Source: Jannaschia pohangensis (lineage in GTDB: Bacteria > Pseudomonadota > Alphaproteobacteria > Rhodobacterales > Rhodobacteraceae). From it: a DNA stretch of 64,000 nt. Positions 1-64,000 of the stretch are shown here, piece after piece; within the stretch, counting starts at the first letter, position 1, and each line of letters opens with the position of its first letter. Position numbers and translations under genes: made by a program. Below the pieces are notes generated by a model. That model was given only the letters and a program-made list of their open reading frames with translations, searched no databases and was not told the DNA's origin. The DNA lies in contig NZ_FORA01000006.1 of NCBI RefSeq assembly GCF_900113875.1, positions 1 to 64,000 of the forward strand, in the 5' to 3' direction.

Positions 1-2525
1 CTGACCCCGCGACGCTGACCGTGACCTACACGGCGGCCCCGGTTGCGGTGAACGACAGCCAGGACAACCTGACGGTCGGCGATGTGGCGACGGTGCCGGT
101 GACGGTGAACGACAGCGGCAACAACGGCTTCCCGGGCGGGGCGCTGGATCCGGACTCGGTGCGGCTGGTGGATGCGGGCGGTGCGCCGGTGACGCAGCTG
201 GTGGTGCCGGGTGAGGGCACCTGGGACGCGCTTCCGGGCGGCGAGATCCGCTTCACGCCCGAGCCGGGCTTCACCGGCGATCCGACGCCGGTCACCTATA
301 CCGTGGCCGACCTGAACGGCAGCAGGTCGAACCCGGCGACGGTGACGCTCGACTATGTCGCGCCGCCGGTGGCGGTGGATGACAGTGTCGGCCCCTTGCC
401 GCGCGGTGACGTGGCGACGGTACCCGTGGTGGGCAACGATACGGCGGGCGACAATCCGGTGAATGTGGCGACCGTCACCCTGACCGACCCGGCAGCTGTT
501 GACACGGATACGGACGGGCGTCCCGACACCCTGGTCGTTCCTGGCGAGGGCACCTGGACGGTCACGCCGACCGGCGATGTGACGTTCACGCCCGATCCGG
601 CGCTGGTCGGCGACCCGACGCCCACGACCTATGTGGTCGAGGACACCATCGGTACCCTGTCGAACGAGGGGACGATCAGCGTGACCTATGAGCCGCCGCT
701 TCCCGCGATCAACGTCGAGAAAGTGCTGATCGCGCCGCTCGCCGTGGCCGTGGGCGATACCGCGACCTTCGAGGTGCGTGCGACGAACACCGGCAACGTG
801 CGTCTGGAGAACCCCGTCATTACCGATGTGATGACCAATGCGGACGGCGATCCGGCCCCCTTCGACACGCTGGTGCGGACCGATGCCGGTGGACCGATCG
901 ATCCGGGCGGCGTGGCCACATGGCAGGTGACGCGAGTTCTGACACAGTCGGACGTGGATTCGGGCGGGTTGGAGAACAGCGCGCGGGTCGCGGCGACGGC
1001 CATCGGCAGCCCGGCTCCCGTGTTCGACGACTCGGACGACGCCGATGACTTCGACGGCAATACGGTGGACGACCCCACGGTTCTGGCCCTGCCGCGCAAC
1101 CCTTCGGCGGTCATCTCCAAGGTGGCTGGCGCGCCGACGCGTGTTGGTGCCACGGTCTTCGACGTGCCCTTCACCATCTCGGTGACGAACGACGGAAACC
1201 TGACGCAGACCGCGCTTGTCCTGACGGACGATCTGGCGGCCTGGGCCACGCCGGCTGTGGTGACGGGTGTCACGGCGCCGGTCGCGACGGGCTTTGGTGG
1301 AACGGGCGGGGCGAATGTCGGCTTTGACGGGGCAGGCGATACGAACCTGCTGACCGGCGATGTGACCCTCGCACCCGGTGCGACCGGTCAGGTGACCTTC
1401 ACCGTGACCGTGGACGTCGCCGCAGGCAGCCCGCCGCGTCCGAACATCGCGACGCTGGCGTCGGCGGAACTGGTCGCGCCCATCCAAGGGACGACCTCCG
1501 TCGCGCTTTCGGCGGCGGATGTCCTGTCGGCGACCAAGACGGTGACCCCGTCGCAGGTCTTGCTGGGGGGAACGGTGCAATACACGCTGGCCTTCACCAA
1601 CGGGGCTACGGCTTTGGCGGGTGTTGCCCTGATCGACGAATTGCCGGTCGGCGTGGCTTACACGCCGGGCACGGCCTTGGTTGACGGTGTCGCGCTGGAG
1701 CCGGTGCAATCGGGCCGGACCCTGCGCTGGAGCGGGATCAACGTGGCCGCCGGTGCGACCGTGACGGTCACCTTCTCGGCCCGCGTGGGCGAGGGGACGA
1801 GCGAGCGGGTGAACCGGACCTTTGCGCTGGACCCGGCCGGCACGCCCCTGTCCAATGTGGCGACAGCGACGCTGCGCCTGCGGACCGAGGCGGCGTTCAC
1901 CTGTGGCGACGTGATCGGCAAGGTCTTCGATGACCGCGATCTGGACGGCATCCAGGACGAGCAATCCGCCGCCCTGTCCGACCAGGCCTATGTCGGCGGC
2001 AAGCCCGTGGTCGCACCCGCGACCCTTCCAGGCCATGAGCCGGGGTTGGCCGGGGTGCGGTTGGCGACGGTGGACGGCATCATTATCACGACGGATGAAT
2101 ACGGCCGCTTCAGCGTTCCCTGCGCCGCCCTTCCCTTGCAGGGGGGCAGCAATTTCACCCTCAAGCTGGACGAGCGCAGTCTGCCGACAGGCTACAACCT
2201 GACGACCGAGAACCCGCGGACGCTGCGCATCACGCGCGGCACGGTGACCAAGATGAACTTCGGCGCGACCCTGGTCGACGTCGTTGGCATCGACCTCACC
2301 GCCGAGGCTTTTGCCGGGTCGGCCCCCAGTGCCGCGTTGCGCGACGGTCTGACCGGGTTGCGGGCGCAGTTGGCCGGAGCACCCGTCCTGCTGAGGCTGA
2401 CATATGTGCGGCGCGGCGACAGCACCGAGACGGCACGCGCCCGGCTCGACGCGGTCGAGGCCCTGGCACGTGACATCTGGCGCGGAGGCGGACAGGTCGA
2501 AGTCGACCGCCGGATAGCGAATTGA
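1..2525 (+). CDS. Large repeat-type surface protein, 5'-truncated by the window edge
   Basis: The reading frame is open to the first base of the window and the repeat pattern continues through it, so the GTG at 21 is internal and the true start lies upstream. Visible modules in order, in residues counted from that GTG: two CshA-fibril-like repeats (about 6-112 and 114-224), each beginning PVAV(N/D)DS and carrying LVVPGEGTW and a P(T)P(V/T)TY strand; DUF11-like domains (about 228-340 and 500-615) with another beta-rich module between; and an SdrD-B-like domain (about 625-760) with the calcium-loop-like DDRDLDGIQD. The last 80 residues (LRLTY...ARARLDAVEALARDIW) resemble the tail of OmpA-like proteins. 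Such proteins are cell-surface adhesins or scaffolds. The stop overlaps the TTG of the next frame, suggesting translational coupling to the barrel gene. Ligand and anchoring mode cannot be seen. Confidence 0.8.
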   Translation, partial: DPATLTVTYTAAPVAVNDSQDNLTVGDVATVPVTVNDSGNNGFPGGALDPDSVRLVDAGGAPVTQLVVPGEGTWDALPGGEIRFTPEPGFTGDPTPVTYTVADLNGSRSNPATVTLDYVAPPVAVDDSVGPLPRGDVATVPVVGNDTAGDNPVNVATVTLTDPAAVDTDTDGRPDTLVVPGEGTWTVTPTGDVTFTPDPALVGDPTPTTYVVEDTIGTLSNEGTISVTYEPPLPAINVEKVLIAPLAVAVGDTATFEVRATNTGNVRLENPVITDVMTNADGDPAPFDTLVRTDAGGPIDPGGVATWQVTRVLTQSDVDSGGLENSARVAATAIGSPAPVFDDSDDADDFDGNTVDDPTVLALPRNPSAVISKVAGAPTRVGATVFDVPFTISVTNDGNLTQTALVLTDDLAAWATPAVVTGVTAPVATGFGGTGGANVGFDGAGDTNLLTGDVTLAPGATGQVTFTVTVDVAAGSPPRPNIATLASAELVAPIQGTTSVALSAADVLSATKTVTPSQVLLGGTVQYTLAFTNGATALAGVALIDELPVGVAYTPGTALVDGVALEPVQSGRTLRWSGINVAAGATVTVTFSARVGEGTSERVNRTFALDPAGTPLSNVATATLRLRTEAAFTCGDVIGKVFDDRDLDGIQDEQSAALSDQAYVGGKPVVAPATLPGHEPGLAGVRLATVDGIIITTDEYGRFSVPCAALPLQGGSNFTLKLDERSLPTGYNLTTENPRTLRITRGTVTKMNFGATLVDVVGIDLTAEAFAGSAPSAALRDGLTGLRAQLAGAPVLLRLTYVRRGDSTETARARLDAVEALARDIWRGGGQVEVDRRIAN

Positions 2526-2539
2526 ACGGGGCTGGCAGT

Positions 2540-5500
2540 ATGGGAAACAGGGCAATGAAACTGGCAACCGCAGTCTCCGTGATCGCGCTGATGGCGGGAC
2601 AGGCCGGGGCGCAGGGTTTCGCGCTGACGCTGAACGGCGATACCGTGACGGGGTCGGCCGACGTGGCCGCCGAAGTGGCGCGCGTCGACCGGCAATTGCA
2701 GCAAGCTGACGTCCGCGTCCAATACAGCGGCCTTGCCCCCGAGGCGCGGCTGACCGTCGAGGTGACCGAGGTCGCGAACGGGCGCGTCCGGGTGCAGACG
2801 GCGTCGAACTTCCCCGCCTTCATCGTGCGCGGTGAATTGCGGCTGGTCGACCGGGCCGCGACGGCGGGGCCGCGCGTTGTCTCGCGGCAGGCCCTTGGCC
2901 CCAATGGCGCGGCCGATGTGATCCTGCCTTCGGGCGTGGCAGTCGAGGATCTGGTGCTGGTCTATCGCGTCTATGACGCGCAGGGCCGCTGGAACGAAAC
3001 CGAGGAGGTGGCGCTGGCCGTGCTCGGTGACACCGTTGCGGGCGTGGAACGCGGCAGCGACATTACCGCCCGGCGGGGCATTCCCATCCGGGGCGGCGCG
3101 GTGCGGGTCAGCGGGTCTTCCGTGGCCCCCGGGGCCGTGATCGAGACCATGGGCGAGGCGATCCTGCCCGATCCGTCCGGCGATTTCGTTGTCGAGCGTA
3201 TCCTGCCGCCGGGGAGCCATCCGGTGCGGGTTGCGGTGAATGGGGCCGGTGCGGCACCGCTCGACATCACGCGCGACGTTGACATTCCGACGCGCGAATT
3301 CTTTGGCGTGGGCACCGCTGATCTGACCTTCGGTCTGGGCACCGGAGCCGACGGGGCCAGCGACAATCGCGGCCGACTTGCCTTCTTCATCGAGGGGCGG
3401 ACCGCTGGCGGGGTCGAGATCACCGCATCCGCCGATACCGGCGAGGAAGATCTGGACGACCTGTTCAAGGCACTGGAAGAGCGCGACCCGCGCGAGGTGC
3501 TGCAACGCATCGACCCGCGCGACCTGTTCCCGACCTATGGCGACGACAGCACCCTGGAGGATCGCACGCCGTCTTCGGGCCGCCTGTTCCTGCGGGTCGA
3601 GAAGGACCGCAACTATCTGCAATGGGGCGATTTCGCCGGCAACATCGGGAACAATTCCCTGGTGCGCAACGAACGCCAGCTCTATGGCCTCCAGGTCTAT
3701 GGCGAGACGCCCGCGACCACATCGCGCGGGTTGCCCCGGGCCAGCGTGTCGGCTTATGCCGCCTCGCCCGACCGGCTGCCGCAACGCGACCTGTTCCAGG
3801 GCACCGGTGGGTCGGTCTATTTCCTGCGCCAGCAGGATGTGGCCGTCGGCACCGAAATCCTGACCGTGCAACTGCGCGACCCCGACACCGGCCGCGTGAT
3901 CGAGACGCGCAGGCTTGAGCCCGGACAGGATTACCGCATCAACCACGCGCAGGGCATCGTGACGCTGGATCGTCCGCTGTCGGCGCGGGTCGAAGAGGGC
4001 CTGCTGGGCCTGACCGGCATTTCGCGCCCGCTGGATGTCGTGCTGGCGGTGCAATACGAATACACGCCGAACGCCTTTGCCGTCACCGGCGAGACGGGTG
4101 GCGCGCGGGTCGAGGCCTGGGTGACCGACGACCTGCGCTTTGGTGTGGCGGGCATCAAGGAACGGACCGGCGGGGCGGATCAGACGCTGACCGGGGCGGA
4201 TCTGCTCTGGGTGATCGGCGAGGACAGTTTCCTGAGCCTTGAAGTCGCCGAAAGCGACGGCCCCGGCTTTGGCGAGGCCTTTTCGCCCGATGGCGGTCTG
4301 GCCTTCGAGACGGACGCGGCTCCGGCCGGATCGGGCAGTGCCTACAAGGCGGAGTTCCAGCTCGATTTCCGCGATGCGGGTCTGGCCTTCGACGGTGCGC
4401 TGACCGCCTATGCCGAGCGGCGCGAAGAGGGGTTCAACAGCCTCGATTTCCGCACGACGGCGGCCACCGGGGACGAGCGTCTCTGGGGTGTGGCGACCGA
4501 GGTGACCCCGCGCGACGGGCTGACCTTCGCGCTGACCTATGACGACTATGAAAACGATGTGGGCGAGGCCGACCGCGAAGGTTCGGTCGAGGCTGTGATC
4601 GACCTGACAGAACGCTTCCGCCTTGGCCTGGGTCTCTATCACGAGGAACGCCGGGGCGGCGCGCGCCCGACCGGGACGCGCACCAATGCGGCGGCGCGGC
4701 TGACCTATGCCGCGACCGAGGATTTCTCGATCAGCGTATTCGGCCAGGGCACCCTGAGCGAAAGCGGTCTGGGCAGCGACGACAGACTTGGCGCGGGCTT
4801 CGAGTGGAGCTTTGCCGAGGGTTGGGCGCTTGGCGTGGAAGCGAGCGACGGAAGCCTTGGACCGGCGGCGGATGTGCTGCTGTCCTACGGCGACGAGGCC
4901 GGCAATACCCGCTATCTGGGCTGGGTTCTTGACCCCGAGCGCACTGTCGCGGGCACCACCCTGCGCGGCAGCGACAAAGGTCGGATCGTGACCGGCGGAC
5001 GGCAGCGGATCAACGACCGCGTTACCGTCTTCGGCGAAAACATCTATGACGTCTTCGGTGACTATCGCACGCTGACGCAGGCCTACGGCGTCGATTATGC
5101 GCCCCACGCCGACCTGTCGACGACGCTCGCCTTCGAGATCGGGCGGATCGACGACCGTCCGGGTACCGACCTGGAACGGCGCGCGGTCAGTCTGGGCGCG
5201 ACCCTGGACCGGGAGTTCTGGCAAGCCTCGGGACGGCTGGAATTCCGCGACGAGGAGGGCCTGCGCGCGGGCACGGTCTTTGCCAGCGAAACCATCATCG
5301 CCACGGCCAACGTCGCCTGGGAGATCGACGCCTCGCAGCGCCTCGTCTTCTCGCTCGACTATGCCGACGTGAGCACGGATTCCTCGACCATCATTTCGGG
5401 CGACTATACCGACGTGGTGCTGGGCTATGCCTATCGTCCGGTCACCAACGACCGCTTGAACGTACTGGCGCGCTACCGCTTCCTCGATGACGGCGTGGGC

Positions 5501-5914
5501 CAGCGCATCGACGGCGTGGACGACCCCGGCCCCCGGCAGCGCAGCCACATTGCTTCGGTCAGCGCGCTTTATGACGTGAGCCCCGGCTGGACGCTCGGCG
5601 GGTCGCTGGCCTACCGCGCGGCGCAGACCTCGGCCGGGCCGGCCGATCCGTTCATCGACAACGATGCCTGGCTCGGGGTCGCCTCGGTTCGCTGGCACGC
5701 CCTGAAGAAGTGGGATGTCCTGCTGGAGGCGCGTCAGTTCGAGGCCCTCGACGCCCAGACCTCCGACACGGGTTTCGTCGCCACGGGCTATCGCCAGATC
5801 AACGAGAACTACTCGATCGGCCTGGGTTACAACTTCGGCACGTTCAGCGACGACCTGACCGACCTGGTGCAGGATGACGAGGGCCTGTTCATCAACCTGC
5901 TGGCACAGTTCTAG
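2540..5914 (+). CDS. Large outer-membrane beta-barrel protein coupled to the surface protein
   Basis: About 1,124 residues. I chose ATG 2540, preceded by CGGGG; TTG 2522, overlapping the upstream stop, and ATG 2555 are alternatives. MKLATAVSVIALMAGQAGAQG is a clear signal peptide. The middle region resembles bacterial surface or usher-like modules (for example YLQWGDFAGNIGNNSLVRNE and the stretch before it). The last ~700 residues are alternating amphipathic strands rich in Y/F with D/E/G turns and end in phenylalanine (LLAQF), the usual C-terminal signature of BAM-inserted barrels. No TonB box or plug domain was recognised, so a TonB-dependent receptor is unlikely. Its position directly behind the repeat protein suggests that it exports or anchors that protein, which is inference only. 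Confidence 0.75.
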   Translation: MGNRAMKLATAVSVIALMAGQAGAQGFALTLNGDTVTGSADVAAEVARVDRQLQQADVRVQYSGLAPEARLTVEVTEVANGRVRVQTASNFPAFIVRGELRLVDRAATAGPRVVSRQALGPNGAADVILPSGVAVEDLVLVYRVYDAQGRWNETEEVALAVLGDTVAGVERGSDITARRGIPIRGGAVRVSGSSVAPGAVIETMGEAILPDPSGDFVVERILPPGSHPVRVAVNGAGAAPLDITRDVDIPTREFFGVGTADLTFGLGTGADGASDNRGRLAFFIEGRTAGGVEITASADTGEEDLDDLFKALEERDPREVLQRIDPRDLFPTYGDDSTLEDRTPSSGRLFLRVEKDRNYLQWGDFAGNIGNNSLVRNERQLYGLQVYGETPATTSRGLPRASVSAYAASPDRLPQRDLFQGTGGSVYFLRQQDVAVGTEILTVQLRDPDTGRVIETRRLEPGQDYRINHAQGIVTLDRPLSARVEEGLLGLTGISRPLDVVLAVQYEYTPNAFAVTGETGGARVEAWVTDDLRFGVAGIKERTGGADQTLTGADLLWVIGEDSFLSLEVAESDGPGFGEAFSPDGGLAFETDAAPAGSGSAYKAEFQLDFRDAGLAFDGALTAYAERREEGFNSLDFRTTAATGDERLWGVATEVTPRDGLTFALTYDDYENDVGEADREGSVEAVIDLTERFRLGLGLYHEERRGGARPTGTRTNAAARLTYAATEDFSISVFGQGTLSESGLGSDDRLGAGFEWSFAEGWALGVEASDGSLGPAADVLLSYGDEAGNTRYLGWVLDPERTVAGTTLRGSDKGRIVTGGRQRINDRVTVFGENIYDVFGDYRTLTQAYGVDYAPHADLSTTLAFEIGRIDDRPGTDLERRAVSLGATLDREFWQASGRLEFRDEEGLRAGTVFASETIIATANVAWEIDASQRLVFSLDYADVSTDSSTIISGDYTDVVLGYAYRPVTNDRLNVLARYRFLDDGVGQRIDGVDDPGPRQRSHIASVSALYDVSPGWTLGGSLAYRAAQTSAGPADPFIDNDAWLGVASVRWHALKKWDVLLEARQFEALDAQTSDTGFVATGYRQINENYSIGLGYNFGTFSDDLTDLVQDDEGLFINLLAQF

Positions 5915-5922
5915 GACTTGAC

Positions 5923-5948
5923 CCGGGCCGCCCCAAGTGGGCGCCCGG
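5923..5948. terminator. GC-rich hairpin between convergent genes
   Basis: CCGGG-C-CGCCC pairs with GGGCG-CCCGG across a CAAGT loop (10 bp with one bulged C). It lies just after the barrel gene stop and before the convergent DoxX-like gene. There is no T-run, so intrinsic termination is uncertain. Confidence 0.4.
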
Positions 5949-6082
5949 GGGCTCGGCTGCGGGCGCGTCCGAGGGCATCTTCTGAACGGCTCTCCTTGCC
6001 CGCAATGACCGGAAGGCTGTCGAGGGACGTATGTGAGGGCCTCGTCCGCCGAGATCTCGTCTCGCGTTCAGGATCCCGTGTC

Positions 6083-6535
6083 CTAGTGCCACCAGGCCGG
6101 GCCGCGCCGCCTGTCCAGCCATCCGCCGATGGACCACCGGTCGCGATGGATGAGAAGGATCAACGCAATGAACCCCGCCATGACCGCCAGGTCGATCACC
6201 TGGTTGCGGTGGATCGGAAAGCCGCTGTCGTTGAGCGCGAAGGGATCGAAAAACCCGTCCCACCGGCGCGTGATCGTGAAGACATGCATCACGGCAAGCG
6301 CGCCAAAGCTCAGCAGTCGGAACAGGCCTACAGCGGCCAACAGGCACAGGATGATCTGGATCGCGCCGACGGCATAGATCTGGGCAAAGCTGGGGTCGAT
6401 GCCGTCGAAATGCCGCGCCAGTTGGGCATACTGTCCGGGCGTGATGATCTTGTGGGCGGCCCAGAGAAAGATGAACCACGACAGCCCAAGGCGCAGGATG
6501 AGGGTCGCGGCGGCGTCGCGGTTCGTCTCGGACAT
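6083..6535 (-). CDS. DoxX-like small integral membrane protein
   Basis: A 150-residue protein with four hydrophobic segments (roughly residues 10-30, 50-70, 72-92, 112-130). The first segment, with LRLGLSWFIFLWAAHKI, fits the DoxX/DoxD-like family, a group of inner-membrane proteins of mixed and mostly undefined function, some linked to quinone or thiosulfate metabolism. It follows the crotonase-fold and SDR genes on the same strand by 55 bases and could be the last gene of their operon. Function is not predictable from sequence alone. Confidence 0.6.
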   Translation of the reverse strand: MSETNRDAAATLILRLGLSWFIFLWAAHKIITPGQYAQLARHFDGIDPSFAQIYAVGAIQIILCLLAAVGLFRLLSFGALAVMHVFTITRRWDGFFDPFALNDSGFPIHRNQVIDLAVMAGFIALILLIHRDRWSIGGWLDRRRGPAWWH

Positions 6536-6590
6536 GATCTTTTCCCTGTTCGACGACTTCGCCCTAGCAGACGACCTTCGCCTGGGGCAG

Positions 6591-7193
6591 TCACAACCCC
6601 GTGGGGATCATCGCCTTGATCGCCGCCGTGTGCTCCGGCGTACCCGGGGCCAGCGCACGGGCGTCGTCCAGCGGTGTTTCGGTCAACCGGTCGACCAGCC
6701 CGAAGGCCAGCGCCTCGGCCGCCGTCAGGCGTGCGCCGCCCGTCAGGATCAGGTTCGTCCGCGCCGGGCCGATCAGGCGCGCCATCCGACTCGGGTCCGA
6801 CGGCTGCGGCAGGAACCCCAGTTTTGCGACCGGATAGAAGAACGACGCATGGGGCACCGACAGGCGTATGTCGCAGGCCAGAGCCATGCCGAACGCGCCC
6901 CCGGCCAGCGTGCCGTTCAGCGCGGCAACCGTCAGGCAGGGCTGTTCCGCGATGGCCGCCGACAGCTTTTCCCACAGGGGCGAGGTGGCGAGGCCCGCGC
7001 GCGTCTCCTCCAGGTCCGCGCCCGCGCTGAACACTTTTGCCCCTGAGCCGCTCAGGATCAGCAGGCGCAAATTACCTGCCTTACGAATGTGCCCCGCCAG
7101 TTCCGCCAGCATCGCGCCCGTCAGAGAATTCGCCTTGTCCGCCCGGTCGATGGTCAGTGTCAGGACATCGCCGTCCCGGACCGCTCGGATCAT
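6591..7193 (-). CDS. Crotonase-fold (enoyl-CoA hydratase/isomerase family) protein lacking catalytic Glu
   Basis: A 200-residue protein, shorter than the ~260 of typical enoyl-CoA hydratases because the C-terminal trimerisation helices are reduced. The fold signature is clear: FSAGADL near residue 55 (CoA-binding strand) and NGTLAGGAFGMALACDIRL (93-111) forming the oxyanion hole. Aligned to rat mitochondrial enoyl-CoA hydratase, the positions of both catalytic glutamates (Glu144 and Glu164) are Gly102 and Val122 here, so ordinary hydration of enoyl-CoA is unlikely; isomerase, hydrolase or non-catalytic roles remain possible. Its start overlaps the stop of the upstream SDR gene by 4 bases (ATGA), so the two are co-translated. 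Confidence 0.75.
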   Translation of the reverse strand: MIRAVRDGDVLTLTIDRADKANSLTGAMLAELAGHIRKAGNLRLLILSGSGAKVFSAGADLEETRAGLATSPLWEKLSAAIAEQPCLTVAALNGTLAGGAFGMALACDIRLSVPHASFFYPVAKLGFLPQPSDPSRMARLIGPARTNLILTGGARLTAAEALAFGLVDRLTETPLDDARALAPGTPEHTAAIKAMIPTGL

Positions 7194-7939
7194 GTCAGCC
7201 CGACTTTTCGACGGATTGCTTCGTCCCGTAGCGACACTTCGGTTCCCAAGAGATCATCCGCCCCCGCCCCGCACATCCAGACCAATGTGTCGGCCACCCA
7301 TTCCGGCGGGATGTGATCGGACCAGTCAAGTTGTGCGACCGGACCGACGCCGCTGGCCTTGATCTCCCGCTGCATCTGGGTTGCGACCGTGCCGGGCGAC
7401 AGGCCCATGACACGCAGGGTGTCGCCGTGTTCCACGTGCAGGCATTCCGTCAGCATCTTCGCCCCGGCCTTCGATGTGCAGTAATGCGACCATCCGGCCA
7501 GACCCCGGTGCGCCGCCCCCGACGAGATGGTGATGACCGTGCCCGACCCCTGGGCCAGCATCACCGGAAGGGCCGCCCGGATGCCGTGATAGACCCCTTT
7601 CAGGTTCACATCGATTGCCGTGGTCCAGGCGGCGGGGTCGCTTTCGGCCAGACCGGCAATCGGCTCGATCACGCCTGCGTTGTTTATGACCACATCCAGC
7701 GCGCCGAAGGTCTCGACCGTCGCATCGACGGCGCGGGCCATTTCGGACCAGTTGGCCACGTCGCAGGGGATGGCCAGCGCGCTTTTCCCGATTTCGCCCG
7801 CAAGGTCGGCGATTTCCGCCGTCCCCCGTGCGAGCAAGGCCAGATTGGCGCCCTGTGCCGCAAAGGCGCGGGCCGCTGCGGCGCCGATGCCGCGGGATGC
7901 GCCGGTAATCAGGATTGTCTTGCCAGCAAGCTCTGTCAT
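7190..7939 (-). CDS. Short-chain dehydrogenase/reductase (SDR)
   Basis: A 249-residue classical SDR, the usual length. The N-terminal Rossmann motif TGASRGIGAAAARAF binds NAD(P). NNAGV stabilises the central sheet, and the catalytic YCTSK (YxxxK) follows a serine-rich strand (VITISSG). It overlaps the next gene by 4 bases, forming a two- or three-gene unit with the crotonase-fold protein and the DoxX-like protein. The partners suggest a role on an acyl-CoA or alcohol substrate, but nothing in the sequence fixes it. It is transcribed divergently from the DUF2125 gene. Confidence 0.85.
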   Translation of the reverse strand: MTELAGKTILITGASRGIGAAAARAFAAQGANLALLARGTAEIADLAGEIGKSALAIPCDVANWSEMARAVDATVETFGALDVVINNAGVIEPIAGLAESDPAAWTTAIDVNLKGVYHGIRAALPVMLAQGSGTVITISSGAAHRGLAGWSHYCTSKAGAKMLTECLHVEHGDTLRVMGLSPGTVATQMQREIKASGVGPVAQLDWSDHIPPEWVADTLVWMCGAGADDLLGTEVSLRDEAIRRKVGLT

Positions 7940-8011
7940 TGTCGCCTCCGGTTGACCCCGTTGCCGAGGTCCGATTTGCTATGTCCGACTATTTGTAAAG
8001 GAACGTTCACG

Positions 8012-9481
8012 ATGCCGAAACATGCCATTCTGGGCGCTGCCGCCCTTTTGCTGACCACAGCGCCCGCCGCCTGGGCCGATCTGGATGCGCCAACGATCTG
8101 GGCTGACTGGCAATCTCTGTATCAAACCATGGGGTTGGAGCTGACGGCCGAGACTGAATCCTACGAAGGCGGAACGCTGACCCTCGACGGGCTGACGATG
8201 ACGGCCGAGATTGCCGGGGCCGAATCCGTCGCGAACTACGGATCGATCACCCTTGTCGAACAGGGCGACGGAACCGTCCGCGTCAACATTCCCGCCGTGA
8301 TCGAGAGCAAGACCACCACCGAGGTCGATGGATATTCGCAGGATCAGACCGTGACCTTCACGAACGAGGGATTGTCGTTGATCGTGCGCGAAGACGGTGC
8401 CGAGCGGGTTTACGATTTCGCCGCCGATGCCGTTTCGATGCTGATCGAGACGGATACGAATGTCGGCCCCGATGCGCCCAACGTGGCGATCACATTCACG
8501 GATATCGTGTCGGAATACCGCTCTGGCGTCGACGGCGATGCCAACAAGTTTGCGCAGACGTTCAACAACGATGCCCTGACGATCAATGTCTCGTCCGAAG
8601 GCGATGCCCCTGGCGTATTGAACTACGTCATGTCGGGTGTCGAAGGCGTGGTCGATGGCACCTATGGCGACCTCGAGGGCCCCGGCTTTACCGCCAGCAA
8701 GCTGCTCAACATAGAATACGCGGCGACGATCACCCATTCAGGGTCGACCACGAATTTGTCGATGCAGAATCCCGAGGGGCCCTTCACGATGACCGGAGCC
8801 TCTGCGTCGGGCAGCCTGGGGTTCGGGATGGAGGACGGCGTGGTCAGCTATGACATCGGCTCGACGGACGCCAATGTGCAGATGCAGCTGCCGATGTTGC
8901 CGGTCCCCGTGTCCATGAGCATGTCGGAGGCGCGGACGGCATTCGACTTCCCCCTCGGCCCGGTCGGCGAGGAGAAGCCTTTCGGTATGACGCTGTCCTA
9001 TCGCGGTCTTGCCATCGATGATGCGCTTTGGGGTCTTTTCGACCCCACCGGGCAATTGCCGCGCGACCCGGCCGACCTGGTGGTCGATCTGGAAGGAACC
9101 GCCGTGCTGAACGTCGACGTCTTCGGCGACCCCGAGGCGATGGCGGGCCTTCAGGGCCCTCCAGGTGAATTGAAGGGCGTCGCCATCAAGCAGATCCTGC
9201 TGTCGTTGGCTGGGGCGGAATTGCGCGGCTCGGGTGACCTCGATTTCCCGACGCCCGGACCCGTGCCGCAGCCGGTCGGGACGATCAACCTGGCGCTCGA
9301 CGGTGGGTTCAGCCTGATCGACAAGATCGTGGCGCTGGGCTTCATCCCCGCCGAGCAGGCCGCCTTCGTCAAGGGCATGGCCGGTGCCGTGGCCAAGCCT
9401 GTCGGAGACGATCAACTTGAATCGGTGATCGAGTTCACGCCCGGCGGCGGCATCACGGCCAACGGCCTGCCGCTTCAGTAA
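8012..9481 (+). CDS. DUF2125-family secreted protein
   Basis: The frame is open much further upstream, but the start is placed at ATG 8012. It follows an AAAGGAA ribosome site and opens a signal peptide (MPKHAILGAAALLLTTAPAAWA). The mature protein of about 470 residues is acidic and strand-rich, with repeated TxxGLT/ITFTDI-type strands and terminal GGGITANGLPL. This matches the DUF2125 proteins common in Rhodobacteraceae, periplasmic or envelope proteins of unknown role. It is monocistronic, with a strong terminator 24 bases after the stop. Confidence 0.7.
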   Translation: MPKHAILGAAALLLTTAPAAWADLDAPTIWADWQSLYQTMGLELTAETESYEGGTLTLDGLTMTAEIAGAESVANYGSITLVEQGDGTVRVNIPAVIESKTTTEVDGYSQDQTVTFTNEGLSLIVREDGAERVYDFAADAVSMLIETDTNVGPDAPNVAITFTDIVSEYRSGVDGDANKFAQTFNNDALTINVSSEGDAPGVLNYVMSGVEGVVDGTYGDLEGPGFTASKLLNIEYAATITHSGSTTNLSMQNPEGPFTMTGASASGSLGFGMEDGVVSYDIGSTDANVQMQLPMLPVPVSMSMSEARTAFDFPLGPVGEEKPFGMTLSYRGLAIDDALWGLFDPTGQLPRDPADLVVDLEGTAVLNVDVFGDPEAMAGLQGPPGELKGVAIKQILLSLAGAELRGSGDLDFPTPGPVPQPVGTINLALDGGFSLIDKIVALGFIPAEQAAFVKGMAGAVAKPVGDDQLESVIEFTPGGGITANGLPLQ

Positions 9482-9504
9482 ACCGCTGCGACTTCGGTCA
9501 CTTG

Positions 9505-9532
9505 TGCCCCGCCCGACCCGGCGGGGCATTTT
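9505..9532 (+). terminator. Rho-independent terminator after the DUF2125 gene
   Basis: A perfect 9-bp stem, TGCCCCGCC / GGCGGGGCA, with a 6-base loop and followed at once by TTTT. It starts 24 bases after the stop codon. Confidence 0.9.
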
Positions 9533-9634
9533 CGTTGGGGCTTGGCCCGTCTCTGCGGTCAAAGGCAGCCTTGGCCTTGTGGACAGGGGGGTGCAGGGCT
9601 ACCTGCTGCTCAGACGCGCCGCGAAGGAGACCGC

Positions 9635-10978
9635 ATGACCGACCTGTCCCGTTTGACCGAAGGGCTCTTGCAGGCCGCCACCCGCGCCGGGGCCGATGCG
9701 GCCGACGCGATTGCCATCGACGGGACCTCCGTCTCGGTCGATGTGCTGGGCGGCAAGCTGGAACATGCCGAGCGGTCCGAGGGAGTGGAAATCGGCCTGC
9801 GGGTGATGGTTGGCCAGCGGCAGGCCTGTGTCTCTGCCTCCGACATCAGCGACCGCACGCTTGCCATGATGGCCGAACGCGCCGTCGCCATGGCCCGCGA
9901 AGCGCCCGAAGACCCCAACATCGGTCTGGCCGATCCCGCGCAGCTGGCCCGGGATTGGGATGCCGAGCGTCTGGACATGGTCGACGCGGGGCCCGCCCCG
10001 TCCCCCGAAGAGCTCCAGGACATGGCTGCCCGGGCCGAGGCGGCGGCGCTTGCCGTCACCGGCATATCGCAGGTCGGGTCCGCCGGCGCTAGCTATGGCA
10101 GCCGCCGCATCCATCTGGCGGCCACCAACGGGTTCGAAGGCGGCTATGCCCGCACCGGCACCTCGCTCAGCTGTGTCGCCATCACCGGCGAAGGCACGAA
10201 AATGGAGCGGGATTACTATGGCGACAGCCGCATTCACCGCGCCGACCTCGACAGTCCAGAAGACGTGGGCCGGATCGCCGCAGAGCGGACCGTCGCGCGC
10301 CAGGGGGCAACGAAACCCCCGACTGGCGCATATCCGGTCGTCTATGACGAGCGGGTCGCCGGTCAGATCATCGGTCACCTGCTCAGCGCCATCAATGGCG
10401 GCAGCATCGCGCGCGGCAGCAGTTTTCTGCGCGACGCCTTGGGCGAGCTGGTCCTGCCTGCGGGGCTGAGCCTGACCGAAGATCCGACGATGCCGCGCAT
10501 TTCCGGGTCCAAACCCTTCGATGCCGAAGGTCTGCCCGTCGCCCCCCGCGATATCGTGGCGGATGGTGTTCTGACCGGCTGGATCCTGGATCTGGCCACA
10601 GGGCGCAAGCTGGGACTGCCGAGCACGGCCAATGCGGCGCGCGGAACCTCTGCCCCGCCGTCGCCGTCAACGACAAACATCCGCCTGACCCCCGGCCGCC
10701 AAAGCCGTGCCGACCTTCTGGCGGACATGGGGACCGGATTGCTGATCACGTCGATGATCGGATCGTCGATCAATGCGACGACCGGGGATTATTCGCGCGG
10801 TGCCTCGGGCTTTTGGGTCGAGAACGGGGAAATCGTCCGTCCGGTCAACGAATGCACGGTCGCGGGCAACCTCCGGGACATGTTGCGCAGCCTGCGCCCG
10901 GCGAATGACGCGCGACTGCATGTCGGGCGACAGGTTCCGTCGCTTCTGGTGGAAGGGCTCACGATTGCCGGCGGCTGA
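9635..10978 (+). CDS. pmbA: TldD/PmbA-family metalloprotease subunit (TldE/PmbA type)
   Basis: 447 residues from ATG 9635, which follows GAAGGAGA. The frame upstream (GTG/ATG from 9542) lacks coding character. The N-terminal domain contains the family pattern SVDVLGGKLEHAERSEGVEIGL, and the C-terminal half has the glycine-rich GLPSTANAARG and the MIGSSINATTGDYSRGASGF region near the end, typical of PmbA/TldE. In enterobacteria TldD and TldE form a protease that matures microcin B17 and degrades antitoxin CcdA; in alphaproteobacteria the natural substrate is unknown. It is the first gene of an operon running through lpxK and overlaps the next start by 14 bases. Confidence 0.88.
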   Translation: MTDLSRLTEGLLQAATRAGADAADAIAIDGTSVSVDVLGGKLEHAERSEGVEIGLRVMVGQRQACVSASDISDRTLAMMAERAVAMAREAPEDPNIGLADPAQLARDWDAERLDMVDAGPAPSPEELQDMAARAEAAALAVTGISQVGSAGASYGSRRIHLAATNGFEGGYARTGTSLSCVAITGEGTKMERDYYGDSRIHRADLDSPEDVGRIAAERTVARQGATKPPTGAYPVVYDERVAGQIIGHLLSAINGGSIARGSSFLRDALGELVLPAGLSLTEDPTMPRISGSKPFDAEGLPVAPRDIVADGVLTGWILDLATGRKLGLPSTANAARGTSAPPSPSTTNIRLTPGRQSRADLLADMGTGLLITSMIGSSINATTGDYSRGASGFWVENGEIVRPVNECTVAGNLRDMLRSLRPANDARLHVGRQVPSLLVEGLTIAGG

Positions 10979-11738
10979 TCGCGACCTGCTTGCCAGTGCC
11001 GCCCATGCCGCCGGAGAGATCGCCCGCCGGCATTTCGGCAATGGCCCCGAAACCTGGGACAAGGGCGATGGCCAGGGCCCGGTGACCGAGGCGGACCTGG
11101 AAATCGACGCCATGCTGCGCGAGCGCCTGATGGCGGCGCGTCCCGACTATGGTTGGCTGTCCGAGGAAACGGCGGATGGGCCCGACCGGCTGACCCGCAA
11201 GCGCGTCTTCATCGTCGACCCAATCGACGGCACGCGGGCGTTCCTGAACGGCGAGCTGACGTTCAGCCACTCCCTCGCCGTGGTCGAAGACGGTATTCCG
11301 ATTGCCGCCGCGATCTACCTTCCCATGAAGGACCGGCTTTATCTCGCCGCACGCGGTCAGGGAGCGACACGAAACGGCGACACGATCCGCCATTCTGGGC
11401 GGCCCGAACTGGACGGGGCGACGGTTCTGGGGACCAAGGCCAATTTCGCCGATGCCAACTGGAAAGGCGGAACGCCCCCGGTGACGCGCCGCTTCATGCC
11501 GTCGCTGGCCTATCGTCTGGCCCTTGCCGCCGAGGGACGTTTCGACGCGATGATCACCCTGCGCCAGGCCTGGGAATGGGATATCGCCGCCGGCGCCCTG
11601 ATGGTGAGCGAGGCCGGGGGGCGCATCACCGACCGCCGCGGCGCGGACCTGCGGTTCAACGGTGCGACCCCGATGCTGGACGGGGTGCTGGCGGGCACGC
11701 CGGACATCGCCGATGCCCTGATCCGGCGATTGGTCTGA
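10965..11738 (+). CDS. Inositol-monophosphatase-family phosphatase (CysQ/IMPase type)
   Basis: The start is placed at TTG 10965, after GGAAGGG and inside the end of pmbA, because residues before it carry no family similarity. This gives 257 residues, the normal length. Family motifs are present: SEET (Mg2+ ligand), DPIDGTRAF (metal- and phosphate-binding), and WEWDIAAGALMVSEAGG near the C-terminus. The family hydrolyses inositol monophosphate, 3'-phosphoadenosine-5'-phosphate (CysQ) or histidinol phosphate, and the sequence does not separate these. The neighbours (Kdo transferase, LpxK) hint at an envelope-linked sugar phosphate, but the same order occurs in many relatives and may simply be conserved packing. 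Confidence 0.85.
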   Translation: MPAADRDLLASAAHAAGEIARRHFGNGPETWDKGDGQGPVTEADLEIDAMLRERLMAARPDYGWLSEETADGPDRLTRKRVFIVDPIDGTRAFLNGELTFSHSLAVVEDGIPIAAAIYLPMKDRLYLAARGQGATRNGDTIRHSGRPELDGATVLGTKANFADANWKGGTPPVTRRFMPSLAYRLALAAEGRFDAMITLRQAWEWDIAAGALMVSEAGGRITDRRGADLRFNGATPMLDGVLAGTPDIADALIRRLV

Positions 11739-11798
11739 GGTTCACGCCGCCGCCGCGACAGGCTATGGGGCAGGTGACATGACATGAAGGAGGCCAAG

Positions 11799-12041
11799 AT
11801 GGTCCAACGCCTGCACCTCGTCTTCGGGGGGGAACTCGTGAATCCCAGCTCGACCCAATTCACCGACGTCGAGAACATCGATATTGTCGGCATGTATCCC
11901 GACTATGCCAGCGCCTACAGCGCCTGGAAGGGTGCGGCACAGCGGACGGTGGACGATGCCCACATGCGGTATTTCATCGCCCACATTCACCGCCTGCGGG
12001 ACGAGGAGTCGCCCGCCTCTCCGACCGAGGAACTGGGCTGA
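11799..12041 (+). CDS. DUF4170-family small protein
   Basis: 80 residues. ATG 11799 is chosen over ATG 11784 because a perfect AAGGAGG lies 5 bases upstream of it. The sequence MVQRLHLVFGGELVNPSSTQF with a later VGMYPDYASAYSAWKGAAQ matches the small, conserved alphaproteobacterial DUF4170 proteins, which commonly sit between the phosphatase-like gene and waaA. It has no signal peptide and no membrane segment. Its role is unknown. Confidence 0.75.
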   Translation: MVQRLHLVFGGELVNPSSTQFTDVENIDIVGMYPDYASAYSAWKGAAQRTVDDAHMRYFIAHIHRLRDEESPASPTEELG

Positions 12042-12045
12042 CCCC

Positions 12046-13326
12046 ATGGCCTTCTCGCCCGTCCTGGCGGCCTATCTGCTGTTTTCGAACCGGGCGACGG
12101 GGTTTGCGGAGCGGACCCTGAAGCGCCGTCTTGCCAAAGGCAAGGAAGACCCGGCGCGCCTGGATGAGCGTCGTGGGATCGCGTCGGTGGCGCGCCCCGA
12201 CGGGCCGCTGATGTGGCTTCATGCGGCCAGCGTGGGCGAAAGCGTCTCGCTGCTGGAGATGATCCGCCGGATCGGCGAGGAGCGTCCGGAATTGACGTTC
12301 CTTCTGACGACGGGGACGGTGACTTCGGCCCAGATCTTGGCCGACCGCATGCCGGGTCAGACCATCCACCAGTTCGTACCACTGGATGTGCGCCCCTGGG
12401 TGCGGCGCTTCCTGGATTACTGGAAACCCGACCTTGTCGTTCTGGCCGAGGCGGAGATCTGGCCCGCCCTTCTGCACGAGACGAGCGCGCGCGACATTCC
12501 GATTGCGATGATCAACGCCCGCATGACCGAAGGTGCCCACAAACGCTGGCGGTTTGCGCGGCGGGCTGCGAAAACACTTTTGCAGCGGATCGGAACCGTT
12601 CAGGCGCAAGATCAGGCAACGGCGGATCGCCTGTTGTCGCTCGGCCTGCCGCCGGAACGTCTCGAAGTGACCGGAACCCTCAAGGAGGGGTCGGCGGCGC
12701 TTCCACATGACGAATTCGAGCGCCAGGATTTGGCCCGCGTGCTTGAAGGACGGCCCTGCTGGCTTGCCGCCTCGACCCACGAGGGGGAGGAGGCCATGGC
12801 CGCCCAGGCGCACCGTGTCGCCCGCCGGTCCTGGCATCGCCTGCTTCTGATCGTGGCCCCGCGTCATCCGGACCGGGCCGACGGGATTGTCGCCGGTCTG
12901 CGCGCGGGCGGCTGGAAGGTGGCGCAGCGGTCCCGGTCCGAGGACATCACGGCCGAGACCCAGATCTACGTCGCCGACACCATCGGCGAGATGGGGCTCT
13001 GGTATCGTCTCTGTCCGGTCAGTTTCATCGGCGGCTCCCTGGTTGAGGTCGGTGGCCACAACCCGTTCGAGCCAGCCGCGCTCGGCTCGGCGATCCTGCA
13101 TGGCCCCCATGTCGTCAACTTCGCCGATATCTTCGAGCGCTTGGCCGAAGCGAAGGCCAGCCTTTGTGTCAGCGAAGAGTCCCTGGGCGACTCGGTCGCG
13201 CGAACGCTGGAGCCGGACGAGGCCGCGCGCATGGCCCATGCCGCCTGGTCCGTCTGTTCCGAGGGCGCGGAAGTGACGGAAAAGGCGATGGACCTGCTTC
13301 TGGCGATGCTCGACGGGGTCGAGTGA
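12046..13326 (+). CDS. waaA: 3-deoxy-D-manno-octulosonic acid (Kdo) transferase
   Basis: 426 residues from ATG 12046, four bases after the DUF4170 stop. WaaA (KdtA) transfers Kdo from CMP-Kdo to the lipid A precursor on the inner face of the inner membrane. Seen: WLHAASVGE with the catalytic Glu, LAEAEIWP, the nucleotide-sugar site AASTHEGEE, and [19 protein letters not shown] near the C-terminus, all hallmark GT30 motifs. The N-terminal hydrophobic stretch (LAAYLLF) is a short membrane association region. It is coupled to lpxK one base downstream. Its donor is made by the kdsD-kdsB-kdsA block about 5 kb further on. Confidence 0.95.
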
Positions 13327-13327
13327 G

Positions 13328-14284
13328 ATGCGCGCGCCCGGCTTCTGGACCCGGCCTGCGGGGCTTTGGTCACATCTTCTGACACCGCTGAGCTGGATCT
13401 ATGCCGCTGCAACCGCACGCCGGGTGGCACAGCCGGGCCACAGTGCCGGGGTGCCGGTGATCTGCGTGGGCAATCTGACGGCAGGTGGGACCGGCAAGAC
13501 GCCGACGGTCATCGCATTGGTGCAGCGTCTGGCCGAACGCGGGACCGTCGCCCATGTGGTTAGCCGTGGCTATGGCGGGCGGCTTGACGGGCCGGTGCAG
13601 GTCGATCCCGCGCGCCATGATGCGGCGGACACCGGGGACGAGCCCTTGCTGCTGTCGGCCTTCGCCCCGACCTGGGTCGCAAGGGATCGGGCGCTGGGTG
13701 CAAAGGCTGCCGTCGCCGCCGGGGCTCGGGTGATCGTGCTGGATGACGGATTTCAGAACCCGGCGCTGACCAAGGATCTGTCGATTGTCGTGATCGACGG
13801 CGGTGTCGGCTTCGGCAATGGGCGCGTGATACCGGCTGGCCCGCTTCGGGAACCGGTCGCCAAGGGGTTGGCCCGGGCCGATCTCGTCCTGACGATCGGG
13901 TCCGAAGAGGTGCCGCTGCCTGTCTCCATCCCCCGCGTCCGCGGGCATCTGACGCCCCTGCAAACGGGCATGGATTGGACCGATATGCCGGTCTTCGCCT
14001 TTGCCGGGATCGGTCGGCCCGAGAAGTTCTTTGCCACCCTCAGAACGCTTGGGGCCGACCTGCGCGGGACCGAGGCGCTGGCGGATCATCAGCCCCTGAC
14101 ACCCGCACTGTTGCGCAGGCTTGCGGCGCAGGCCGCAAAACTTGCCGCGCAGCCGGTGACGACGGAAAAGGACGCCGTTCGACTGCCCGCCAACCTGCGC
14201 GGGCAGGTCCTGACCCTTCCCGTGCGGCTACAACTGGACGATTGGACTGTGATCGACGCGCATCTGGACCGTCTGGGCCTTTGA
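13328..14284 (+). CDS. lpxK: Tetraacyldisaccharide 4'-kinase
   Basis: 318 residues. LpxK phosphorylates the 4' position of the lipid A disaccharide precursor. The P-loop is clear ([17 protein letters not shown], near residue 50), followed by [16 protein letters not shown] and the DDGFQNP motif characteristic of the family. The gene starts one base after waaA and ends the operon, 15 bases before a bidirectional hairpin terminator. Confidence 0.95.
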
Positions 14285-14299
14285 CGCACTCGACATGAA

Positions 14300-14332
14300 A
14301 ACGGGCCGCGCGGGATGTCCCGGCGGCCCGTT
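14300..14332. terminator. Bidirectional terminator between lpxK and the dsbA-like gene
   Basis: AACGGGCCGC pairs perfectly with GCGGCCCGTT; an inner CGGG/CCCG adds to the stem. It is flanked by GAAAA on one side and by TT on the other, serving both convergent genes. Confidence 0.8.
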
Positions 14333-14352
14333 CGATCTGAAATACCTGGGGA

Positions 14353-15012
14353 TCAGCTGGCTTCGTCGACCAGAGCGCCGAGCTGCGACAGGCTCATGTT
14401 GCCGCTATGGACTTCGCCGTTGATCAGGAAAGACGGGGTGGAGCGGATGCCGTCCGAGCTGGCGTTGCCTTCGTACCAGGCGAGCAGACTCTGCGCCATT
14501 TCGCCATCCTGCAGGCAGGCGTCGGCCTGCTCGGCGGATAGGCCCGCCTGCGCCCCGATCCGCTTGAGGCTGGCGGCGACCGACGCCGGGTCACCCTGCC
14601 GGGCCCATTCGCCCTGGGTCTGGTAGAGCACTTCGGCCACACCGAAGTACCGATCCTGCCCGGCGCAGCGCGCGATCATCGCGGCCCAGAGACCGTAACG
14701 GTCGAAGAATACCTCACGGTAGGTGAAGTGCACCTTGCCGGTCTCGATATAGTCGCGGCGGAAGTCCTTGAAGGTATCGCGGTGGAAATTCGCGCAATGC
14801 GGGCAGGTGAAGCTTGCGTATTCGACGACCTTCACCGGAGCGTTGGCATCGCCGATGGAAATGTCCTCGATCTCGATCGTCTGCGCATTGGCCGCGCCCA
14901 GATCGACCAGGCCGCCCTCGGTCGCATTGCCGTTCCAGAGGCCGTAGGCCCCTCCGGCAACCAGGCCGGTGGCCGTCAGGACAAGGGCCTTGCGTCGGGT
15001 GATCATCTGCAT
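14353..15012 (-). CDS. DsbA-family thiol-disulfide oxidoreductase
   Basis: 219 residues. An N-terminal TRRK-preceded hydrophobic segment (ALVLTATGLVAGGAYGLW) directs export or anchors it to the membrane. The thioredoxin-fold motif FTCPHCANFH carries the CxxC active site, and the cis-proline loop is RSTPSFLING. DsbA/DsbG-like proteins in this position in alphaproteobacteria introduce or isomerise disulfides in the periplasm. It is separated from the upstream dciA-like gene by only 18 bases, so co-transcribed. Confidence 0.88.
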   Translation of the reverse strand: MQMITRRKALVLTATGLVAGGAYGLWNGNATEGGLVDLGAANAQTIEIEDISIGDANAPVKVVEYASFTCPHCANFHRDTFKDFRRDYIETGKVHFTYREVFFDRYGLWAAMIARCAGQDRYFGVAEVLYQTQGEWARQGDPASVAASLKRIGAQAGLSAEQADACLQDGEMAQSLLAWYEGNASSDGIRSTPSFLINGEVHSGNMSLSQLGALVDEAS

Positions 15013-15030
15013 TCCTCCGTTTCGCCCGTC

Positions 15031-15525
15031 TCAGGCGCGTTGTTTTGATATGATATTGGCGGCAAGCCGTTCAAGGCTTTCGCGAAGTCCAGTGTCGCCC
15101 ACGGTTGCGGTCTGGCGTCGCGCCAATTCCACCGTTTCGGCATCGGGGGCCGGGCGGGCCTTCGGCTTGGGTGTGAAGGCAGCCTGACCATCGGCAAAGC
15201 CGGTCGGGGCCGTCTGGGTCAGGGTGATGCGGCTGATGGCGTTGTAGCCATAGCAGGCGTTCACCTTCTCCACGATCTTCGGCAACTGCATGTTGAGCAT
15301 CGGCGCCTGCGCCCCCGTGGTCAGCACCGTCAGGACCGCGCCGAACCCGCCTCGGGGAAAGCCGACCTTGACCGGGCGACAGATGGCGGCGGTGTCCGGC
15401 CCGACAATCTCTTCCCAATGGGTCAGGAGTTTCGTCTCCGAAAAGCCGCGCTTTTCGCCCAGACGACGGACATCCCGCTCCACGAGTGAGGAGACGCGGC
15501 GGGCGGATTTGCGATAGATGGCCAT
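15031..15525 (-). CDS. DciA/DUF721-family protein
   Basis: 164 residues. The N-terminal half has the DUF721 pattern (LTHWEEIVGPDTAAICRPVKV followed by a strand ending LNMQLPKIVEKVNACYGYNAISRI). DciA proteins help load the replicative helicase DnaB in bacteria lacking DnaC; that role is known for other species and inferred here. A proline/alanine-rich linker and a short C-terminal helix follow. It is first in a two-gene unit with the dsbA-like gene and divergent from mutY, a common alphaproteobacterial arrangement. Confidence 0.8.
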   Translation of the reverse strand: MAIYRKSARRVSSLVERDVRRLGEKRGFSETKLLTHWEEIVGPDTAAICRPVKVGFPRGGFGAVLTVLTTGAQAPMLNMQLPKIVEKVNACYGYNAISRITLTQTAPTGFADGQAAFTPKPKARPAPDAETVELARRQTATVGDTGLRESLERLAANIISKQRA

Positions 15526-15597
15526 GAAACGGGCTTCCTCTCGGGTCGATGCAGTCTACATCACTGGCCGTAGCAGGGAACAGGGGCCACCTCACCA

Positions 15598-16626
15598 ATG
15601 CGTGATAAGCGAAGCGACGCGTTGCTGGCCTGGTACGATCGCCAGGCCCGCGACCTGCCCTGGCGCGCGCCGCCGGGGTCGGAGCAAGCGGCGGACCCCT
15701 ACCGCGTCTGGCTGAGCGAGGTGATGCTGCAACAGACGACCGTGGCCGCCGTGAAGGACTACTTCGCCCGCTTCACAGAAAAATGGCCGCGTGTTCAGGA
15801 TCTTGCCGCCGCCGAGGATGCCGAGGTGATGGCCGCCTGGGCGGGACTTGGATATTACGCACGGGCGCGCAACCTTCTGAAATGCGCGCGGGTCGTGGCC
15901 CACGATCTTGGCGGCGTGTTTCCCGATACCGAGGACGGGCTGCGCGCCTTGCCCGGCATCGGCCCCTATACCGCCGCCGCGATTGCCGCGATCGCCTTTC
16001 AGCGGCCCGCCGTGGTCGTAGACGGCAACGTAGAGCGGGTGATGTCCCGCCTTGCCGCCATCGAAGTGCCCCTGCCGACCTCGAAGCCCCTGATCCGCGA
16101 CGTGGCCGCCGCGATGACGCCGCAGGATCGCCCCGGCGACCATGCACAGGCCGTCATGGACCTGGGCGCGACGATCTGCACACCCCGGTCGCCTGCCTGT
16201 ATCCTCTGCCCGCTGTCTGCCGATTGCGCCGCGCGGGCCGCCGGAATTGCCGCTGACCTGCCCCGCAAACTGCCCAAGGCGGCCAAGCCCGAGCGGCGGG
16301 GCTTCGTCTATGTCGCGCAGCGCGGGGACACCTGGTTGCAGGAGACGCGCCCGCCCAAGGGTCTGTTGGGCGGAATGCTGGCCTTTCCCACTTCCGAGTG
16401 GTCCGAAGACCCGGCCCCAGCCCCGCCCTTCGCCGCCGATTGGGAGGCCTTGGGCGATGTCCGACACACCTTCACCCATTTCCACCTGACGCTGACCGTT
16501 CTGCGCGCAGATGCCGCAGGCAATGCGGATCGCGGCACCTATGCTCCATTGGACCCCGGGGCCTTGCCCACGCTGTTCGCCAAGGCGCACCGGCTGGTAA
16601 CGCAGCGTTTCGCAGCGGGCGCTTGA
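15598..16626 (+). CDS. mutY: A/G-specific adenine glycosylase
   Basis: 342 residues. MutY removes adenine mispaired with 8-oxoguanine. Seen: SEVMLQQT with catalytic Glu41, the helix-hairpin-helix LPGIGPYTAAAI (118-129), catalytic Asp142 in VDGNVERV, and a 4Fe-4S cluster with Cys194-x6-Cys201-x2-Cys204-x5-Cys210. The C-terminal third is the NUDIX-like 8-oxoG recognition domain (LLGGMLAFP, and FTHFHLTLTV). All key residues are intact. The ribosome site before ATG 15598 is weak. Confidence 0.95.
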   Translation: MRDKRSDALLAWYDRQARDLPWRAPPGSEQAADPYRVWLSEVMLQQTTVAAVKDYFARFTEKWPRVQDLAAAEDAEVMAAWAGLGYYARARNLLKCARVVAHDLGGVFPDTEDGLRALPGIGPYTAAAIAAIAFQRPAVVVDGNVERVMSRLAAIEVPLPTSKPLIRDVAAAMTPQDRPGDHAQAVMDLGATICTPRSPACILCPLSADCAARAAGIAADLPRKLPKAAKPERRGFVYVAQRGDTWLQETRPPKGLLGGMLAFPTSEWSEDPAPAPPFAADWEALGDVRHTFTHFHLTLTVLRADAAGNADRGTYAPLDPGALPTLFAKAHRLVTQRFAAGA

Positions 16627-16681
16627 GCGGGGGACCGGGCCTGCGGTAGTATGCCGACCGAACGCATCGGAGGCTTTGCCC

Positions 16682-17827
16682 GTGTCCATCACTACCCTTG
16701 ACGACGATCAGGTCCGCAATCCTGTGGCCGCGCTCCCGTTCTGGGTGTCGCTGACGATGGTGCCGATCATCTGGTTCGGCGCTGTGATGGGCGGTCACTG
16801 GGTGCTGGCGATCCCGGTCTATTCCTGGGGCCTCTATTCCCTGCTGGATCTCGTCGCCGGGGAAAACGAACGAAACGCCGACCCTCTGATGGAGCGGTCG
16901 GGTCTTGGCTGGTACCGCGCAATCACATTGCTTTGGGGACCGGTCCAGTTCGTCACCCTGTTCGCGCTGATCTACTACGCCACCCGTGCCCCCCATCTGG
17001 AGGGTTGGTCGCTGGTCGGGCTGTTCTTCGGCATGGGGGTCGTGTCGGGGACCATCGGCATCAACTATTCCCACGAGCTGCTGCACCAGAAACCCAAGGT
17101 CGACCGCTGGATGGGCGACCTGCTGCTGGCGATGGTGATGTACGGCCATTTCCGGTCCGAACACCTGTTGGTGCATCACCGCTACGTCGCGACCCCACGC
17201 GACCCGGTGACCGCCCGCTACAACGAGGGGTTCTATCGCTTCTTTCCCCGGGTGCTGCGCGAATGCCTGGTCTCCGCCTGGCACGCCGAAGCCGCGATGC
17301 TGGACCGCAAGGGCCTGTCGCGCTGGCATCGCAGCAATCCGTTCTGGCGGTATTTGGCGCTTCAGGCGGCGATGCTCGTGCTGGCCCTTGCCCTGGGCGG
17401 CTGGCTCGGGATCGGGCTGTTCCTGCTTCAGGCCGGCGTCGCGATCTGGCAGCTTGAGTTGGTTAATTACATCGAACACTACGGTCTGACGCGCCGCCAT
17501 CTGGGCGATGGCAAATACGAGCCGGTCAAGCCGCATCACAGCTGGAATTCAGCACAGAAGGTGTCGAACTGGCTGCTCATCAACCTGCAACGCCACTCGG
17601 ACCACCATTTCAAGCCGGACCGGCCTTTCCCGCTGCTCCAGACCTATGATGCGAACGACGCGCCGCAATTGCCTGCGGGCTATCCCGTGATGACGGCGGC
17701 GGCGATGGTGCCGCCCCTCTGGCGTCGCATGATGAACCCGAAGGTGCGCGCCTGGCGCAAGCAGTATTACCCGGATATCTCGGACTGGAGCGCCTACAAG
17801 TCCGCCAGCAATCCGCAACCCCGCTAG
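16682..17827 (+). CDS. alkB: Alkane 1-monooxygenase (AlkB family)
   Basis: 381 residues. GTG 16682 is preferred over TTG 16676 because GGAGG lies 8 bases before it. AlkB is an integral-membrane di-iron enzyme that hydroxylates the terminal carbon of medium-chain alkanes using rubredoxin-delivered electrons. All the histidine boxes are present: HELLHQ (131-136), EHLLVHH (160-166) and LQRHSDHH (302-309), plus NYIEHYG (262-268). Six hydrophobic segments fit the family. There is no rubredoxin, rubredoxin reductase or alcohol dehydrogenase next to it. The stop overlaps the stop of the convergent DedA gene (CTAG). Confidence 0.93.
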   Translation: MSITTLDDDQVRNPVAALPFWVSLTMVPIIWFGAVMGGHWVLAIPVYSWGLYSLLDLVAGENERNADPLMERSGLGWYRAITLLWGPVQFVTLFALIYYATRAPHLEGWSLVGLFFGMGVVSGTIGINYSHELLHQKPKVDRWMGDLLLAMVMYGHFRSEHLLVHHRYVATPRDPVTARYNEGFYRFFPRVLRECLVSAWHAEAAMLDRKGLSRWHRSNPFWRYLALQAAMLVLALALGGWLGIGLFLLQAGVAIWQLELVNYIEHYGLTRRHLGDGKYEPVKPHHSWNSAQKVSNWLLINLQRHSDHHFKPDRPFPLLQTYDANDAPQLPAGYPVMTAAAMVPPLWRRMMNPKVRAWRKQYYPDISDWSAYKSASNPQPR

Positions 17828-18420
17828 CGGCGGGGCATCCGGAACAGGCGCCAGACATAGATCCCCACAACCGCCCCCAGGGTCGCCCATCCAAGCGGTT
17901 CGAACCAGCTTGCGACCTCTTCGAATTGGGAGCGGACGATAAAGCCCGCGATGGCGAGGCCGCCGATCCAGACGACCGTTCCAAGCGTCGAGAACAGCAG
18001 GAACTTTCCGATCGGCATCCGCGCCACACCCGCGGGCACGGAAATCAACGTCCGAAACCCCGGCAGGAAGCGGCCGATCAGGACGGCCCAGTGGCCCTTT
18101 CGGCCGAACCACTCCGCCGTCCGGTCCACATCCGCCGCCGAAATCGTCAGCCAGCGGCCATATCTTTCGGCCAGGTCGCGCAGCCGCTCCAACCCGAGCC
18201 AAAGGCCGACATAATACCAGAACGTCGCCCCAAGGACCGATCCGAAGGTCCCGACGACGATCACCATCGGCAGGGTGAACCGCCCCTCCGCCGCAAGGAA
18301 CCCCGCCAGCGACATCACGATTTCCGAAGGGATCGGCGGAAAGACATTCTCGATCAGCATCAGGAAGGCGAGTCCGAGATACCCGCCCGCCGCCATCGTC
18401 TCCGTGATCCATTCGAACAT
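17824..18420 (-). CDS. DedA-family membrane protein
   Basis: 198 residues. DedA proteins (SNARE-associated/VTT fold) act as undecaprenyl-phosphate or phospholipid flippases in some bacteria. Signatures: ENVFPPIPSEIVMSLAGF near the N-terminus, the GxxxG-type FGSVLGATFWYYVGLWLG, GRFLPGFRTLISVPAG and a last transmembrane helix near residue 175. All are intact. The stop codon overlaps that of alkB by 4 bases. Confidence 0.88.
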   Translation of the reverse strand: MFEWITETMAAGGYLGLAFLMLIENVFPPIPSEIVMSLAGFLAAEGRFTLPMVIVVGTFGSVLGATFWYYVGLWLGLERLRDLAERYGRWLTISAADVDRTAEWFGRKGHWAVLIGRFLPGFRTLISVPAGVARMPIGKFLLFSTLGTVVWIGGLAIAGFIVRSQFEEVASWFEPLGWATLGAVVGIYVWRLFRMPRR

Positions 18421-18437
18421 GGCGGCTTCTCTGCTTC

Positions 18438-18471
18438 AAAAATACTCCGGGGGTGCGGGGGCCGGCCCCCG
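18438..18471 (-). terminator. Hairpin with T-run downstream of kdsA
   Basis: The palindrome CGGGGGCCGGCCCCCG (18456-18471) lies six bases beyond the kdsA stop. On the minus strand it is followed, after CACCCCCGGAGTA, by TTTTT. Similar C/G-rich inverted repeats with a downstream T-tract are common in Rhodobacteraceae. Confidence 0.65.
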
Positions 18472-18476
18472 CCCGG

Positions 18477-19313
18477 TCACCGCGACTTGCGCAGGTCGTC
18501 GAAGGCGCGAAGATCCCCGATCAGCCCCGCCATCTGATCCACGGGGATCATGTTGGGGCCGTCGGACGGGGCATTGTCCGGGTCCTGATGCGTCTCTATG
18601 AACAGGGCGCTGACCCCCACGGCGCAGGCGGCGCGAGCCAGCACCGGGGCAAACTCGCGCTGACCGCCCGATGTGGTGCCCTGACCCCCCGGTTGCTGCA
18701 CCGAATGGGTCGCGTCGAAGACGACGGGATAGCCCGTCCGCTCCATCGTCGGCAGGCCGCGAAAGTCACTGACCAGCGTGTTATAGCCGAAACTGGTGCC
18801 CCGGTCGCAGAGCAGGATCCGGGTGTTTCCGGTGCTCGCCACCTTGGCGGCGACGTTTTCCATGTCCCATGGGGCCAGGAACTGACCCTTCTTGATATTG
18901 ATGGCGCGCCCCGTCTCGCCCGCGGCCAGCAAGAGATCCGTTTGGCGCGACAGGAAGGCAGGGATCTGCAGCACATCGCAGACCTCGGCGGCGGGGGCGC
19001 AATGGTCCGGCAGGTGAACATCCGTCAAGACGGGACAGCCGAATTCGTCGCGGATCTGCCCCAGGATGCGCAGGCCTTCCTCCATCCCCAGACCCCGCTG
19101 CGAGCCGAGGGACGAACGGTTCGCCTTGTCATAGCTTGCCTTGAAGATGAACCGCGTGCCGGTCGGCGCGCAGGCCTCGGCGATGCGTTCGGCCATCATC
19201 CGGGCGTGGTCGAGGCTTTCCAGCTGGCAGGGCCCGGTGATCAGCGCGAAGGGCGCGTCGCCGCCGATCGCGATATCGCCCACGGTCACGGTGCGGGTGG
19301 TGATGGGATCCAT
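18477..19313 (-). CDS. kdsA: 3-deoxy-8-phosphooctulonate synthase
   Basis: 278 residues. KdsA condenses phosphoenolpyruvate with arabinose 5-phosphate to Kdo 8-phosphate. Signature segments: [44 protein letters not shown] and [13 protein letters not shown], all intact. It ends the kdsD-kdsB-kdsA unit and starts 3 bases after kdsB. The product goes through KdsC (not in the window) to KdsB. Confidence 0.96.
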
Positions 19314-19316
19314 GGC

Positions 19317-20099
19317 TCAGGCCTCTCTCAGGACGGCTTCGATGCGGGGCACATCCGCCGGATTGTTCAGCTCCCAGAACAGGCGACCCCTGGCGTCCAC
19401 CTCGACGCAGGCGACGGTCGCCCCGTTTTCCAAAAAGCGCAACTGCTCGAGCCCCTCGCGCCGCTCCAGCTCACCCTCGGGCCAGCCGGTATAGGCGCGC
19501 AGGGCCTCGGGGCGATAGGCATAGACGCCCACATGGTGGAACACCGGGATCGGATCAGGCAGCTTGCCCGGGTCGATATAGGGGATCACTTCCTTGGAGA
19601 AATAGAGCCCGTGCCGGTTGCGGTCGAAGACGGCGGTGGTGCCGCCCACGCGGTCGGCCTTCCGGTCCTCGACGAACATCGCATAGGTCTTGGCATCGCA
19701 GCGCAGGACGGGCGTCGCCACCTGGGCATCGGCATCGTTGGCCATCCGCTCGATCAGCGCGGTCAGGAACCAAGGCGGCGTCAGGGGGGCGTCGCCCTGA
19801 AGGTTCACGATCAGGTCAGCGTCGATCTGGGCCAGCGCCTCGGCGCAGCGCTCGGTGCCGTTGCGTGCCTCCGAGGAGGTCATCAGGACGTCCGCGCCAA
19901 AGCCGCGCGCCGCGTCCGCGATCCGGTCATCGTCGGTGACGACATAGGTCGCGGCGATATCGGGCACCTGCAACGCCGCTTCCCAGGTCATCTGGATCAG
20001 CGTCTTCCTCGTGCCGTCGCGTTGCGTCAATTCGGCCAGCGGCTTGCCCGGATAGCGCGTGGAGGCATAGCGGGCGGGGATCAGGATGACGGTCTTCAT
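19317..20099 (-). CDS. kdsB: 3-deoxy-manno-octulosonate cytidylyltransferase
   Basis: 260 residues. KdsB activates Kdo as CMP-Kdo, the donor for WaaA. Seen: LIPARYASTRYPGKPLAEL with the nucleotide-binding arginines, VVTDDDRI, TSSEARNGTERCAEA and NLQGDAPL (metal-binding Asp). It starts within the kdsD stop region (4-base overlap) and is followed by kdsA. Confidence 0.96.
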   Translation of the reverse strand: MKTVILIPARYASTRYPGKPLAELTQRDGTRKTLIQMTWEAALQVPDIAATYVVTDDDRIADAARGFGADVLMTSSEARNGTERCAEALAQIDADLIVNLQGDAPLTPPWFLTALIERMANDADAQVATPVLRCDAKTYAMFVEDRKADRVGGTTAVFDRNRHGLYFSKEVIPYIDPGKLPDPIPVFHHVGVYAYRPEALRAYTGWPEGELERREGLEQLRFLENGATVACVEVDARGRLFWELNNPADVPRIEAVLREA

Positions 20100-21043
20100 G
20101 CGACGCCGGCCCTCAACAGGTCATGGATATGCAGGATGCCGACCGGCGTGTCGCCTTCGCAGACGACCAGCACGTTCAGCTTGCGCTCGTTCAGGACGGC
20201 CAGCGCCTTGGCGGCCAGCATGTCGGGCGCGACGGTCAGCGGCTTGCGCGTGGCCACTTCGCCCGCCGTCCGATCCATCAAGTTGGCCATGTTGCGCCGT
20301 AGGTCGCCGTCGGTGATGACCCCGACCAGCGTCGCGCCTTCGGTCACGACGGCGATGCCCAGACCCTTGGCGGTCATCTCGACCAGCGTGTCGCCCATGG
20401 GTGTCGCGGCTCCGACCAGCGGCAGACGTTCGCGGCCCTGCATGATCTGATGCACGCGGGCCATTTGCGCGCCCAGTTTGCCGCCCGGGTGGAAGACGCT
20501 GAAATCCTCGGCCTTGAAGTTGCGCTTGCGCAAAAGGGCGACGGCCAGCGCATCGCCCATGCCAAGGGTGAGAGTCGTCGAGGTGGTGGGCACCATGCCG
20601 ATGCCGCAGGCTTCGGGCAGGGCGGGCAGCGTCAGGCGGTGGTCGGCGGCCTGCATCAGCGTCGAGTCGGGGCGCGAAGACAGCCCGATCAGCGGAACCC
20701 CGAACCGCCGCGTGTGGGCGACGATGTCGCGCAGCTCTGCCGTCTCGCCCGAGTTGGAAATCGCCAGCACGGCGTCGCCGTCCACGATCATGCCCAGGTC
20801 GCCATGGCTCGCCTCTGCGGGATGAACGAACAGCGCGCGCGTGCCGGTCGAGGCCAGGGTGGCGGCGATCTTGCGGGCGATATGGCCCGATTTGCCGATG
20901 CCGGTGACGATGACCCGGCCCGGCAAGGCGGCGATCAGCTCGACGACAGCGAGGAAATCAACGGGCATCGCATCGGCCAGCGCCTCCAGTGCGCGCGCCT
21001 CGGTCCGCAGGACTTCCTGCCCGGTCTCGATGGGGTCTGTCAT
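20096..21043 (-). CDS. kdsD: Arabinose-5-phosphate isomerase (KdsD/KpsF type)
   Basis: 315 residues from ATG 21043; a TTG at 21064 would add seven unsupported residues. The enzyme converts ribulose 5-phosphate to arabinose 5-phosphate, the first step of Kdo synthesis. The SIS domain comes first (VTGIGKSGHIARKIAATLAS; HPAEASHGDLGMI with the catalytic His; ISNSGETAEL), then a C-terminal CBS pair (from about 205: VEMTAKGLGIAVV and LAVLNERKLNVLVV). The CBS pair marks the KdsD/KpsF subgroup. First of three coupled Kdo genes, 26 bases downstream of a glycosyltransferase gene. Confidence 0.93.
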   Translation of the reverse strand: MTDPIETGQEVLRTEARALEALADAMPVDFLAVVELIAALPGRVIVTGIGKSGHIARKIAATLASTGTRALFVHPAEASHGDLGMIVDGDAVLAISNSGETAELRDIVAHTRRFGVPLIGLSSRPDSTLMQAADHRLTLPALPEACGIGMVPTTSTTLTLGMGDALAVALLRKRNFKAEDFSVFHPGGKLGAQMARVHQIMQGRERLPLVGAATPMGDTLVEMTAKGLGIAVVTEGATLVGVITDGDLRRNMANLMDRTAGEVATRKPLTVAPDMLAAKALAVLNERKLNVLVVCEGDTPVGILHIHDLLRAGVA

Positions 21044-21068
21044 GGCAATGGCAGATAGGCCCAAGGGG

Positions 21069-22310
21069 TCAGAGGTGCAACTGCCGGTCGGCGGGGAGCA
21101 GCGCGTTCATCTGCGCCACATGCTGGGGCAGGCATTTGGTCAGGAAGTCGTATTCCCGGACCACATGTTCGCGGGCGGCGGGGCCCAGATGGGCGAATTT
21201 CGCAGGCTCGGCCAGAACCTCGACCACCTGTTCGGCCAGGGCCTCGGGCTGGAAGAAATCGACCAGAAGGCCGGTTTCATTATGGGTCATCGCCTCGCGG
21301 ACGGGGGGGACGTCGCTGGCGACAATGGTCGCCTGCATCGCCATGCTCTCCAGCAGGGACCAGGACAGGACGAAGGGCATCGTCAGATAGATGTGGCAGC
21401 GGCTGATCTGGACGATCTTCTGGAAGTCGGGATAGGGCACCTGGCCCAGGAAATGCACCCGGTCCCAGTCGACCAGATGGCCGACCTCGCGTTCCATTTC
21501 GGCGCGAAAACCACCCTCGGCCTGGCTGGCCTTGCCATAGGACGCGCCCGAGCCGCCGACGATCAGGACCCGCGCCTTGGGCCGTTCCTTCAGGATGCGG
21601 GGAAGGGCGCGCATGAAGATGTGAAACCCGCGCGTCCGCTCCATGTTGCGGGCGACATAGGTGAAGATTTCATCGTCGCGGGTGATCTGCCCTGCCCGGC
21701 CAAGGGTCAGCGCGATGTCTGGGTTCGGCAGCAGGCGGTCGGTGCGGATCCCGTCATGGCAGACATAGAGCTTGTCATGGAACGATTTCGGAAAGGTATC
21801 GCGCTGCCACAGGGTGGGGGACAGGCCCCGGTCGACGACCTGAATGGCCGTGTTGGGCACGGCGTTGCGGGCATGGAGCAGAAACGGCGATGCCTCGGAA
21901 ACCGGTTCTTCGGGGTCGAACCCGACGGGGCCGCCGCTGGCCAGGTAGTAATATTCGAAAAAGCCCAGGATCGGCACATCTGGCAGGACCTGCTTCATGA
22001 ACAGAAGCTCGCCCCACCCGGTGTGCCCCAGGATCAGATCGGGGATGAAACCCTCGTCCCGCAGGGTCTTGGCCGCCATTGCCGCGCCGTAGCCGTAGCC
22101 CGTCGCCTCCTCCCATGTCTTCGACAGGCCGTAGGCGTCCTTGGCGGGGTTGTGGTGCGGGCGGTAGACGACTTTGCGCACGCCCGGCAAATCGGGGTAG
22201 TTCCGCCGCTGCGTCAGAAAGACGATGTCGTGACCGCCCTGCCGGATCAGCCAGTCCAGCAATTCGCGGTACTGGCCGGGCATGTTCTGGTGGACGATCA
22301 GGAACTTCAT
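21069..22310 (-). CDS. GT4-type glycosyltransferase
   Basis: 413 residues, two Rossmann domains (GT-B). The N-terminal half starts MKFLIVHQNMPGQY. The C-terminal half has MERTRGFHIFMRALPRIL, VLIVGGSG and SWSLLESMAMQATIVASDVPPVREAM, where the Glu of the ES(M/L)A region contacts the donor. It transfers a sugar from a nucleotide donor, at the cytoplasmic face, for polysaccharide synthesis. It lies between ugd (3 bases upstream) and the Kdo genes on the same strand. The sugar is not predictable. Confidence 0.85.
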   Translation of the reverse strand: MKFLIVHQNMPGQYRELLDWLIRQGGHDIVFLTQRRNYPDLPGVRKVVYRPHHNPAKDAYGLSKTWEEATGYGYGAAMAAKTLRDEGFIPDLILGHTGWGELLFMKQVLPDVPILGFFEYYYLASGGPVGFDPEEPVSEASPFLLHARNAVPNTAIQVVDRGLSPTLWQRDTFPKSFHDKLYVCHDGIRTDRLLPNPDIALTLGRAGQITRDDEIFTYVARNMERTRGFHIFMRALPRILKERPKARVLIVGGSGASYGKASQAEGGFRAEMEREVGHLVDWDRVHFLGQVPYPDFQKIVQISRCHIYLTMPFVLSWSLLESMAMQATIVASDVPPVREAMTHNETGLLVDFFQPEALAEQVVEVLAEPAKFAHLGPAAREHVVREYDFLTKCLPQHVAQMNALLPADRQLHL

Positions 22311-22313
22311 GGT

Positions 22314-23618
22314 TCAGCGTCCGACGGCGTCATAGGCATCGAACCCCGCCGCCATCGCATTTTCGCGGCTGTAGATGTTGCGCAGGTCGGCCATGCGGGC
22401 CGTCGCCATGCTGCCCGCGATGCGCGGCAGGTCGAGAGCGCGGAATTCGTTCCACTCGGTCAGCAGGACGATCAGGTCGGCGCCTTCGGCCGCGGAATAG
22501 GGATCGTCGTGCCAGACCACCCCCGGCAACAGCGCCTCGCCCTCGCGCAGGCCCTCGGGGTCGACGACGCGGACCTTCGCGCCGCCACCGACCAGCGCCG
22601 GGACGATGGTCAGGCTGGGGGCTTCGCGCATGTCGTCGGTGTTGGGTTTGAAGGTCACGCCCAGAACAGCGACGGTCTTGCCGTTGAACCTGCCGTCGCA
22701 GAGATCGCGCAGCTTTTCGACCATGCGGTGTTTGACGTTCTCGTTGACCAGCATCACCGTCTCGGTGATCCGCATCGGCACGGCGTGTTCCTGGCCGATC
22801 CGGGCCAGCGCGGCGGTATCCTTGGGAAAGCACGACCCGCCATAGCCGGGGCCCGCATGCAGGAACTTGTTGCCGATGCGGCCATCCATCCCCATGCCCT
22901 TGGACACCTTCTTGACGTCCGCGCCGACCTTTTCGCACAGGGCGGCAATCTCGTTGATGAAGGTGATCTTGGTCGCAAGGAACGCATTGGCCGCGTATTT
23001 GATCATCTCCGCGGATTCGAGGTCGGTGACCATGATCGGAAAATCGCGCAGATACAGCGGGCGATAGATGTCCGACATCACCTTGGCGGCGCGATCGGTC
23101 TGAACGCCGACGACCACGCGGTCGGGGCGCATGAAGTCGTCGATGGCCGCCCCCTCGCGCAGGAATTCGGGGTTGGAGGCGACGTCGAAGTCGGCCTCGG
23201 GGGCCGCGACGCGGATCGCCTCGGCCACCTTGCGGTTGGTGCCCACGGGGACGGTCGATTTGGTCACCACGACGGCATAGCCGGTCATTGCCTGCCCGAT
23301 CTCGGCGGCGGCGGCCATCACATAGGTCAGGTCGGCGTGCCCGTCGCCCCTGCGCGTCGGGGTGCCCACGGCGATGAACACCGCATCGGCGCCGTCGACG
23401 GCGGCCTTCAGGTCGGTGGTGAACGACAGGCGGCCTGCGGCGACATTGCGCGCCATCAGATCGTCGAGGCCCGGCTCGAAGATGGGGACCTTCCCCGCTT
23501 CCAGCATCTCGATCTTGCGGGGATCCTTGTCGACGCAGCAGACCTCGTGGCCGAAGTCGGAAAAGCAGACCCCCGACACGAGCCCGACATAGCCGGTGCC
23601 GATCATGGCGATACGCAT
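22314..23618 (-). CDS. ugd: UDP-glucose 6-dehydrogenase
   Basis: 434 residues from ATG 23618, after GAGGGAAG; the frame extends 54 codons upstream without family similarity. It oxidises UDP-glucose to UDP-glucuronate. Seen: the NAD site MIGTGYVGLVSGVCFS, STVPVGTNR, SNPEFLREGAA, catalytic Cys in GPGYGGSCFPKDT, GVTFKPNTDDMREAP and the C-terminal UDP-binding domain. UDP-glucuronate would feed the epimerase at 43.8-44.8 kb, giving an acidic sugar for the EPS. Confidence 0.95.
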   Translation of the reverse strand: MRIAMIGTGYVGLVSGVCFSDFGHEVCCVDKDPRKIEMLEAGKVPIFEPGLDDLMARNVAAGRLSFTTDLKAAVDGADAVFIAVGTPTRRGDGHADLTYVMAAAAEIGQAMTGYAVVVTKSTVPVGTNRKVAEAIRVAAPEADFDVASNPEFLREGAAIDDFMRPDRVVVGVQTDRAAKVMSDIYRPLYLRDFPIMVTDLESAEMIKYAANAFLATKITFINEIAALCEKVGADVKKVSKGMGMDGRIGNKFLHAGPGYGGSCFPKDTAALARIGQEHAVPMRITETVMLVNENVKHRMVEKLRDLCDGRFNGKTVAVLGVTFKPNTDDMREAPSLTIVPALVGGGAKVRVVDPEGLREGEALLPGVVWHDDPYSAAEGADLIVLLTEWNEFRALDLPRIAGSMATARMADLRNIYSRENAMAAGFDAYDAVGR

Positions 23619-23806
23619 GGATGCTTCCCTCAACAAATGCCCGGTCGTGCGACCATCGTCGCCGACGGTCCTGTCCTTGCCAAGGCAAAGTGGCAAGGAT
23701 GTGGCATTGAGGTCATCCGGACGGGCGAAAATCCCGCGTTCGCATTGCCATCCGGGCGGCCCGACTGTCCTGTCCGGCAAACCGGTCCCGCCAAGAGGTC
23801 CATCCG

Positions 23807-25000
23807 ATGAGCAGTTCCCCCCGCCGCGTGTTGATCGTGGTCGAAAACCTTCCCGTGCCGCTGGACCGCCGCGTCTGGCTGGAGGCGACGTCGCTGACCG
23901 CGGCAGGCTATGAGGTTTCCGTGATCTGTCCCATGGGGCGGGGCTGGGATGCGCCCTTCGAAGTGATCGACGGCGTCCACATCTATCGCCATCCCGCCCC
24001 GCCCGAGGCGCATTCGGGAGCCGTCGCCTATGCCCGCGAATACCTGCACGCGATCCGCCACTGGTTTCGGCTGGCCCGTGTGGTCCGGCAGGAGCGGGGG
24101 TTCGACGTCATCCACGGGTGCAACCCGCCCGACCTGATCTGGCTTCTGGCCCTGCGGTATCGGCGGGCCGGGGTGCGCTATCTGTTCGACCACCACGACG
24201 TCTGCCCTGAGCTTTTCGAGGCGAAGTTCGGCAAGCGCGGCCTGCTCTACCGCGTGATGCTTCTGTGGGAGCGGATCACCTTCGCCTGCGCCCATGTCTC
24301 GATCGCCACGAACGAAAGTTTCGCCCGCATTGCCGAACGGCGCGGCAAGATGGCGCCCGAGGATGTGTTCATCGTCCGCTCGGCCCCCCGGATCGAGAAA
24401 TTCCTGCCCGGTGACGGCGACCCCGCGTATCGCAAGGCCGGCACGGTCTTGGGCTGGATCGGCATCATCGGGCAGCAGGAGGGGCTGGAGTTGCTGATCG
24501 AGGCGATGACCCACCTGCGCGACATGGGCAAGCCGGATGTTCACGTGGTTGTCGTCGGCTTCGGCCCCCACCAGCCGGTGATCGAAGCCGAGGTCGCCCG
24601 CGCGGGCCTGACCGACAAGTTCACGTTCACCGGGGCGCTCTACGGCGACGAGATGCTGGCCGCGCTCAATGCAATCGACATCGGGCTGGCGCCGGACCCC
24701 AAGAACGCGATGAACGATATCTCGACCATGAACAAGGTCATGGAATACATGACGCTGGAAAAGCCGCTGGTGCAGTTCGACCTGACCGAGGGGCGGGCCT
24801 CGGCGGGGGATGCCGGGCTTTACGCCGAGGCGAATGATCCGCGAGATTTCGCGGAACAGATCGCCTGGCTGATGGACCATCCCGACGCCGGTCGGGCCAT
24901 GGGCAAACGGGGCCGCAAGCGCGTTCTGGAGGAGTTGAGCTGGGATCATTCCGTCCCCAACCTTCTCGCCGCCTATGAGCGTGTGTTCACCAAGGCCTAG
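23807..25000 (+). CDS. GT4-type glycosyltransferase
   Basis: 397 residues. GT-B fold: VLIVVENLPVPLDRRVWLEA at the start, FDVIHGCNPPDL, LFDHHDVCPELFEAKFG, then a C-terminal domain with WIGIIGQQEGLELLIEA and NKVMEYMTLEKPLVQFDL holding the donor-contact Glu. It is divergent from ugd across 188 bases and stops 5 bases from the convergent exosortase gene. It is expected to add one residue of the EPS repeat. Confidence 0.87.
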   Translation: MSSSPRRVLIVVENLPVPLDRRVWLEATSLTAAGYEVSVICPMGRGWDAPFEVIDGVHIYRHPAPPEAHSGAVAYAREYLHAIRHWFRLARVVRQERGFDVIHGCNPPDLIWLLALRYRRAGVRYLFDHHDVCPELFEAKFGKRGLLYRVMLLWERITFACAHVSIATNESFARIAERRGKMAPEDVFIVRSAPRIEKFLPGDGDPAYRKAGTVLGWIGIIGQQEGLELLIEAMTHLRDMGKPDVHVVVVGFGPHQPVIEAEVARAGLTDKFTFTGALYGDEMLAALNAIDIGLAPDPKNAMNDISTMNKVMEYMTLEKPLVQFDLTEGRASAGDAGLYAEANDPRDFAEQIAWLMDHPDAGRAMGKRGRKRVLEELSWDHSVPNLLAAYERVFTKA

Positions 25001-25004
25001 GCGG

Positions 25005-26561
25005 TCACCCCGGGATCAACGGTACCAGCGGCGGCAGGGCATCGACCGCCAGGGCGCGCAGGCGGGCCTCGGCGTCCGCCTCGCTCTCGTCGGCGCCGAT
25101 GGGTGTCATGAAACGCACCATCATCCCGTCGCTCCGCCCGGTCAGAAGACCGTCGCGGACCGCGCTGAACTTGGCCTGCCAATCGCTGGTCAGGCGCGTG
25201 CCGCGCTGTTCGAACCAGTAGTAGACCATCTGGCGGCTGAGCCCGTTCTGGATGATCGCGCGGTTGACGGGGAAGCTGTCCCCGTCAATCTGCAACGTCG
25301 TCTTGTCGAGCGAGGCGATCTCCCACCCCGCTGCCGGAAGACAGATTTCCGGGGAATGAAGCCCGGTGCCATCGGCCTGCCGTGCGTACCAGGCGACGAA
25401 CAGGCCCACGGCGCCGGATTGACCCGGCGCGGCATAGTCGGCGGCCAGGTAATCCGTCGCCCCCAGAATGCGCACCACATCGGGGTCGAGATAGCCGCGC
25501 TGACCCGACCAATTGCCAAGGGTCAGGGGATAGGCGGCAAGGGTCGAGCGGGGGACCGGGCCCGCCTCGGACAGGGCCGCCTGAAGTCCGATCGCGGCGA
25601 AGGTCAGCCCTGCCAGCGCCATCATCGCGCCGCCGCCGCCGATCCGGCTGATCCGCGCGGCTTCGGGGGCCAGCCCCGCCACGTCGAGGTCGAGCATCCC
25701 GTCGGGGTTCACGCGCCGCCGCGACAGAGCCCAGGCCGTGGCCAGCAGGAGGGCGATGCAGATGCCGAAGATCACCCACCCCTCGAAGACATGCAGGAAA
25801 CCCTCGGCCTGCGCGATGCCGTAGCGGTCGACCAGGATGCCGATGATCCCGATGCGCACGGCGTTCAGAAGGATCGCCAGCGGCGCGGCCATCGCGAACA
25901 GGATCACCTTGTGGGACAGAGGTCCGCGATAGAGGATCGCCGTCAGATAGGAAAAGCTCAGGATCGGGAAAAGATAGCGCAGGCCGGAACAGGCCTCGGC
26001 CACCTGTAGCTGCCAGACGCCCAGATCGATGATCTGCCCCTCGAGCAGGACGGGAATACCGGCCGCCTTGACCAGAGCGACCCCGATTTCGGCCGAAACG
26101 CCCTGTAACGCTGTCGACACTTTCCAATAGAGAACTTGCGGCAGGGGCAGCATGAAGACGAGGTGGAAGACCGACGCCCAATGCCTGCGGCCACGCGACC
26201 AGCCCATGACGATCAGGACGACCGCCATGACCCAGAGGATCATCGCATAGGTCACGATGTCGGGGATCGCCGTGCGGTTGCCCGCCAGCGCCAACAGCAA
26301 GGCGAAGAGGCCGAGGATCAGACCCGGACTGCGGGATGGCGACGCATCGACGACCGGGGGCTGGTCCCGCATCTCGCGCAGGAACAGGAAGAGAGAGATG
26401 AGCGGGATCAGCGGCCCATGGCTGTATTCCGGCGTGGCCCAGGCCGCCCCCAAGGCAGCCGCGCCCGACCAGAAGAGCGGGATGGCGGCCAATGTCGCCA
26501 GGGCAAGGGCGATTCTCCCGAAGGGCAGGCTGCGCGCCGGGGACGTCGGGGCAAAGGCCAT
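25005..26561 (-). CDS. Exosortase with fused EpsI domain (XrtD-like)
   Basis: 518 residues. The N-terminal ~300 residues form about eight membrane helices with the exosortase triad: Cys191 in EACSGLRYLFP, Arg236 in NAVRIG and His257 in GFLHVFEGW. The C-terminal ~200 residues form an EpsI-like domain (FVAWYARQ..., HSPEICLPAAGW). This fusion matches the XrtD type of Rhodobacteraceae, thought to process proteins with a short C-terminal VPLPA-like tail. It is followed by a TPR lipoprotein (3-base gap) on the same strand. No VPLPA-type substrate was found among the proteins here. Confidence 0.88.
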   Translation of the reverse strand: MAFAPTSPARSLPFGRIALALATLAAIPLFWSGAAALGAAWATPEYSHGPLIPLISLFLFLREMRDQPPVVDASPSRSPGLILGLFALLLALAGNRTAIPDIVTYAMILWVMAVVLIVMGWSRGRRHWASVFHLVFMLPLPQVLYWKVSTALQGVSAEIGVALVKAAGIPVLLEGQIIDLGVWQLQVAEACSGLRYLFPILSFSYLTAILYRGPLSHKVILFAMAAPLAILLNAVRIGIIGILVDRYGIAQAEGFLHVFEGWVIFGICIALLLATAWALSRRRVNPDGMLDLDVAGLAPEAARISRIGGGGAMMALAGLTFAAIGLQAALSEAGPVPRSTLAAYPLTLGNWSGQRGYLDPDVVRILGATDYLAADYAAPGQSGAVGLFVAWYARQADGTGLHSPEICLPAAGWEIASLDKTTLQIDGDSFPVNRAIIQNGLSRQMVYYWFEQRGTRLTSDWQAKFSAVRDGLLTGRSDGMMVRFMTPIGADESEADAEARLRALAVDALPPLVPLIPG

Positions 26562-26563
26562 GC

Positions 26564-28996
26564 TCAGCCGCCCAGGGCGGCGCGGCGGGCGCGGGCATCC
26601 TGTGCCAGGGGGTGATCCTCGGCCGTCAGGGTCAGGACGGCGTCATAGGCCTCGCGCGCTTCGTCGATCGCGCCGGTCGCTTCCAGAACGCGGGCCAGCC
26701 GCAACTGCACCTGCGGGTCGCGGGGCAGGCCCCGGGCCGCCCGCTGCATCAGGGGCAGGGCGCCGTTCACGTCGCCGCGAAGATAGGCGATCCAGCCGAT
26801 GGTGTCGGACATTGCCGGATTGCTGGTGCCGCGCAGATGCGCAGTGATGCGGGCCGCCCGCTCCAGAACCTCGGGGGTGGGGGTTCCGGCGGACAGCAGA
26901 GCGGCGAGGTTGTTGGCCGCAAGCGGATCGCGCGTGTCTTCGGCGTGCAGGGTTTCGAGCAGGGCAATCGCGCCGGCGGTGTCGCCCACCACGTCCAGTC
27001 GGTTCGACTCAATCAGCCGCAGCGCGCGGGAGGCGGGGTGCCGCGCCAGGGCTTCGGCCAGCAAGGTGTCGGCCTCATCCAGCTTGCCCTGGGACCGCAG
27101 CACGGCAAAGAGCTTGGTGTAGGCTTCGTCCGTGTCATCGGTTTCGAGCATGTCGCGATAGATCGCCTCTGCCCCGCTCACATCGTTCTCGGTCAGACGC
27201 AGATCGGCGTCGAGGATGCGAAGGGCGCGGTCGCCCGGATGCCGACCGAGGGCGGCGTCCAACTGTTGCCGCGCCAGATCGGCGTCGCCGCGACGCACGA
27301 GCCCGGCAATGAGCCGCCCGAACGCCTGCTGTCGGCCAAGGTCACCTTGCAGCATCGTCGAGAGCGCGCCATCCGCCTCGGCGCCGCGACCCTGACCCAG
27401 AAGGAGGGCCGCCTCGAGCGGGGCGATGGCTGCGCGGGCGGCATCGCTGTCGATGCGGCGCATGTGGCTGATGACCCTGTTGGCATCCGCCCAGTCACCC
27501 TTGTCGAGGTAGATATCCGCCAGCATCGCCTGAATGCCGAGGTCGCCGGGGGCCGCCTCAAAGGCGACTTCGAGAACGCGCTGCGCCACGGTATTGCGGC
27601 CCTCGGTCATCAGGGCGGTGGCATAGCGTTCGGTTTCGCGCGCGGCATGTCCCGAGGTCTGTGCCGCGGCGGCCAATTGCTCCATGGCCAGGCCGCGCTG
27701 CCCCTCCTGCGCGTGGGCGGCGGCCAGAAGGGTCATCAATTCGCTGTCGCGGGGGCGCTGCGCCAGGGCGGTGCGAAGGTCGACGATGGCGGTTTTCGGC
27801 GCCTCTTCGTCGATGGCCCAAAGCGCGCGCAACTTGAGCGCATCGGCATCGCCGGGGTCGACCGACAGGACCGCGTTCAATTCGGCTCGTGCCCGCGCGC
27901 GGTCGCCAAGACGATCGTGCATCCGGGCCAGCATGACGCGGATACGCCGCGCCTCGGGCTGTTCGCCTGCCTTGGCCAGCAACGCGGTCAGCCCGTCGAC
28001 GGCGGTGTCGCGGTCGCCCTGATCGAAGCGGATGCTGTAGTCCATCGCGGAATAGACCAGCCCTGCGGGGCCATCCCCTGCATCCTTCACAAGGCGGTCC
28101 AGCTCGGCCAGGGCGCGATCCGGGCCACGAGTCCGGTTCAGGAACTGGACCAGGACCATGCGCATCTGCACCTGACCCCGCGGGGCGCCATCGGCCAGCG
28201 CCCGCAGAACGTCTTCGGCCTCGTCCAGCTTGCCGCGCGACATGTGCCGCGCCACCAGAAGGCCGGCAATCTGCGGGTCGTCCGGGTAGAGCCGGGCCAA
28301 CTCGAACAGGCGCGCTTCGGCGGCGTCGGTCTGGTTGGCATCCGACAAGAGGCGAATGCGCAGGATCTGAAGCTCGGGCCAGTGGGGGTCGGCGTCGAGC
28401 GCGGCATCCAGCAGGGGGACCGCAGACATCGGGTCATCGCTGCGGGTCCTGTGATCGATGGCGACGCGCAGAAGGACGGGATGGGCGGGCGCATCGACCA
28501 GGAGCTCCGTCGCCTCGTCCGCCAGGCGCGCCTGCAGGGTCGCGGCACGTTCGCGGGTGGCGTCGTGATAGCGGCTGGCAATGCTGAGCGCCCGGCTGTC
28601 GAGGGCATCGCCATCGATCAGGGAGGCGGCATCGGCCTGACGTTCCAGCGCGGGCCAATCGGCGCGGACCAGGGCGATCTCGCCCAGTTTGGAGCGGAAT
28701 TCCAGATCGTTCGGGAAGCGTTCGGCCAGCAGGGTGAATTCCTGCCGGGCTTCGCCCAGGGCCCCCTGATCGAGCAGGATATGCCCGATCGCGGCGCGGG
28801 TCGCGGCGTGGTCGGGGTCGATCTTGAGCGCGTTCCGGTATTGGATCAGGGCGCGGGGATAGTCGCCCTGTGCCGCATAGCTTTCACCGCTGGACACGTA
28901 TTTGACCATCCGGTCGCCCTCGGACTTGCAGCCTGAAAGAATGAGCGCCACGGCCAAGGCCGCGGCGGTGCCCCGGAGGGTGCCCGAAATCGTCAT
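26564..28996 (-). CDS. TPR-repeat lipoprotein (PrsT-like)
   Basis: 810 residues from ATG 28996. The signal ALAVALILSGC ends in a lipobox with Cys about residue 23. The rest is almost entirely TPR-like helical repeats (for example ALIQYRNALKIDPDHAATR, then repeats every ~34 residues). Such long TPR lipoproteins accompany exosortases and EPS export systems (PrsT/BcsC-like) and are thought to be periplasmic scaffolds. It lies directly upstream of the exosortase with 2 intervening bases, so the two are co-expressed. The C-terminus GSNPAM/IGWIAYLRGDVNGAL matches PrsT-like repeats. Confidence 0.85.
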   Translation of the reverse strand: MTISGTLRGTAAALAVALILSGCKSEGDRMVKYVSSGESYAAQGDYPRALIQYRNALKIDPDHAATRAAIGHILLDQGALGEARQEFTLLAERFPNDLEFRSKLGEIALVRADWPALERQADAASLIDGDALDSRALSIASRYHDATRERAATLQARLADEATELLVDAPAHPVLLRVAIDHRTRSDDPMSAVPLLDAALDADPHWPELQILRIRLLSDANQTDAAEARLFELARLYPDDPQIAGLLVARHMSRGKLDEAEDVLRALADGAPRGQVQMRMVLVQFLNRTRGPDRALAELDRLVKDAGDGPAGLVYSAMDYSIRFDQGDRDTAVDGLTALLAKAGEQPEARRIRVMLARMHDRLGDRARARAELNAVLSVDPGDADALKLRALWAIDEEAPKTAIVDLRTALAQRPRDSELMTLLAAAHAQEGQRGLAMEQLAAAAQTSGHAARETERYATALMTEGRNTVAQRVLEVAFEAAPGDLGIQAMLADIYLDKGDWADANRVISHMRRIDSDAARAAIAPLEAALLLGQGRGAEADGALSTMLQGDLGRQQAFGRLIAGLVRRGDADLARQQLDAALGRHPGDRALRILDADLRLTENDVSGAEAIYRDMLETDDTDEAYTKLFAVLRSQGKLDEADTLLAEALARHPASRALRLIESNRLDVVGDTAGAIALLETLHAEDTRDPLAANNLAALLSAGTPTPEVLERAARITAHLRGTSNPAMSDTIGWIAYLRGDVNGALPLMQRAARGLPRDPQVQLRLARVLEATGAIDEAREAYDAVLTLTAEDHPLAQDARARRAALGG

Positions 28997-29057
28997 GTGT
29001 CTGAACCTGTTTCTGCTCTGGTTCTTATTGCCGTCCAGCATGCCCGACAGGGGACGT

Positions 29058-29082
29058 GCGGGCAAACCGCTCGGCTGCCCGC
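29058..29082 (-). other. Hairpin downstream of the sugar transferase
   Basis: GCGGGCA/TGCCCGC (7 bp), extended by GGAC/GTCC, between the sugar transferase stop and the TPR lipoprotein start. It has no T-run, so it could lower read-through or stabilise the mRNA rather than terminate. Confidence 0.35.
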
Positions 29083-29092
29083 GTCCAAGAAC

Positions 29093-29788
29093 TCAGCGAC
29101 CTGTGGCGCGAAGGACAACAGCGAAGGTGGCGCAGATGATCGCGATATCAGTGGCCAGCGACAGCGCGCGGTCATAGCCCAGATCGAACTCGGCACGGGC
29201 CGCAAAGCTCGACTGGTTGCGGTCCGAGACCTGCCAGCTGCCGGTGAGACCGGGGCGCAGGCGGAAGTACGACTGGCCGGGATAGAGACTGCGCTGCTCG
29301 GGCATCATGGGGCGCGGGCCGACCAGGCTCATGTCGCCCGTCAGAACGTTCCACAGCTGCGGCAACTCATCGAGTGAGGTGCGGCGGATGAATTTGCCAA
29401 GAGGTGTGATGCGCGGATCGTTGTGCAGCTTCTGGTCGCGGTTCCACTCGGCACGCGCGGCGGGGTCGGCGGCCAGATGCGCCTCGAGTGCGGCATCGGC
29501 GTTCATCACCATCGACCGCAGCTTCCACAGGCGGAAGCGGCGCCCCCCCAGGCCCAGGCGTTGCTGGCTATAGAAGGCCGATCCGCCGTCGAGGGCGACC
29601 AAAAGCGACAGAAGCGCGACCAGCGGCAGGACAATCGGGGCGGCCAGCAGGACCAGCGTGATATCAAGGGCTCGCTTGGCATGGGTGCGATAGGAGATGC
29701 CGCCACCCGAGCGGGGCGCAGAGGTGCCCGGCAGGTTCACGGCAGTCGCGCCGATCATGGCGGCCTTGGGATCGAACTGGATGGACAT
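29093..29788 (-). CDS. Initiating sugar (polyprenyl-phosphate sugar-1-phosphate) transferase
   Basis: 231 residues from ATG 29788; the frame extends upstream but only this start fits the family. It loads the first sugar-1-phosphate onto undecaprenyl phosphate. One membrane helix (ALDITLVLLAAPIVLPLVALLSLLVAL) precedes the catalytic domain: QQRLGLGGRRFRLWKLRSM, ITPLGKFIRRTSLDELPQLWNVL (with the DE pair), GDMSLVGPRP and RPGLTGSWQV. This is the short ExoY/WbaP-type form. It starts the EPS lipid-linked pathway, divergent from the ATPase operon. Confidence 0.93.
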   Translation of the reverse strand: MSIQFDPKAAMIGATAVNLPGTSAPRSGGGISYRTHAKRALDITLVLLAAPIVLPLVALLSLLVALDGGSAFYSQQRLGLGGRRFRLWKLRSMVMNADAALEAHLAADPAARAEWNRDQKLHNDPRITPLGKFIRRTSLDELPQLWNVLTGDMSLVGPRPMMPEQRSLYPGQSYFRLRPGLTGSWQVSDRNQSSFAARAEFDLGYDRALSLATDIAIICATFAVVLRATGR

Positions 29789-30099
29789 TCGTCTGTCTCG
29801 CTTCGTTGGTCTTGGCAGGGAGATCCTGCGTCGACCCCGAAACTGGCGGGACAGCGTGGTGGCTTTATGGCTTGTTAACCCTGAATCGTGGCGGTTCCGG
29901 TGTCTTTTCGCGACCCGTTTGGACACCGCCGCGATTGCGCCGCAGGTCCGCCCGGAACGTCCAATCCATGTCGTTGAATCCCCGCTCCGATGCCTTAGTC
30001 CCGTCGCATTTGAATTGAATAAACGGGATGTTCCTGTGTGTGCCGGTGAGTTTCCGGAAACAATAAAAGCAAAAATGCCGAGACTGTTCGGAAGTTGAG
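29789..30099. promoter_or_regulatory. 311-base regulatory region between divergent EPS operons
   Basis: It lies between the sugar transferase (minus) and the ATPase/chain-length operon (plus) and so must hold both promoters. It becomes AT-richer towards the plus-strand gene. Seen: TTGTTAACC at 29872-29880, which shares its GTTAAC core with a site upstream of the CapD-like gene, and a perfect palindrome TTTCCGGAAA at 30051-30060. No convincing -35/-10 pair was found. Confidence 0.5.
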
Positions 30100-30993
30100 A
30101 TGAGCCAGATACAAACCCTCTACAAGAACCACTTCGGCATGACCGGCCGCCCGTTCAGCGGGCTGGCGGATGCGACCGTGTTTCACTGGGGTCCTGCCCA
30201 TGTTCGGGCGCAGGCCGCTCTGGAGTACGGGTTGATTTCCGGCGCGCCCTTCTCGGTGCTGACGGGTGTGGCGGGGTCGGGCAAGACCTCCCTTCTTCTG
30301 AACCTGCTGGAAACCGCGCCCGACGACATGCGGGTCGCGATGGTCTTGGGCCTGCGGCGCGGCGGCGGTTCGGTTCTTCCCTGGATCCTTCAGGCCCTGG
30401 GCGAAGAGGTGCCGGACGGTGCCTCCGAGACGACGCTGCATTCGCGCATCCAGAACCTGATGATCTCCGAATATGCCGCCGGTCGCCGGATCGTGCTGAT
30501 CTTCGACGAGGCGCACAACATGTCGGCCGACGCGCTGGACGAGTTGCGGGTGCTGTCCAACATCAATACCGCCCGGGACCAGTTGATCCAGATCGTCCTG
30601 GCGGGTCTGCCGGCGCTGCGCGACGCCTTGCAGGACCCCGATATGGCCGGTCTGGCCCAACGGGTCGCCGCCTGGGGTCACATCGACACGCTCGACCGTG
30701 ACACGCTGACGGGATACGTGTCCACGCGCCTGGCCTATGCCGGTGCGCCCGAGGATCTGTTCACCGCCGATGCGCTCGACCTCGTGTTCGAGGCGACGGC
30801 GGGCCTGCCCCGCCCGATCAACCAGCTCTGCGAACTGGCGCTGGTCTATGCCATGACGAGCGACGGTCCCTTCATCGATGCCGAGGTGATCCGCCAGGTA
30901 TTGGACGATGGTCTGTTCATGCGTCCGGTGACGGCCTTGCCGTCGTTTGCGCATCTGCCCCAGGCGGATGGGGGTGACTGCGATGATGTCTGA
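30100..30993 (+). CDS. ExeA-like AAA ATPase of exosortase/EPS loci
   Basis: 297 residues. The N-terminus YKNHFGMTGRPFSG and the Walker A GVAGSGKTS (56-64) and Walker B IVLIFDEAHN (131-140) place it with the ExeA/GspA-like AAA family found beside exosortases and EPS chain-length genes. The C-terminal region (LPRPINQLCELALVYAM) is an AAA lid. The presumed role is ATP-driven assembly or localisation of the EPS export complex. It overlaps the next gene by 11 bases. Confidence 0.85.
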   Translation: MSQIQTLYKNHFGMTGRPFSGLADATVFHWGPAHVRAQAALEYGLISGAPFSVLTGVAGSGKTSLLLNLLETAPDDMRVAMVLGLRRGGGSVLPWILQALGEEVPDGASETTLHSRIQNLMISEYAAGRRIVLIFDEAHNMSADALDELRVLSNINTARDQLIQIVLAGLPALRDALQDPDMAGLAQRVAAWGHIDTLDRDTLTGYVSTRLAYAGAPEDLFTADALDLVFEATAGLPRPINQLCELALVYAMTSDGPFIDAEVIRQVLDDGLFMRPVTALPSFAHLPQADGGDCDDV

Positions 30994-32506
30994 ACTCCGC
31001 TTCTACGCGCAGCTGTTCCGGCGGCGCCTGGGCTGGTTCCTGCTGGCGGTATTCCTGTGCACCGGCACCGGGGTCGGTGTCGCTGTATCGCTCAAGCCGG
31101 TCTACCTCGCAAACGCGCGACTGGTCGTCGAATCCGAGAAAATCCCCGATGAACTGGCCGCCTCCACGGTGCAGACGCAGGCGCTGGAGCATCTGCAGAT
31201 CATCGAGCAGCGGGTTCTGTCGCGCGAGGCTCTGCTCGACATGGCCAATCGCCTTGAAATCTATGGCCCCGTGTCGCCCGCCCCCGATCAGATCGTGACC
31301 GACCTGCGCAAGCGCATCACCTATACCATCGAGGGCGGTCAGAACCGTCCGCGCGATCCCCTGAATGCGACGATGCTGGTCCTGGGCTTCGAGGCCGGGA
31401 CTGCCGTCATGTCGGCAGCCGTCACCAACGAGTTGGTGACGCGCGTCATGGCCGAAGATGTCGACATGCGGACAAGTGTCGCCCGTCAGACGCTGGAATT
31501 CTTCGACCAGGAAGTGTCGCGGTTGCAGCAGGAACTGGCGCAGAGCGGGGCCACGCTGGTCTCCTTCCAGCAGGAGCACCAGGACGTCCTGCCCGACACG
31601 CGCGACATTCGCATGACCCGGATCATCGCGATCGAAACGGAACTGGCGCGGATCGAGCGGGACACCGCCAACATGCGCCGCGAGCGGGACCGTCTTGTGC
31701 GCCTGCACGAGTCGGTGCGCCGCCGCGAGGGCGCGCCCGAAGCCAGCTACGAAGCCCGCCAGATCGCGGCGCTTCGCCAGACACTCGATGAATTGCCCGC
31801 CGGAGACCCGGGTGCGGACGAGATCGCGCGCCGGATCACCGCGCTGAGCCGCAGGCTGGACGCGCGGGGCGAAGTCCCGGACGAGCGTCGGGCATTCCAT
31901 CGCCACCGCGACGAGCTGGACGCACGTCTGGCCGAGGAGGACGCCCTGCGCATCCGCCTTCTGGACGAGCTGGAGGAGTTGCGGACAGGGCTTGCCCTGG
32001 CCCCGATCAAGGCCGCTGAACTGGCCACTCTGGAGCGGGATCACGCAAACCTTCGCGCCCAATACGACCAGGCCATCGAGTCGCGGGCCGTGGCCGAAAC
32101 CGGCGATGCCATCGAAACCCTGTCCAAGGGTCAGCGGATCGGCGTCATCGAACAGGCCGTCATCCCGCGTGTGCCCGACCGACCCAATCGCAAGATCGTC
32201 GCCATCGCGGGTGCGGGCATCGGCGTGTTCCTGGGCCTTCTGATTGTCGTGCTGCTGGAACTGCGCCTTGGCTTCCTGCGCAGGCCCGTCGATCTGGAAC
32301 GCCGTCTTGGGATCACCCCGATTGCGACCTTGCCGATCCTTGAGGATGTGGCGGTCGCGCCGCGGACGGGTCGCAGCCTGCAACGCAAGCTGACGGTCGC
32401 AACGGCCTGTCTGGTGATCGCGGGTCTGATCGCCGGTGTGGTGACCGGGCATCTTCCGGTGCCGACCGAAGTGGCCGACCAATTGCAACGCTTCACCAAG
32501 CTCTGA
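30983..32506 (+). CDS. Polysaccharide chain-length determinant (Wzz/GumC-like)
   Basis: 507 residues from ATG 30983. N-terminal membrane helix (FLLAVFLCTGTGVGVAVSL, about 19-37), then a long periplasmic coiled-coil section (about 150-380, heptad-rich with many Glu/Arg), then a second helix (404-426) after a proline-rich stretch VIPRVPDRPNRK. An additional hydrophobic helix at about 470-490 follows a cytoplasmic loop, so three transmembrane segments are predicted where canonical Wzz/Wzc proteins have two. There is no kinase domain; the autokinase is the next gene. It controls polymer length with the kinase and Wza. Confidence 0.87.
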   Translation: MMSELRFYAQLFRRRLGWFLLAVFLCTGTGVGVAVSLKPVYLANARLVVESEKIPDELAASTVQTQALEHLQIIEQRVLSREALLDMANRLEIYGPVSPAPDQIVTDLRKRITYTIEGGQNRPRDPLNATMLVLGFEAGTAVMSAAVTNELVTRVMAEDVDMRTSVARQTLEFFDQEVSRLQQELAQSGATLVSFQQEHQDVLPDTRDIRMTRIIAIETELARIERDTANMRRERDRLVRLHESVRRREGAPEASYEARQIAALRQTLDELPAGDPGADEIARRITALSRRLDARGEVPDERRAFHRHRDELDARLAEEDALRIRLLDELEELRTGLALAPIKAAELATLERDHANLRAQYDQAIESRAVAETGDAIETLSKGQRIGVIEQAVIPRVPDRPNRKIVAIAGAGIGVFLGLLIVVLLELRLGFLRRPVDLERRLGITPIATLPILEDVAVAPRTGRSLQRKLTVATACLVIAGLIAGVVTGHLPVPTEVADQLQRFTKL

Positions 32507-32526
32507 CGCACCGGAAAGGACCGACC

Positions 32527-33444
32527 ATGGATCGCCTTCACGCCGCCATCGCCCAGGCCCGCAAAGCCCGCGAAGCCGTTCTGGCAGGCGCCGGACCCGC
32601 AATGGAAGCGGAGGCGCATGCGCCCGCCTATTCCGACCCGTCGATGTTCCAGGCCCCCAAACCGCGCCGTCCCGTCGCCCCGGTCGAGGATGCGACCGTC
32701 ACCACCAGCGACCCGGACGCCGCCTGGGCCGCACTGCCCTATCACGCGCCCCCGGTCGACGCGCTGCTTCAGCGGAAGATCGTGACCCGGGACGGTGGCC
32801 CCAAGAGCGCGCCGTTCGATGTGCTTCGGACCCGCGCGCTGCAACAGATGTCGGCGCAGGGATGGCGCAGGCTTGCCATCACCTCGCCCGGTCCCGGCTG
32901 CGGCAAGAGTACGGTGACGATGAACCTGGCGTTCTCGCTGGCGCGTCAGCCCGATATCCGGACCGTGGTCATCGACCTCGACCTGCGCCGCCCGATGATT
33001 GCCTCGCTTCTGGGTCTGGACACCGGGCACGAGATCACGTCGGCCATTCGCGGCACCACGTCGGTCGCCGATCAGATGGTCCGCGTGGCCGACAACCTGG
33101 CCTTCGCCACCACGGCCAATCCGGTCCACGACCCCGCCGAATTGTTGCAGGGTCGGCGGATGACCGAAATGCTGCTGCGGCTCGAAGACGATTTCGCGCC
33201 GGACGTCATCCTGTTCGATTTGCCGCCGATCATGGTCAGCGACGATGCCATCGCCTTTCTGCCGAACGCGGATTGCGCCCTGATGATCGCCGCCGCCGAG
33301 CAGAGCACCCTGGGCGACGTGGATGCCTGCGAAAAGGAACTGGCGGCACAGACGAATGTTCTGGGCGTCGTTCTGAACAAATGCGGCCACGGGAATGACG
33401 GCGGTCGCTATGGTTACGGATACGGCTACGGCTCCGATGGCTGA
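32527..33444 (+). CDS. Bacterial tyrosine autokinase (CpsD/CapB/Wzc-kinase type)
   Basis: 305 residues. Cytoplasmic BY-kinase: Walker A GPGCGKST (122-129), Walker A' VVIDLDLRRP (147-156), Walker B VILFDLPP (227-234). The last dozen residues hold a tyrosine cluster, Tyr295, 297, 299 and 301, in a GYGYGYG run, the autophosphorylation tail. The first ~90 residues are a proline-rich low-complexity region. It partners the upstream chain-length protein, its membrane activator, and overlaps the acyltransferase start by 8 bases. Confidence 0.9.
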   Translation: MDRLHAAIAQARKAREAVLAGAGPAMEAEAHAPAYSDPSMFQAPKPRRPVAPVEDATVTTSDPDAAWAALPYHAPPVDALLQRKIVTRDGGPKSAPFDVLRTRALQQMSAQGWRRLAITSPGPGCGKSTVTMNLAFSLARQPDIRTVVIDLDLRRPMIASLLGLDTGHEITSAIRGTTSVADQMVRVADNLAFATTANPVHDPAELLQGRRMTEMLLRLEDDFAPDVILFDLPPIMVSDDAIAFLPNADCALMIAAAEQSTLGDVDACEKELAAQTNVLGVVLNKCGHGNDGGRYGYGYGYGSDG

Positions 33445-33970
33445 GACGATGCCCGGTCGCGCCCTGCGCGCCCTGGTCCGGGTTCTGGACCTGGGCGTCC
33501 TGCTTCATCCGCTCCGGATGCTGAACTATTATGGCTATGCCCATGTCCGGCCCCGACGTCTGATTGAGATGGGTCGCGGTGTCCGGATCGCGCCCAATGT
33601 GTCGTTCCGGCATGGCGCGCGGATCGCGCTGGCCGACGGGGTTCAACTGGGCGAACGGGTGTCGCTCTGGGCCGGAAAGACCACGGCGCGGGTGACGATC
33701 GGCGCGCGCACCACGCTTGGGCCCGACGTCTTCGTGACGGCAGCGGACTATGGTCTGGCCGCGGGTCAGCGGATCGTGGATCAGGTGATGACCGAACGGG
33801 ATGTCGTGATCGGCGCGGATTGCTGGATCGGGACGAAGGCCGTCATCACGGCGGGCGTGACGCTTGGGGATGGCTGTGTCGTAGGGGCCGGGTCGGTCGT
33901 GACGCGCGACGTGGCGCCCGGCGCGATTGTCGGTGGCATTCCCGCGCGTGTCCTGCGGATGCGGGACTAG
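33437..33970 (+). CDS. Hexapeptide-repeat acyltransferase
   Basis: 177 residues from ATG 33437 (ATG 33449 is possible). Left-handed beta-helix: repeats from about residue 55 such as IGARTTLGPDVFVTA and VVIGADCWIGTKAVITAGVTLG, ending GAGSVVTRDVAPGAIVGGIPARVL, typical of CoA-dependent sugar O- or N-acyltransferases. The usual catalytic His is not obvious in the first repeat block. It would decorate the EPS repeat with acetyl groups. Its stop shares four bases with the convergent GT2 stop (CTAG). Confidence 0.82.
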   Translation: MAETMPGRALRALVRVLDLGVLLHPLRMLNYYGYAHVRPRRLIEMGRGVRIAPNVSFRHGARIALADGVQLGERVSLWAGKTTARVTIGARTTLGPDVFVTAADYGLAAGQRIVDQVMTERDVVIGADCWIGTKAVITAGVTLGDGCVVGAGSVVTRDVAPGAIVGGIPARVLRMRD

Positions 33971-34800
33971 CGCAGCATCCAGACCAACCTGGCACAGCGC
34001 AACCGGATCAGGGTGCCAAACCCCCGCCATCGCTCGCCCCAGGTCAGGTTTCGCGCCAGCAGGATCTTCGGCGCATGGGCGATGGCCGAAAGCGGCATTG
34101 CCAACGCCCGAAGCCACCACGCCACGGGTGACCCGCCCGAGGCGCGGTGCAATGCGGCGGCCTCCTCGGTCAGGCGACGCCACTTGCGGGCCAGCGCAGG
34201 CCAATCGCCGCGCGATGGATGCGAGACCCGCATCGCCTTGGAATAGCGGATGGAAAAGCCTGCCGCGCAGGCCCGCAGGCACCAGTCCTTGTCCTCGGAC
34301 AGGCCCGCGCGGAAAGGCCCGGTCGCGTCGAATATGGCGCGGGTGGTGGCAAGGTTGGCCGTAACCGAAAACCCCTGATCCTTGATATAGCTGCGATTGT
34401 CGAAGGCGAAGACCGCCTCGAAGGCCTGCGCCCCCGACCGGGGCGGCGCGGTTTCGTCAAAGACGGCGACGGCGCCGCCGATCAGCATGTCGTCGGTCAT
34501 CAGGTCGAGTGCGGTCTGCACCCAGTTCGGCGCGGCAATGCAATCCGCATCCAGAAACAGAAGGATGGGCGCGCCGGTTGCGGCCACGCCCGCGTTGCGC
34601 GCGGGGCCGGCGCCGGGTGTCGGCTCTCGGACAAGGCGGGTGCCTGTGTGCCGGTCGATCAGCGGGGCGATGTCCGTGGCCGATCCGTTATCCACCACGA
34701 TCACCTCGACCCCGCCAGGCACGACCAGCGACATCAGGCACCGGTCCAACCGGTCCGGATCGTCGCGATGTGGGATGATGATGGCCGCGCGCGGGGTCAC
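33967..34800 (-). CDS. GT2-type glycosyltransferase
   Basis: 277 residues, GT-A fold. N-terminus AIIIPHRDDPDRLDRCLMSL, VVDNGSATD, and the metal/nucleotide site LFLDADCIA. Cytoplasmic or membrane-associated, adding one sugar to the lipid-linked EPS repeat. It starts 10 bases downstream of the pyruvyl transferase gene and belongs to the minus-strand unit with it and the F420-hydrogenase-like gene. Confidence 0.86.
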   Translation of the reverse strand: MTPRAAIIIPHRDDPDRLDRCLMSLVVPGGVEVIVVDNGSATDIAPLIDRHTGTRLVREPTPGAGPARNAGVAATGAPILLFLDADCIAAPNWVQTALDLMTDDMLIGGAVAVFDETAPPRSGAQAFEAVFAFDNRSYIKDQGFSVTANLATTRAIFDATGPFRAGLSEDKDWCLRACAAGFSIRYSKAMRVSHPSRGDWPALARKWRRLTEEAAALHRASGGSPVAWWLRALAMPLSAIAHAPKILLARNLTWGERWRGFGTLIRLRCARLVWMLR

Positions 34801-34810
34801 CGATCCGTCC

Positions 34811-35977
34811 TCAGGCCCGGGCCAGGATATCGCGCAGGCCGTTTTCGTAGTGCTTCAGCCTTTCGCGCCCATTCGCATAGGCCGTCGCCACCTCGCCCGC
34901 GACGGCCGCGCGGTCACGCCAGGCGGTTTGCACTCGGCTCAGGATCGTCTCGGCATCCTCGGCCGTGCAATCGACGGTCCGGCCATATCCCAGACTGCCG
35001 AAAAGGCCCGCGAACTTGCGGCTGTAGGCCATGGGCACGACCGGCACGTCCGTGGAAAAGGCCGCGATGCAGGCATGCATCCGCGCGCCGAGGAAGAAAT
35101 CCATGGCCGCAATATAGCCCTTGGCCTCGGGCGGGGACGCAAAGGCGGGCGCAAGCACCGTTCCCGGGTGGCCCGCGACCAGTGCGGCACAGGCGGCATA
35201 GTCATCCTCGCCCACCATCGGCCCCTCGGGGACGATGACATGGGGGATCAGGTGGACCTCTGCGCCCTCGGCCTGAAAGAAGGCGATCAGGTCCCGGATC
35301 AGGCGCGGATAGTCCAGGCCCAGGCCGAAATCATTGCCGCCGCTATAGCCCCCGGCCATCAACAGACCGGAGACGTTCAGCCCGACCCTGGGGCCATCGC
35401 CGCGAAACGTCGGCCTGGGGCCGGGCGGCATCCGCAAGGCCACGTCGGAGGCAAGGATCGGCGGCCTGCTGACGCCAAGCTCGGCCATGTGATCGCGCGA
35501 TGGCTCGTCGCGCACGGCAACAAGGGCGCAGCGGTTCAGGTGTATCCTGGCGGCGATGCGGGATGACGCCTTGGTGAAGGGCCCGACGGTCTGCGGTGCG
35601 AAGACGAAGGGCTTGCCCGCCAGATGCGCCAGTGCCTTGAGCGCGAACATCATGCGCAGGCGTTTGGTGCCATAGATATCGGCAAAGCTGTCGCCGCCGC
35701 CGATGTCGATGACCACGTCCGTCTTGCGCAGTTCGGCCCAGTAGCCCGAGGGGCTTTTGACCCATTTGCCCGACAGGGGGACGATCCGGATGTCATCGCC
35801 TTCGATGTAGGGCGCGCGCGCGTCCTTGAAGTCGACCAGCGTGATCTCCACCTGCCGCCCGAGGTCCGCCGCGATGTCGCGCAGAATGGCCACTTGCGCC
35901 ACGCTCAACGCGCCGACACCCAGATTGTGGGACCGCGTGGAATGCATCAGCAAAAGCAGACGCAGGGGGCGCGTCAT
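34811..35977 (-). CDS. Polysaccharide pyruvyl transferase family protein
   Basis: 388 residues from ATG 35977, overlapping the upstream stop by 4 bases; the longer frame (to 36406) is a reading shadow of the upstream gene. The CsaB/PssM-like family adds ketal pyruvate from PEP to a hexose. Seen: VVIDIGGGDSFADIYG, FVFAPQTVGPFTKASS, GLNVSGLL and a C-terminal DFFLGARMHACIAAFSTDVP with the family His/Arg. Pyruvylation gives the polymer an acidic group. Confidence 0.88.
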   Translation of the reverse strand: MTRPLRLLLLMHSTRSHNLGVGALSVAQVAILRDIAADLGRQVEITLVDFKDARAPYIEGDDIRIVPLSGKWVKSPSGYWAELRKTDVVIDIGGGDSFADIYGTKRLRMMFALKALAHLAGKPFVFAPQTVGPFTKASSRIAARIHLNRCALVAVRDEPSRDHMAELGVSRPPILASDVALRMPPGPRPTFRGDGPRVGLNVSGLLMAGGYSGGNDFGLGLDYPRLIRDLIAFFQAEGAEVHLIPHVIVPEGPMVGEDDYAACAALVAGHPGTVLAPAFASPPEAKGYIAAMDFFLGARMHACIAAFSTDVPVVPMAYSRKFAGLFGSLGYGRTVDCTAEDAETILSRVQTAWRDRAAVAGEVATAYANGRERLKHYENGLRDILARA

Positions 35978-37218
35978 GGCCGCAGTGCTCGGCGCAGCGT
36001 TCCCAGGAAATTGCGCAGGTTCGTCCTGACGTCGTTCTGCCGCGAGGCCGCGCGCAGATGCAGACCACGGTAGACCGGCACCGGTTTGCGCAGGATCCGC
36101 AGGGCGGCTAGGCGTGCGCGCAGGGCCCGGCGGCGATTGCGCTGCCCCGGCTGAATGGCGGCAAGCGTGCCCATGTCGAAGGATTTCAGGGTCAGGCGAC
36201 CCGCGGCTTCTGCGCCTTGGGCGATCTGCTCTCCAAGGCTGGTGCGGGCCAGAACCAGGCTCTCGCCCGGGCGTTCGTCGAAGGTCGGATAGCCACGGGC
36301 GTCGACGTCCCAGGCATCGGCACAGACCAGATCGGCGGCCATGCCGGTCCCGTCGGCACAGATCTTGCAGCGGTGCTGAACATGCTTCGACAGGATGCCG
36401 CCCCAACTGGCGTGATAGGTCATATCGGCGCTGGACCCGTCCTTCAGCGTCGCCGTGGCGCGTCCTGGCCAGCCTTTGCCGCGATAGCGAAAACTCTCCA
36501 ATTGATCGGGCGTCACGCCCAGGGCCGACAGAACCTCCTTCGCCCCGGTTTCCGACGGGATACCGCCACAGAAGAACGACACGATGACGGGGATGGTGCG
36601 CGCAATCGCCGGATCGCGGGCGCGCATGGCCGCAAGCGCCGCCGCATCGCAGGGCTTGCCGACGAAGGCGACGCGGCGGCCATCGGCCAGAATGTCGGGC
36701 AGCATGTCCAAGGGGGCGGACGGCGCATAGCGCGACCCGGCCGTCACGGCGAAGGCGGCGGGATCATCGGTCAGCACCGTGCGATTGCCCACAGGGTTCT
36801 CCGGGTCCGGCGCGTTCTGGACGACGGCCTCCACCACTCCGGCCCTCAGCAAATGGGTGAGAAGGGCGGTCAGGGCGCCGCCTGACGCCCCCTTGAAACG
36901 TTGCTCCTCGTCCGTGGACCAACCCGTCCAGACACTGCGCCACGGCCCCCAGAGCGGATCGTCCTGACGACCCTGGGCCGTTACCGTCTGGCCGAGGCCG
37001 GGGCATGTCGCGGCGATTGCTTCGTCCGCGCCGACGGGAAGCGGGGCGACCTGAACCGGCCGCAGAAAGCCCGGGTCGGTCATCCGCATGGTCAGAGCCG
37101 TCGGATAAAGCCCCGCACAACCGCCGCAGCCCGTGCACAGATCGCCCTCTGCCACCCGGGCGAGGGACGCGGACGTGCCGACGGCATCGTCCAGAACGGG
37201 GGGGCGCGTTGTTTCCAA
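35974..37218 (-). CDS. Coenzyme F420 hydrogenase/dehydrogenase beta-subunit-like protein
   Basis: 414 residues from TTG 37218; the start is uncertain, since the open frame continues to 37377 and no strong ribosome site is seen. Features: an N-terminal ferredoxin-like Cys motif CTGCGGC, FKGASGGALTALLTHLL, SFFCGGIPS and HRCKICADGTGMAADLVCADAW, which fit the FrhB-like family. This organism type is not expected to use coenzyme F420, and related proteins in EPS clusters have unknown chemistry. It is coupled to the pyruvyl transferase by a 4-base overlap. A redox or reductase step on a sugar is plausible inference. Confidence 0.78.
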   Translation of the reverse strand: METTRPPVLDDAVGTSASLARVAEGDLCTGCGGCAGLYPTALTMRMTDPGFLRPVQVAPLPVGADEAIAATCPGLGQTVTAQGRQDDPLWGPWRSVWTGWSTDEEQRFKGASGGALTALLTHLLRAGVVEAVVQNAPDPENPVGNRTVLTDDPAAFAVTAGSRYAPSAPLDMLPDILADGRRVAFVGKPCDAAALAAMRARDPAIARTIPVIVSFFCGGIPSETGAKEVLSALGVTPDQLESFRYRGKGWPGRATATLKDGSSADMTYHASWGGILSKHVQHRCKICADGTGMAADLVCADAWDVDARGYPTFDERPGESLVLARTSLGEQIAQGAEAAGRLTLKSFDMGTLAAIQPGQRNRRRALRARLAALRILRKPVPVYRGLHLRAASRQNDVRTNLRNFLGTLRRALRP

Positions 37219-37339
37219 GTGTCTGCTCTGCCTGCCGCTTGGGGCCTTCTTTTGGGCTTGCGGCTTGACCCAAACATGGCAAGGCCCGCAGAAGCGCGCA
37301 AGCCTTTTCGCCCCTGACCTCTCGGAAGCCCCCGACCCG

Positions 37340-38674
37340 ATGTTTCGATCCGCCCTTCTGATCCTGTCCGGAAACATGGTCTCCTCGGCCCTGTTGTTCG
37401 CGCGGAACCTGGCGTTGGCGGCGCTGATTCCGGTGGGTGACTACGGCATCGCGGCAACCTTCGCGCTGGTCATGACGGGGGTGGAGATGGCCTCGGCCCT
37501 TGGTCTGCAACAGCAGATCGTGCAGGCCCGCGATGGCGACGATCCCCATCTGCAGAACGCTCTTGCGGGGTTTCAGCTGTTCCGGGGTCTGCTCTCGGCG
37601 GTCGCGCTGTTCTTTCTGGCGGGGCCGATCGCGGACTTCCTGAATGTGCCGCAGGTGGCCTGGGCCTATCAGGTTCTGGCCGTTGTGCCGCTGCTGCGCG
37701 CGCTTCAGCATTTCGATATTCACCGTCTGAACCGAACCCATCGGTTCTGGCCCCTCGTCCTGACCAATACGGTGCCTCCGCTTCTGTCGTTGATCGCGCT
37801 CTGGCCGCTGGCGGTGTGGCTGGGGGACTGGCGGGTGATGCTGATCGCGCTGGTCTTCAACGACGCGCTGACCACGGCGATGTCGCATCTGGTGGCGGAG
37901 CGGCGGTTCGGCGTGGCGGTCGACCGCGCGCTTTGGGGTCGGTCCCTGCGGTTCGGCTGGCCGATCCTGGTGAACGCGCTGATCCTATTTCTGGTATTTC
38001 AGGGGGATAAACTCGTTGTCGGACGTCTTCTGGGGATGGAGGCGCTGGGGGTTTTCGCCCTGGCCGTGACCTTGACGTTGACGCCCGCGCTGGTCCTGAC
38101 GAAATCCTTGCAGACCATCTTTCTGCCCCGTCTTTCGGCGAAAGGCGAGACGGGGCACGTGGCCCGGCGTCTCGTCGCGCTGGCCCTTGCGGCGGGACTG
38201 GCCGTGACCTGCCTGGGTGTTCTGGGCGGGGTGCTGCTGGCGCCGCTTCTGATGGGCACGGGCTATGCTGCGCTGGCTGCCTTTGTCGGCCCGCTGGCCC
38301 TTGTGCAGGGTTTCCGGATCGCGAAATCGGCGGGAACGATCGTGGCCTTGTCGCGGGGTCGCACGGGTAACGCCGCCTGGTCGAATGTGCCCCGGATTGC
38401 CAGCCTGGCGGTCGGGATCGCACTGGTGGCGGGCGGCGGCTCGATCCCTGCGCTGATCTGGACCGCAGTCCTGGGCGAAGCGGCGGGCATGGTTCTGTCC
38501 CTGATCCTGGTGGTGCGCGACGGGGGGCTGGTCTTGCCGAAACGGCGGTTGGCGATCTGGGGCGTGGGCATGGCGGCGGCTGCGGTCGCGCTCTTTGCCC
38601 TTCCGGCTCTGATTCCCGCGGCGGTCATCGCCGGTTGGCTGAGCCGCGCCGCGCTGACCGGCGCACAGAGGTGA
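37340..38674 (+). CDS. Polysaccharide flippase (Wzx/MOP superfamily)
   Basis: 444 residues from ATG 37340; the upstream part of the open frame lacks membrane character. Twelve or more hydrophobic helices; N-terminal FRSALLILSGNMVSSALLFARNLAL and central GDKLVVGRLLGMEALGVFALA are typical of polysaccharide-biosynthesis flippases. It would carry the lipid-linked repeat to the periplasm. Divergent from the F420-hydrogenase-like gene across 122 bases. Confidence 0.85.
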   Translation: MFRSALLILSGNMVSSALLFARNLALAALIPVGDYGIAATFALVMTGVEMASALGLQQQIVQARDGDDPHLQNALAGFQLFRGLLSAVALFFLAGPIADFLNVPQVAWAYQVLAVVPLLRALQHFDIHRLNRTHRFWPLVLTNTVPPLLSLIALWPLAVWLGDWRVMLIALVFNDALTTAMSHLVAERRFGVAVDRALWGRSLRFGWPILVNALILFLVFQGDKLVVGRLLGMEALGVFALAVTLTLTPALVLTKSLQTIFLPRLSAKGETGHVARRLVALALAAGLAVTCLGVLGGVLLAPLLMGTGYAALAAFVGPLALVQGFRIAKSAGTIVALSRGRTGNAAWSNVPRIASLAVGIALVAGGGSIPALIWTAVLGEAAGMVLSLILVVRDGGLVLPKRRLAIWGVGMAAAAVALFALPALIPAAVIAGWLSRAALTGAQR

Positions 38675-38712
38675 CACTTCGGCCTCAATCTGACCCGAAC
38701 AGCGGCTGACCT

Positions 38713-38742
38713 TTGCAAAAAGGGCACTTGCGCCGCTAAAGT
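38713..38742 (+). promoter_or_regulatory. Possible promoter of the beta-helix gene
   Basis: TTGCAA (38713-38718) and TAAAGT (38737-38742) are 18 bases apart in the 134-base gap after the flippase, with the gene start 67 bases beyond. The match is weak. Confidence 0.3.
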
Positions 38743-38808
38743 TGCCGCAATTGGCCCCGATAGAGGGTCAGAGCAGCAGACCGGCAAAGGCCGGGCACGG
38801 AGCAGGCA

Positions 38809-40698
38809 ATGATCTTGCAACTCATCCCCCGCGCCATTCTGGCGCTGGTATTCCTGACGTTGCCGGTTTCGGCGCGCACCGTCGAAGTGATGCCCGACAC
38901 ACTTGTCGACGCCTTGGCGCAGGCCCAGCCGGGCGATGTTCTGGATCTTTTGCCCGGGGATTATCCCGCACTCCATATCACGCGCGGCGGTACGGACACG
39001 GCTCCGATCACCCTGCGGGCCGCCGACCGTGGCGACCGCCCGGTGTTCAACGAGGCGCTGATCGACGGTGCGGCAAATCTGAAGCTGGACGGTCTGGTCT
39101 TTGATCTGGTGTCCGGGCCGTTGGCCGACCGCGCCAGCTTTCGCATCGAGGGTGCCGCAGAGATCGGTCTGACCGACATGCTCTTCGATGGGGCCGAGCG
39201 GCCAGTTCAGGGCGGTGGCAACGAATACTGGGGCCTGGGCCTGGTGGTGGAAGACACTCGTGGGCTTCGGCTGACCAACAGCGAATTTCGGAACATGGAG
39301 CGCGGTCTGATCGTCGCGCGGGTCAGCGATGCCCTGATCCAGGGCAACCTCTTCCATTCGATGCGGTCCGACGGGATGAACTTCGCCCAGGTCGAAGATA
39401 TCCGCATCATCGAGAACCACCTGCGCGACTTTGCCCGCTCCGAGGCGAGCGACGACCATCCCGACATGATCCAGTTCTGGACGCGCGGCACCGACGAGCC
39501 GAGCCGCCAGATCGTCATCCGCGACAACATCCTGAATGCGGGCGGCGGCTACTGGACGCAGTCGATCTTCATGCGCAACGAGATGGTGGACACCGGGCAG
39601 GCGGGGGCGCGCATGTTCTACCGCGACGTGGTGATCGAGGGGAACGTCGTCATCAACGCGCATCTGCACGGTATCTCGGTGGGCGCTGTCAACGGGTTGA
39701 CGATCCGCCGCAATACCGTCGTGCGCACGGCCTTTGCCGAAGGGGCGGAGCACAATCCGGGCCTCTGGACGCCGCAGATCCGGGTGAGCGAGCTTGCCAA
39801 GGATGTGTTGATCCTGGGCAATGTGGCGCACAAGGTTCCGGATGCGACCTGGCACGAGGATTGGGTCGTCGTGGGCAACACGCTGGTTCAGGACATCCTG
39901 CCGGGGCAGGAAGATCATTTCGACCGCGTCTTCAACAGCGCCCATCCGACACGGGCCGCGCGGGTCGAGGATTTCGTGGCGCGTCCGGGCGGGGTGCTCG
40001 ACGGCAGCGAAGTCGGGGCCCCCTATCTGGTCGCGCTGGCGAAAACGCTCGATCTGGAGGCTCCGGAGGATGCGGTTTCCATCCCGCATGAACTGGCGGG
40101 CACCATCAGGTTCGTCCCCGAGGATGGGGTCATTCTGGCCGATGGCGGCGCCGGAAATCCGCCGCTCGAACATCTGGTCGGCGGGCCGGTGATCCATGTC
40201 GGCAATACGGTCAATCCGCTGGTCCTGTCGCGTGCGATGACGGCCCCGCTCTATGACGCCTCCGGGTTTCAGCTGCGCCTGCGGGTCGCATCCGACGACA
40301 ATTACCGCGGTGCGGGCGAGATCATTCGCCTGCATCAGGCTCTGAAGGTCTGGGCTGACGGGCGGGGGGTCATCAACGTCGAGGTGCATACCGACGGCGG
40401 ACGGACGATCCGGATGCAAGGGCCTGCAACGCGCCTTTTCCGGGGCGATCCGGTGGAATTCAGCGTGACCTATGCCGGTCCCGACGGACTGCTGCGCCTG
40501 CTCGATGCCGATGGCGTGGTCCTGAAAGAGGTGACGATGACCGGGCAGTTGCCCGCGCGCAATGCCTGGGGTCTCAGCTTCGGCAATCCGTTCGGGACAC
40601 ATGACAGTTTTGCCGGCCGGGTCGAGGCGTTCGAATTGACGGCGAACGGCAACGACTTCTCGGAAATCGCCCCGACGCAGTTCCGGTATCGCCCGTGA
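38809..40698 (+). CDS. Secreted right-handed beta-helix protein (polysaccharide lyase-like)
   Basis: 629 residues. Signal peptide ILALVFLTLPVSA. A beta-helix domain (about 24-400) has repeated strands such as TNSEFRNMERGLIVARVSDALIQGN and IIENHLRDFA, with a TRGGTDTAPITLRAAD start seen in alginate-lyase/epimerase-like proteins. A C-terminal beta-sandwich region (about 470-620) resembles a carbohydrate-binding/LamG-like module. In an EPS locus such a protein usually trims or epimerises the polymer in the periplasm, which is inference. Coupled to the polymerase-like gene by a 4-base overlap. Confidence 0.78.
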   Translation: MILQLIPRAILALVFLTLPVSARTVEVMPDTLVDALAQAQPGDVLDLLPGDYPALHITRGGTDTAPITLRAADRGDRPVFNEALIDGAANLKLDGLVFDLVSGPLADRASFRIEGAAEIGLTDMLFDGAERPVQGGGNEYWGLGLVVEDTRGLRLTNSEFRNMERGLIVARVSDALIQGNLFHSMRSDGMNFAQVEDIRIIENHLRDFARSEASDDHPDMIQFWTRGTDEPSRQIVIRDNILNAGGGYWTQSIFMRNEMVDTGQAGARMFYRDVVIEGNVVINAHLHGISVGAVNGLTIRRNTVVRTAFAEGAEHNPGLWTPQIRVSELAKDVLILGNVAHKVPDATWHEDWVVVGNTLVQDILPGQEDHFDRVFNSAHPTRAARVEDFVARPGGVLDGSEVGAPYLVALAKTLDLEAPEDAVSIPHELAGTIRFVPEDGVILADGGAGNPPLEHLVGGPVIHVGNTVNPLVLSRAMTAPLYDASGFQLRLRVASDDNYRGAGEIIRLHQALKVWADGRGVINVEVHTDGGRTIRMQGPATRLFRGDPVEFSVTYAGPDGLLRLLDADGVVLKEVTMTGQLPARNAWGLSFGNPFGTHDSFAGRVEAFELTANGNDFSEIAPTQFRYRP

Positions 40699-42089
40699 CA
40701 TTCGCCTCGGCTCAGGCGACCCCGCTGTCGGCGGGGACCGAGCGCGCGCGACTGCATTGGCTGGTCGTGCTCTATCTGTTGACGGTGCTAGTCCCGATGG
40801 CGGTCAACGTCGGATCGATCCACCTGACGACGCTGCGCATCCTGCTTCTGCTCACCACGCTGCCGATGACGGTGCGCATGTTGGCCGGCCACTATGGTCG
40901 GGTGCTGCCGACCGATTGGCTATTCCTCGGGCATGTCATCTGGCTGGCGCTGGCGCTGGCCGTCAACAACCCCGACCGCGTCATCCAGCAGGCCCCGTCT
41001 GTCGGAATGGAATTTCTGGGCGGCTATGTGCTGGCCCGCGCCTGCATCCGCACGCGGGCCGACTTCATCGCCCTGTGTCGGTTCCTGATCCTGAGCGTCC
41101 TGTTGCTCCTGCCGTTCACCCTGGCCGAGGTCCGGTCGGGGACACCCTACCTGCTTGAGACAATCGGCAAGTTGCCGGGGATACAGACCCTTGCCAACGT
41201 CTATGCCGACAAACGCCTTGGCCTCGAAAGGGCGCAGCTGGTCTTTGCCCACCCCATCCATCTGGGCCTTTATTGTTCGGTCGTCTTCTCCATGGCCTTT
41301 GTCGCCCTCAAGGGGGTGATGGGACAGAAGCGTCGGCTGCTGATCGGTGGTCTGGTTGCATTCGCCGGCTTTCTGGCCCTGTCTTCGGGGGCGTTCCTGG
41401 CGATCGCGCTGCAATTCGGCCTGATCGCCTGGGCGGTCATCTTCGCCCGGATCGAATGGCGGTGGTGGTTGCTGTTCGGAATGTTCGTGGCGGCCTATCT
41501 GGCCATCGACATCCTGTCGACGCGCTCGCCGATCCGGGTGTTCATGAGCTATGCGACCTTCTCGTCCCACACGGCCTATTGGCGCTCGATCATCTTCGAA
41601 TGGGGCATGATGAACATCTTCGGCAGCGCCGAGAACGATATCCCCTCCAGCATCTGGTTCGGCCTCGGCCTGAACGACTGGGTCCGGCCGAGCTATATGT
41701 ATTCCGGTTCCATGGACAACTTCTGGCTGGTGATGGGGGTTCGCTACGGCGTGCCCGGCTTCTTCTTCATGGCGGCCGGCTGGATCATGCACCTGCGCGG
41801 GCTGATGACGTTGAAGCTGGGGCCGGACAGTCCGATCCTTCACATCCGCCGCGCCTGCGTCTTCACGTTCCTCGGTCTCAGTTTCACCCTCGCGACGGTT
41901 CATATCTGGGGAAACGTCTTCTCCTTCGTGATGTTTGTGATCGGAGCGACGGCCTGGCTGTTGCAACCGGGGGCGGCGGACGACGGTGACGTGTCACCCG
42001 CGCCGCAACCATCGGGCCGCAAGGCGCCGACCTATACGCGCTTTGCACCGGGGGCGCCCCGCCCCGCCTTGGGCCGCCGCGCCACATGA
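40695..42089 (+). CDS. O-antigen polymerase/ligase-like membrane protein (Wzy-like)
   Basis: 464 residues from GTG 40695. About ten membrane helices; a long periplasmic loop with ADKRLGLERAQLVFAHPIHLG and SIIFEWGMMNIFG, and a Wzy_C-like GLGLNDWVRPSYMYSGSMDNFWL. This fits membrane proteins that polymerise EPS repeats in the periplasm. The cytoplasmic tail (last ~50 residues) is Pro/Arg-rich. The next gene overlaps by 4 bases (ATGA). Confidence 0.8.
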   Translation: MTFASAQATPLSAGTERARLHWLVVLYLLTVLVPMAVNVGSIHLTTLRILLLLTTLPMTVRMLAGHYGRVLPTDWLFLGHVIWLALALAVNNPDRVIQQAPSVGMEFLGGYVLARACIRTRADFIALCRFLILSVLLLLPFTLAEVRSGTPYLLETIGKLPGIQTLANVYADKRLGLERAQLVFAHPIHLGLYCSVVFSMAFVALKGVMGQKRRLLIGGLVAFAGFLALSSGAFLAIALQFGLIAWAVIFARIEWRWWLLFGMFVAAYLAIDILSTRSPIRVFMSYATFSSHTAYWRSIIFEWGMMNIFGSAENDIPSSIWFGLGLNDWVRPSYMYSGSMDNFWLVMGVRYGVPGFFFMAAGWIMHLRGLMTLKLGPDSPILHIRRACVFTFLGLSFTLATVHIWGNVFSFVMFVIGATAWLLQPGAADDGDVSPAPQPSGRKAPTYTRFAPGAPRPALGRRAT

Positions 42090-43021
42090 GCCCGCTGCCC
42101 CGACTTGGTGTCGTGATCGTGACCCATGGGGCTGCCGAAGTGATCGGCGAGTGCCTCGAAACCCTGCTCGCGTCGCGGGACGTGGGCCTGTCCATCGTGG
42201 TGGCCGACAACGCGTCGCCGGACGACACGGAGGCCGTCGTGGGCGCGATTTCGGTACCGTCGCCGCATCGCCTCCTCTGGTCGCCGACGGGCCGGAACGG
42301 TGGATTTGCCTTTGGCGTGAACCACGGGCTGTCGGTGCTTGTGGGCGACACGGGTCTGGACCGGTTCTGGGTGCTGAACCCCGATACGCTGGTGCCGCAG
42401 GGGACGGCGGCGGCCTTTGCGACCCATGCAGATGGCACGGTGTTCGGGATGATCGGGGGGCGCGTCGTCTATGCCGATCCGCCGGGGAACGTGCAGATCG
42501 ACGGGGGCACCATCGATTGGCGGACGGGCCAGACGCGCAACCTAAACCAGGGCGCGCCCGCCGATGCGCCTCCGCCCGACCCGGAGGCGGTCGATTTCGT
42601 GACCGGGGCCAGCATGGTGGTCAGTCGCGATTTCCTGCGTCAGGCCGGACCCATGCCCGAGGACTATTTCCTGTATTACGAGGAAGTGGATTGGGCGCTG
42701 AGCGCCGGGCCCCTGCCGCTGCTGTATTGCCCAAGCGCCGTTGTCCGGCACCGCGCAGGCACCTCCATCGGTTCACCCAAGCCGGGGCAAGCGGCCTCGG
42801 CGTTCTCGGAATGGTTCAAGCACCGGGCCCGGATGAAATTCGTCCGGCGACATCGACGGGTCAGCTATTACGGTGCGGTCGCGTTCACCCTGGCCAAGGC
42901 GGCGCAGATGGCGATGCGCCGCGATATGCGCGCGGCCGAGGCCATCCTGCGGGGCGGTTTCGGCCTTGGTCCCCCGGCGTCGGTGCGGCGGCGGCTGATG
43001 GATGGCGGTGTCGACCTCTGA
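42086..43021 (+). CDS. GT2-type glycosyltransferase (rhamnosyltransferase-like)
   Basis: 311 residues. GT-A: GVVIVTHGAAEVIGECLETL, VADNASPDDTE, and the donor/metal site WVLNPDT; a C-terminal FVTGASMVVSRDFLRQAG and DYFLYYEEVDW are typical of the GT2 group that includes rhamnosyl- and galactofuranosyl-transferases. Last gene of the plus-strand EPS unit from 38.8 kb. Confidence 0.86.
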   Translation: MSPLPRLGVVIVTHGAAEVIGECLETLLASRDVGLSIVVADNASPDDTEAVVGAISVPSPHRLLWSPTGRNGGFAFGVNHGLSVLVGDTGLDRFWVLNPDTLVPQGTAAAFATHADGTVFGMIGGRVVYADPPGNVQIDGGTIDWRTGQTRNLNQGAPADAPPPDPEAVDFVTGASMVVSRDFLRQAGPMPEDYFLYYEEVDWALSAGPLPLLYCPSAVVRHRAGTSIGSPKPGQAASAFSEWFKHRARMKFVRRHRRVSYYGAVAFTLAKAAQMAMRRDMRAAEAILRGGFGLGPPASVRRRLMDGGVDL

Positions 43022-43023
43022 CG

Positions 43024-43722
43024 CTATTCCGCTTCGGTGAGGGTCAGGGTGACCGGGGTCAGCCCATCGACCGTCCCCTCGATCACGTCCCCGGCGACGA
43101 CCGGCCCAACGCCCGACGGCGTGCCGGTCATGATGATATCGCCGGGCACCAGATGATAGAACCGCGACAGGTCCGCGACGATGGCGGCACAATCGTGGAT
43201 CATGTCCGATAGATGCCCCTCCTGCCGCAGGTTGCCATTCACGGTGAGCGCGATGCGCTGCGATCCCACCGGGCCGAAAGTTTCGGCGCGTGTCATCGGC
43301 GCCAGGATTGCGGAGCCTTCGACGTCCTTGCCCAGATCCCAGGGCCGACGCTTGTCCTTGGCCAGCCCCTGAAGGTCGCGCCGCGTCATGTCGAGGCCGA
43401 CGCCATAGGCCAGGATCGCGCCATTGGCCGTTTCGCGGCCGGCGCGAAAAACAGGGCTGCCGATGGCCAGAACGAACTCGACCTCGTGGTGGTAGTCGCT
43501 GGTTTCCGGCGGATAGGGCAGGGTCGCGCCCGACCTGGTGACCGAGGCCGGGGACTTGGTAAAGTAGAACGGCGCTTCGCGGTCGACTTCGTTCCCCATC
43601 TCGGCGGCGTGGGCGGCATAGTTCCGTCCGACGCAAAAGACGCGGTTCACTGGGAAATAGCTGTCCTCGTCCGCGATCTGGAGGATCGGAGCATCGGGAA
43701 CCTGGAACAGAAGCATGGCCAT
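43024..43722 (-). CDS. Fumarylacetoacetate-hydrolase-family protein
   Basis: 232 residues from ATG 43722, after CGAGGAC; upstream frame is a shadow. It has the FAH C-terminal domain: FCVGRNYAAHAAEMG, HHEVEFV with the metal-binding glutamates, GYGVGLDMTRRDLQ and GDIIMTGTPSGVG. Members hydrolyse beta-diketones or decarboxylate oxaloacetate. It is wedged between EPS glycosyltransferase and epimerase genes and has no evident connection to them. Confidence 0.88.
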   Translation of the reverse strand: MAMLLFQVPDAPILQIADEDSYFPVNRVFCVGRNYAAHAAEMGNEVDREAPFYFTKSPASVTRSGATLPYPPETSDYHHEVEFVLAIGSPVFRAGRETANGAILAYGVGLDMTRRDLQGLAKDKRRPWDLGKDVEGSAILAPMTRAETFGPVGSQRIALTVNGNLRQEGHLSDMIHDCAAIVADLSRFYHLVPGDIIMTGTPSGVGPVVAGDVIEGTVDGLTPVTLTLTEAE

Positions 43723-43775
43723 GGCGTCCTCGGGTGGTATCGGTGGGTCACCTTTGCGCAAATGGCGGCGCGGTG

Positions 43776-44771
43776 TCACGCCTGTTCGGCGCGGTACCAG
43801 TCGACGAAGGCCCGGACGCCGTCCTGAATGTCGGTGCGCGGCAGCGGATGACCCAGCAGGTCTGTCAGAAGGCCGGTATCGGCCCATGTGGCGGGGACAT
43901 CGCCCGGCTGCATGTCCATCAGGTTGCGACGGGCGGTCTTGCCCAGGGCGGCCTCGATGGCGTTGATGAACCGGCCAAGCTCAACGGGTTCGCCGTTGCC
44001 GATGTTGACGATGCGGTGCGGTGCGACGGGGCTGAGACTGTCGCGTTCCGAGACCGGGGTGTCGCCGGGAATGCGATCGATCAGGCCGGTCAGGCCCGCG
44101 ACAAGGTCGCTGACGAAGGTGAAATCCCGACGCATCCTGCCGTGATTGTAGACGTCGATCGCCTCACCGGCCTCGATGGCGCGCACGAACCTGAACAACG
44201 CCATGTCGGGGCGTCCCCATGGTCCGTAGACCGTGAAGAATCGGAACATCGTGATCGGCAGCGCATAGAGATGCGCATAGCTGTGGGCCATCGCCTCGTT
44301 CGCCTTCTTGGTGGCGGCGTAGAACGACATCTGCGCATCGGCTTTCTGAACCTCGCGGTAGGGCATGTCGGTGCCCGCGCCATAGACCGAAGAGGTGGAG
44401 GCCATCAGCATGTGCTTCGGCGGATGCGCGCGGGCGGCTTCGAGCAGTTCATAGGTGCCGAGCAGGTTCGCCTCGACATAGTCGCGCGGTGCCTCGATGG
44501 AGTGCCGCACACCGGCCTGCGCGGCCAGGTGGATGACGACCTGTGGAGCATGCGCGCCCATCAGATCGGTCAGCAAGCCCGGTGTCGCGATGTCGCCGAT
44601 GATCGGTGTGAACCCCTTGCCCAGGCGGGCATGGCGGCGGCGTTTCAAGTCCGGGTCATAGTACTCCGACAGGTTGTCGACGCCGATGACCGTCCAGCCG
44701 AGCGACAGCAGCCGGTCGCAGAGATGATAGCCGATGAACCCGGCCGAACCGGTGACGAGTGCTGTGGTCAT
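43776..44771 (-). CDS. NAD-dependent sugar epimerase (UDP-glucuronate 4-epimerase-like)
   Basis: 331 residues. Extended SDR: NAD site TGSAGFIGYHLCDRLL, catalytic STSSVYGAG and YAATKKANE (YxxxK), and a C-terminal substrate region with RFFTVYGPWGRPDMALFRF, strongly resembling UDP-glucuronate 4-epimerases that make UDP-galacturonate. Such a role would use the product of ugd. Same strand as the CapD-like gene 45 bases upstream. Confidence 0.88.
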   Translation of the reverse strand: MTTALVTGSAGFIGYHLCDRLLSLGWTVIGVDNLSEYYDPDLKRRRHARLGKGFTPIIGDIATPGLLTDLMGAHAPQVVIHLAAQAGVRHSIEAPRDYVEANLLGTYELLEAARAHPPKHMLMASTSSVYGAGTDMPYREVQKADAQMSFYAATKKANEAMAHSYAHLYALPITMFRFFTVYGPWGRPDMALFRFVRAIEAGEAIDVYNHGRMRRDFTFVSDLVAGLTGLIDRIPGDTPVSERDSLSPVAPHRIVNIGNGEPVELGRFINAIEAALGKTARRNLMDMQPGDVPATWADTGLLTDLLGHPLPRTDIQDGVRAFVDWYRAEQA

Positions 44772-44816
44772 GGGGCTGTCGTGACCCAGGGGGAGCGCCC
44801 TGTCAAACCGTCGCGC

Positions 44817-46733
44817 CTAGAGCATGCGCCCGGGTTCGATGGGCGGCACTGTCTTCTGGTCGCCACGGAAGCCCTCGACCTGTTCGGCCATGATATCGAT
44901 GGCGGCGCTTCCGTCGCCGCTGGCGAGGGCCTGGCGCAGATTGCGAAGCATCCGCGCGATCACGAATTCGGACAGGGCCGGTTCCCGGACACGGAAGATT
45001 TTCGTGTGCGTCGTCGGCAGTTCGGAGCCGTCGAAGAAAAGCTCTTCATGCAGCTTTTCACCCGGTTGCAGGCCGGTGAAGCGGATCGAGATGTCGCCCT
45101 GCGCATTGTCTTCGGAGCGGACGGTATATCCCGCCGCCTCGATCGATTGGATCGCGAGGTCGAGGATCTTGACCGGATTGCCCATGTCCAAAAGGAAGAC
45201 CTCGCCGCCTTCGGCCATGGAGCCGGCGCGCAGCACAAGGCGCGCGGCCTCCTCGATGGTCATGAAATAGCGGGTGACATGGGGGTGCGTCACGGTCACG
45301 GGACCGCCGCGACGGATCTGGTCGTGAAAGATCGGCACGACCGACCCGGAGGAGCCCAGGACATTGCCGAAGCGGACCATCGACAGGACGGTGCCCCCTT
45401 CGGGCGTGCGCTGGGCGATGTCCTGCACCACCAATTCGGCCAGGCGCTTGGTCGCGCCCATCACGCCCCGGGGTCGCACGGCCTTGTCCGACGAGATCAG
45501 GATGAACCGCTCGACCCCGGCCTCGACGACCGCGGTGGCCAGCGTATGCGTTCCCAGAACGTTATTCGCGATACCGGCCAGGGGGTTCTGCTGCACGAGG
45601 GCGACGTGCTTGTAGGCCGCGGCATGCAGGACGACTTCGACCACGTGCTGCGCCAGAACCTGACGCACCTGACGGCCGTCGGTCACCGACCCCAGGACGG
45701 GGATCAGTTCGACATGAAGTTCCGCGGCCGTGCCGCGCAATTCCTGATGCACGGTGAACAAGGCGATTTCGCTCAGCTCAAACAGGACGAGGCGACGGGG
45801 ACGGCATTCCAGAAGCTGGCGGCAGAGTTCGGAGCCGATGGAGCCACCCGCGCCGCTGACCATCACGGATTTGCCGGTGTAGGAATCGGCCCCCTCGAGC
45901 AGCGGTGCCTTCACCTCGTCGCGGTTGAGGAACATCTTCGGCTTCAGCGTTTCCAATCGATCGATCAGGGCTTCGGTGCCGATCAACTGGGAGAAGGACG
46001 GCAGCGATTGCACCTCGAGGCCGAGGCGCTGAAGCCGCCGCGCAATGCGGGCCTGCTTCGGCGGGCTGAGGGACGGCACCGCCAGAAGAACCCGGTCGAT
46101 CCGCTTGTCCCGCGCGATTTCGGCGATGCGTATCGGCGTATGGACCGGCAAACCGGCAATGGTCAGCCCCTGAAGTGCCGGGTTGTCGTCGACGAAGGCG
46201 ACCGGGTCGATGTCGTGGTGGCTTCGGAAAGCCTGGACAAGCTGCGTCCCGGTCGATCCGGCGCCATAGATCAGGACACGGATCGCGGTGTTGCTGCGTC
46301 GGTAGATCGCCAGAACGACCTGCAACATGATGACCCGCGACACCGCGATGGACAGCCACAGGACCATGGCAAACACGAAGAACGCCGACCGGGGCAGCTC
46401 GACGCCGACGCCGACGGCCAGTGCCGTGCCCACTGTGGCCAGCACGGCGGCGATCACACCGATTCGCAGGATCGCGTCGCCGTCGAATTCCACCAGTTGA
46501 ATCGCCGGGATCCGCATCGCCACCAGAAGCAGGGCCCCGATAAGGGCCAGGGCCGGTCCCGCGACCAGAAGGATCATCCCCGCGCTCGGGGCGTTCCACG
46601 GCAGGGGTGCCATCATCAGCGTCGTCGCCAGCGCAAACGGGATGAACAACGTGTCCATGAGCAGGAAGAACGCGTATTTCTTCCGACGGCTCAGCCCTTT
46701 GAGAACACTGTCAGGCTGTTTGAAAATGCGCAT
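44817..46733 (-). CDS. Nucleotide-sugar 4,6-dehydratase, membrane type (CapD/WbpM-like)
   Basis: 638 residues. Four N-terminal membrane helices (about 25-135) are followed by a first Rossmann domain (VLIYGAGSTGTQLVQAF) and a catalytic SDR domain (about 280-600) with VMVSGAGGSIGSELCRQ. The catalytic triad reads SSDKAVRPRGVMGATKR: Ser, Met instead of the usual Tyr, and Lys, the SMK version known for WbpM-type enzymes. It makes 4-keto-6-deoxy UDP-HexNAc. Minus strand, 307 bases before the divergent wza-like gene. Confidence 0.9.
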   Translation of the reverse strand: MRIFKQPDSVLKGLSRRKKYAFFLLMDTLFIPFALATTLMMAPLPWNAPSAGMILLVAGPALALIGALLLVAMRIPAIQLVEFDGDAILRIGVIAAVLATVGTALAVGVGVELPRSAFFVFAMVLWLSIAVSRVIMLQVVLAIYRRSNTAIRVLIYGAGSTGTQLVQAFRSHHDIDPVAFVDDNPALQGLTIAGLPVHTPIRIAEIARDKRIDRVLLAVPSLSPPKQARIARRLQRLGLEVQSLPSFSQLIGTEALIDRLETLKPKMFLNRDEVKAPLLEGADSYTGKSVMVSGAGGSIGSELCRQLLECRPRRLVLFELSEIALFTVHQELRGTAAELHVELIPVLGSVTDGRQVRQVLAQHVVEVVLHAAAYKHVALVQQNPLAGIANNVLGTHTLATAVVEAGVERFILISSDKAVRPRGVMGATKRLAELVVQDIAQRTPEGGTVLSMVRFGNVLGSSGSVVPIFHDQIRRGGPVTVTHPHVTRYFMTIEEAARLVLRAGSMAEGGEVFLLDMGNPVKILDLAIQSIEAAGYTVRSEDNAQGDISIRFTGLQPGEKLHEELFFDGSELPTTHTKIFRVREPALSEFVIARMLRNLRQALASGDGSAAIDIMAEQVEGFRGDQKTVPPIEPGRML

Positions 46734-47040
46734 CGATATGACTTCGACTCTTAATTCGTGGTGCTCCGTCGGGATGACAGAACAGGAAAACGGTTAACAA
46801 AAAGGTTCTTTCCCCTTTGTTTCTGCCAACGGACTAAATCGATCCGCTTCAGGAAACACAGTGTCCTTAGATGATGGTAACGATTCTGGCAATTCAGCGC
46901 CTGTTTTTCGGGCGTTCGGCCGGTATTTGCGCAAGTCTTTCGCAAGGCTGCGTTGACGCCGGGGCGGTCTTCTCTATCGTGACCCGGTGATCGGTTGCCT
47001 GCCAGCGCCGGTCACGGGGGAACTGCCGTACGAGAAAAAT
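46734..47040. promoter_or_regulatory. 307-base regulatory region between the CapD-like and Wza-like genes
   Basis: It holds the divergent promoters of the CapD-like and export genes. The middle is AT-rich (around 46780-46900). GGTTAACAA at 46792-46800 is the reverse complement of TTGTTAACC at 29872-29880 in the other EPS intergenic region. A 64-codon minus-strand frame at 46751-46945 has no ribosome site or family pattern and is not called. No clear -35/-10 pair was found. Confidence 0.45.
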
Positions 47041-48144
47041 ATGACACCGATGATCCGTCTGTTGGCCGCGATGACATGCGCGGTCGGGCTTGCCGCGTGC
47101 GAGCTGCCGCGTGGGGCAGCGCTCCAATCCGAAGTCCTGTCGGCGGATCAGCAGGACAATGCCGACTTCGCCGTCTATGCCGTGACCCGCGCGCTCTTGC
47201 CCTCGGTGCAGCAGTGGCCAGCGGTCGGGGCCCGTGGCTACGGGTGGATCACGGCCAGCGAGGGCTCCAACAGCCGGGTGGTGCGCGCGGGGGATTCCGT
47301 GACCATCACGATCTGGGACAGCGATGTGAATTCGCTTCTCGTGCCCGAGGATGGACAACGAACAGTGCTGGAATCGCTGCGGGTGTCTCCTGCGGGATCG
47401 GTGTTCGTGCCTTACATCGGGAACGTGAACATCGCCGGGTCCTCGCCTGAATCCGCGCGGACGCGGGTGCAGACGGCGGTGATTGCCGTCTCGCCGTCGG
47501 CACAGGTGCAGCTCGACATGGTCGAGGGCCGGGGCAATTCCGTCGACCTGGTCGGCGGTGTGAACCAGCCCGGGGCCTTCCCGATGCCGGATCGCAACTT
47601 CACCGTGCTCAGCCTGATCGCGGCGGGCGGCGGCGTGTCCAATGCCCTGAAGAACCCCCAGATCCGGCTACAGCGCGGCTCGCGCGTTTATGGCACCTCG
47701 ATGGACCGGCTCTATGAGGAGCCGAACCTGGATACCTTGCTGGCCAGTGGGGATCGGGTGATCGTGGAGGAAGATGATCGCTACTTCCTGTCGGTCGGCG
47801 CGGCGGGGAACGAAGCCTTGCACGCCTTCACCAAGGACACCGTCAGTGCCATGGACGCCGTGTCGATCATTGGCGGCGTGAACGATACACGGGCGAATCC
47901 GAAGGGCATCCTGATCCTGCGCGAATATCCGACGTCTGCCCTGTCGGCGGGAACGCGGGGCCCGCGTCAGCAGCGCGTGGTTTTCACCCTCGATCTGACA
48001 AGCGCGGACGGCCTGTTTTCGGCGCGCAACTTCCAGGTGATGCCCAAGGATCTGGTCTATGTCACCGAAAGCCCGGTGACGACGGCACAGACGGTCTTCG
48101 CCATCGTGGGGTCGGCGTTCGGCCTGGCGCGTGCGGTGAACTGA
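47041..48144 (+). CDS. Outer-membrane polysaccharide export lipoprotein (Wza-like)
   Basis: 367 residues from ATG 47041. Signal peptide with lipobox GLAAC (Cys about residue 20). Polysaccharide-export (PES) domain: VVRAGDSVTITIWDSD and PAGSVFVPYIGNVNIAG; SLBB-type repeats: VDLVGGVNQPGAFPMPD, and VGAAGNEALHAFTKD. It forms the outer-membrane channel for EPS with the chain-length protein. The C-terminus TAQTVFAIVGSAFGLARAVN is a likely amphipathic transmembrane helix. Confidence 0.9.
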   Translation: MTPMIRLLAAMTCAVGLAACELPRGAALQSEVLSADQQDNADFAVYAVTRALLPSVQQWPAVGARGYGWITASEGSNSRVVRAGDSVTITIWDSDVNSLLVPEDGQRTVLESLRVSPAGSVFVPYIGNVNIAGSSPESARTRVQTAVIAVSPSAQVQLDMVEGRGNSVDLVGGVNQPGAFPMPDRNFTVLSLIAAGGGVSNALKNPQIRLQRGSRVYGTSMDRLYEEPNLDTLLASGDRVIVEEDDRYFLSVGAAGNEALHAFTKDTVSAMDAVSIIGGVNDTRANPKGILILREYPTSALSAGTRGPRQQRVVFTLDLTSADGLFSARNFQVMPKDLVYVTESPVTTAQTVFAIVGSAFGLARAVN

Positions 48145-48153
48145 CCGCAGACC

Positions 48154-48182
48154 CCGCAGCCTTGCGTCACATGGCGCTGCGG
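48154..48182 (+). terminator. Hairpin after the Wza-like gene
   Basis: CCGCAGC/GCTGCGG (7 bp) with a 15-base loop, ten bases past the stop and before the convergent rfbB. No T-run. Confidence 0.4.
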
Positions 48183-48263
48183 AGTCGATGTGCAAAGCGG
48201 CGCTGACCTGATGATCGGCACGGTCATGGTGCCGCTCAACCTGTCCCTGCCGCCTCGGATCGC

Positions 48264-49307
48264 TCAGGCCTTCGTCCCCAATCGGTTGCCCACGCCGTCC
48301 CGCTCCAGCAGGGGCCGCCACCAGGCTTCGTTGTCCAGATACCAGCGGACGGTCTTTTCCAGACCCTGTTCCAACGTCACCGAAGGCCGCCAGCCCAATT
48401 CGGTGCTGATCCGTGTGGGGTCGATGGCATAGCGCGCGTCGTGTCCGGGCCGGTCGGTCACATAGGTAATGAGGTCGGCATAGGAGCCGCTTTCGCGCGG
48501 CTGCATCCTGTCGAGCAGGGCGCAGATCATCTGCACCAGGTCGATATTGCGCGCCTCGTTCTCGCCGCCGATGTTATAGCTGCGCCCCAGTTCGCCGCGC
48601 CGCAAGACCGTCAGAAGGGCATCAGCGTGATCTTCGACATAGAGCCAGTCACGCACGTTCTCGCCTTTGCCATAGATCGGAATGGGCCGACCGTGCAGCG
48701 CGTTCAGGATGACGACCGGGACCAGTTTTTCGGGGAAGTGGAACGGCCCGTAGTTATTGGAGCAATTGGTCAGGACCACGGGCAGGCCATAGGTTTCGTG
48801 CCAAGCGCGGACCAGGTGGTCGCTGGCCGCCTTGGAGGCCGAATAGGGGCTGCGCGGGTCATAGGGCGTGTCTTCGGTGAACTGCCCGGTTTCACCCAAG
48901 GAGCCGAAGACCTCGTCCGTCGAGATGTGGTGAAAGCGGAAGCCCTCGGGCTTGCCCTGGGCGGCCCAACTGGCGCGCGCGGCTTCCAGCAGGTTGTAGG
49001 TGCCCATCACATTCGTCTCGATAAAGGCCCCGGGGCCGTCGATGGAGCGGTCGACGTGGCTTTCGGCAGCGAGGTGCATCACGGCGTCCGGCGCGTGTTC
49101 GTCGAACACCGCGTCAACGGCGGCCCGGTCGGTGATGTCGCATTTCACGAAGCTGTAGTTCGGCGCATTCGAGACCGAGGCCACGTTGTCGAGGCAGGCC
49201 GCATAGGTCAGCGCATCGAGGTTAACGACCTCAAGGCCCTCACGCACGGCCTGGCGGACGACGGCGGACCCGATGAACCCGGCGCCGCCGGTGACGATGA
49301 TCTTCAT
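48264..49307 (-). CDS. rfbB: dTDP-glucose 4,6-dehydratase
   Basis: 347 residues. RfbB converts dTDP-glucose to dTDP-4-keto-6-deoxyglucose. NAD site [14 protein letters not shown], the Thr-Asp-Glu signature [22 protein letters not shown] (YxxxK), [17 protein letters not shown] and a C-terminal [16 protein letters not shown]. Second gene after rfbC (3-base gap). Neither rfbA nor rfbD is in the window. Confidence 0.95.
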
Positions 49308-49310
49308 GGC

Positions 49311-49865
49311 TCAACCTTCCCAGGTGAACGGGCTGACGAAATCGGCCAGCGCCGGGGCGGCGGCGTCCTTGTCCGAAAGGATCACATCGCCCTCATGATC
49401 CCAGTCGATGCCGCAGCTGTCCCAACGGACCGCACCATCGGAGGCGGGCGCATAGAAGTCGGTGCATTTGTAAACGATTTCAGTGGCGGGTTCGCGGGTG
49501 ATGAACCCATGGGCGAAGCCTTCGGGGATCCAGAGCATCTTGCCGTTTGCCGCGCTCAACTCCTCGCCGATCCACTGGCCATAGGTGGGCGAGCCGCGGC
49601 GGATGTCGACCGCCACATCGAACAGGCAACCACGCCCGCAGCGCACCAGTTTCCCCTGCCCATCGGGCGGCGCCTGGAAGTGCAGGCCGCGCAAGGTGCC
49701 GATGGCTTCCGATAGGGAATGGTTGTCCTGCACGAAGGTCGCATCGACGCCGATCTCGGCAAAGGTCCGGGCGTTCCACGTCTCGGCGAAAAAGCCGCGT
49801 GCGTCGCCGAACCGGCGGGGCGTCAGAAGTTTCACCCCCGGTAATCTGGTGTCGTCGATCTGCAT
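49311..49865 (-). CDS. rfbC: dTDP-4-dehydrorhamnose 3,5-epimerase
   Basis: 184 residues, normal length. Cupin fold with GTLRGLHFQAPP (active-site His), KLVRCGRGCLFDVAVDIRRG and WIPEGFAHGF. It follows rfbB's reaction in dTDP-L-rhamnose synthesis. Transcribed before rfbB in a two-gene unit. Confidence 0.95.
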   Translation of the reverse strand: MQIDDTRLPGVKLLTPRRFGDARGFFAETWNARTFAEIGVDATFVQDNHSLSEAIGTLRGLHFQAPPDGQGKLVRCGRGCLFDVAVDIRRGSPTYGQWIGEELSAANGKMLWIPEGFAHGFITREPATEIVYKCTDFYAPASDGAVRWDSCGIDWDHEGDVILSDKDAAAPALADFVSPFTWEG

Positions 49866-49921
49866 GCCGCCTTCTCCGAATGGTCACCTGAAATTCTTCG
49901 GCCCTCATATCGGAGCGGTTG

Positions 49922-50911
49922 TCAGAAGCGCAACTGTCCCGCGTTTGCCCGCCCGATCCGGTCGGTTGCCGCCACCAGCCGGTCGGCGATACCGGGCTCG
50001 GACAGGGCATGGCCCGCGAAGGGCGCGATCTCCAGCTTGGCGTCGGACCAGCCCTGCGCCAGCAGATGTGCCGATAGCGGTGGACAGATCATGTCGAACC
50101 GCCCCTGCACGATGACACCGGAAATGCCCTTGAGACGATCCAGGTTGTCCCGGATCCAGCCATCATGATCGAGCCAGCCCTTGTGGGTGAAATAATGGTT
50201 TTCGAGGCGGGCGAAGGCGCGGGCATACTCGCCCCCCGGTTCTCCCGAATGGCCCTGCGACCCGACCGACGCCAGCGCGTTTTCCCAGGCCGCCCAGGCC
50301 CGCGCGAAACGGATCTGGTCGTGTGGCGGTGTGTCGAACATCCGGCGGTTGTAGGCCGCGATCAGGTCTTGACGCTCGTCCTCCGGAATCATCCCGGTGA
50401 AGCGTGCCCATTGGTCGGGCCAGAAGGCCCCCGCGCCGCCCCCATAGAACCAGTCGAGTTCGCGATCTTCCATCAGGAAGACGCCCCGAAGGATCAGGCT
50501 GGCCGCCCGGTCCGGATGCGTGATGCCGTAGATCAGGCCAAGCGTCGCGCCCCAGCTTCCGCCGAAGACGGCCCAGCGGTCGATTTCCAACGTCTCGCGG
50601 ATCAGTTCAATGTCGCGCACCAGATGCCAGGTCGTGTTGTTCTGCACGCTGGCATGGGGCCGCGACCGTCCGCATCCGCGTTGGTCGAACAGGATTACGC
50701 GCCAGATGGACGGGTCGAAGAAGCGCCGCATCATCGGGCTGCATCCGCCGCCGGGGCCGCCGTGCAGCACCACCACGGGCAAACCGTCGGGGTTGCCGCA
50801 TTGCTCCACATAGATGTGATGCCCGTCGCCGACATCGAGCGTTCGCTGGTCGAACGGGTCGATGGGCGGGTAGAGCGCGTTGGCGCTGGTCTGATGCGGA
50901 CTCCGATCCAT
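49922..50911 (-). CDS. pip: Proline iminopeptidase
   Basis: 329 residues. Alpha/beta-hydrolase of the S33 family, releasing N-terminal proline. [17 protein letters not shown] forms the oxyanion/proline-site signature, [12 protein letters not shown] follows, and the catalytic Ser is in [10 protein letters not shown]. The Asp (FDMI) and His (FAGHAL) complete the triad. Divergent from ubiG over 61 bases. Confidence 0.93.
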
Positions 50912-50972
50912 TTCGCCCTATATAGACTGTCGCTGCCCGGCCACCACCGGCAAACATACGAAAGAGGATGAC

Positions 50973-51713
50973 ATGACGACGACCATCGACGACGCCGAAA
51001 TCGCCAAGTTCCAGGCCATGGCCGCCGAGTGGTGGGATCCGAACGGCAAGTTCAAGCCGCTGCACATGCTCAACCCCTGCCGTCTGGACTATATCACCAC
51101 GCAGATCGCGGGGGAGTTCGATCGCGACCTGACGTCCGAGACCCCCTTCGCCGGGCTGCGCATCCTCGACATCGGTTGCGGTGGCGGGCTTCTGTCGGAA
51201 CCGATGGCGCGTTTGGGGGCGACGGTCGTGGGTGTCGATGCCGCCGGGCGCAACATCCCGGTCGCACAAGCCCATGCCGAACAATCCGGCCTGACGATCG
51301 ACTATCGCCATACCTCCGCCGAGGCGCTGGTCGAGGCGGGTGAGCCGCCCTTCGATGTCGTCCTGAACATGGAGGTGGTGGAGCATGTGTCCGACCCGCT
51401 GGCCTATCTGACCGCCTGTCAGCAGCTTTTGCGCCCGGGCGGCCTGATGATCTGCTCGACCCTGAACCGTAATCCGAAAAGCTATGTCATGGCGATCATC
51501 GGGGCGGAGCATGTCATGCGCTGGTTGCCCAAGGGCACCCATGAATGGTCGAAGTTCATCACCCCCGACGAATTGTTCGACCTGATCCGCAAGGCGGGGC
51601 TGACGCCGGTCGACCGCATGGGGTTCGTGTTCAATCCATTGGGGTGGAGCTGGCGCCTGTCCGAACGCGACCTGTCGGTCAACTACGTGACGGCAAGCAC
51701 CAAACCGGCCTGA
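50973..51713 (+). CDS. ubiG: Ubiquinone biosynthesis O-methyltransferase
   Basis: 246 residues from ATG 50973, after AAAGAGGA. UbiG does both O-methylations of ubiquinone synthesis using S-adenosylmethionine. N-terminal [27 protein letters not shown] and the SAM site [25 protein letters not shown], then [10 protein letters not shown]. It stops 5 bases from the convergent tetR stop. Confidence 0.95.
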
Positions 51714-51717
51714 TCGG

Positions 51718-52332
51718 TCAGACGCCGTAGCGGGCCATGAAGGTCTCGACCGCGCCGTCGATGACGCGCTTGCGCTCGGCTGCGGTCGTGGTCTTGCGGA
51801 TCCCGAATACCATCTCGGGGAACAGGTTCGCCTTGCAGAGTTCGGCGAACTGGTCCGCCGCCAGTTCCAGATCGTCGATGGCCAACTCACCGTCGGCGAC
51901 GGCGCAGCGCATGTATTCGACCATCCGTTCGCGAAACAGCTTGGGCCCGGTTTCATAGAATTCGCGGCCCAGTTCCGGGAAACGGTCGGATTCGGCGACG
52001 CACATGCGAAAGATCGACTGGCCGAAATCGGACAGGAAGAACCCCAACATCCGTTCGGCGGCCACGCATAGCACTTCGCGCGGATCGCTGTCGTCGCTCA
52101 GGATGGCATCGGCCTCCTCGATCTGGAGGCCGCATTCGCATTTGGCGACTTCCATGAACAACAGGCGTTTGTCGGGGAAATAGCTGTATAGCGTTGCCTT
52201 CGACACACCGGCGGCACGTGCGATGTTGTCGACGCTCGCCCCTTCATAGCCGTCGGCCATGAACACCGCCCGCGCGCCTTCGAGCACCTGGTCGAACTTG
52301 CGGCCCCGTTTGATCGGCGAGACGTCATTCAT
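51718..52332 (-). CDS. TetR-family transcriptional regulator
   Basis: 204 residues from ATG 52332; the longer frame to 52395 has no ribosome site, and a TATAAT lies 25 bases upstream of this ATG. The N-terminal helix-turn-helix is SVDNIARAAGVSKATLYSYFPDKRLLF, standard for the family. The C-terminal ligand domain has a Cys in AKCECGLQ near residue 60. Its most likely targets are the operator pair upstream of the small-protein gene at 52.7 kb, since TetR operators often lie close to the regulator. The ligand is unknown. Confidence 0.85.
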   Translation of the reverse strand: MNDVSPIKRGRKFDQVLEGARAVFMADGYEGASVDNIARAAGVSKATLYSYFPDKRLLFMEVAKCECGLQIEEADAILSDDSDPREVLCVAAERMLGFFLSDFGQSIFRMCVAESDRFPELGREFYETGPKLFRERMVEYMRCAVADGELAIDDLELAADQFAELCKANLFPEMVFGIRKTTTAAERKRVIDGAVETFMARYGV

Positions 52333-52356
52333 GTTGTGAACCCCATTTGCGCTGAA

Positions 52357-52362
52357 ATTATA
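52357..52362 (-). promoter_or_regulatory. -10 element of tetR
   Basis: TATAAT on the minus strand, 24 bases before the tetR start codon. It is an exact consensus in otherwise GC-rich DNA. The -35 is not clear: a TTGTGC lies 15 bases upstream. Confidence 0.5.
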
Positions 52363-52393
52363 GACGAAGCAGCCGTCGCACAAGGCGAACGGC

Positions 52394-52425
52394 AAACGGG
52401 GCCGCCTGCAGATGCAAGCGACCCC
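52394..52425 (-). terminator. Terminator after the 53-residue gene
   Basis: Minus-strand GGGGTCGC/GCGGCCCC (8 bp with one G-U pair) followed by GTTT, with a smaller GGGCGT/ACGCCC hairpin (52434-52449) just before it. It separates the small gene from tetR. Confidence 0.55.
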
Positions 52426-52449
52426 GCGTCATCGGGCGTTCAGACGCCC

Positions 52450-52611
52450 TTATCGACCGCGATTCGACCGGATGATGGTCGTGACTTGCGATCCGGAATC
52501 GTCGTTGGGGAAGGTCAGATGCGGAAGCGTGACGCCACCGCCCGACCGGGCGCTCGCGGGTCCGGAAGCGAGAAGAGTGACGGCAGTCAGCAGGGCAATG
52601 ATCGGTTTCAT
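52450..52611 (-). CDS. Small secreted peptide, 53 residues
   Basis: Too short for usual gene finders. ATG 52611 is preceded by AAGGA at a 7-base spacing. The product begins with an evident signal peptide (MKPIIALLTAVTLLASG then PASA as the cleavage site), leaving a mature peptide of about 31 residues, RSGGGVTLPHLTFPNDD followed by SGSQVTTIIRSNRGR. It is glycine-, serine- and threonine-rich with a basic end and no cysteine. A terminator lies on both sides. It resembles nothing I recognise. Translation is supported by the ribosome site, the signal peptide and its place in a cluster of similarly small secreted-protein genes. Confidence 0.6.
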   Translation of the reverse strand: MKPIIALLTAVTLLASGPASARSGGGVTLPHLTFPNDDSGSQVTTIIRSNRGR

Positions 52612-52632
52612 GTCGTATCCTTGGGTTGAGGG

Positions 52633-52673
52633 AAAAGGGGTCGGGCGGGACCCCGGGGAAGACCCCGCCCGAC
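52633..52673 (-). terminator. Rho-independent terminator after the IDDDxW gene at 52.7 kb
   Basis: Perfect 10-bp stem GTCGGGCGGG/CCCGCCCGAC; on the minus strand it is followed by CCCCTTTT. A second 7-bp hairpin (TGCCCCC/GGGGGCA, 52675-52696) precedes it. Confidence 0.8.
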
Positions 52674-52703
52674 ATGCCCCCGGGGGAGAGGGGGCAATCG
52701 GTG

Positions 52704-53015
52704 TCAGTCGTTCGCGAGGATCTGGATCACCTCGGCGCGTGACAACGTTCCGCAGTCGGCACCACTCAGTCCGGCCGAAGACTCGAGGCCGGAACAGTCT
52801 CCGGGAATGCCGCCCGCATCCCGTTGGGACGCGGTTTCGGGCGCATCGATCAGACGCCAGTAGTCGTCTTCGATCTCGATGGCGGGACCAGAGGGGCGGT
52901 CATCGGCCATGAACCAGCGGTCGTCGTCGATGACCATGCGATCGGCTGCCGCGGGCAGGGCCGAGAGGGCGATCAGCGATGCAACCAGGCTGGTGCTCAG
53001 AAGTGTCTTCGTCAT
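52704..53015 (-). CDS. Small secreted IDDDxW-repeat protein, copy 1
   Basis: 103 residues, ATG 53015 with AAGGAG upstream. Signal peptide ends ALPAAA. The mature part has two aromatic-acidic repeats, IDDDRW (29-34) and IEDDYW (48-53), then a C-terminal block with PGDC (Cys74), SAGLSG and CG (Cys88), ending in SRAEVIQIL. The two cysteines probably form a disulfide. The same layout, at the same length of 103 residues, occurs in the neighbour at 53.3 kb. The family is not one I recognise. Its promoter is flanked by twin operator-like repeats, so regulation by the nearby TetR protein is likely. Confidence 0.75.
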   Translation of the reverse strand: MTKTLLSTSLVASLIALSALPAAADRMVIDDDRWFMADDRPSGPAIEIEDDYWRLIDAPETASQRDAGGIPGDCSGLESSAGLSGADCGTLSRAEVIQILAND

Positions 53016-53032
53016 TGCGGCGCTCCTTAAAT

Positions 53033-53048
53033 TGAACCGAACAGTTTA
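53033..53048. promoter_or_regulatory. Operator-like repeat O1
   Basis: TGAACCGAACAGTTTA, near-perfect TGAAC-N6-GTTCA dyad (one mismatch). It sits just downstream of the predicted transcription start of the IDDDxW gene, where binding would block RNA polymerase. Confidence 0.6.
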
Positions 53049-53060
53049 GTTCGTAATTCA

Positions 53061-53089
53061 GACCTAGAGGCCGATACAGGGACGGTCAA
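53061..53089 (-). promoter_or_regulatory. Predicted promoter of IDDDxW copy 1
   Basis: On the minus strand TTGACC (53084-53089) and TAGGTC (53061-53066) are spaced by 17 bases, between the two operator repeats. The -35 is one base off consensus; the -10 is weak, as expected for a regulated promoter. Confidence 0.5.
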
Positions 53090-53097
53090 GATAAAAC

Positions 53098-53113
53098 TGA
53101 ACCGAACAGTTCA
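53098..53113. promoter_or_regulatory. Operator-like repeat O2
   Basis: TGAACCGAACAGTTCA, a perfect TGAAC-N6-GTTCA dyad, also containing AACTG-N7-CAGTT. It lies 65 bases from O1 (about six helical turns) and directly upstream of the -35 element. Such sites are typical for TetR dimers; the binder is inferred to be the TetR at 51.7-52.3 kb. Confidence 0.65.
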
Positions 53114-53138
53114 CTTTTTTGCAGAGGGCGATCTTCCC

Positions 53139-53176
53139 AAAAGCGGGACGTGACCGGCTTGGTCCGATCACGTCCC
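53139..53176 (-). terminator. Rho-independent terminator after IDDDxW copy 2
   Basis: Perfect 9-bp stem GGGACGTGA/TCACGTCCC; on the minus strand followed by GCTTTT. A further hairpin (CGGACGGG/CCCGTCCG, 53186-53216) lies between it and the stop. Confidence 0.75.
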
Positions 53177-53268
53177 GGAGGTGCGCGGACGGGCCAACTC
53201 GCCACCAACCCGTCCGCCCCTTCGCCCGGCCGCTAGGGGGACGGCCCGGCGAAACTCGTCATGTCACG

Positions 53269-53580
53269 TCAGCCGTCGAGCATCCGGATCAACTCGCCCC
53301 GGGTCATCTGGCCGCAGGCCTCTCCGGCCAGCCCGGCAGAGGTTTCCAGCGCGGTGCAATCGCCCGGCGTTCCGACACGTTCGTTCAGGCCCTGGACTTC
53401 GGACTTGTCGTCCAGCGACCAGCCATCGTCATCGATGCTCACCGGCGCGCCTGAGGATTCCGACGGTGAATTCAGCGACCATCCGTCGTCATCGATCTTC
53501 ATCGTCTGGGCCATCGCGGGCGCCGTCAGCGCCAGAAACAGGCCCGTGGTCAAGGTTGCGGCAGTCTTGAAGGGTGTCAT
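53269..53580 (-). CDS. Small secreted IDDDxW-repeat protein, copy 2
   Basis: 103 residues from ATG 53580, which follows AAGGAG at 7 bases; the frame to 53625 is rejected. Signal peptide ends APAMA. Repeats IDDDGW (29-34) and IDDDGW (49-54); C-terminal PGDC (Cys75), SAGLAG and ACG (Cys89), ending TRGELIRML. About 30-40% of mature positions match copy 1, and the two have equal length, so this is a tandem duplication. It lacks the operator repeat of copy 1, so the two are probably regulated differently. Divergent from mbfA over 149 bases. Confidence 0.75.
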   Translation of the reverse strand: MTPFKTAATLTTGLFLALTAPAMAQTMKIDDDGWSLNSPSESSGAPVSIDDDGWSLDDKSEVQGLNERVGTPGDCTALETSAGLAGEACGQMTRGELIRMLDG

Positions 53581-53729
53581 GCACATCTCCTTTTCGACAC
53601 ATCGCAGGCATTCCGTCCTGCCCACCTGATCTGGGGGCGCGGGTGGCCGGGGACAATTCGCGGATATTCGCCGTCGGCCAAGACCTGCCCGCGCTTGCGC
53701 AGGATCGCGCGCAGGCGCAACATCGGGTC

Positions 53730-54707
53730 ATGTTCTACGGATTCTCGAACCGCCGCCGCTTTGCCGACCTTTCGGAGCAGGAGATATTGGCCCTCGCCAT
53801 CTCGGCCGAGGAAGACGATGCCAGCATCTATCGCACCTTTGCCGAACGCCTTCGGACCGACTTTCCAGACAGCGCGACCGTCTTCGACGCCATGGCCGCC
53901 GAGGAAGACAATCACCGCCGCCGCCTGATCGACCTGCACGCCGAACGCTTCGGCAAGGTCATTCCGCTGATCCGGCGCGAGCACGTCGCGGGTTTCTATG
54001 CGCGCAAACCCATCTGGCTGACCGAGAATCTGGGCCTTGACCGGATCCGGGCCGAAGCCTCGGCGATGGAGAACGCGGCGCACCACTTCTATATCAAGGC
54101 CGCGCAGCGCAGCAGCGACCCGGCGACGCGCAAGCTTCTGGGCGATCTGGCCGCGGCCGAGGCAGGGCACGAGGCGCGGGCCGATGCCCTGACCGCCAAG
54201 ACCCTGACCCCCGAAGCGCGCGAGGTCGAGGACGAGCGCGCCCACCGGCAGTTCGTGCTGACTTGGGTGCAGCCGGGTCTGGCCGGCCTGATGGATGGCT
54301 CCGTCTCGACCCTTGCGCCGATCTTCGCCGTCGCCTTTGCCACTCAGGACACCTGGACGACGTTCCTTGTCGGGCTTGCCGCCAGCGTCGGCGCGGGCAT
54401 TTCCATGGGCTTTACCGAAGCCGCCTCCGATGACGGGCAGTTGTCGGGCCGGGGCTCTCCGATCAAGCGGGGCATTGCCGCCGGGGTGATGACGACCATC
54501 GGCGGCCTGGGCCACGCCATGCCCTATCTGATCCCGCAATTCGGGCTGGCCACGGCCATCGCCATCGCCGTCGTCTTCGTGGAGCTTTGGGCGATTGCCT
54601 GGATCCAGAACCGCTACATGGAGACGCCGTTCTGGCGCGCCACCCTTCAGGTCGTGGTGGGCGGCGCGCTGGTCCTTGCGGCGGGCATCCTGATCGGCAC
54701 CGGTTAG
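53730..54707 (+). CDS. mbfA: Membrane-bound ferritin, MbfA-like
   Basis: 325 residues from ATG 53730; no strong ribosome site is seen, and the upstream frame is not family-like. The N-terminal ferritin-like di-iron domain (about 10-170) has EEDDASIY, EEDNHRR, ENAAHHFY and EAGHEAR, giving the ligands Glu/His. The C-terminal half (about 175-325) is a VIT1/CCC1-like transporter with about five helices. MbfA in alphaproteobacteria exports iron and protects against peroxide and iron stress. It is divergent from IDDDxW copy 2 and convergent with the LOG gene, stops sharing four bases. Confidence 0.88.
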   Translation: MFYGFSNRRRFADLSEQEILALAISAEEDDASIYRTFAERLRTDFPDSATVFDAMAAEEDNHRRRLIDLHAERFGKVIPLIRREHVAGFYARKPIWLTENLGLDRIRAEASAMENAAHHFYIKAAQRSSDPATRKLLGDLAAAEAGHEARADALTAKTLTPEAREVEDERAHRQFVLTWVQPGLAGLMDGSVSTLAPIFAVAFATQDTWTTFLVGLAASVGAGISMGFTEAASDDGQLSGRGSPIKRGIAAGVMTTIGGLGHAMPYLIPQFGLATAIAIAVVFVELWAIAWIQNRYMETPFWRATLQVVVGGALVLAAGILIGTG

Positions 54708-55549
54708 CGGTGAAACTCCCGCCGGGTGCGGGGCAGGGGCCAGTTTTCAATCAGCTCGATCGCGTCTTCGGCCGTCTCGACAAAGCGGAACAGCGCCAGG
54801 TCGTCGGCCCCGATGGTTCCCGCTTCCTCCAGCGCGTCCCAATTGACGATGCTGCGCCAGAAGGATTCGCCGAACAGAAGGACCGGCACACGCTCCATCC
54901 GGCCCGTCTGGATCAGGGTCAGCGCCTCGAACAGTTCGTCCAGCGTGCCGAAACCGCCCGGAAAGACGCAGATCGCGCTGGCCCGCATCAGGAAGTGCAT
55001 CTTTCGGATCGCGAAATAATGGAAGTTGAACGACAGCTCGGGGGTGACATATTCATTCGGCGCCTGTTCATGGGGCAGCACGATGTTGAGGCCGATGGAC
55101 CGGCCGCCCGCGTCCGCCGCGCCCCGGTTGCCCGCCTCCATCACGCCGGGGCCACCGCCCGTGACGATGACGTTCCGGCGCCCGCCCGAGGCGGCCATCG
55201 AATGTTCGGTCACCAGTTTGGCGAAGCGGCGCGCCTCGTCGTATTGCTGGCTCAACGCGCGCAGCGTCTCGGTCCGTGCGGTCGCCTTGTCGGCGGGCCG
55301 GGGAATGCGCGCGCCGCCGAACAGGACGACCGTCGATTCCACTTCTGCCTCGTCCATCAGAAGACCGGTCTTCAACAGCTCAAGTTGAAGGCGGACGGGA
55401 CGCAGATCATCGCGGCACAGGAAATCCTCGTCCGCAAATGCCAGCCGATAGGCCGGGCTGCGGGTCTGGGGCGTGTCGGGAACGGTGCGCGCGGTGCGGC
55501 TGTCTTCGCGGGCTTCGCGAAGCGGGTGGGTTCGGTGCTGATCGGTCAT
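54704..55549 (-). CDS. LOG-family protein (lysine decarboxylase-like Rossmann fold)
   Basis: 281 residues from ATG 55549. The conserved PGGFGTLDELFE and GGGPGVMEAGNRGA motifs mark the LOG family, phosphoribohydrolases of which some release cytokinin bases. It has an N-terminal extension of about 70 residues compared with the short LOG forms, as seen in many proteobacterial TIGR00730-type proteins. Stop overlaps mbfA by four bases. Confidence 0.87.
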   Translation of the reverse strand: MTDQHRTHPLREAREDSRTARTVPDTPQTRSPAYRLAFADEDFLCRDDLRPVRLQLELLKTGLLMDEAEVESTVVLFGGARIPRPADKATARTETLRALSQQYDEARRFAKLVTEHSMAASGGRRNVIVTGGGPGVMEAGNRGAADAGGRSIGLNIVLPHEQAPNEYVTPELSFNFHYFAIRKMHFLMRASAICVFPGGFGTLDELFEALTLIQTGRMERVPVLLFGESFWRSIVNWDALEEAGTIGADDLALFRFVETAEDAIELIENWPLPRTRREFHR

Positions 55550-55610
55550 GGTCCTGCTCTTGCGTCCTTTGTTTGAGAGGGGTGTAACAGCCCGAACGGA
55601 AAGGTGCATC

Positions 55611-56528
55611 ATGGATTGGCAAGCAGAGATCACGGCCGCGCGGGCGCGCATCGCGGGCCACATCCGGCAGACACCCGCAGCGCGGATGACCCTTGGCGGG
55701 CACGACCTCTGGTTGAAGTTCGAGCAGATGCAGCACAGCGGCAGCTTCAAGGCACGCGGGGCGTTCAACACGCTTCTGTCCGCCGACGTGCCTGCCGCCG
55801 GTGTCGTCGCCGCGTCGGGTGGCAACCATGGGGCCGCCGTCGCCTATGCCGCCGCGCAACTGGGATACCCTGCGCATATCTTCGTGCCCGAGGTGTCGAG
55901 CCCGTCCAAGATCGCCCTGATCGAAAGGTCGGGGGCGACATGCCACGTGGTGCCGGGGCTCTATGCAGATGCGATGGAGCGGGCCCGGGCGCATGAGGCA
56001 GAGACAGGCGCGATGCAGATCCATGCCTATGACGCCGTGCCGACCGTCGCGGGGCAGGGCACGCTGATGGCGGAATGGGAGGCGCAGGGGCTGGAGGCGG
56101 ACACGATCCTGATCGCGGTCGGCGGCGGTGGCCTGATCGCCGGGTCGCTGGCCTGCCTGGCCGGTCGGCGCAAGGTCGTCGCGGTGGAGCCCGAGACGTC
56201 CTGCGCCCTGAACGCCGCGCTGGCCGCCGGGCACCCTGTCGACGTCCCGGTCAGCGGGATCGCCGCCGACGCCCTGGGGGCGCGCCGGGTTGGCGACATC
56301 TGCTTTGGCCTGGCGCAGGCACAGGGCATCGCCTCCGTCACCGTGCCGGATGCCGCAATTGCGGAGGCACGGCAGGTGCTGTGGCGGGATCTGCGCCAAT
56401 GGGTCGAGCCGTCGGGGGCCTGCGCCCTCGCCGTGCTGACCTCCGGTGCCTACGTGCCGTCAGCGGGCGAGCGGGTGGCGGTGCTGATCTGCGGGGCCAA
56501 CCCGTCGCCAGATCCATCAGAGCCGTGA
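55611..56528 (+). CDS. Threonine/serine dehydratase-like PLP enzyme
   Basis: 305 residues from ATG 55611, with GGAAAGG upstream. Fold type II PLP enzyme: the cofactor lysine is in HSGSFKARGAFN, ASGGNHGAAVAYAA follows, and the phosphate-binding loop is VGGGGLIAGS. There is no C-terminal ACT regulatory domain, so this is the catabolic/short type (~320 residues). It overlaps the convergent DMT transporter gene by 12 bases. Confidence 0.9.
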   Translation: MDWQAEITAARARIAGHIRQTPAARMTLGGHDLWLKFEQMQHSGSFKARGAFNTLLSADVPAAGVVAASGGNHGAAVAYAAAQLGYPAHIFVPEVSSPSKIALIERSGATCHVVPGLYADAMERARAHEAETGAMQIHAYDAVPTVAGQGTLMAEWEAQGLEADTILIAVGGGGLIAGSLACLAGRRKVVAVEPETSCALNAALAAGHPVDVPVSGIAADALGARRVGDICFGLAQAQGIASVTVPDAAIAEARQVLWRDLRQWVEPSGACALAVLTSGAYVPSAGERVAVLICGANPSPDPSEP

Positions 56529-56969
56529 CAGGACAAGCCCACCCCCCACCAAGACCACCGCGATCAGGCGTTGCGGCGTCACCTCGTGGACCGGCAGGCC
56601 GAAAGGCCCCCAGGCATCCAGCGTCAGCGCGACGACCAGCTGCCCCAGGATCATGGCCGAAACGACCGTGACGATGCCCAGCGTCGGAACCGACCAGAGG
56701 ATCGCCCAGACATAGAACGCGCCCAGAAAGCCGCCGAGCAGCAGCCAGAAATTGACCGACCCCGCCCGGGCCAACGTGCGGCCGTCGCCCGTGATCATCG
56801 TCAGGAACAGCAGGAACGCGAAGCCCACGCCGAACGACACCGTCGCCGCCGCCATCGGACTGCCCAGGGCCTTGCCGAGGGCCGCGTTCATCGGGGCCTG
56901 CAACGCCGCCAGACCGCCGGCGACGACGATCAGGGTCAGGGGAAAAAGAACGACAAGGGATGTGGGCAT
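56517..56969 (-). CDS. DMT-superfamily transporter (DUF606 type)
   Basis: 150 residues with five predicted helices. The first half GGLAALQAPMNAALGKALGSP and GGFLGAFYVWAILWSVPTLG fit the short DUF606/YdcZ-like group, which works as paired small transporters. Only one copy is present, so it may form homodimers. Substrate unknown. Confidence 0.82.
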   Translation of the reverse strand: MPTSLVVLFPLTLIVVAGGLAALQAPMNAALGKALGSPMAAATVSFGVGFAFLLFLTMITGDGRTLARAGSVNFWLLLGGFLGAFYVWAILWSVPTLGIVTVVSAMILGQLVVALTLDAWGPFGLPVHEVTPQRLIAVVLVGGGLVLSRL

Positions 56970-57053
56970 CGAAGCCTCCGGGACCAGTTTGCAAAACGCC
57001 TGTTTTGCGGGCAGTCTGCCCCCAGGTCACCGATCGCGACAGTCAGGTTTCCC

Positions 57054-58037
57054 TTACCTTGCCCTGCGCACCATCGCGTCGAACGCGGGCTTCGGCCGGT
57101 CGTCCGAAGCTTTCAGGCCGAGCGAGCCGAGATAGCGCGCAAAGCAGGGCGTCCCGACTCCGTAGTATTCGGTATAGGTCTCGACTTCGGCGTCGCCGAT
57201 GTCGTGGCTCCAGGTCAGGTTGACGAAAGCGAAATCGCGGGTCTCTTCCAGGACCAGATCGAAGAACCGGGCCTGTGCCGCAGGCGACCCCGCACCGCAG
57301 CCGTCGGACGGAAAGCCCGCCTCCACCAGCCAGATCGGCGGTGTCGCCAGTGACCGCAAGCCCGCCATGTCGGTGGGCACGGTGTCGGGGTCGCGCACCG
57401 TGAAATCGGGCTCCAGCGGATAGTAGGTCACCGCCCATCCGTCCCCCAGATTCGCCAGTTCGCGCGCGCCCGGCGTGGCCATGAGGCCCGCATAGGTCTG
57501 CGTCACGGTCACCGGCACATCCGGGCGGAGGGTTCTGGCATGGGCGCGGGTGGCGGCGAAAAATCGGGCGTAGGCGGGCCGCGTCGCATCGGTGAGCGTG
57601 GCATCCACCTCGTTCCCGATGGAAATCGCGATCAGGTCGACATCCGCCATCCGGGTCAGCACCTCGGTCAGGAAGGCATTGAATCGGGCCACCGTCTCGG
57701 GGTCGTCCCACGGGCGGTCGCGCAGGTCGGCGGGGCGCCGGTCGGCCACTGTGTCGATCACGGCCAGCGTCAGGTGCAACCGGATGTCGAGGGCCGGATA
57801 GACCTGATTGGCAATGGCGGGCCAGTCGTCCATCGGGTCATAGCCGTTACCCCGGTCGAAATCGTCCGACCGCAACAGGATCGAGGTGCTGGAAAGGCGC
57901 ATTTCCCGCATGGCCCCGATCACCTCGCCATAGTCGCCCGAGGCGGGCATCGTTCCGGCCAGCGACAGGACGGGTTCGGCCCGAGGCGGCGCGGAAAGCG
58001 CCGCGAGAATCAGCATTGCTTGCGACAGGCTTCGCAT
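57054..58037 (-). CDS. Secreted TIM-barrel glycoside hydrolase-like protein
   Basis: 327 residues from ATG 58037, signal peptide [20 protein letters not shown]. Barrel strands with acid candidates Glu143 in ISIGNEVDA (proton donor) and Glu239 in [10 protein letters not shown] (nucleophile), the NE...E pattern of clan GH-A, similar to GH53-like proteins. The substrate is unknown. It is monocistronic, upstream of dapD divergently. Confidence 0.72.
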
Positions 58038-58128
58038 CCGGCGACGCTCCGGCAGGGCGGGATTGCCCCTGAAAGGGCTGGCCGATATGAGCAGGCCAGT
58101 CAATCACGCCAATGCCGGAGCCCGCCCC

Positions 58129-58956
58129 ATGTCGAACGAACAGCTCGAAGTCGCCATCGAAGCCGCATGGGATGCCCGCGATGCGATCACCCCCGCCACC
58201 ACCGGCGAGACGCGCGACGCGATCGAGGAAACCCTTGCCGCACTCGACAGCGGTTCCCTGCGGGTGGCCGAACGGCAGGACAACGGCGACTGGCATGTCA
58301 ACCAATGGGCCAAGAAGGCGGTCCTGCTGGGCTTTCGCCTGAAGGACATGGAATTGCAGGCGGGCGGACCCCAGGGCGGCAGCTGGTGGGACAAGGTCGA
58401 CAGCAAGTTCCACGGCTGGAACGCCGCCCGGTGGGAGCAGGCGGGCTTTCGTGCCGTTCCCAACTGCATCGTCCGAAAGTCGGCCTATATCGCGCCGGGC
58501 GTGGTGCTGATGCCGTCCTTCGTGAACCTGGGCGCCTATGTCGACAGCGGCACCATGGTGGACACCTGGGCCACGGTCGGAAGCTGCGCACAGATCGGCA
58601 AGAACGTGCACCTGTCGGGCGGTGTCGGCATCGGCGGCGTGCTGGAGCCGATGCAGGCCGGCCCGACGATCATCGAGGACAATTGCTTTATCGGCGCGAG
58701 ATCGGAGGTCGTCGAAGGCTGTATCGTGCGCGAAGGGTCTGTCCTGGGCATGGGCGTCTTCATCGGCAAGTCGACCAAGATCGTCGACCGCGAGACGGGC
58801 GAGTTCACCTATGGTGAGGTGCCGCCCTATTCGGTGGTCGTCGCCGGGTCCATGCCGTCGAAGAACGGCGTGAACCTCTATTGCGCGGTGATCGTCAAGC
58901 GCGTGGACGAGCGGACCCGCTCCAAGACGGCGATCAACGAATTGCTGCGCGACTAG
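58129..58956 (+). CDS. dapD: 2,3,4,5-tetrahydropyridine-2,6-dicarboxylate N-succinyltransferase
   Basis: 275 residues from ATG 58129, with GGAG upstream. DapD makes N-succinyl-2-amino-6-oxopimelate in lysine/diaminopimelate synthesis. The C-terminal two thirds is a left-handed beta-helix with [38 protein letters not shown] and [14 protein letters not shown]. dapE, for a later step, is 4.2 kb downstream. Stop overlaps the convergent AraC gene (CTAG). Confidence 0.96.
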
Positions 58957-59852
58957 CGCGTGGCGGCGCGGAACTGGTGCGGTGTCTGCCCCACGACATC
59001 GCGGAAGCGCGCGGTGAAATGCGACTGGCTCGAGAAGTCGCAGGCCAGCGCAATTTCCGACAAGGCCAGGTCCGACGACCCGAGCATCCGCCGGGCCGCA
59101 TCCAACCGGCGCGACAGGACGTAGGCATGGGGCGGCATACCCGTCGCCGCGCGGAACGTCCGGGCGAAATGCGCGGGCGACAGACAGGCGACCTGCGCCA
59201 TCATGTCAACCGAGATGTTTTCGGACAGGTTCGCCTCGACGAATTCCGTGACGCGGTTGAGCCTTTTGGCGTCGAGGGCGGTGTCCGGCCCGGTCATCTC
59301 AGTCTCTGTATCCGACATTCGGGCCAGCATGGCGGTCATCGACATCAGAAGCCCGTCGACCATCAGATTGGCCACCGGCCCTTCTGATTCCGATTCGGTC
59401 CAGATCCGGTTCATCGTGCCTGCCAGCTGCGGGTCGAAGATCTCCCGCCCGTAGAGTGACGCCAGCGGATCTCCGTCGCCGAGCCCCGACAACATGGTCG
59501 CAAGGATCGTGCGGGGCAGCGCAAGCAGCATGATCTGATGCGTCCCTTCGGCCTCCCAATGGGCGGTAGCCCCTGCCGGAGCGAGATAGAGGCTGCCGAC
59601 GCGGCCTGCCAACGTGCGAAGCCCATCGCCATAGTCGACTTGTGACACCCGGGTCCCGCCGCGGGTCACCAGGCGAAAGACCACGTCGTCCACGGGCGGG
59701 TCCGGGGTCGCATGGCTGTCCTGATCCGCGACGACAAGGGCAAGCCTTTCTGACCCGGCGGACCGGTTCTCTTGGGGGAATTTGCGGTACAACGTCCCGT
59801 AGAGGTTGTCGTAGGTCCCGCTTGACCCGGGCTTGCACGTGGCGTCGGTCAT
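58953..59852 (-). CDS. AraC-family transcriptional regulator
   Basis: 299 residues from ATG 59852 after AGGAAAGGG. C-terminal two helix-turn-helix motifs: [21 protein letters not shown] and [23 protein letters not shown], ending VGQTPHQFR. The N-terminal 190 residues form a cupin-like AraC ligand domain. It lies 67 bases downstream of the MBL hydrolase gene on the same strand, so it may regulate that gene, which is inference. Confidence 0.9.
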
Positions 59853-59919
59853 CGCCCTTTCCTGCGGTCTCTGCAGGGTTGATGGTCCTGAACACGGGTT
59901 CGCTTTGCAAGGGAGAATA

Positions 59920-60912
59920 TCAAACAGGGGCGAAGGCATATCCGGCCCCGTCGCGTCGAAGAATTCCGGGCGCAAGGGAATTCATGTGGGTCGCGCCGAA
60001 GGGAATTCTGTCGGTGGCAAGCCAGTCGAACATCCGCCGTCGCGTCCGAACCGCAAGATCGGTGTCAGTGTCGAGGACATAGGCGATATCCGGATGCGAC
60101 ATCTGCATCGGCCCGCAGATCAAGGTATCGGCCATGAGCATCATCTGCTCTGCGCCAGATGCGATATGCACGATGCTGTGCCCCGGCGTATGACCCGGGG
60201 CGGGCAGGACGGTCACACCTTCGCCCATGTCGAGCATGCCGCCGTGTCGTGCGATGTCATAGTCCAGGGTTGCCGCCAGGCTCGCGATCATCATGGCCGG
60301 GCCTCGCAGCGCCTCGGCCACCTGCGACGGACGGGACGGATCGGTCCAATACCGCCATTCGATGTCCGAGACGTGGAGGGTGGCATTGGGAAAGCCTTTG
60401 TTGCCGTCGACCATCAGCCCGCCGATGTGGTCGGGATGCATGTGGGTGATGACGATGTCGGTCACGTCTGCCGGATCGAAGGCGGCATCGGCCATACGTT
60501 CCGCCAGAAGCCCTGTGTCCGCATAGCTTGACCTGAGAGCGGTGCCGGACCCGGCGTCGACCAGGACAAGGCGGGTCGGGGTCCGGATTGTCCAGAGCGT
60601 CGCGCCCAGGTGCACAGGTCCCCTGGCATGGGTGAGGATGCCCGCGGGCGTGTCGATGAAGGCGGCAAGCGGCAGATCGAAGAATCCGTCGGACCAGGCC
60701 GTGACCTGCAGCGTGCCGACCGTCCGATTGCGCGTCCCGGTGATGGCGGCGGGCAGGGGGGAAGGCATGGCGAGGGCCGTAGCGCCGCCAGCGAGGGCGA
60801 TGCAGAACCGCCGCCGATCCAGCTGTCGGGGGAGGCAGACCTGTAGATCGTCGGACCACTGCGACGGGGGGAGGTCAGACACAGTTTTCCGGGGGAGAGA
60901 GCGGTGTGTCAT
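59920..60912 (-). CDS. Exported metallo-beta-lactamase-fold hydrolase
   Basis: 330 residues from ATG 60912. Tat signal: DRRRFCIALAGGATALA near residue 32, an RR-type twin-arginine pattern with following hydrophobic run. The MBL motifs are HMHPDHIGG (zinc ligands), PGHTPGHS and LMADTLI. Quorum-quenching lactonases and general hydrolases of this fold share these. The substrate cannot be told. Confidence 0.85.
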   Translation of the reverse strand: MTHRSLPRKTVSDLPPSQWSDDLQVCLPRQLDRRRFCIALAGGATALAMPSPLPAAITGTRNRTVGTLQVTAWSDGFFDLPLAAFIDTPAGILTHARGPVHLGATLWTIRTPTRLVLVDAGSGTALRSSYADTGLLAERMADAAFDPADVTDIVITHMHPDHIGGLMVDGNKGFPNATLHVSDIEWRYWTDPSRPSQVAEALRGPAMMIASLAATLDYDIARHGGMLDMGEGVTVLPAPGHTPGHSIVHIASGAEQMMLMADTLICGPMQMSHPDIAYVLDTDTDLAVRTRRRMFDWLATDRIPFGATHMNSLAPGILRRDGAGYAFAPV

Positions 60913-60978
60913 TGCGGCGGCCTTTCGAGGATGCGGCGGTTCTGCCTGTCCGTTCTGCCTGACACCTGCCCATGCAAT

Positions 60979-61281
60979 CTATCGGGACTCCCCAGACTCC
61001 TTGTCACGATCCTGCGGTTTGCGGGACTCTGCCGAAATCATGGCAGTCTCGCGCGCAATCGCCGCGTCCTCGAGGGCATCCATATGGGCGCGGGCGGCCT
61101 TGGTGCGGCCCAGACCCTTCCAAAGGCCCTTGCGCCAGGCCCGATGCGCCGACCGTGGTTCCCATTGAAGGCGCGCAGAGGAGAGCCAGTCCCGCAGGGC
61201 GGGCGGCAGATCGTCGTAATCTGCCATGACCCTTGCCCGGTCACGGGCGCGGGCGAGATCTTGTCTCGGACCAATCGTCAT
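60979..61281 (-). CDS. Small conserved protein (DUF6525-like)
   Basis: 100 residues from ATG 61281; ATG 61227 (82 residues) is possible. Features YDDLPPALRDWLSSARLQWEPRSAHRAWRKGL resemble the short Rhodobacteraceae DUF6525 proteins, by memory only. It is helical and rich in Arg/Ala with no signal or membrane segment. Function unknown. Confidence 0.5.
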   Translation of the reverse strand: MTIGPRQDLARARDRARVMADYDDLPPALRDWLSSARLQWEPRSAHRAWRKGLWKGLGRTKAARAHMDALEDAAIARETAMISAESRKPQDRDKESGESR

Positions 61282-61387
61282 GCGCCAGACATGGGATCTG
61301 CGGCCGAGGCTGTCAAACGGCCCGCGTGGAACCGGATGGCGCATCGCTGCGTTCGTTCCCGGAAATACTGAATCGGAGGGGCACAGA

Positions 61388-61633
61388 ATGGGCCTGGGAC
61401 TTATCGCATCAATCATCGTCGGCGGATTGGCCGGCTGGATCGCAAGCATGATCATGAAGGCAGACACGGGTCTGCTCATGAATATCGTGTTGGGTATCGT
61501 CGGCGCCCTCGTGCTCAACCTGATCCTGAGCCTGATCGGCATCTACGCCGCCAACAGCTGGATCCCGCAGCTTTTCGTCGGGATCGCCGGGGCCTGTCTC
61601 TTGATTTTCGGCGTCAGGGCCGTGCGCAGCTGA
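61388..61633 (+). CDS. GlsB/YeaQ/YmgE-family stress membrane protein
   Basis: 81 residues from ATG 61388, after CGGAGGGG; the frame upstream of it is not coding. Three membrane helices: MGLGLIASIIVGGLAGWIASMIM, NIVLGIVGALVLNLILSLIG and FVGIAGACLLIFGV, matching the transglycosylase-associated YeaQ family. Function poorly known, often stress-induced. Confidence 0.88.
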   Translation: MGLGLIASIIVGGLAGWIASMIMKADTGLLMNIVLGIVGALVLNLILSLIGIYAANSWIPQLFVGIAGACLLIFGVRAVRS

Positions 61634-61653
61634 CCCCGCGAACAGGGCGGCGA

Positions 61654-62739
61654 TCACTTGTCCGCGTAGATCGAGCCGAACCATTTGAGCTCGATCTCAT
61701 GTGACACGTCGCCCTCTTCGAACCGCAACAACGTCTGGTTCACCGTCTCCCGCAGGGGTGACCCCGTCGGAAAGACGATTCCGTAATACTCCCGCTGAAA
61801 CACGCGATCCAGCACGCGGGCTTTGCCCTGACCGCGGGTTTGCGCGTAGTAGGCAAGGATCGGTCCGTCAAAGGCCACAGCATCCAGATTTCCTGCCTCG
61901 AATTCCGCGTAGAGCGTTTCAAGATCCGGGAAGGTCTGATGGGTGACCCCGCGCCGCGACAGGAAGCTTGACGTGGTCGAGGCTTCGGTGGTGCCGACCC
62001 GCCTTCCATCCAGATCGGTGATCCGCTCGATATCGCGGCTCAGGGCATTCAGCGTCAGATTCGCCGTGACGTTCGCCACGAACAGCGAGACGATGAACAA
62101 ACTGCCGATGACCATGAGCGATCCGAAAATCCGCCCGAGAGGCGATATCGGGGTTTCGGCCCGGTAGTCCCCCGAAATCAGAAGGTGCAGCGCCCACCAA
62201 AAGGCGGGAAAAGCGGCCTCCTTGGCGGTGTTGCCGAAATAGGCCTGTCGCCGCCTTTCGAACAGCCACATGAGCATCCCGAGCGCCAGGACGGCCAGGA
62301 TGCCAAGGCCCATCATGAGCAGCAAGCGCGGCGTCAGGGCGGCACGCATCACGGCACCGGTCCCAGCCTCCATCGGCATCATGATCTGGATCCCGGCACT
62401 GAAGATCGGTTGGGTGAAATCCATCACCTTCTCGCGCTCTTCGGTAATGGAGATATTGGCGACCGCGCCGTTCACCTCGCCCGATTGGACCGCAAGAAGC
62501 ATGTCGCTGAAAGTCTCGTAGCGGCGCAGGTCGTATTCAAGACCGTTCTCTGCCGCCAGGGCATCCCAGAGGTCGATCCCGTAGCCGGTGTCGCGGCCAT
62601 CCTCGACGAAGGAAAACGGCGCGCGTGTCACTGTGCCGATGACAAGGCGGTCGCTCGCGGATTGTTGCGCAAGTCCCGGCACGGCAGAGCATAGATAGGC
62701 AAGGGCAAGGATCAGGCGCTTCATCGACACATGACGCAT
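61654..62739 (-). CDS. GluR0-like ligand-gated ion channel with altered filter
   Basis: 361 residues from ATG 62739 (ATG 62724 also possible). Signal peptide ends GLAQ. Substrate-binding domain (SBP_bac_3) lobe 1 about 31-125, with PFSFVEDGRDTGYGIDLWDAL and NISITEEREKVMDFT. It is interrupted by a membrane helix (138-160), a pore loop (178-200) and a second helix (203-225), then lobe 2 (about 230-350). This is the prokaryotic glutamate-receptor layout. The pore loop reads FWWALHLLISGDYRAETP, so the K+-channel TVGYG is SGDYR here (189-193). Ligand unknown. Confidence 0.8.
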   Translation of the reverse strand: MRHVSMKRLILALAYLCSAVPGLAQQSASDRLVIGTVTRAPFSFVEDGRDTGYGIDLWDALAAENGLEYDLRRYETFSDMLLAVQSGEVNGAVANISITEEREKVMDFTQPIFSAGIQIMMPMEAGTGAVMRAALTPRLLLMMGLGILAVLALGMLMWLFERRRQAYFGNTAKEAAFPAFWWALHLLISGDYRAETPISPLGRIFGSLMVIGSLFIVSLFVANVTANLTLNALSRDIERITDLDGRRVGTTEASTTSSFLSRRGVTHQTFPDLETLYAEFEAGNLDAVAFDGPILAYYAQTRGQGKARVLDRVFQREYYGIVFPTGSPLRETVNQTLLRFEEGDVSHEIELKWFGSIYADK

Positions 62740-62788
62740 GGGAAAGCCCCCGTTGACAAGACCCGTCGCCCGGCTGACACCCGACCCC

Positions 62789-63160
62789 ATGTCCGAGAAG
62801 AAACCCAAACGCCCGCACTACGTCTACACCCTGCTTGTCGAGGTCGGCCGCAAGGTCGGCGACGGCCTGCCCGAGGATGCTACCGGGGCCGCGCTGATGT
62901 GCTATGCCTCGGGCGTGGACGAGGATGAGGCGGTGCGCGAAACCGTCGCCGTCCTCAAGACCGCGGACCTGAATGTGCTGGAAGTGACCGGCTATGGCTC
63001 CCTCGAGGAACGGGAGGACGAAGGCCACGACATCGCCCCGGACGAGCGCAAGATGATGGCGCGCGCCTTGCGGGAAAACTCGGTCATCGTGGCGCAAAGC
63101 ACCGTATTTCGCGAAGGTGATGAGGACGAGGACGAAGGTGAGGATGAGGGCGATGATTGA
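62789..63160 (+). CDS. Conserved hypothetical protein with acidic tail
   Basis: 123 residues from ATG 62789; residues before it are not conserved-looking. The first 90 form an alpha/beta fold ([38 protein letters not shown]). The last ~15 are almost wholly Asp/Glu/Gly. The stop overlaps dapE by 8 bases, so the two are translationally coupled. I do not recognise the family. Confidence 0.7.
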
Positions 63161-64000
63161 TCCCGTCGCCCTGACCGCCGACCTGGTCCGCTGCCCCTCT
63201 GTCACGCCGACCGAAGGGGGCGCGCTTGTCCTGCTCGAAGGGCTCTTGTCCGGGGCGGGGTTCGACTGCACCCGTGTCGACCGCAACGGCACCAGCAACC
63301 TTTATGCCCGGTGGGGCGCGCGGGGCCACGCGCGCACCTTCGGCTTCAACGGCCACACCGACGTGGTGCCCGTGGGCGATGTCGCCGCCTGGACGCACGA
63401 CCCCTTCGGCGCGGTGATCGAGGATGGCTGGCTTTACGGTCGCGGCGCCACCGACATGAAATCGGGCGTGGCTGCCTTTGCCGCCGCCGCCATCGACTTC
63501 GTCGCCGACACGCCGCCAGATGGCGCGGTCGTCCTTGCGATCACCGGGGACGAGGAAGGCGACGCGACCGACGGCACCGTCGCCCTTCTGGACTGGATGG
63601 ACCGGCAGGGGGAGCGGCTGGATGTCTGCCTCGTGGGCGAACCGACCAACCCCGACCACATGGGCCAGATGATGAAGATCGGGCGGCGCGGGTCGCTGAC
63701 CGCCTGGTTCACCTTTCGGGGCAAGCAGGGGCATTCGGCCTATCCGCACCGCGCGCTCAACCCTCTGCCCGCGATGGCGCGGATGATGGCGCGGCTGTCC
63801 GATCACGTGCTGGACGAAGGCACGGATCATTTCGACGCCTCGACTCTGGCGGTGGTGACGATGGACGTGGGCAACCCCGCCACCAACGTCATCCCGGCCG
63901 AGGGGCGCGCGACCGTCAACATCCGCTTCAACGATGCCCACAGCGGCGCGGGCCTCATCGCTTGGTTGCAGGACGAGGTGGATCGCATCGTGGGCGAGAC
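63153..64000 (+). CDS. dapE: Succinyl-diaminopimelate desuccinylase, cut off by the window end
   Basis: The frame is open from ATG 63153 to the last base (about 282 codons visible, full length ~380). M20 zinc peptidase: [12 protein letters not shown] with the first metal ligand, [19 protein letters not shown] with the bridging Asp, and [12 protein letters not shown] with catalytic Glu. DapE releases succinate to give LL-diaminopimelate, complementing dapD 4 kb upstream. The rest lies outside the window. Confidence 0.93.

Follow-up and report, generated by a model that had tools for sequence, protein, structure and literature searches.

Two adjacent small genes of Jannaschia pohangensis, here called A and B, each encode a protein with a signal-peptide-like N terminus and two I(D/E)DDxW repeats, and they raise the question of what such proteins do for the cell and whether they act as a pair. 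They lie in a window of 64,000 nucleotides, the whole stretch of DNA analysed, and a sequence-only reading had described them as a simple tandem duplication of a family without a name. In this study, we mainly focus on the genes and palindromes around A and B, along with their distribution in the genus Jannaschia and in Rhodobacteraceae, and we argue that at least one of the two proteins probably adds a new component to the way in which the cell responds to toxic chemicals.

Organization of the locus

Read along the minus strand, B comes first and is followed by a strong hairpin, two palindromes, A, a second hairpin, C and tetR; the plus strand carries a methyltransferase gene at one end and mbfA at the other:

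50973..51713, plus strand: methyltransferase gene (ubiG-like by reading), convergent with tetR; a neighbour kept in 8 of 9 genus loci
51718..52332, minus strand: tetR, encoding a TetR_N + TetR_C_7 (AefR-like) repressor, the presumed regulator
52450..52611, minus strand: gene C, a predicted secreted protein of 53 aa with a VTLPHLTFP motif, from a widespread LPxLTFP small-protein family
52640..52673, minus strand: hairpin between A and C, GC-rich and followed by CCCUUUU; terminator- or attenuator-like
52704..53015, minus strand: gene A, a predicted secreted protein of 103 aa with two I(D/E)DDxW repeats and a C-terminal CSGLESSAGLSGADCG block
53033..53048, no strand assigned: predicted operator 2 (TGAACCGAACAGTTTA), between the putative A promoter and the ribosome site, 65 bp from operator 1
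53098..53113, no strand assigned: predicted operator 1 (TGAACCGAACAGTTCA), upstream of the -35-like TTGACC of A
53144..53177, minus strand: hairpin between B and A, GC-rich with four U shortly after; possible terminator
53269..53580, minus strand: gene B, 103 aa, a diverged paralogue of A with no operator in its upstream region
53730..54707, plus strand: mbfA, a membrane-bound ferritin-type iron exporter (NF045676 above cut-off), divergent from B and a neighbour only

Both genes of the reported pair are real, each with 103 residues on the minus strand and an ATG behind an AAGGAG-type ribosome site. They do not form an isolated unit, since C and tetR follow A, and a hairpin and the operators of A part B from A; the earlier inventory, right for A and B, had overlooked C, tetR and the operators, and it is these that inform on function. 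The hairpin between B and A reaches z -3.56 (53125-53190) and is absent from a consensus terminator scan, and the one between A and C reaches z -2.61 (52630-52700) and is among the 3 such elements that the consensus scan found against 1.5 expected. Because hairpins stand between them, A and C may not share one transcript. A sigma-70 promoter scan of 51600-53800 recognised none, so the promoter of A is placed only by TTGACC and by comparison with related loci.

The TetR protein scores far above the cut-offs of both of its domains (PF14246, 129.7 bits against 22; PF00440, 56.1 against 24), which places it among the AefR-like regulators; in the list of its solved relatives NalC (8ke8, E 6e-19) stands fifth and AefR sixth. 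A match to this TetR at E 1e-50 was found in 18 of 20 genus genomes, and A homologues lie upstream of tetR in all nine genus loci compared. By profile search, A was not found in 8 of the 18 TetR-bearing genomes, and the regulator therefore does not need A.

Sequence and predicted structure of A and B

A and B align at 39% identity with one gap in each and are paralogues, as first proposed. Both carry the signal-peptide-like N terminus and the two-cysteine C-terminal block (PGDC..LE.SAGL.G..CG...R.E.I..L) ascribed to them. The repeats had been placed 20 residues apart, which is right for B (IDDDGW at residues 29 and 49) and off by one for A, where IDDDRW at residue 29 and IEDDYW at 48 are 19 apart. 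That the family is unnamed was borne out: A and B reached no curated cut-off in Pfam or NCBIfam, with sub-cut-off matches only, and gave nothing in PHROGs at E 0.1; their best match among PDB sequences had E 0.18. The plasmid collection searched with B and Rfam over 50500-55000 gave no match, the string IDDDGW had none in the open-access literature searched, and no title or abstract start there concerned A or C.

An AlphaFold prediction of A with six relatives gave a mean pLDDT of 68.9 and a pTM of 0.35. In this model each I-D/E-D-D-x-W is a turn between two short strands (pLDDT ~66-72), and residues 72-103 (pLDDT ~75-86) contain two short helices near both cysteines, which suggests a protein of two acidic beta-hairpins followed by a compact block at the C terminus. 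Foldseek with the model against PDB returned nothing below E 4; because the model is modest and this search empty, a biochemical role of A has no structural support, and the assignment of any particular activity would be doubtful.

Distribution and descent of the A/B family

The sequence-only reading had proposed a profile search of Rhodobacteraceae genomes with both sequences and had named, as a ground for giving the family up, an absence of homologues outside this strain together with missing peptide evidence. A profile of A and B matched 11 of 20 Jannaschia genomes at E 0.01, of which 10 were retained after exclusion of the match in genome G300 (E 0.005, internal stop) as spurious; homologues outside the strain thus exist, and that ground falls away. 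Architecture varies among these relatives: the J. seohaensis protein has one repeat, that of G295 has three and no C-terminal block, that of G312 has Ile in place of Trp, and one of the 10, in J. helgolandensis, is frame-interrupted. At this last locus (L157, ~2730-3110) the broken homologue still has paired operators in front and a C gene behind. NG86 dN/dS for six A-orthologue pairs was 0.20, 0.24, 0.31, 0.35, 0.38 and 0.72, values that are rough because most of the pairs have a dS close to 1 or higher; the equally rough value for A against B was 0.53. Together with the homologues, these ratios speak for genes that are more than chance reading frames.

The simple tandem duplication with a kept architecture that was first proposed is not supported as put, and the architecture is variable. 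A recent tandem duplication was rejected: A is 65% identical to a J. donghaensis gene and so nearer to it than to B, and no second A/B-type gene was found in any other genus genome among the 20 searched (the tree itself is weak). Because none of these other genomes has two copies and B is without the operators of A, the A/B split looks old by sequence comparison. B is a diverged paralogue, probably outside TetR control. Of 19 rows tried for the TetR tree 16 entered it, as the motif used failed to pick up J. pagri, G309 and G312; in this tree the TetR of the window is one of 8 in a strongly supported group that includes J. helgolandensis, J. seosinensis and J. formosa. The A protein is nearest to those of J. 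donghaensis and G299, that is, to the other TetR clade; a 10-row A tree has no strongly supported fork, and the descent of window A may reflect either transfer or old paralogy.

Outside the genus, 294 other genomes, one per genus, were searched at E 0.01-0.1, and none of the 14 loci read holds an IDDDxW protein; the remaining weak matches were set aside by the profile positions they covered. A family-wide IDDDxW protein was accordingly rejected as a candidate, as the outside-genus matches consist of the C-terminal block or mainly of the signal-peptide end. Four of these genomes (G015, G081, G256, G286) carry the block, CTQLE.SAG....CG.L...E, as a small secreted protein with an operator before it and tetR after it, and block proteins in G024, G170 and G211 have no such tetR within the 6 kb examined. 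At loci L219, L221 and L222, small secreted proteins carry the CTQLE...CG block alone, with this tetR not nearby.

Gene C and the LPxLTFP family

C-type proteins are far more widespread, with matches in 64 of 295 sampled genomes, one per genus (E 0.001), and in 71 of 244 genomes of a further draw at E 1e-4, where all listed matches come from Rhodobacteraceae. Judged by coordinates, 51 of these 64 stand immediately upstream of tetR, 10 lie elsewhere and 3 were unplaced; seven of the 10 stand beside mbfA (L204-L208, L210, L214), with tetR outside the stretch examined. A first C-family HMM matched 49 of 111 regions, against 0 of 111 in an antisense control. Its training set of motif matches came from these very regions (97 of them distinct), so the 49 cannot be taken as an independent rate. 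An 18-row C alignment found nothing convincing in Pfam or NCBIfam (best E 0.012 and 0.0046). The mature tails of C proteins vary strongly, the conserved motif lies in mid-protein and not at the C terminus, and NG86 dN/dS for two C pairs was 0.27 and 0.16. C is probably the core partner of this TetR.

Predicted operators of the TetR-type repressor

The exact palindrome occurs only twice in the genome of J. pohangensis, both times at A. Across the 97 distinct regions of 111, the dyad AACnGnnCnGTT was counted 98 times (overlaps counted apart) in the 800 bases before tetR, whereas in the same 97 regions the reversed pattern occurred once and shuffles gave 0.7 expected. A site lies within 80 bases of tetR in 28 of the 97 regions, mostly between a TTGC and a TATA-like hexamer, suggesting autorepression of tetR in those regions; the window tetR has no such promoter-proximal site. 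Neighbouring sites further upstream are spaced 22-37 or 60-69 bp apart.

Paired sites 57-69 bp apart (score >6) precede 10 of 11 A genes, counted over the 10 genus genomes and J. formosa; they are weak in J. seohaensis and weak on one side in J. donghaensis, and the A gene of G312 has none in front. No operator was found before B, where the best score was -15.2. As the scoring matrix was trained on tetR-upstream sites, a test at RND operons is independent of it and the sites at A are not.

These paired sites bear on the unlikely possibility that A is a secreted protein which drifts fast and is dispensable, with nothing specific to do apart from being co-regulated. Such drift would account for its patchy occurrence (10 of 20 genomes), the variable repeat number, the interrupted copy and the loss of Trp in G312. 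It fits poorly with dN/dS below 0.4 in 5 of 6 A pairs, with the paired operators kept in 10 of 11 cases, and with a C-terminal block that four other genera have retained in that slot.

The RND efflux operon and a proposed wider regulon

In the J. pohangensis genome, another contig carries an RND adaptor-permease operon with a one-mismatch site (score 16.3 of 26.5) 65 bp in front of it, and the products of this operon have RND_mfp and ACR_tran domains; the other one-mismatch sites lie mostly inside or beside genes of no evident relation. Because the RND adaptor gene occurs in 20 of 20 genus genomes but TetR in only 18, the association with TetR is a prediction that could fail. In all 18 TetR genomes the 250 bp that precede the adaptor gene hold a site, at -43 to -76, with scores of 5.6-25.8, whereas the best scores in the two genomes without a TetR match (E 1e-50) are -8.2 and -15.6, that is, no site. 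Three of the RND sites are weak (5.6, 5.9 and 8.5); at the same loci 2 of 78,651 other positions score above 5 (10.8 and 5.9), the former exceeding all three. The split of 18/18 against 0/2 has a chance of 1 in 190 if the genomes are independent, and since they are related its true weight is lower.

An exact-match scan of 295 genomes found sites in 95 of them, against 8 matches in 7 genomes for the reversed pattern. Thirty exact-site loci from other genera were examined: 12 are tetR/mbfA/C loci, 9 have an RND periplasmic adaptor gene beside the site, in 3 the site precedes rpoH and in 1 a TolC-type gene, and 5 hold other or unidentified genes. The rpoH sites (L234, L242 and L256, position ~1500) stand directly upstream of the gene for sigma-32 in three genera, which suggests that this repressor also gates the heat-shock response there.

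Proposed mechanism and competing explanations

We consider it fairly probable that A and C belong to a TetR/RND regulon and have a periplasmic role, as exported effectors in what would be a regulon for efflux and envelope stress. In the mechanism that we propose, a TetR dimer would bind the predicted operator TRAACYGWWCRGTTYA; with one such site on either side of it, the promoter of A, which would also serve C behind A, would stay silent, and a third, weaker site at the RND pump operon in another part of the chromosome would repress that operon. Release of TetR by a toxic and probably hydrophobic compound would lead to joint production of the pump and the small proteins. A and C would then be exported via Sec to the periplasm. 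There A would present two acidic beta-hairpins that bear Trp, along with a helical block with two cysteines, and it may have a protective function or serve as an accessory of the pump.

Enterobacteria offer familiar examples of small envelope proteins that share their regulation with RND efflux genes, namely Spy/CpxP and AcrZ. A has no sequence or fold match to them: no Pfam match to Spy/CpxP and no PDB match was found, its model (of modest quality) is not all-helical, unlike these chaperones, and A is not a membrane peptide. The AefR-like TetR_C_7 regulators are the closer parallel by domain score and by the presence of AefR among the solved relatives, but the predicted targets here include small secreted proteins of no named family. 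In Pseudomonas aeruginosa, the repressor NalC, which stands on that same list, controls a small operon (PA3720-armR) linked to the RND pump MexAB-OprM, with ArmR as an antirepressor, according to PMC3290565. Unlike that system, window A and C carry signal peptides, and the same operator is found on the RND operon itself. By analogy, the Jannaschia system would work like NalC/AcrR-type efflux control with added small envelope proteins, and A, B and C would be new protein families within a known kind of regulon.

Proximity to mbfA raises another, quite unlikely reading, in which the small proteins are periplasmic iron- or calcium-binding partners of MbfA whose DDD clusters hold metal. The gene is divergent from B and adjoins C even where tetR is elsewhere (the seven loci above), the repeats are acidic, with an approximate net charge of -9 to -13 for the mature A/B-type proteins, and some fit the calcium-type loop DxDxDG. 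This loop is not conserved in A, which has DDDRW and EDDYW, window C has no acidic repeats, and the window operators stand at A and not in the gap between B and mbfA. Three relatives (L077, L078, L088) carry, further upstream than the TetR sites of C, a TTAGAATGATTCTAA-like palindrome that we take to be an Irr box. In R. sphaeroides Irr binds the mbfA promoter, as stated in PMC3413700; mbfA would thus have its own control.

It is very unlikely that A and/or C are exported nascent-chain sensors whose export or stalling controls translation of the next gene via intergenic hairpins. The precedent is CutF of Rhodobacter capsulatus, described in PMC9973294: this small protein is exported by Sec, an intergenic stem-loop parts its gene from the next one downstream, and it is marked by CxxxC and a C-terminal proline motif. 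Here, too, small signal-peptide proteins lie directly upstream of another gene, hairpins separate A from C and are present in many gaps between C and tetR (30 folded, without shuffle control), and the LPxLTFP motif contains proline. By reading, however, window A has neither CxxxC nor a C-terminal Pro stretch, C has no CxxxC, and its conserved Pro motif is in mid-protein; C is away from tetR in 10 of 64 genomes, and the RND pump is encoded elsewhere. Often tetR has its own promoter-like stretch, unlike the gene behind CutF, and in 28 of 97 regions an operator overlaps it just before tetR, which means that tetR can be transcribed on its own.

Hardly credible is a peptide signal, in which C or A is secreted, processed, re-imported and bound by TetR as in small-peptide quorum systems: small exported proteins do adjoin a cytoplasmic repressor that probably controls them, but no importer or protease gene is found among A, B, C, tetR and their neighbours, the mature C tails are highly variable, and TetR_C_7 relatives are known as small-molecule sensors.

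Implications for Rhodobacteraceae

Membership of A and C in a TetR/RND regulon turns an anonymous ORF pair into a testable TetR regulon of marine Alphaproteobacteria that would combine an RND pump with unnamed exported proteins, and in other genera it would also take in rpoH and a TolC-type channel. A bolder and rather unlikely extension is that A and C, two unrelated-looking exported micro-protein families in the same slot, are dedicated periplasmic working parts of Rhodobacteraceae RND efflux that capture or hand on toxicants or tune the tripartite pump. We know of no such component class in Enterobacteria, and if the extension is true, dedicated exported micro-proteins would be an efflux component class new relative to that group. 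As C-type proteins occur in 64 of 295 genera, a function found in one would transfer widely, and the short operator motif offers a means to seek the regulon in other Rhodobacteraceae genomes.
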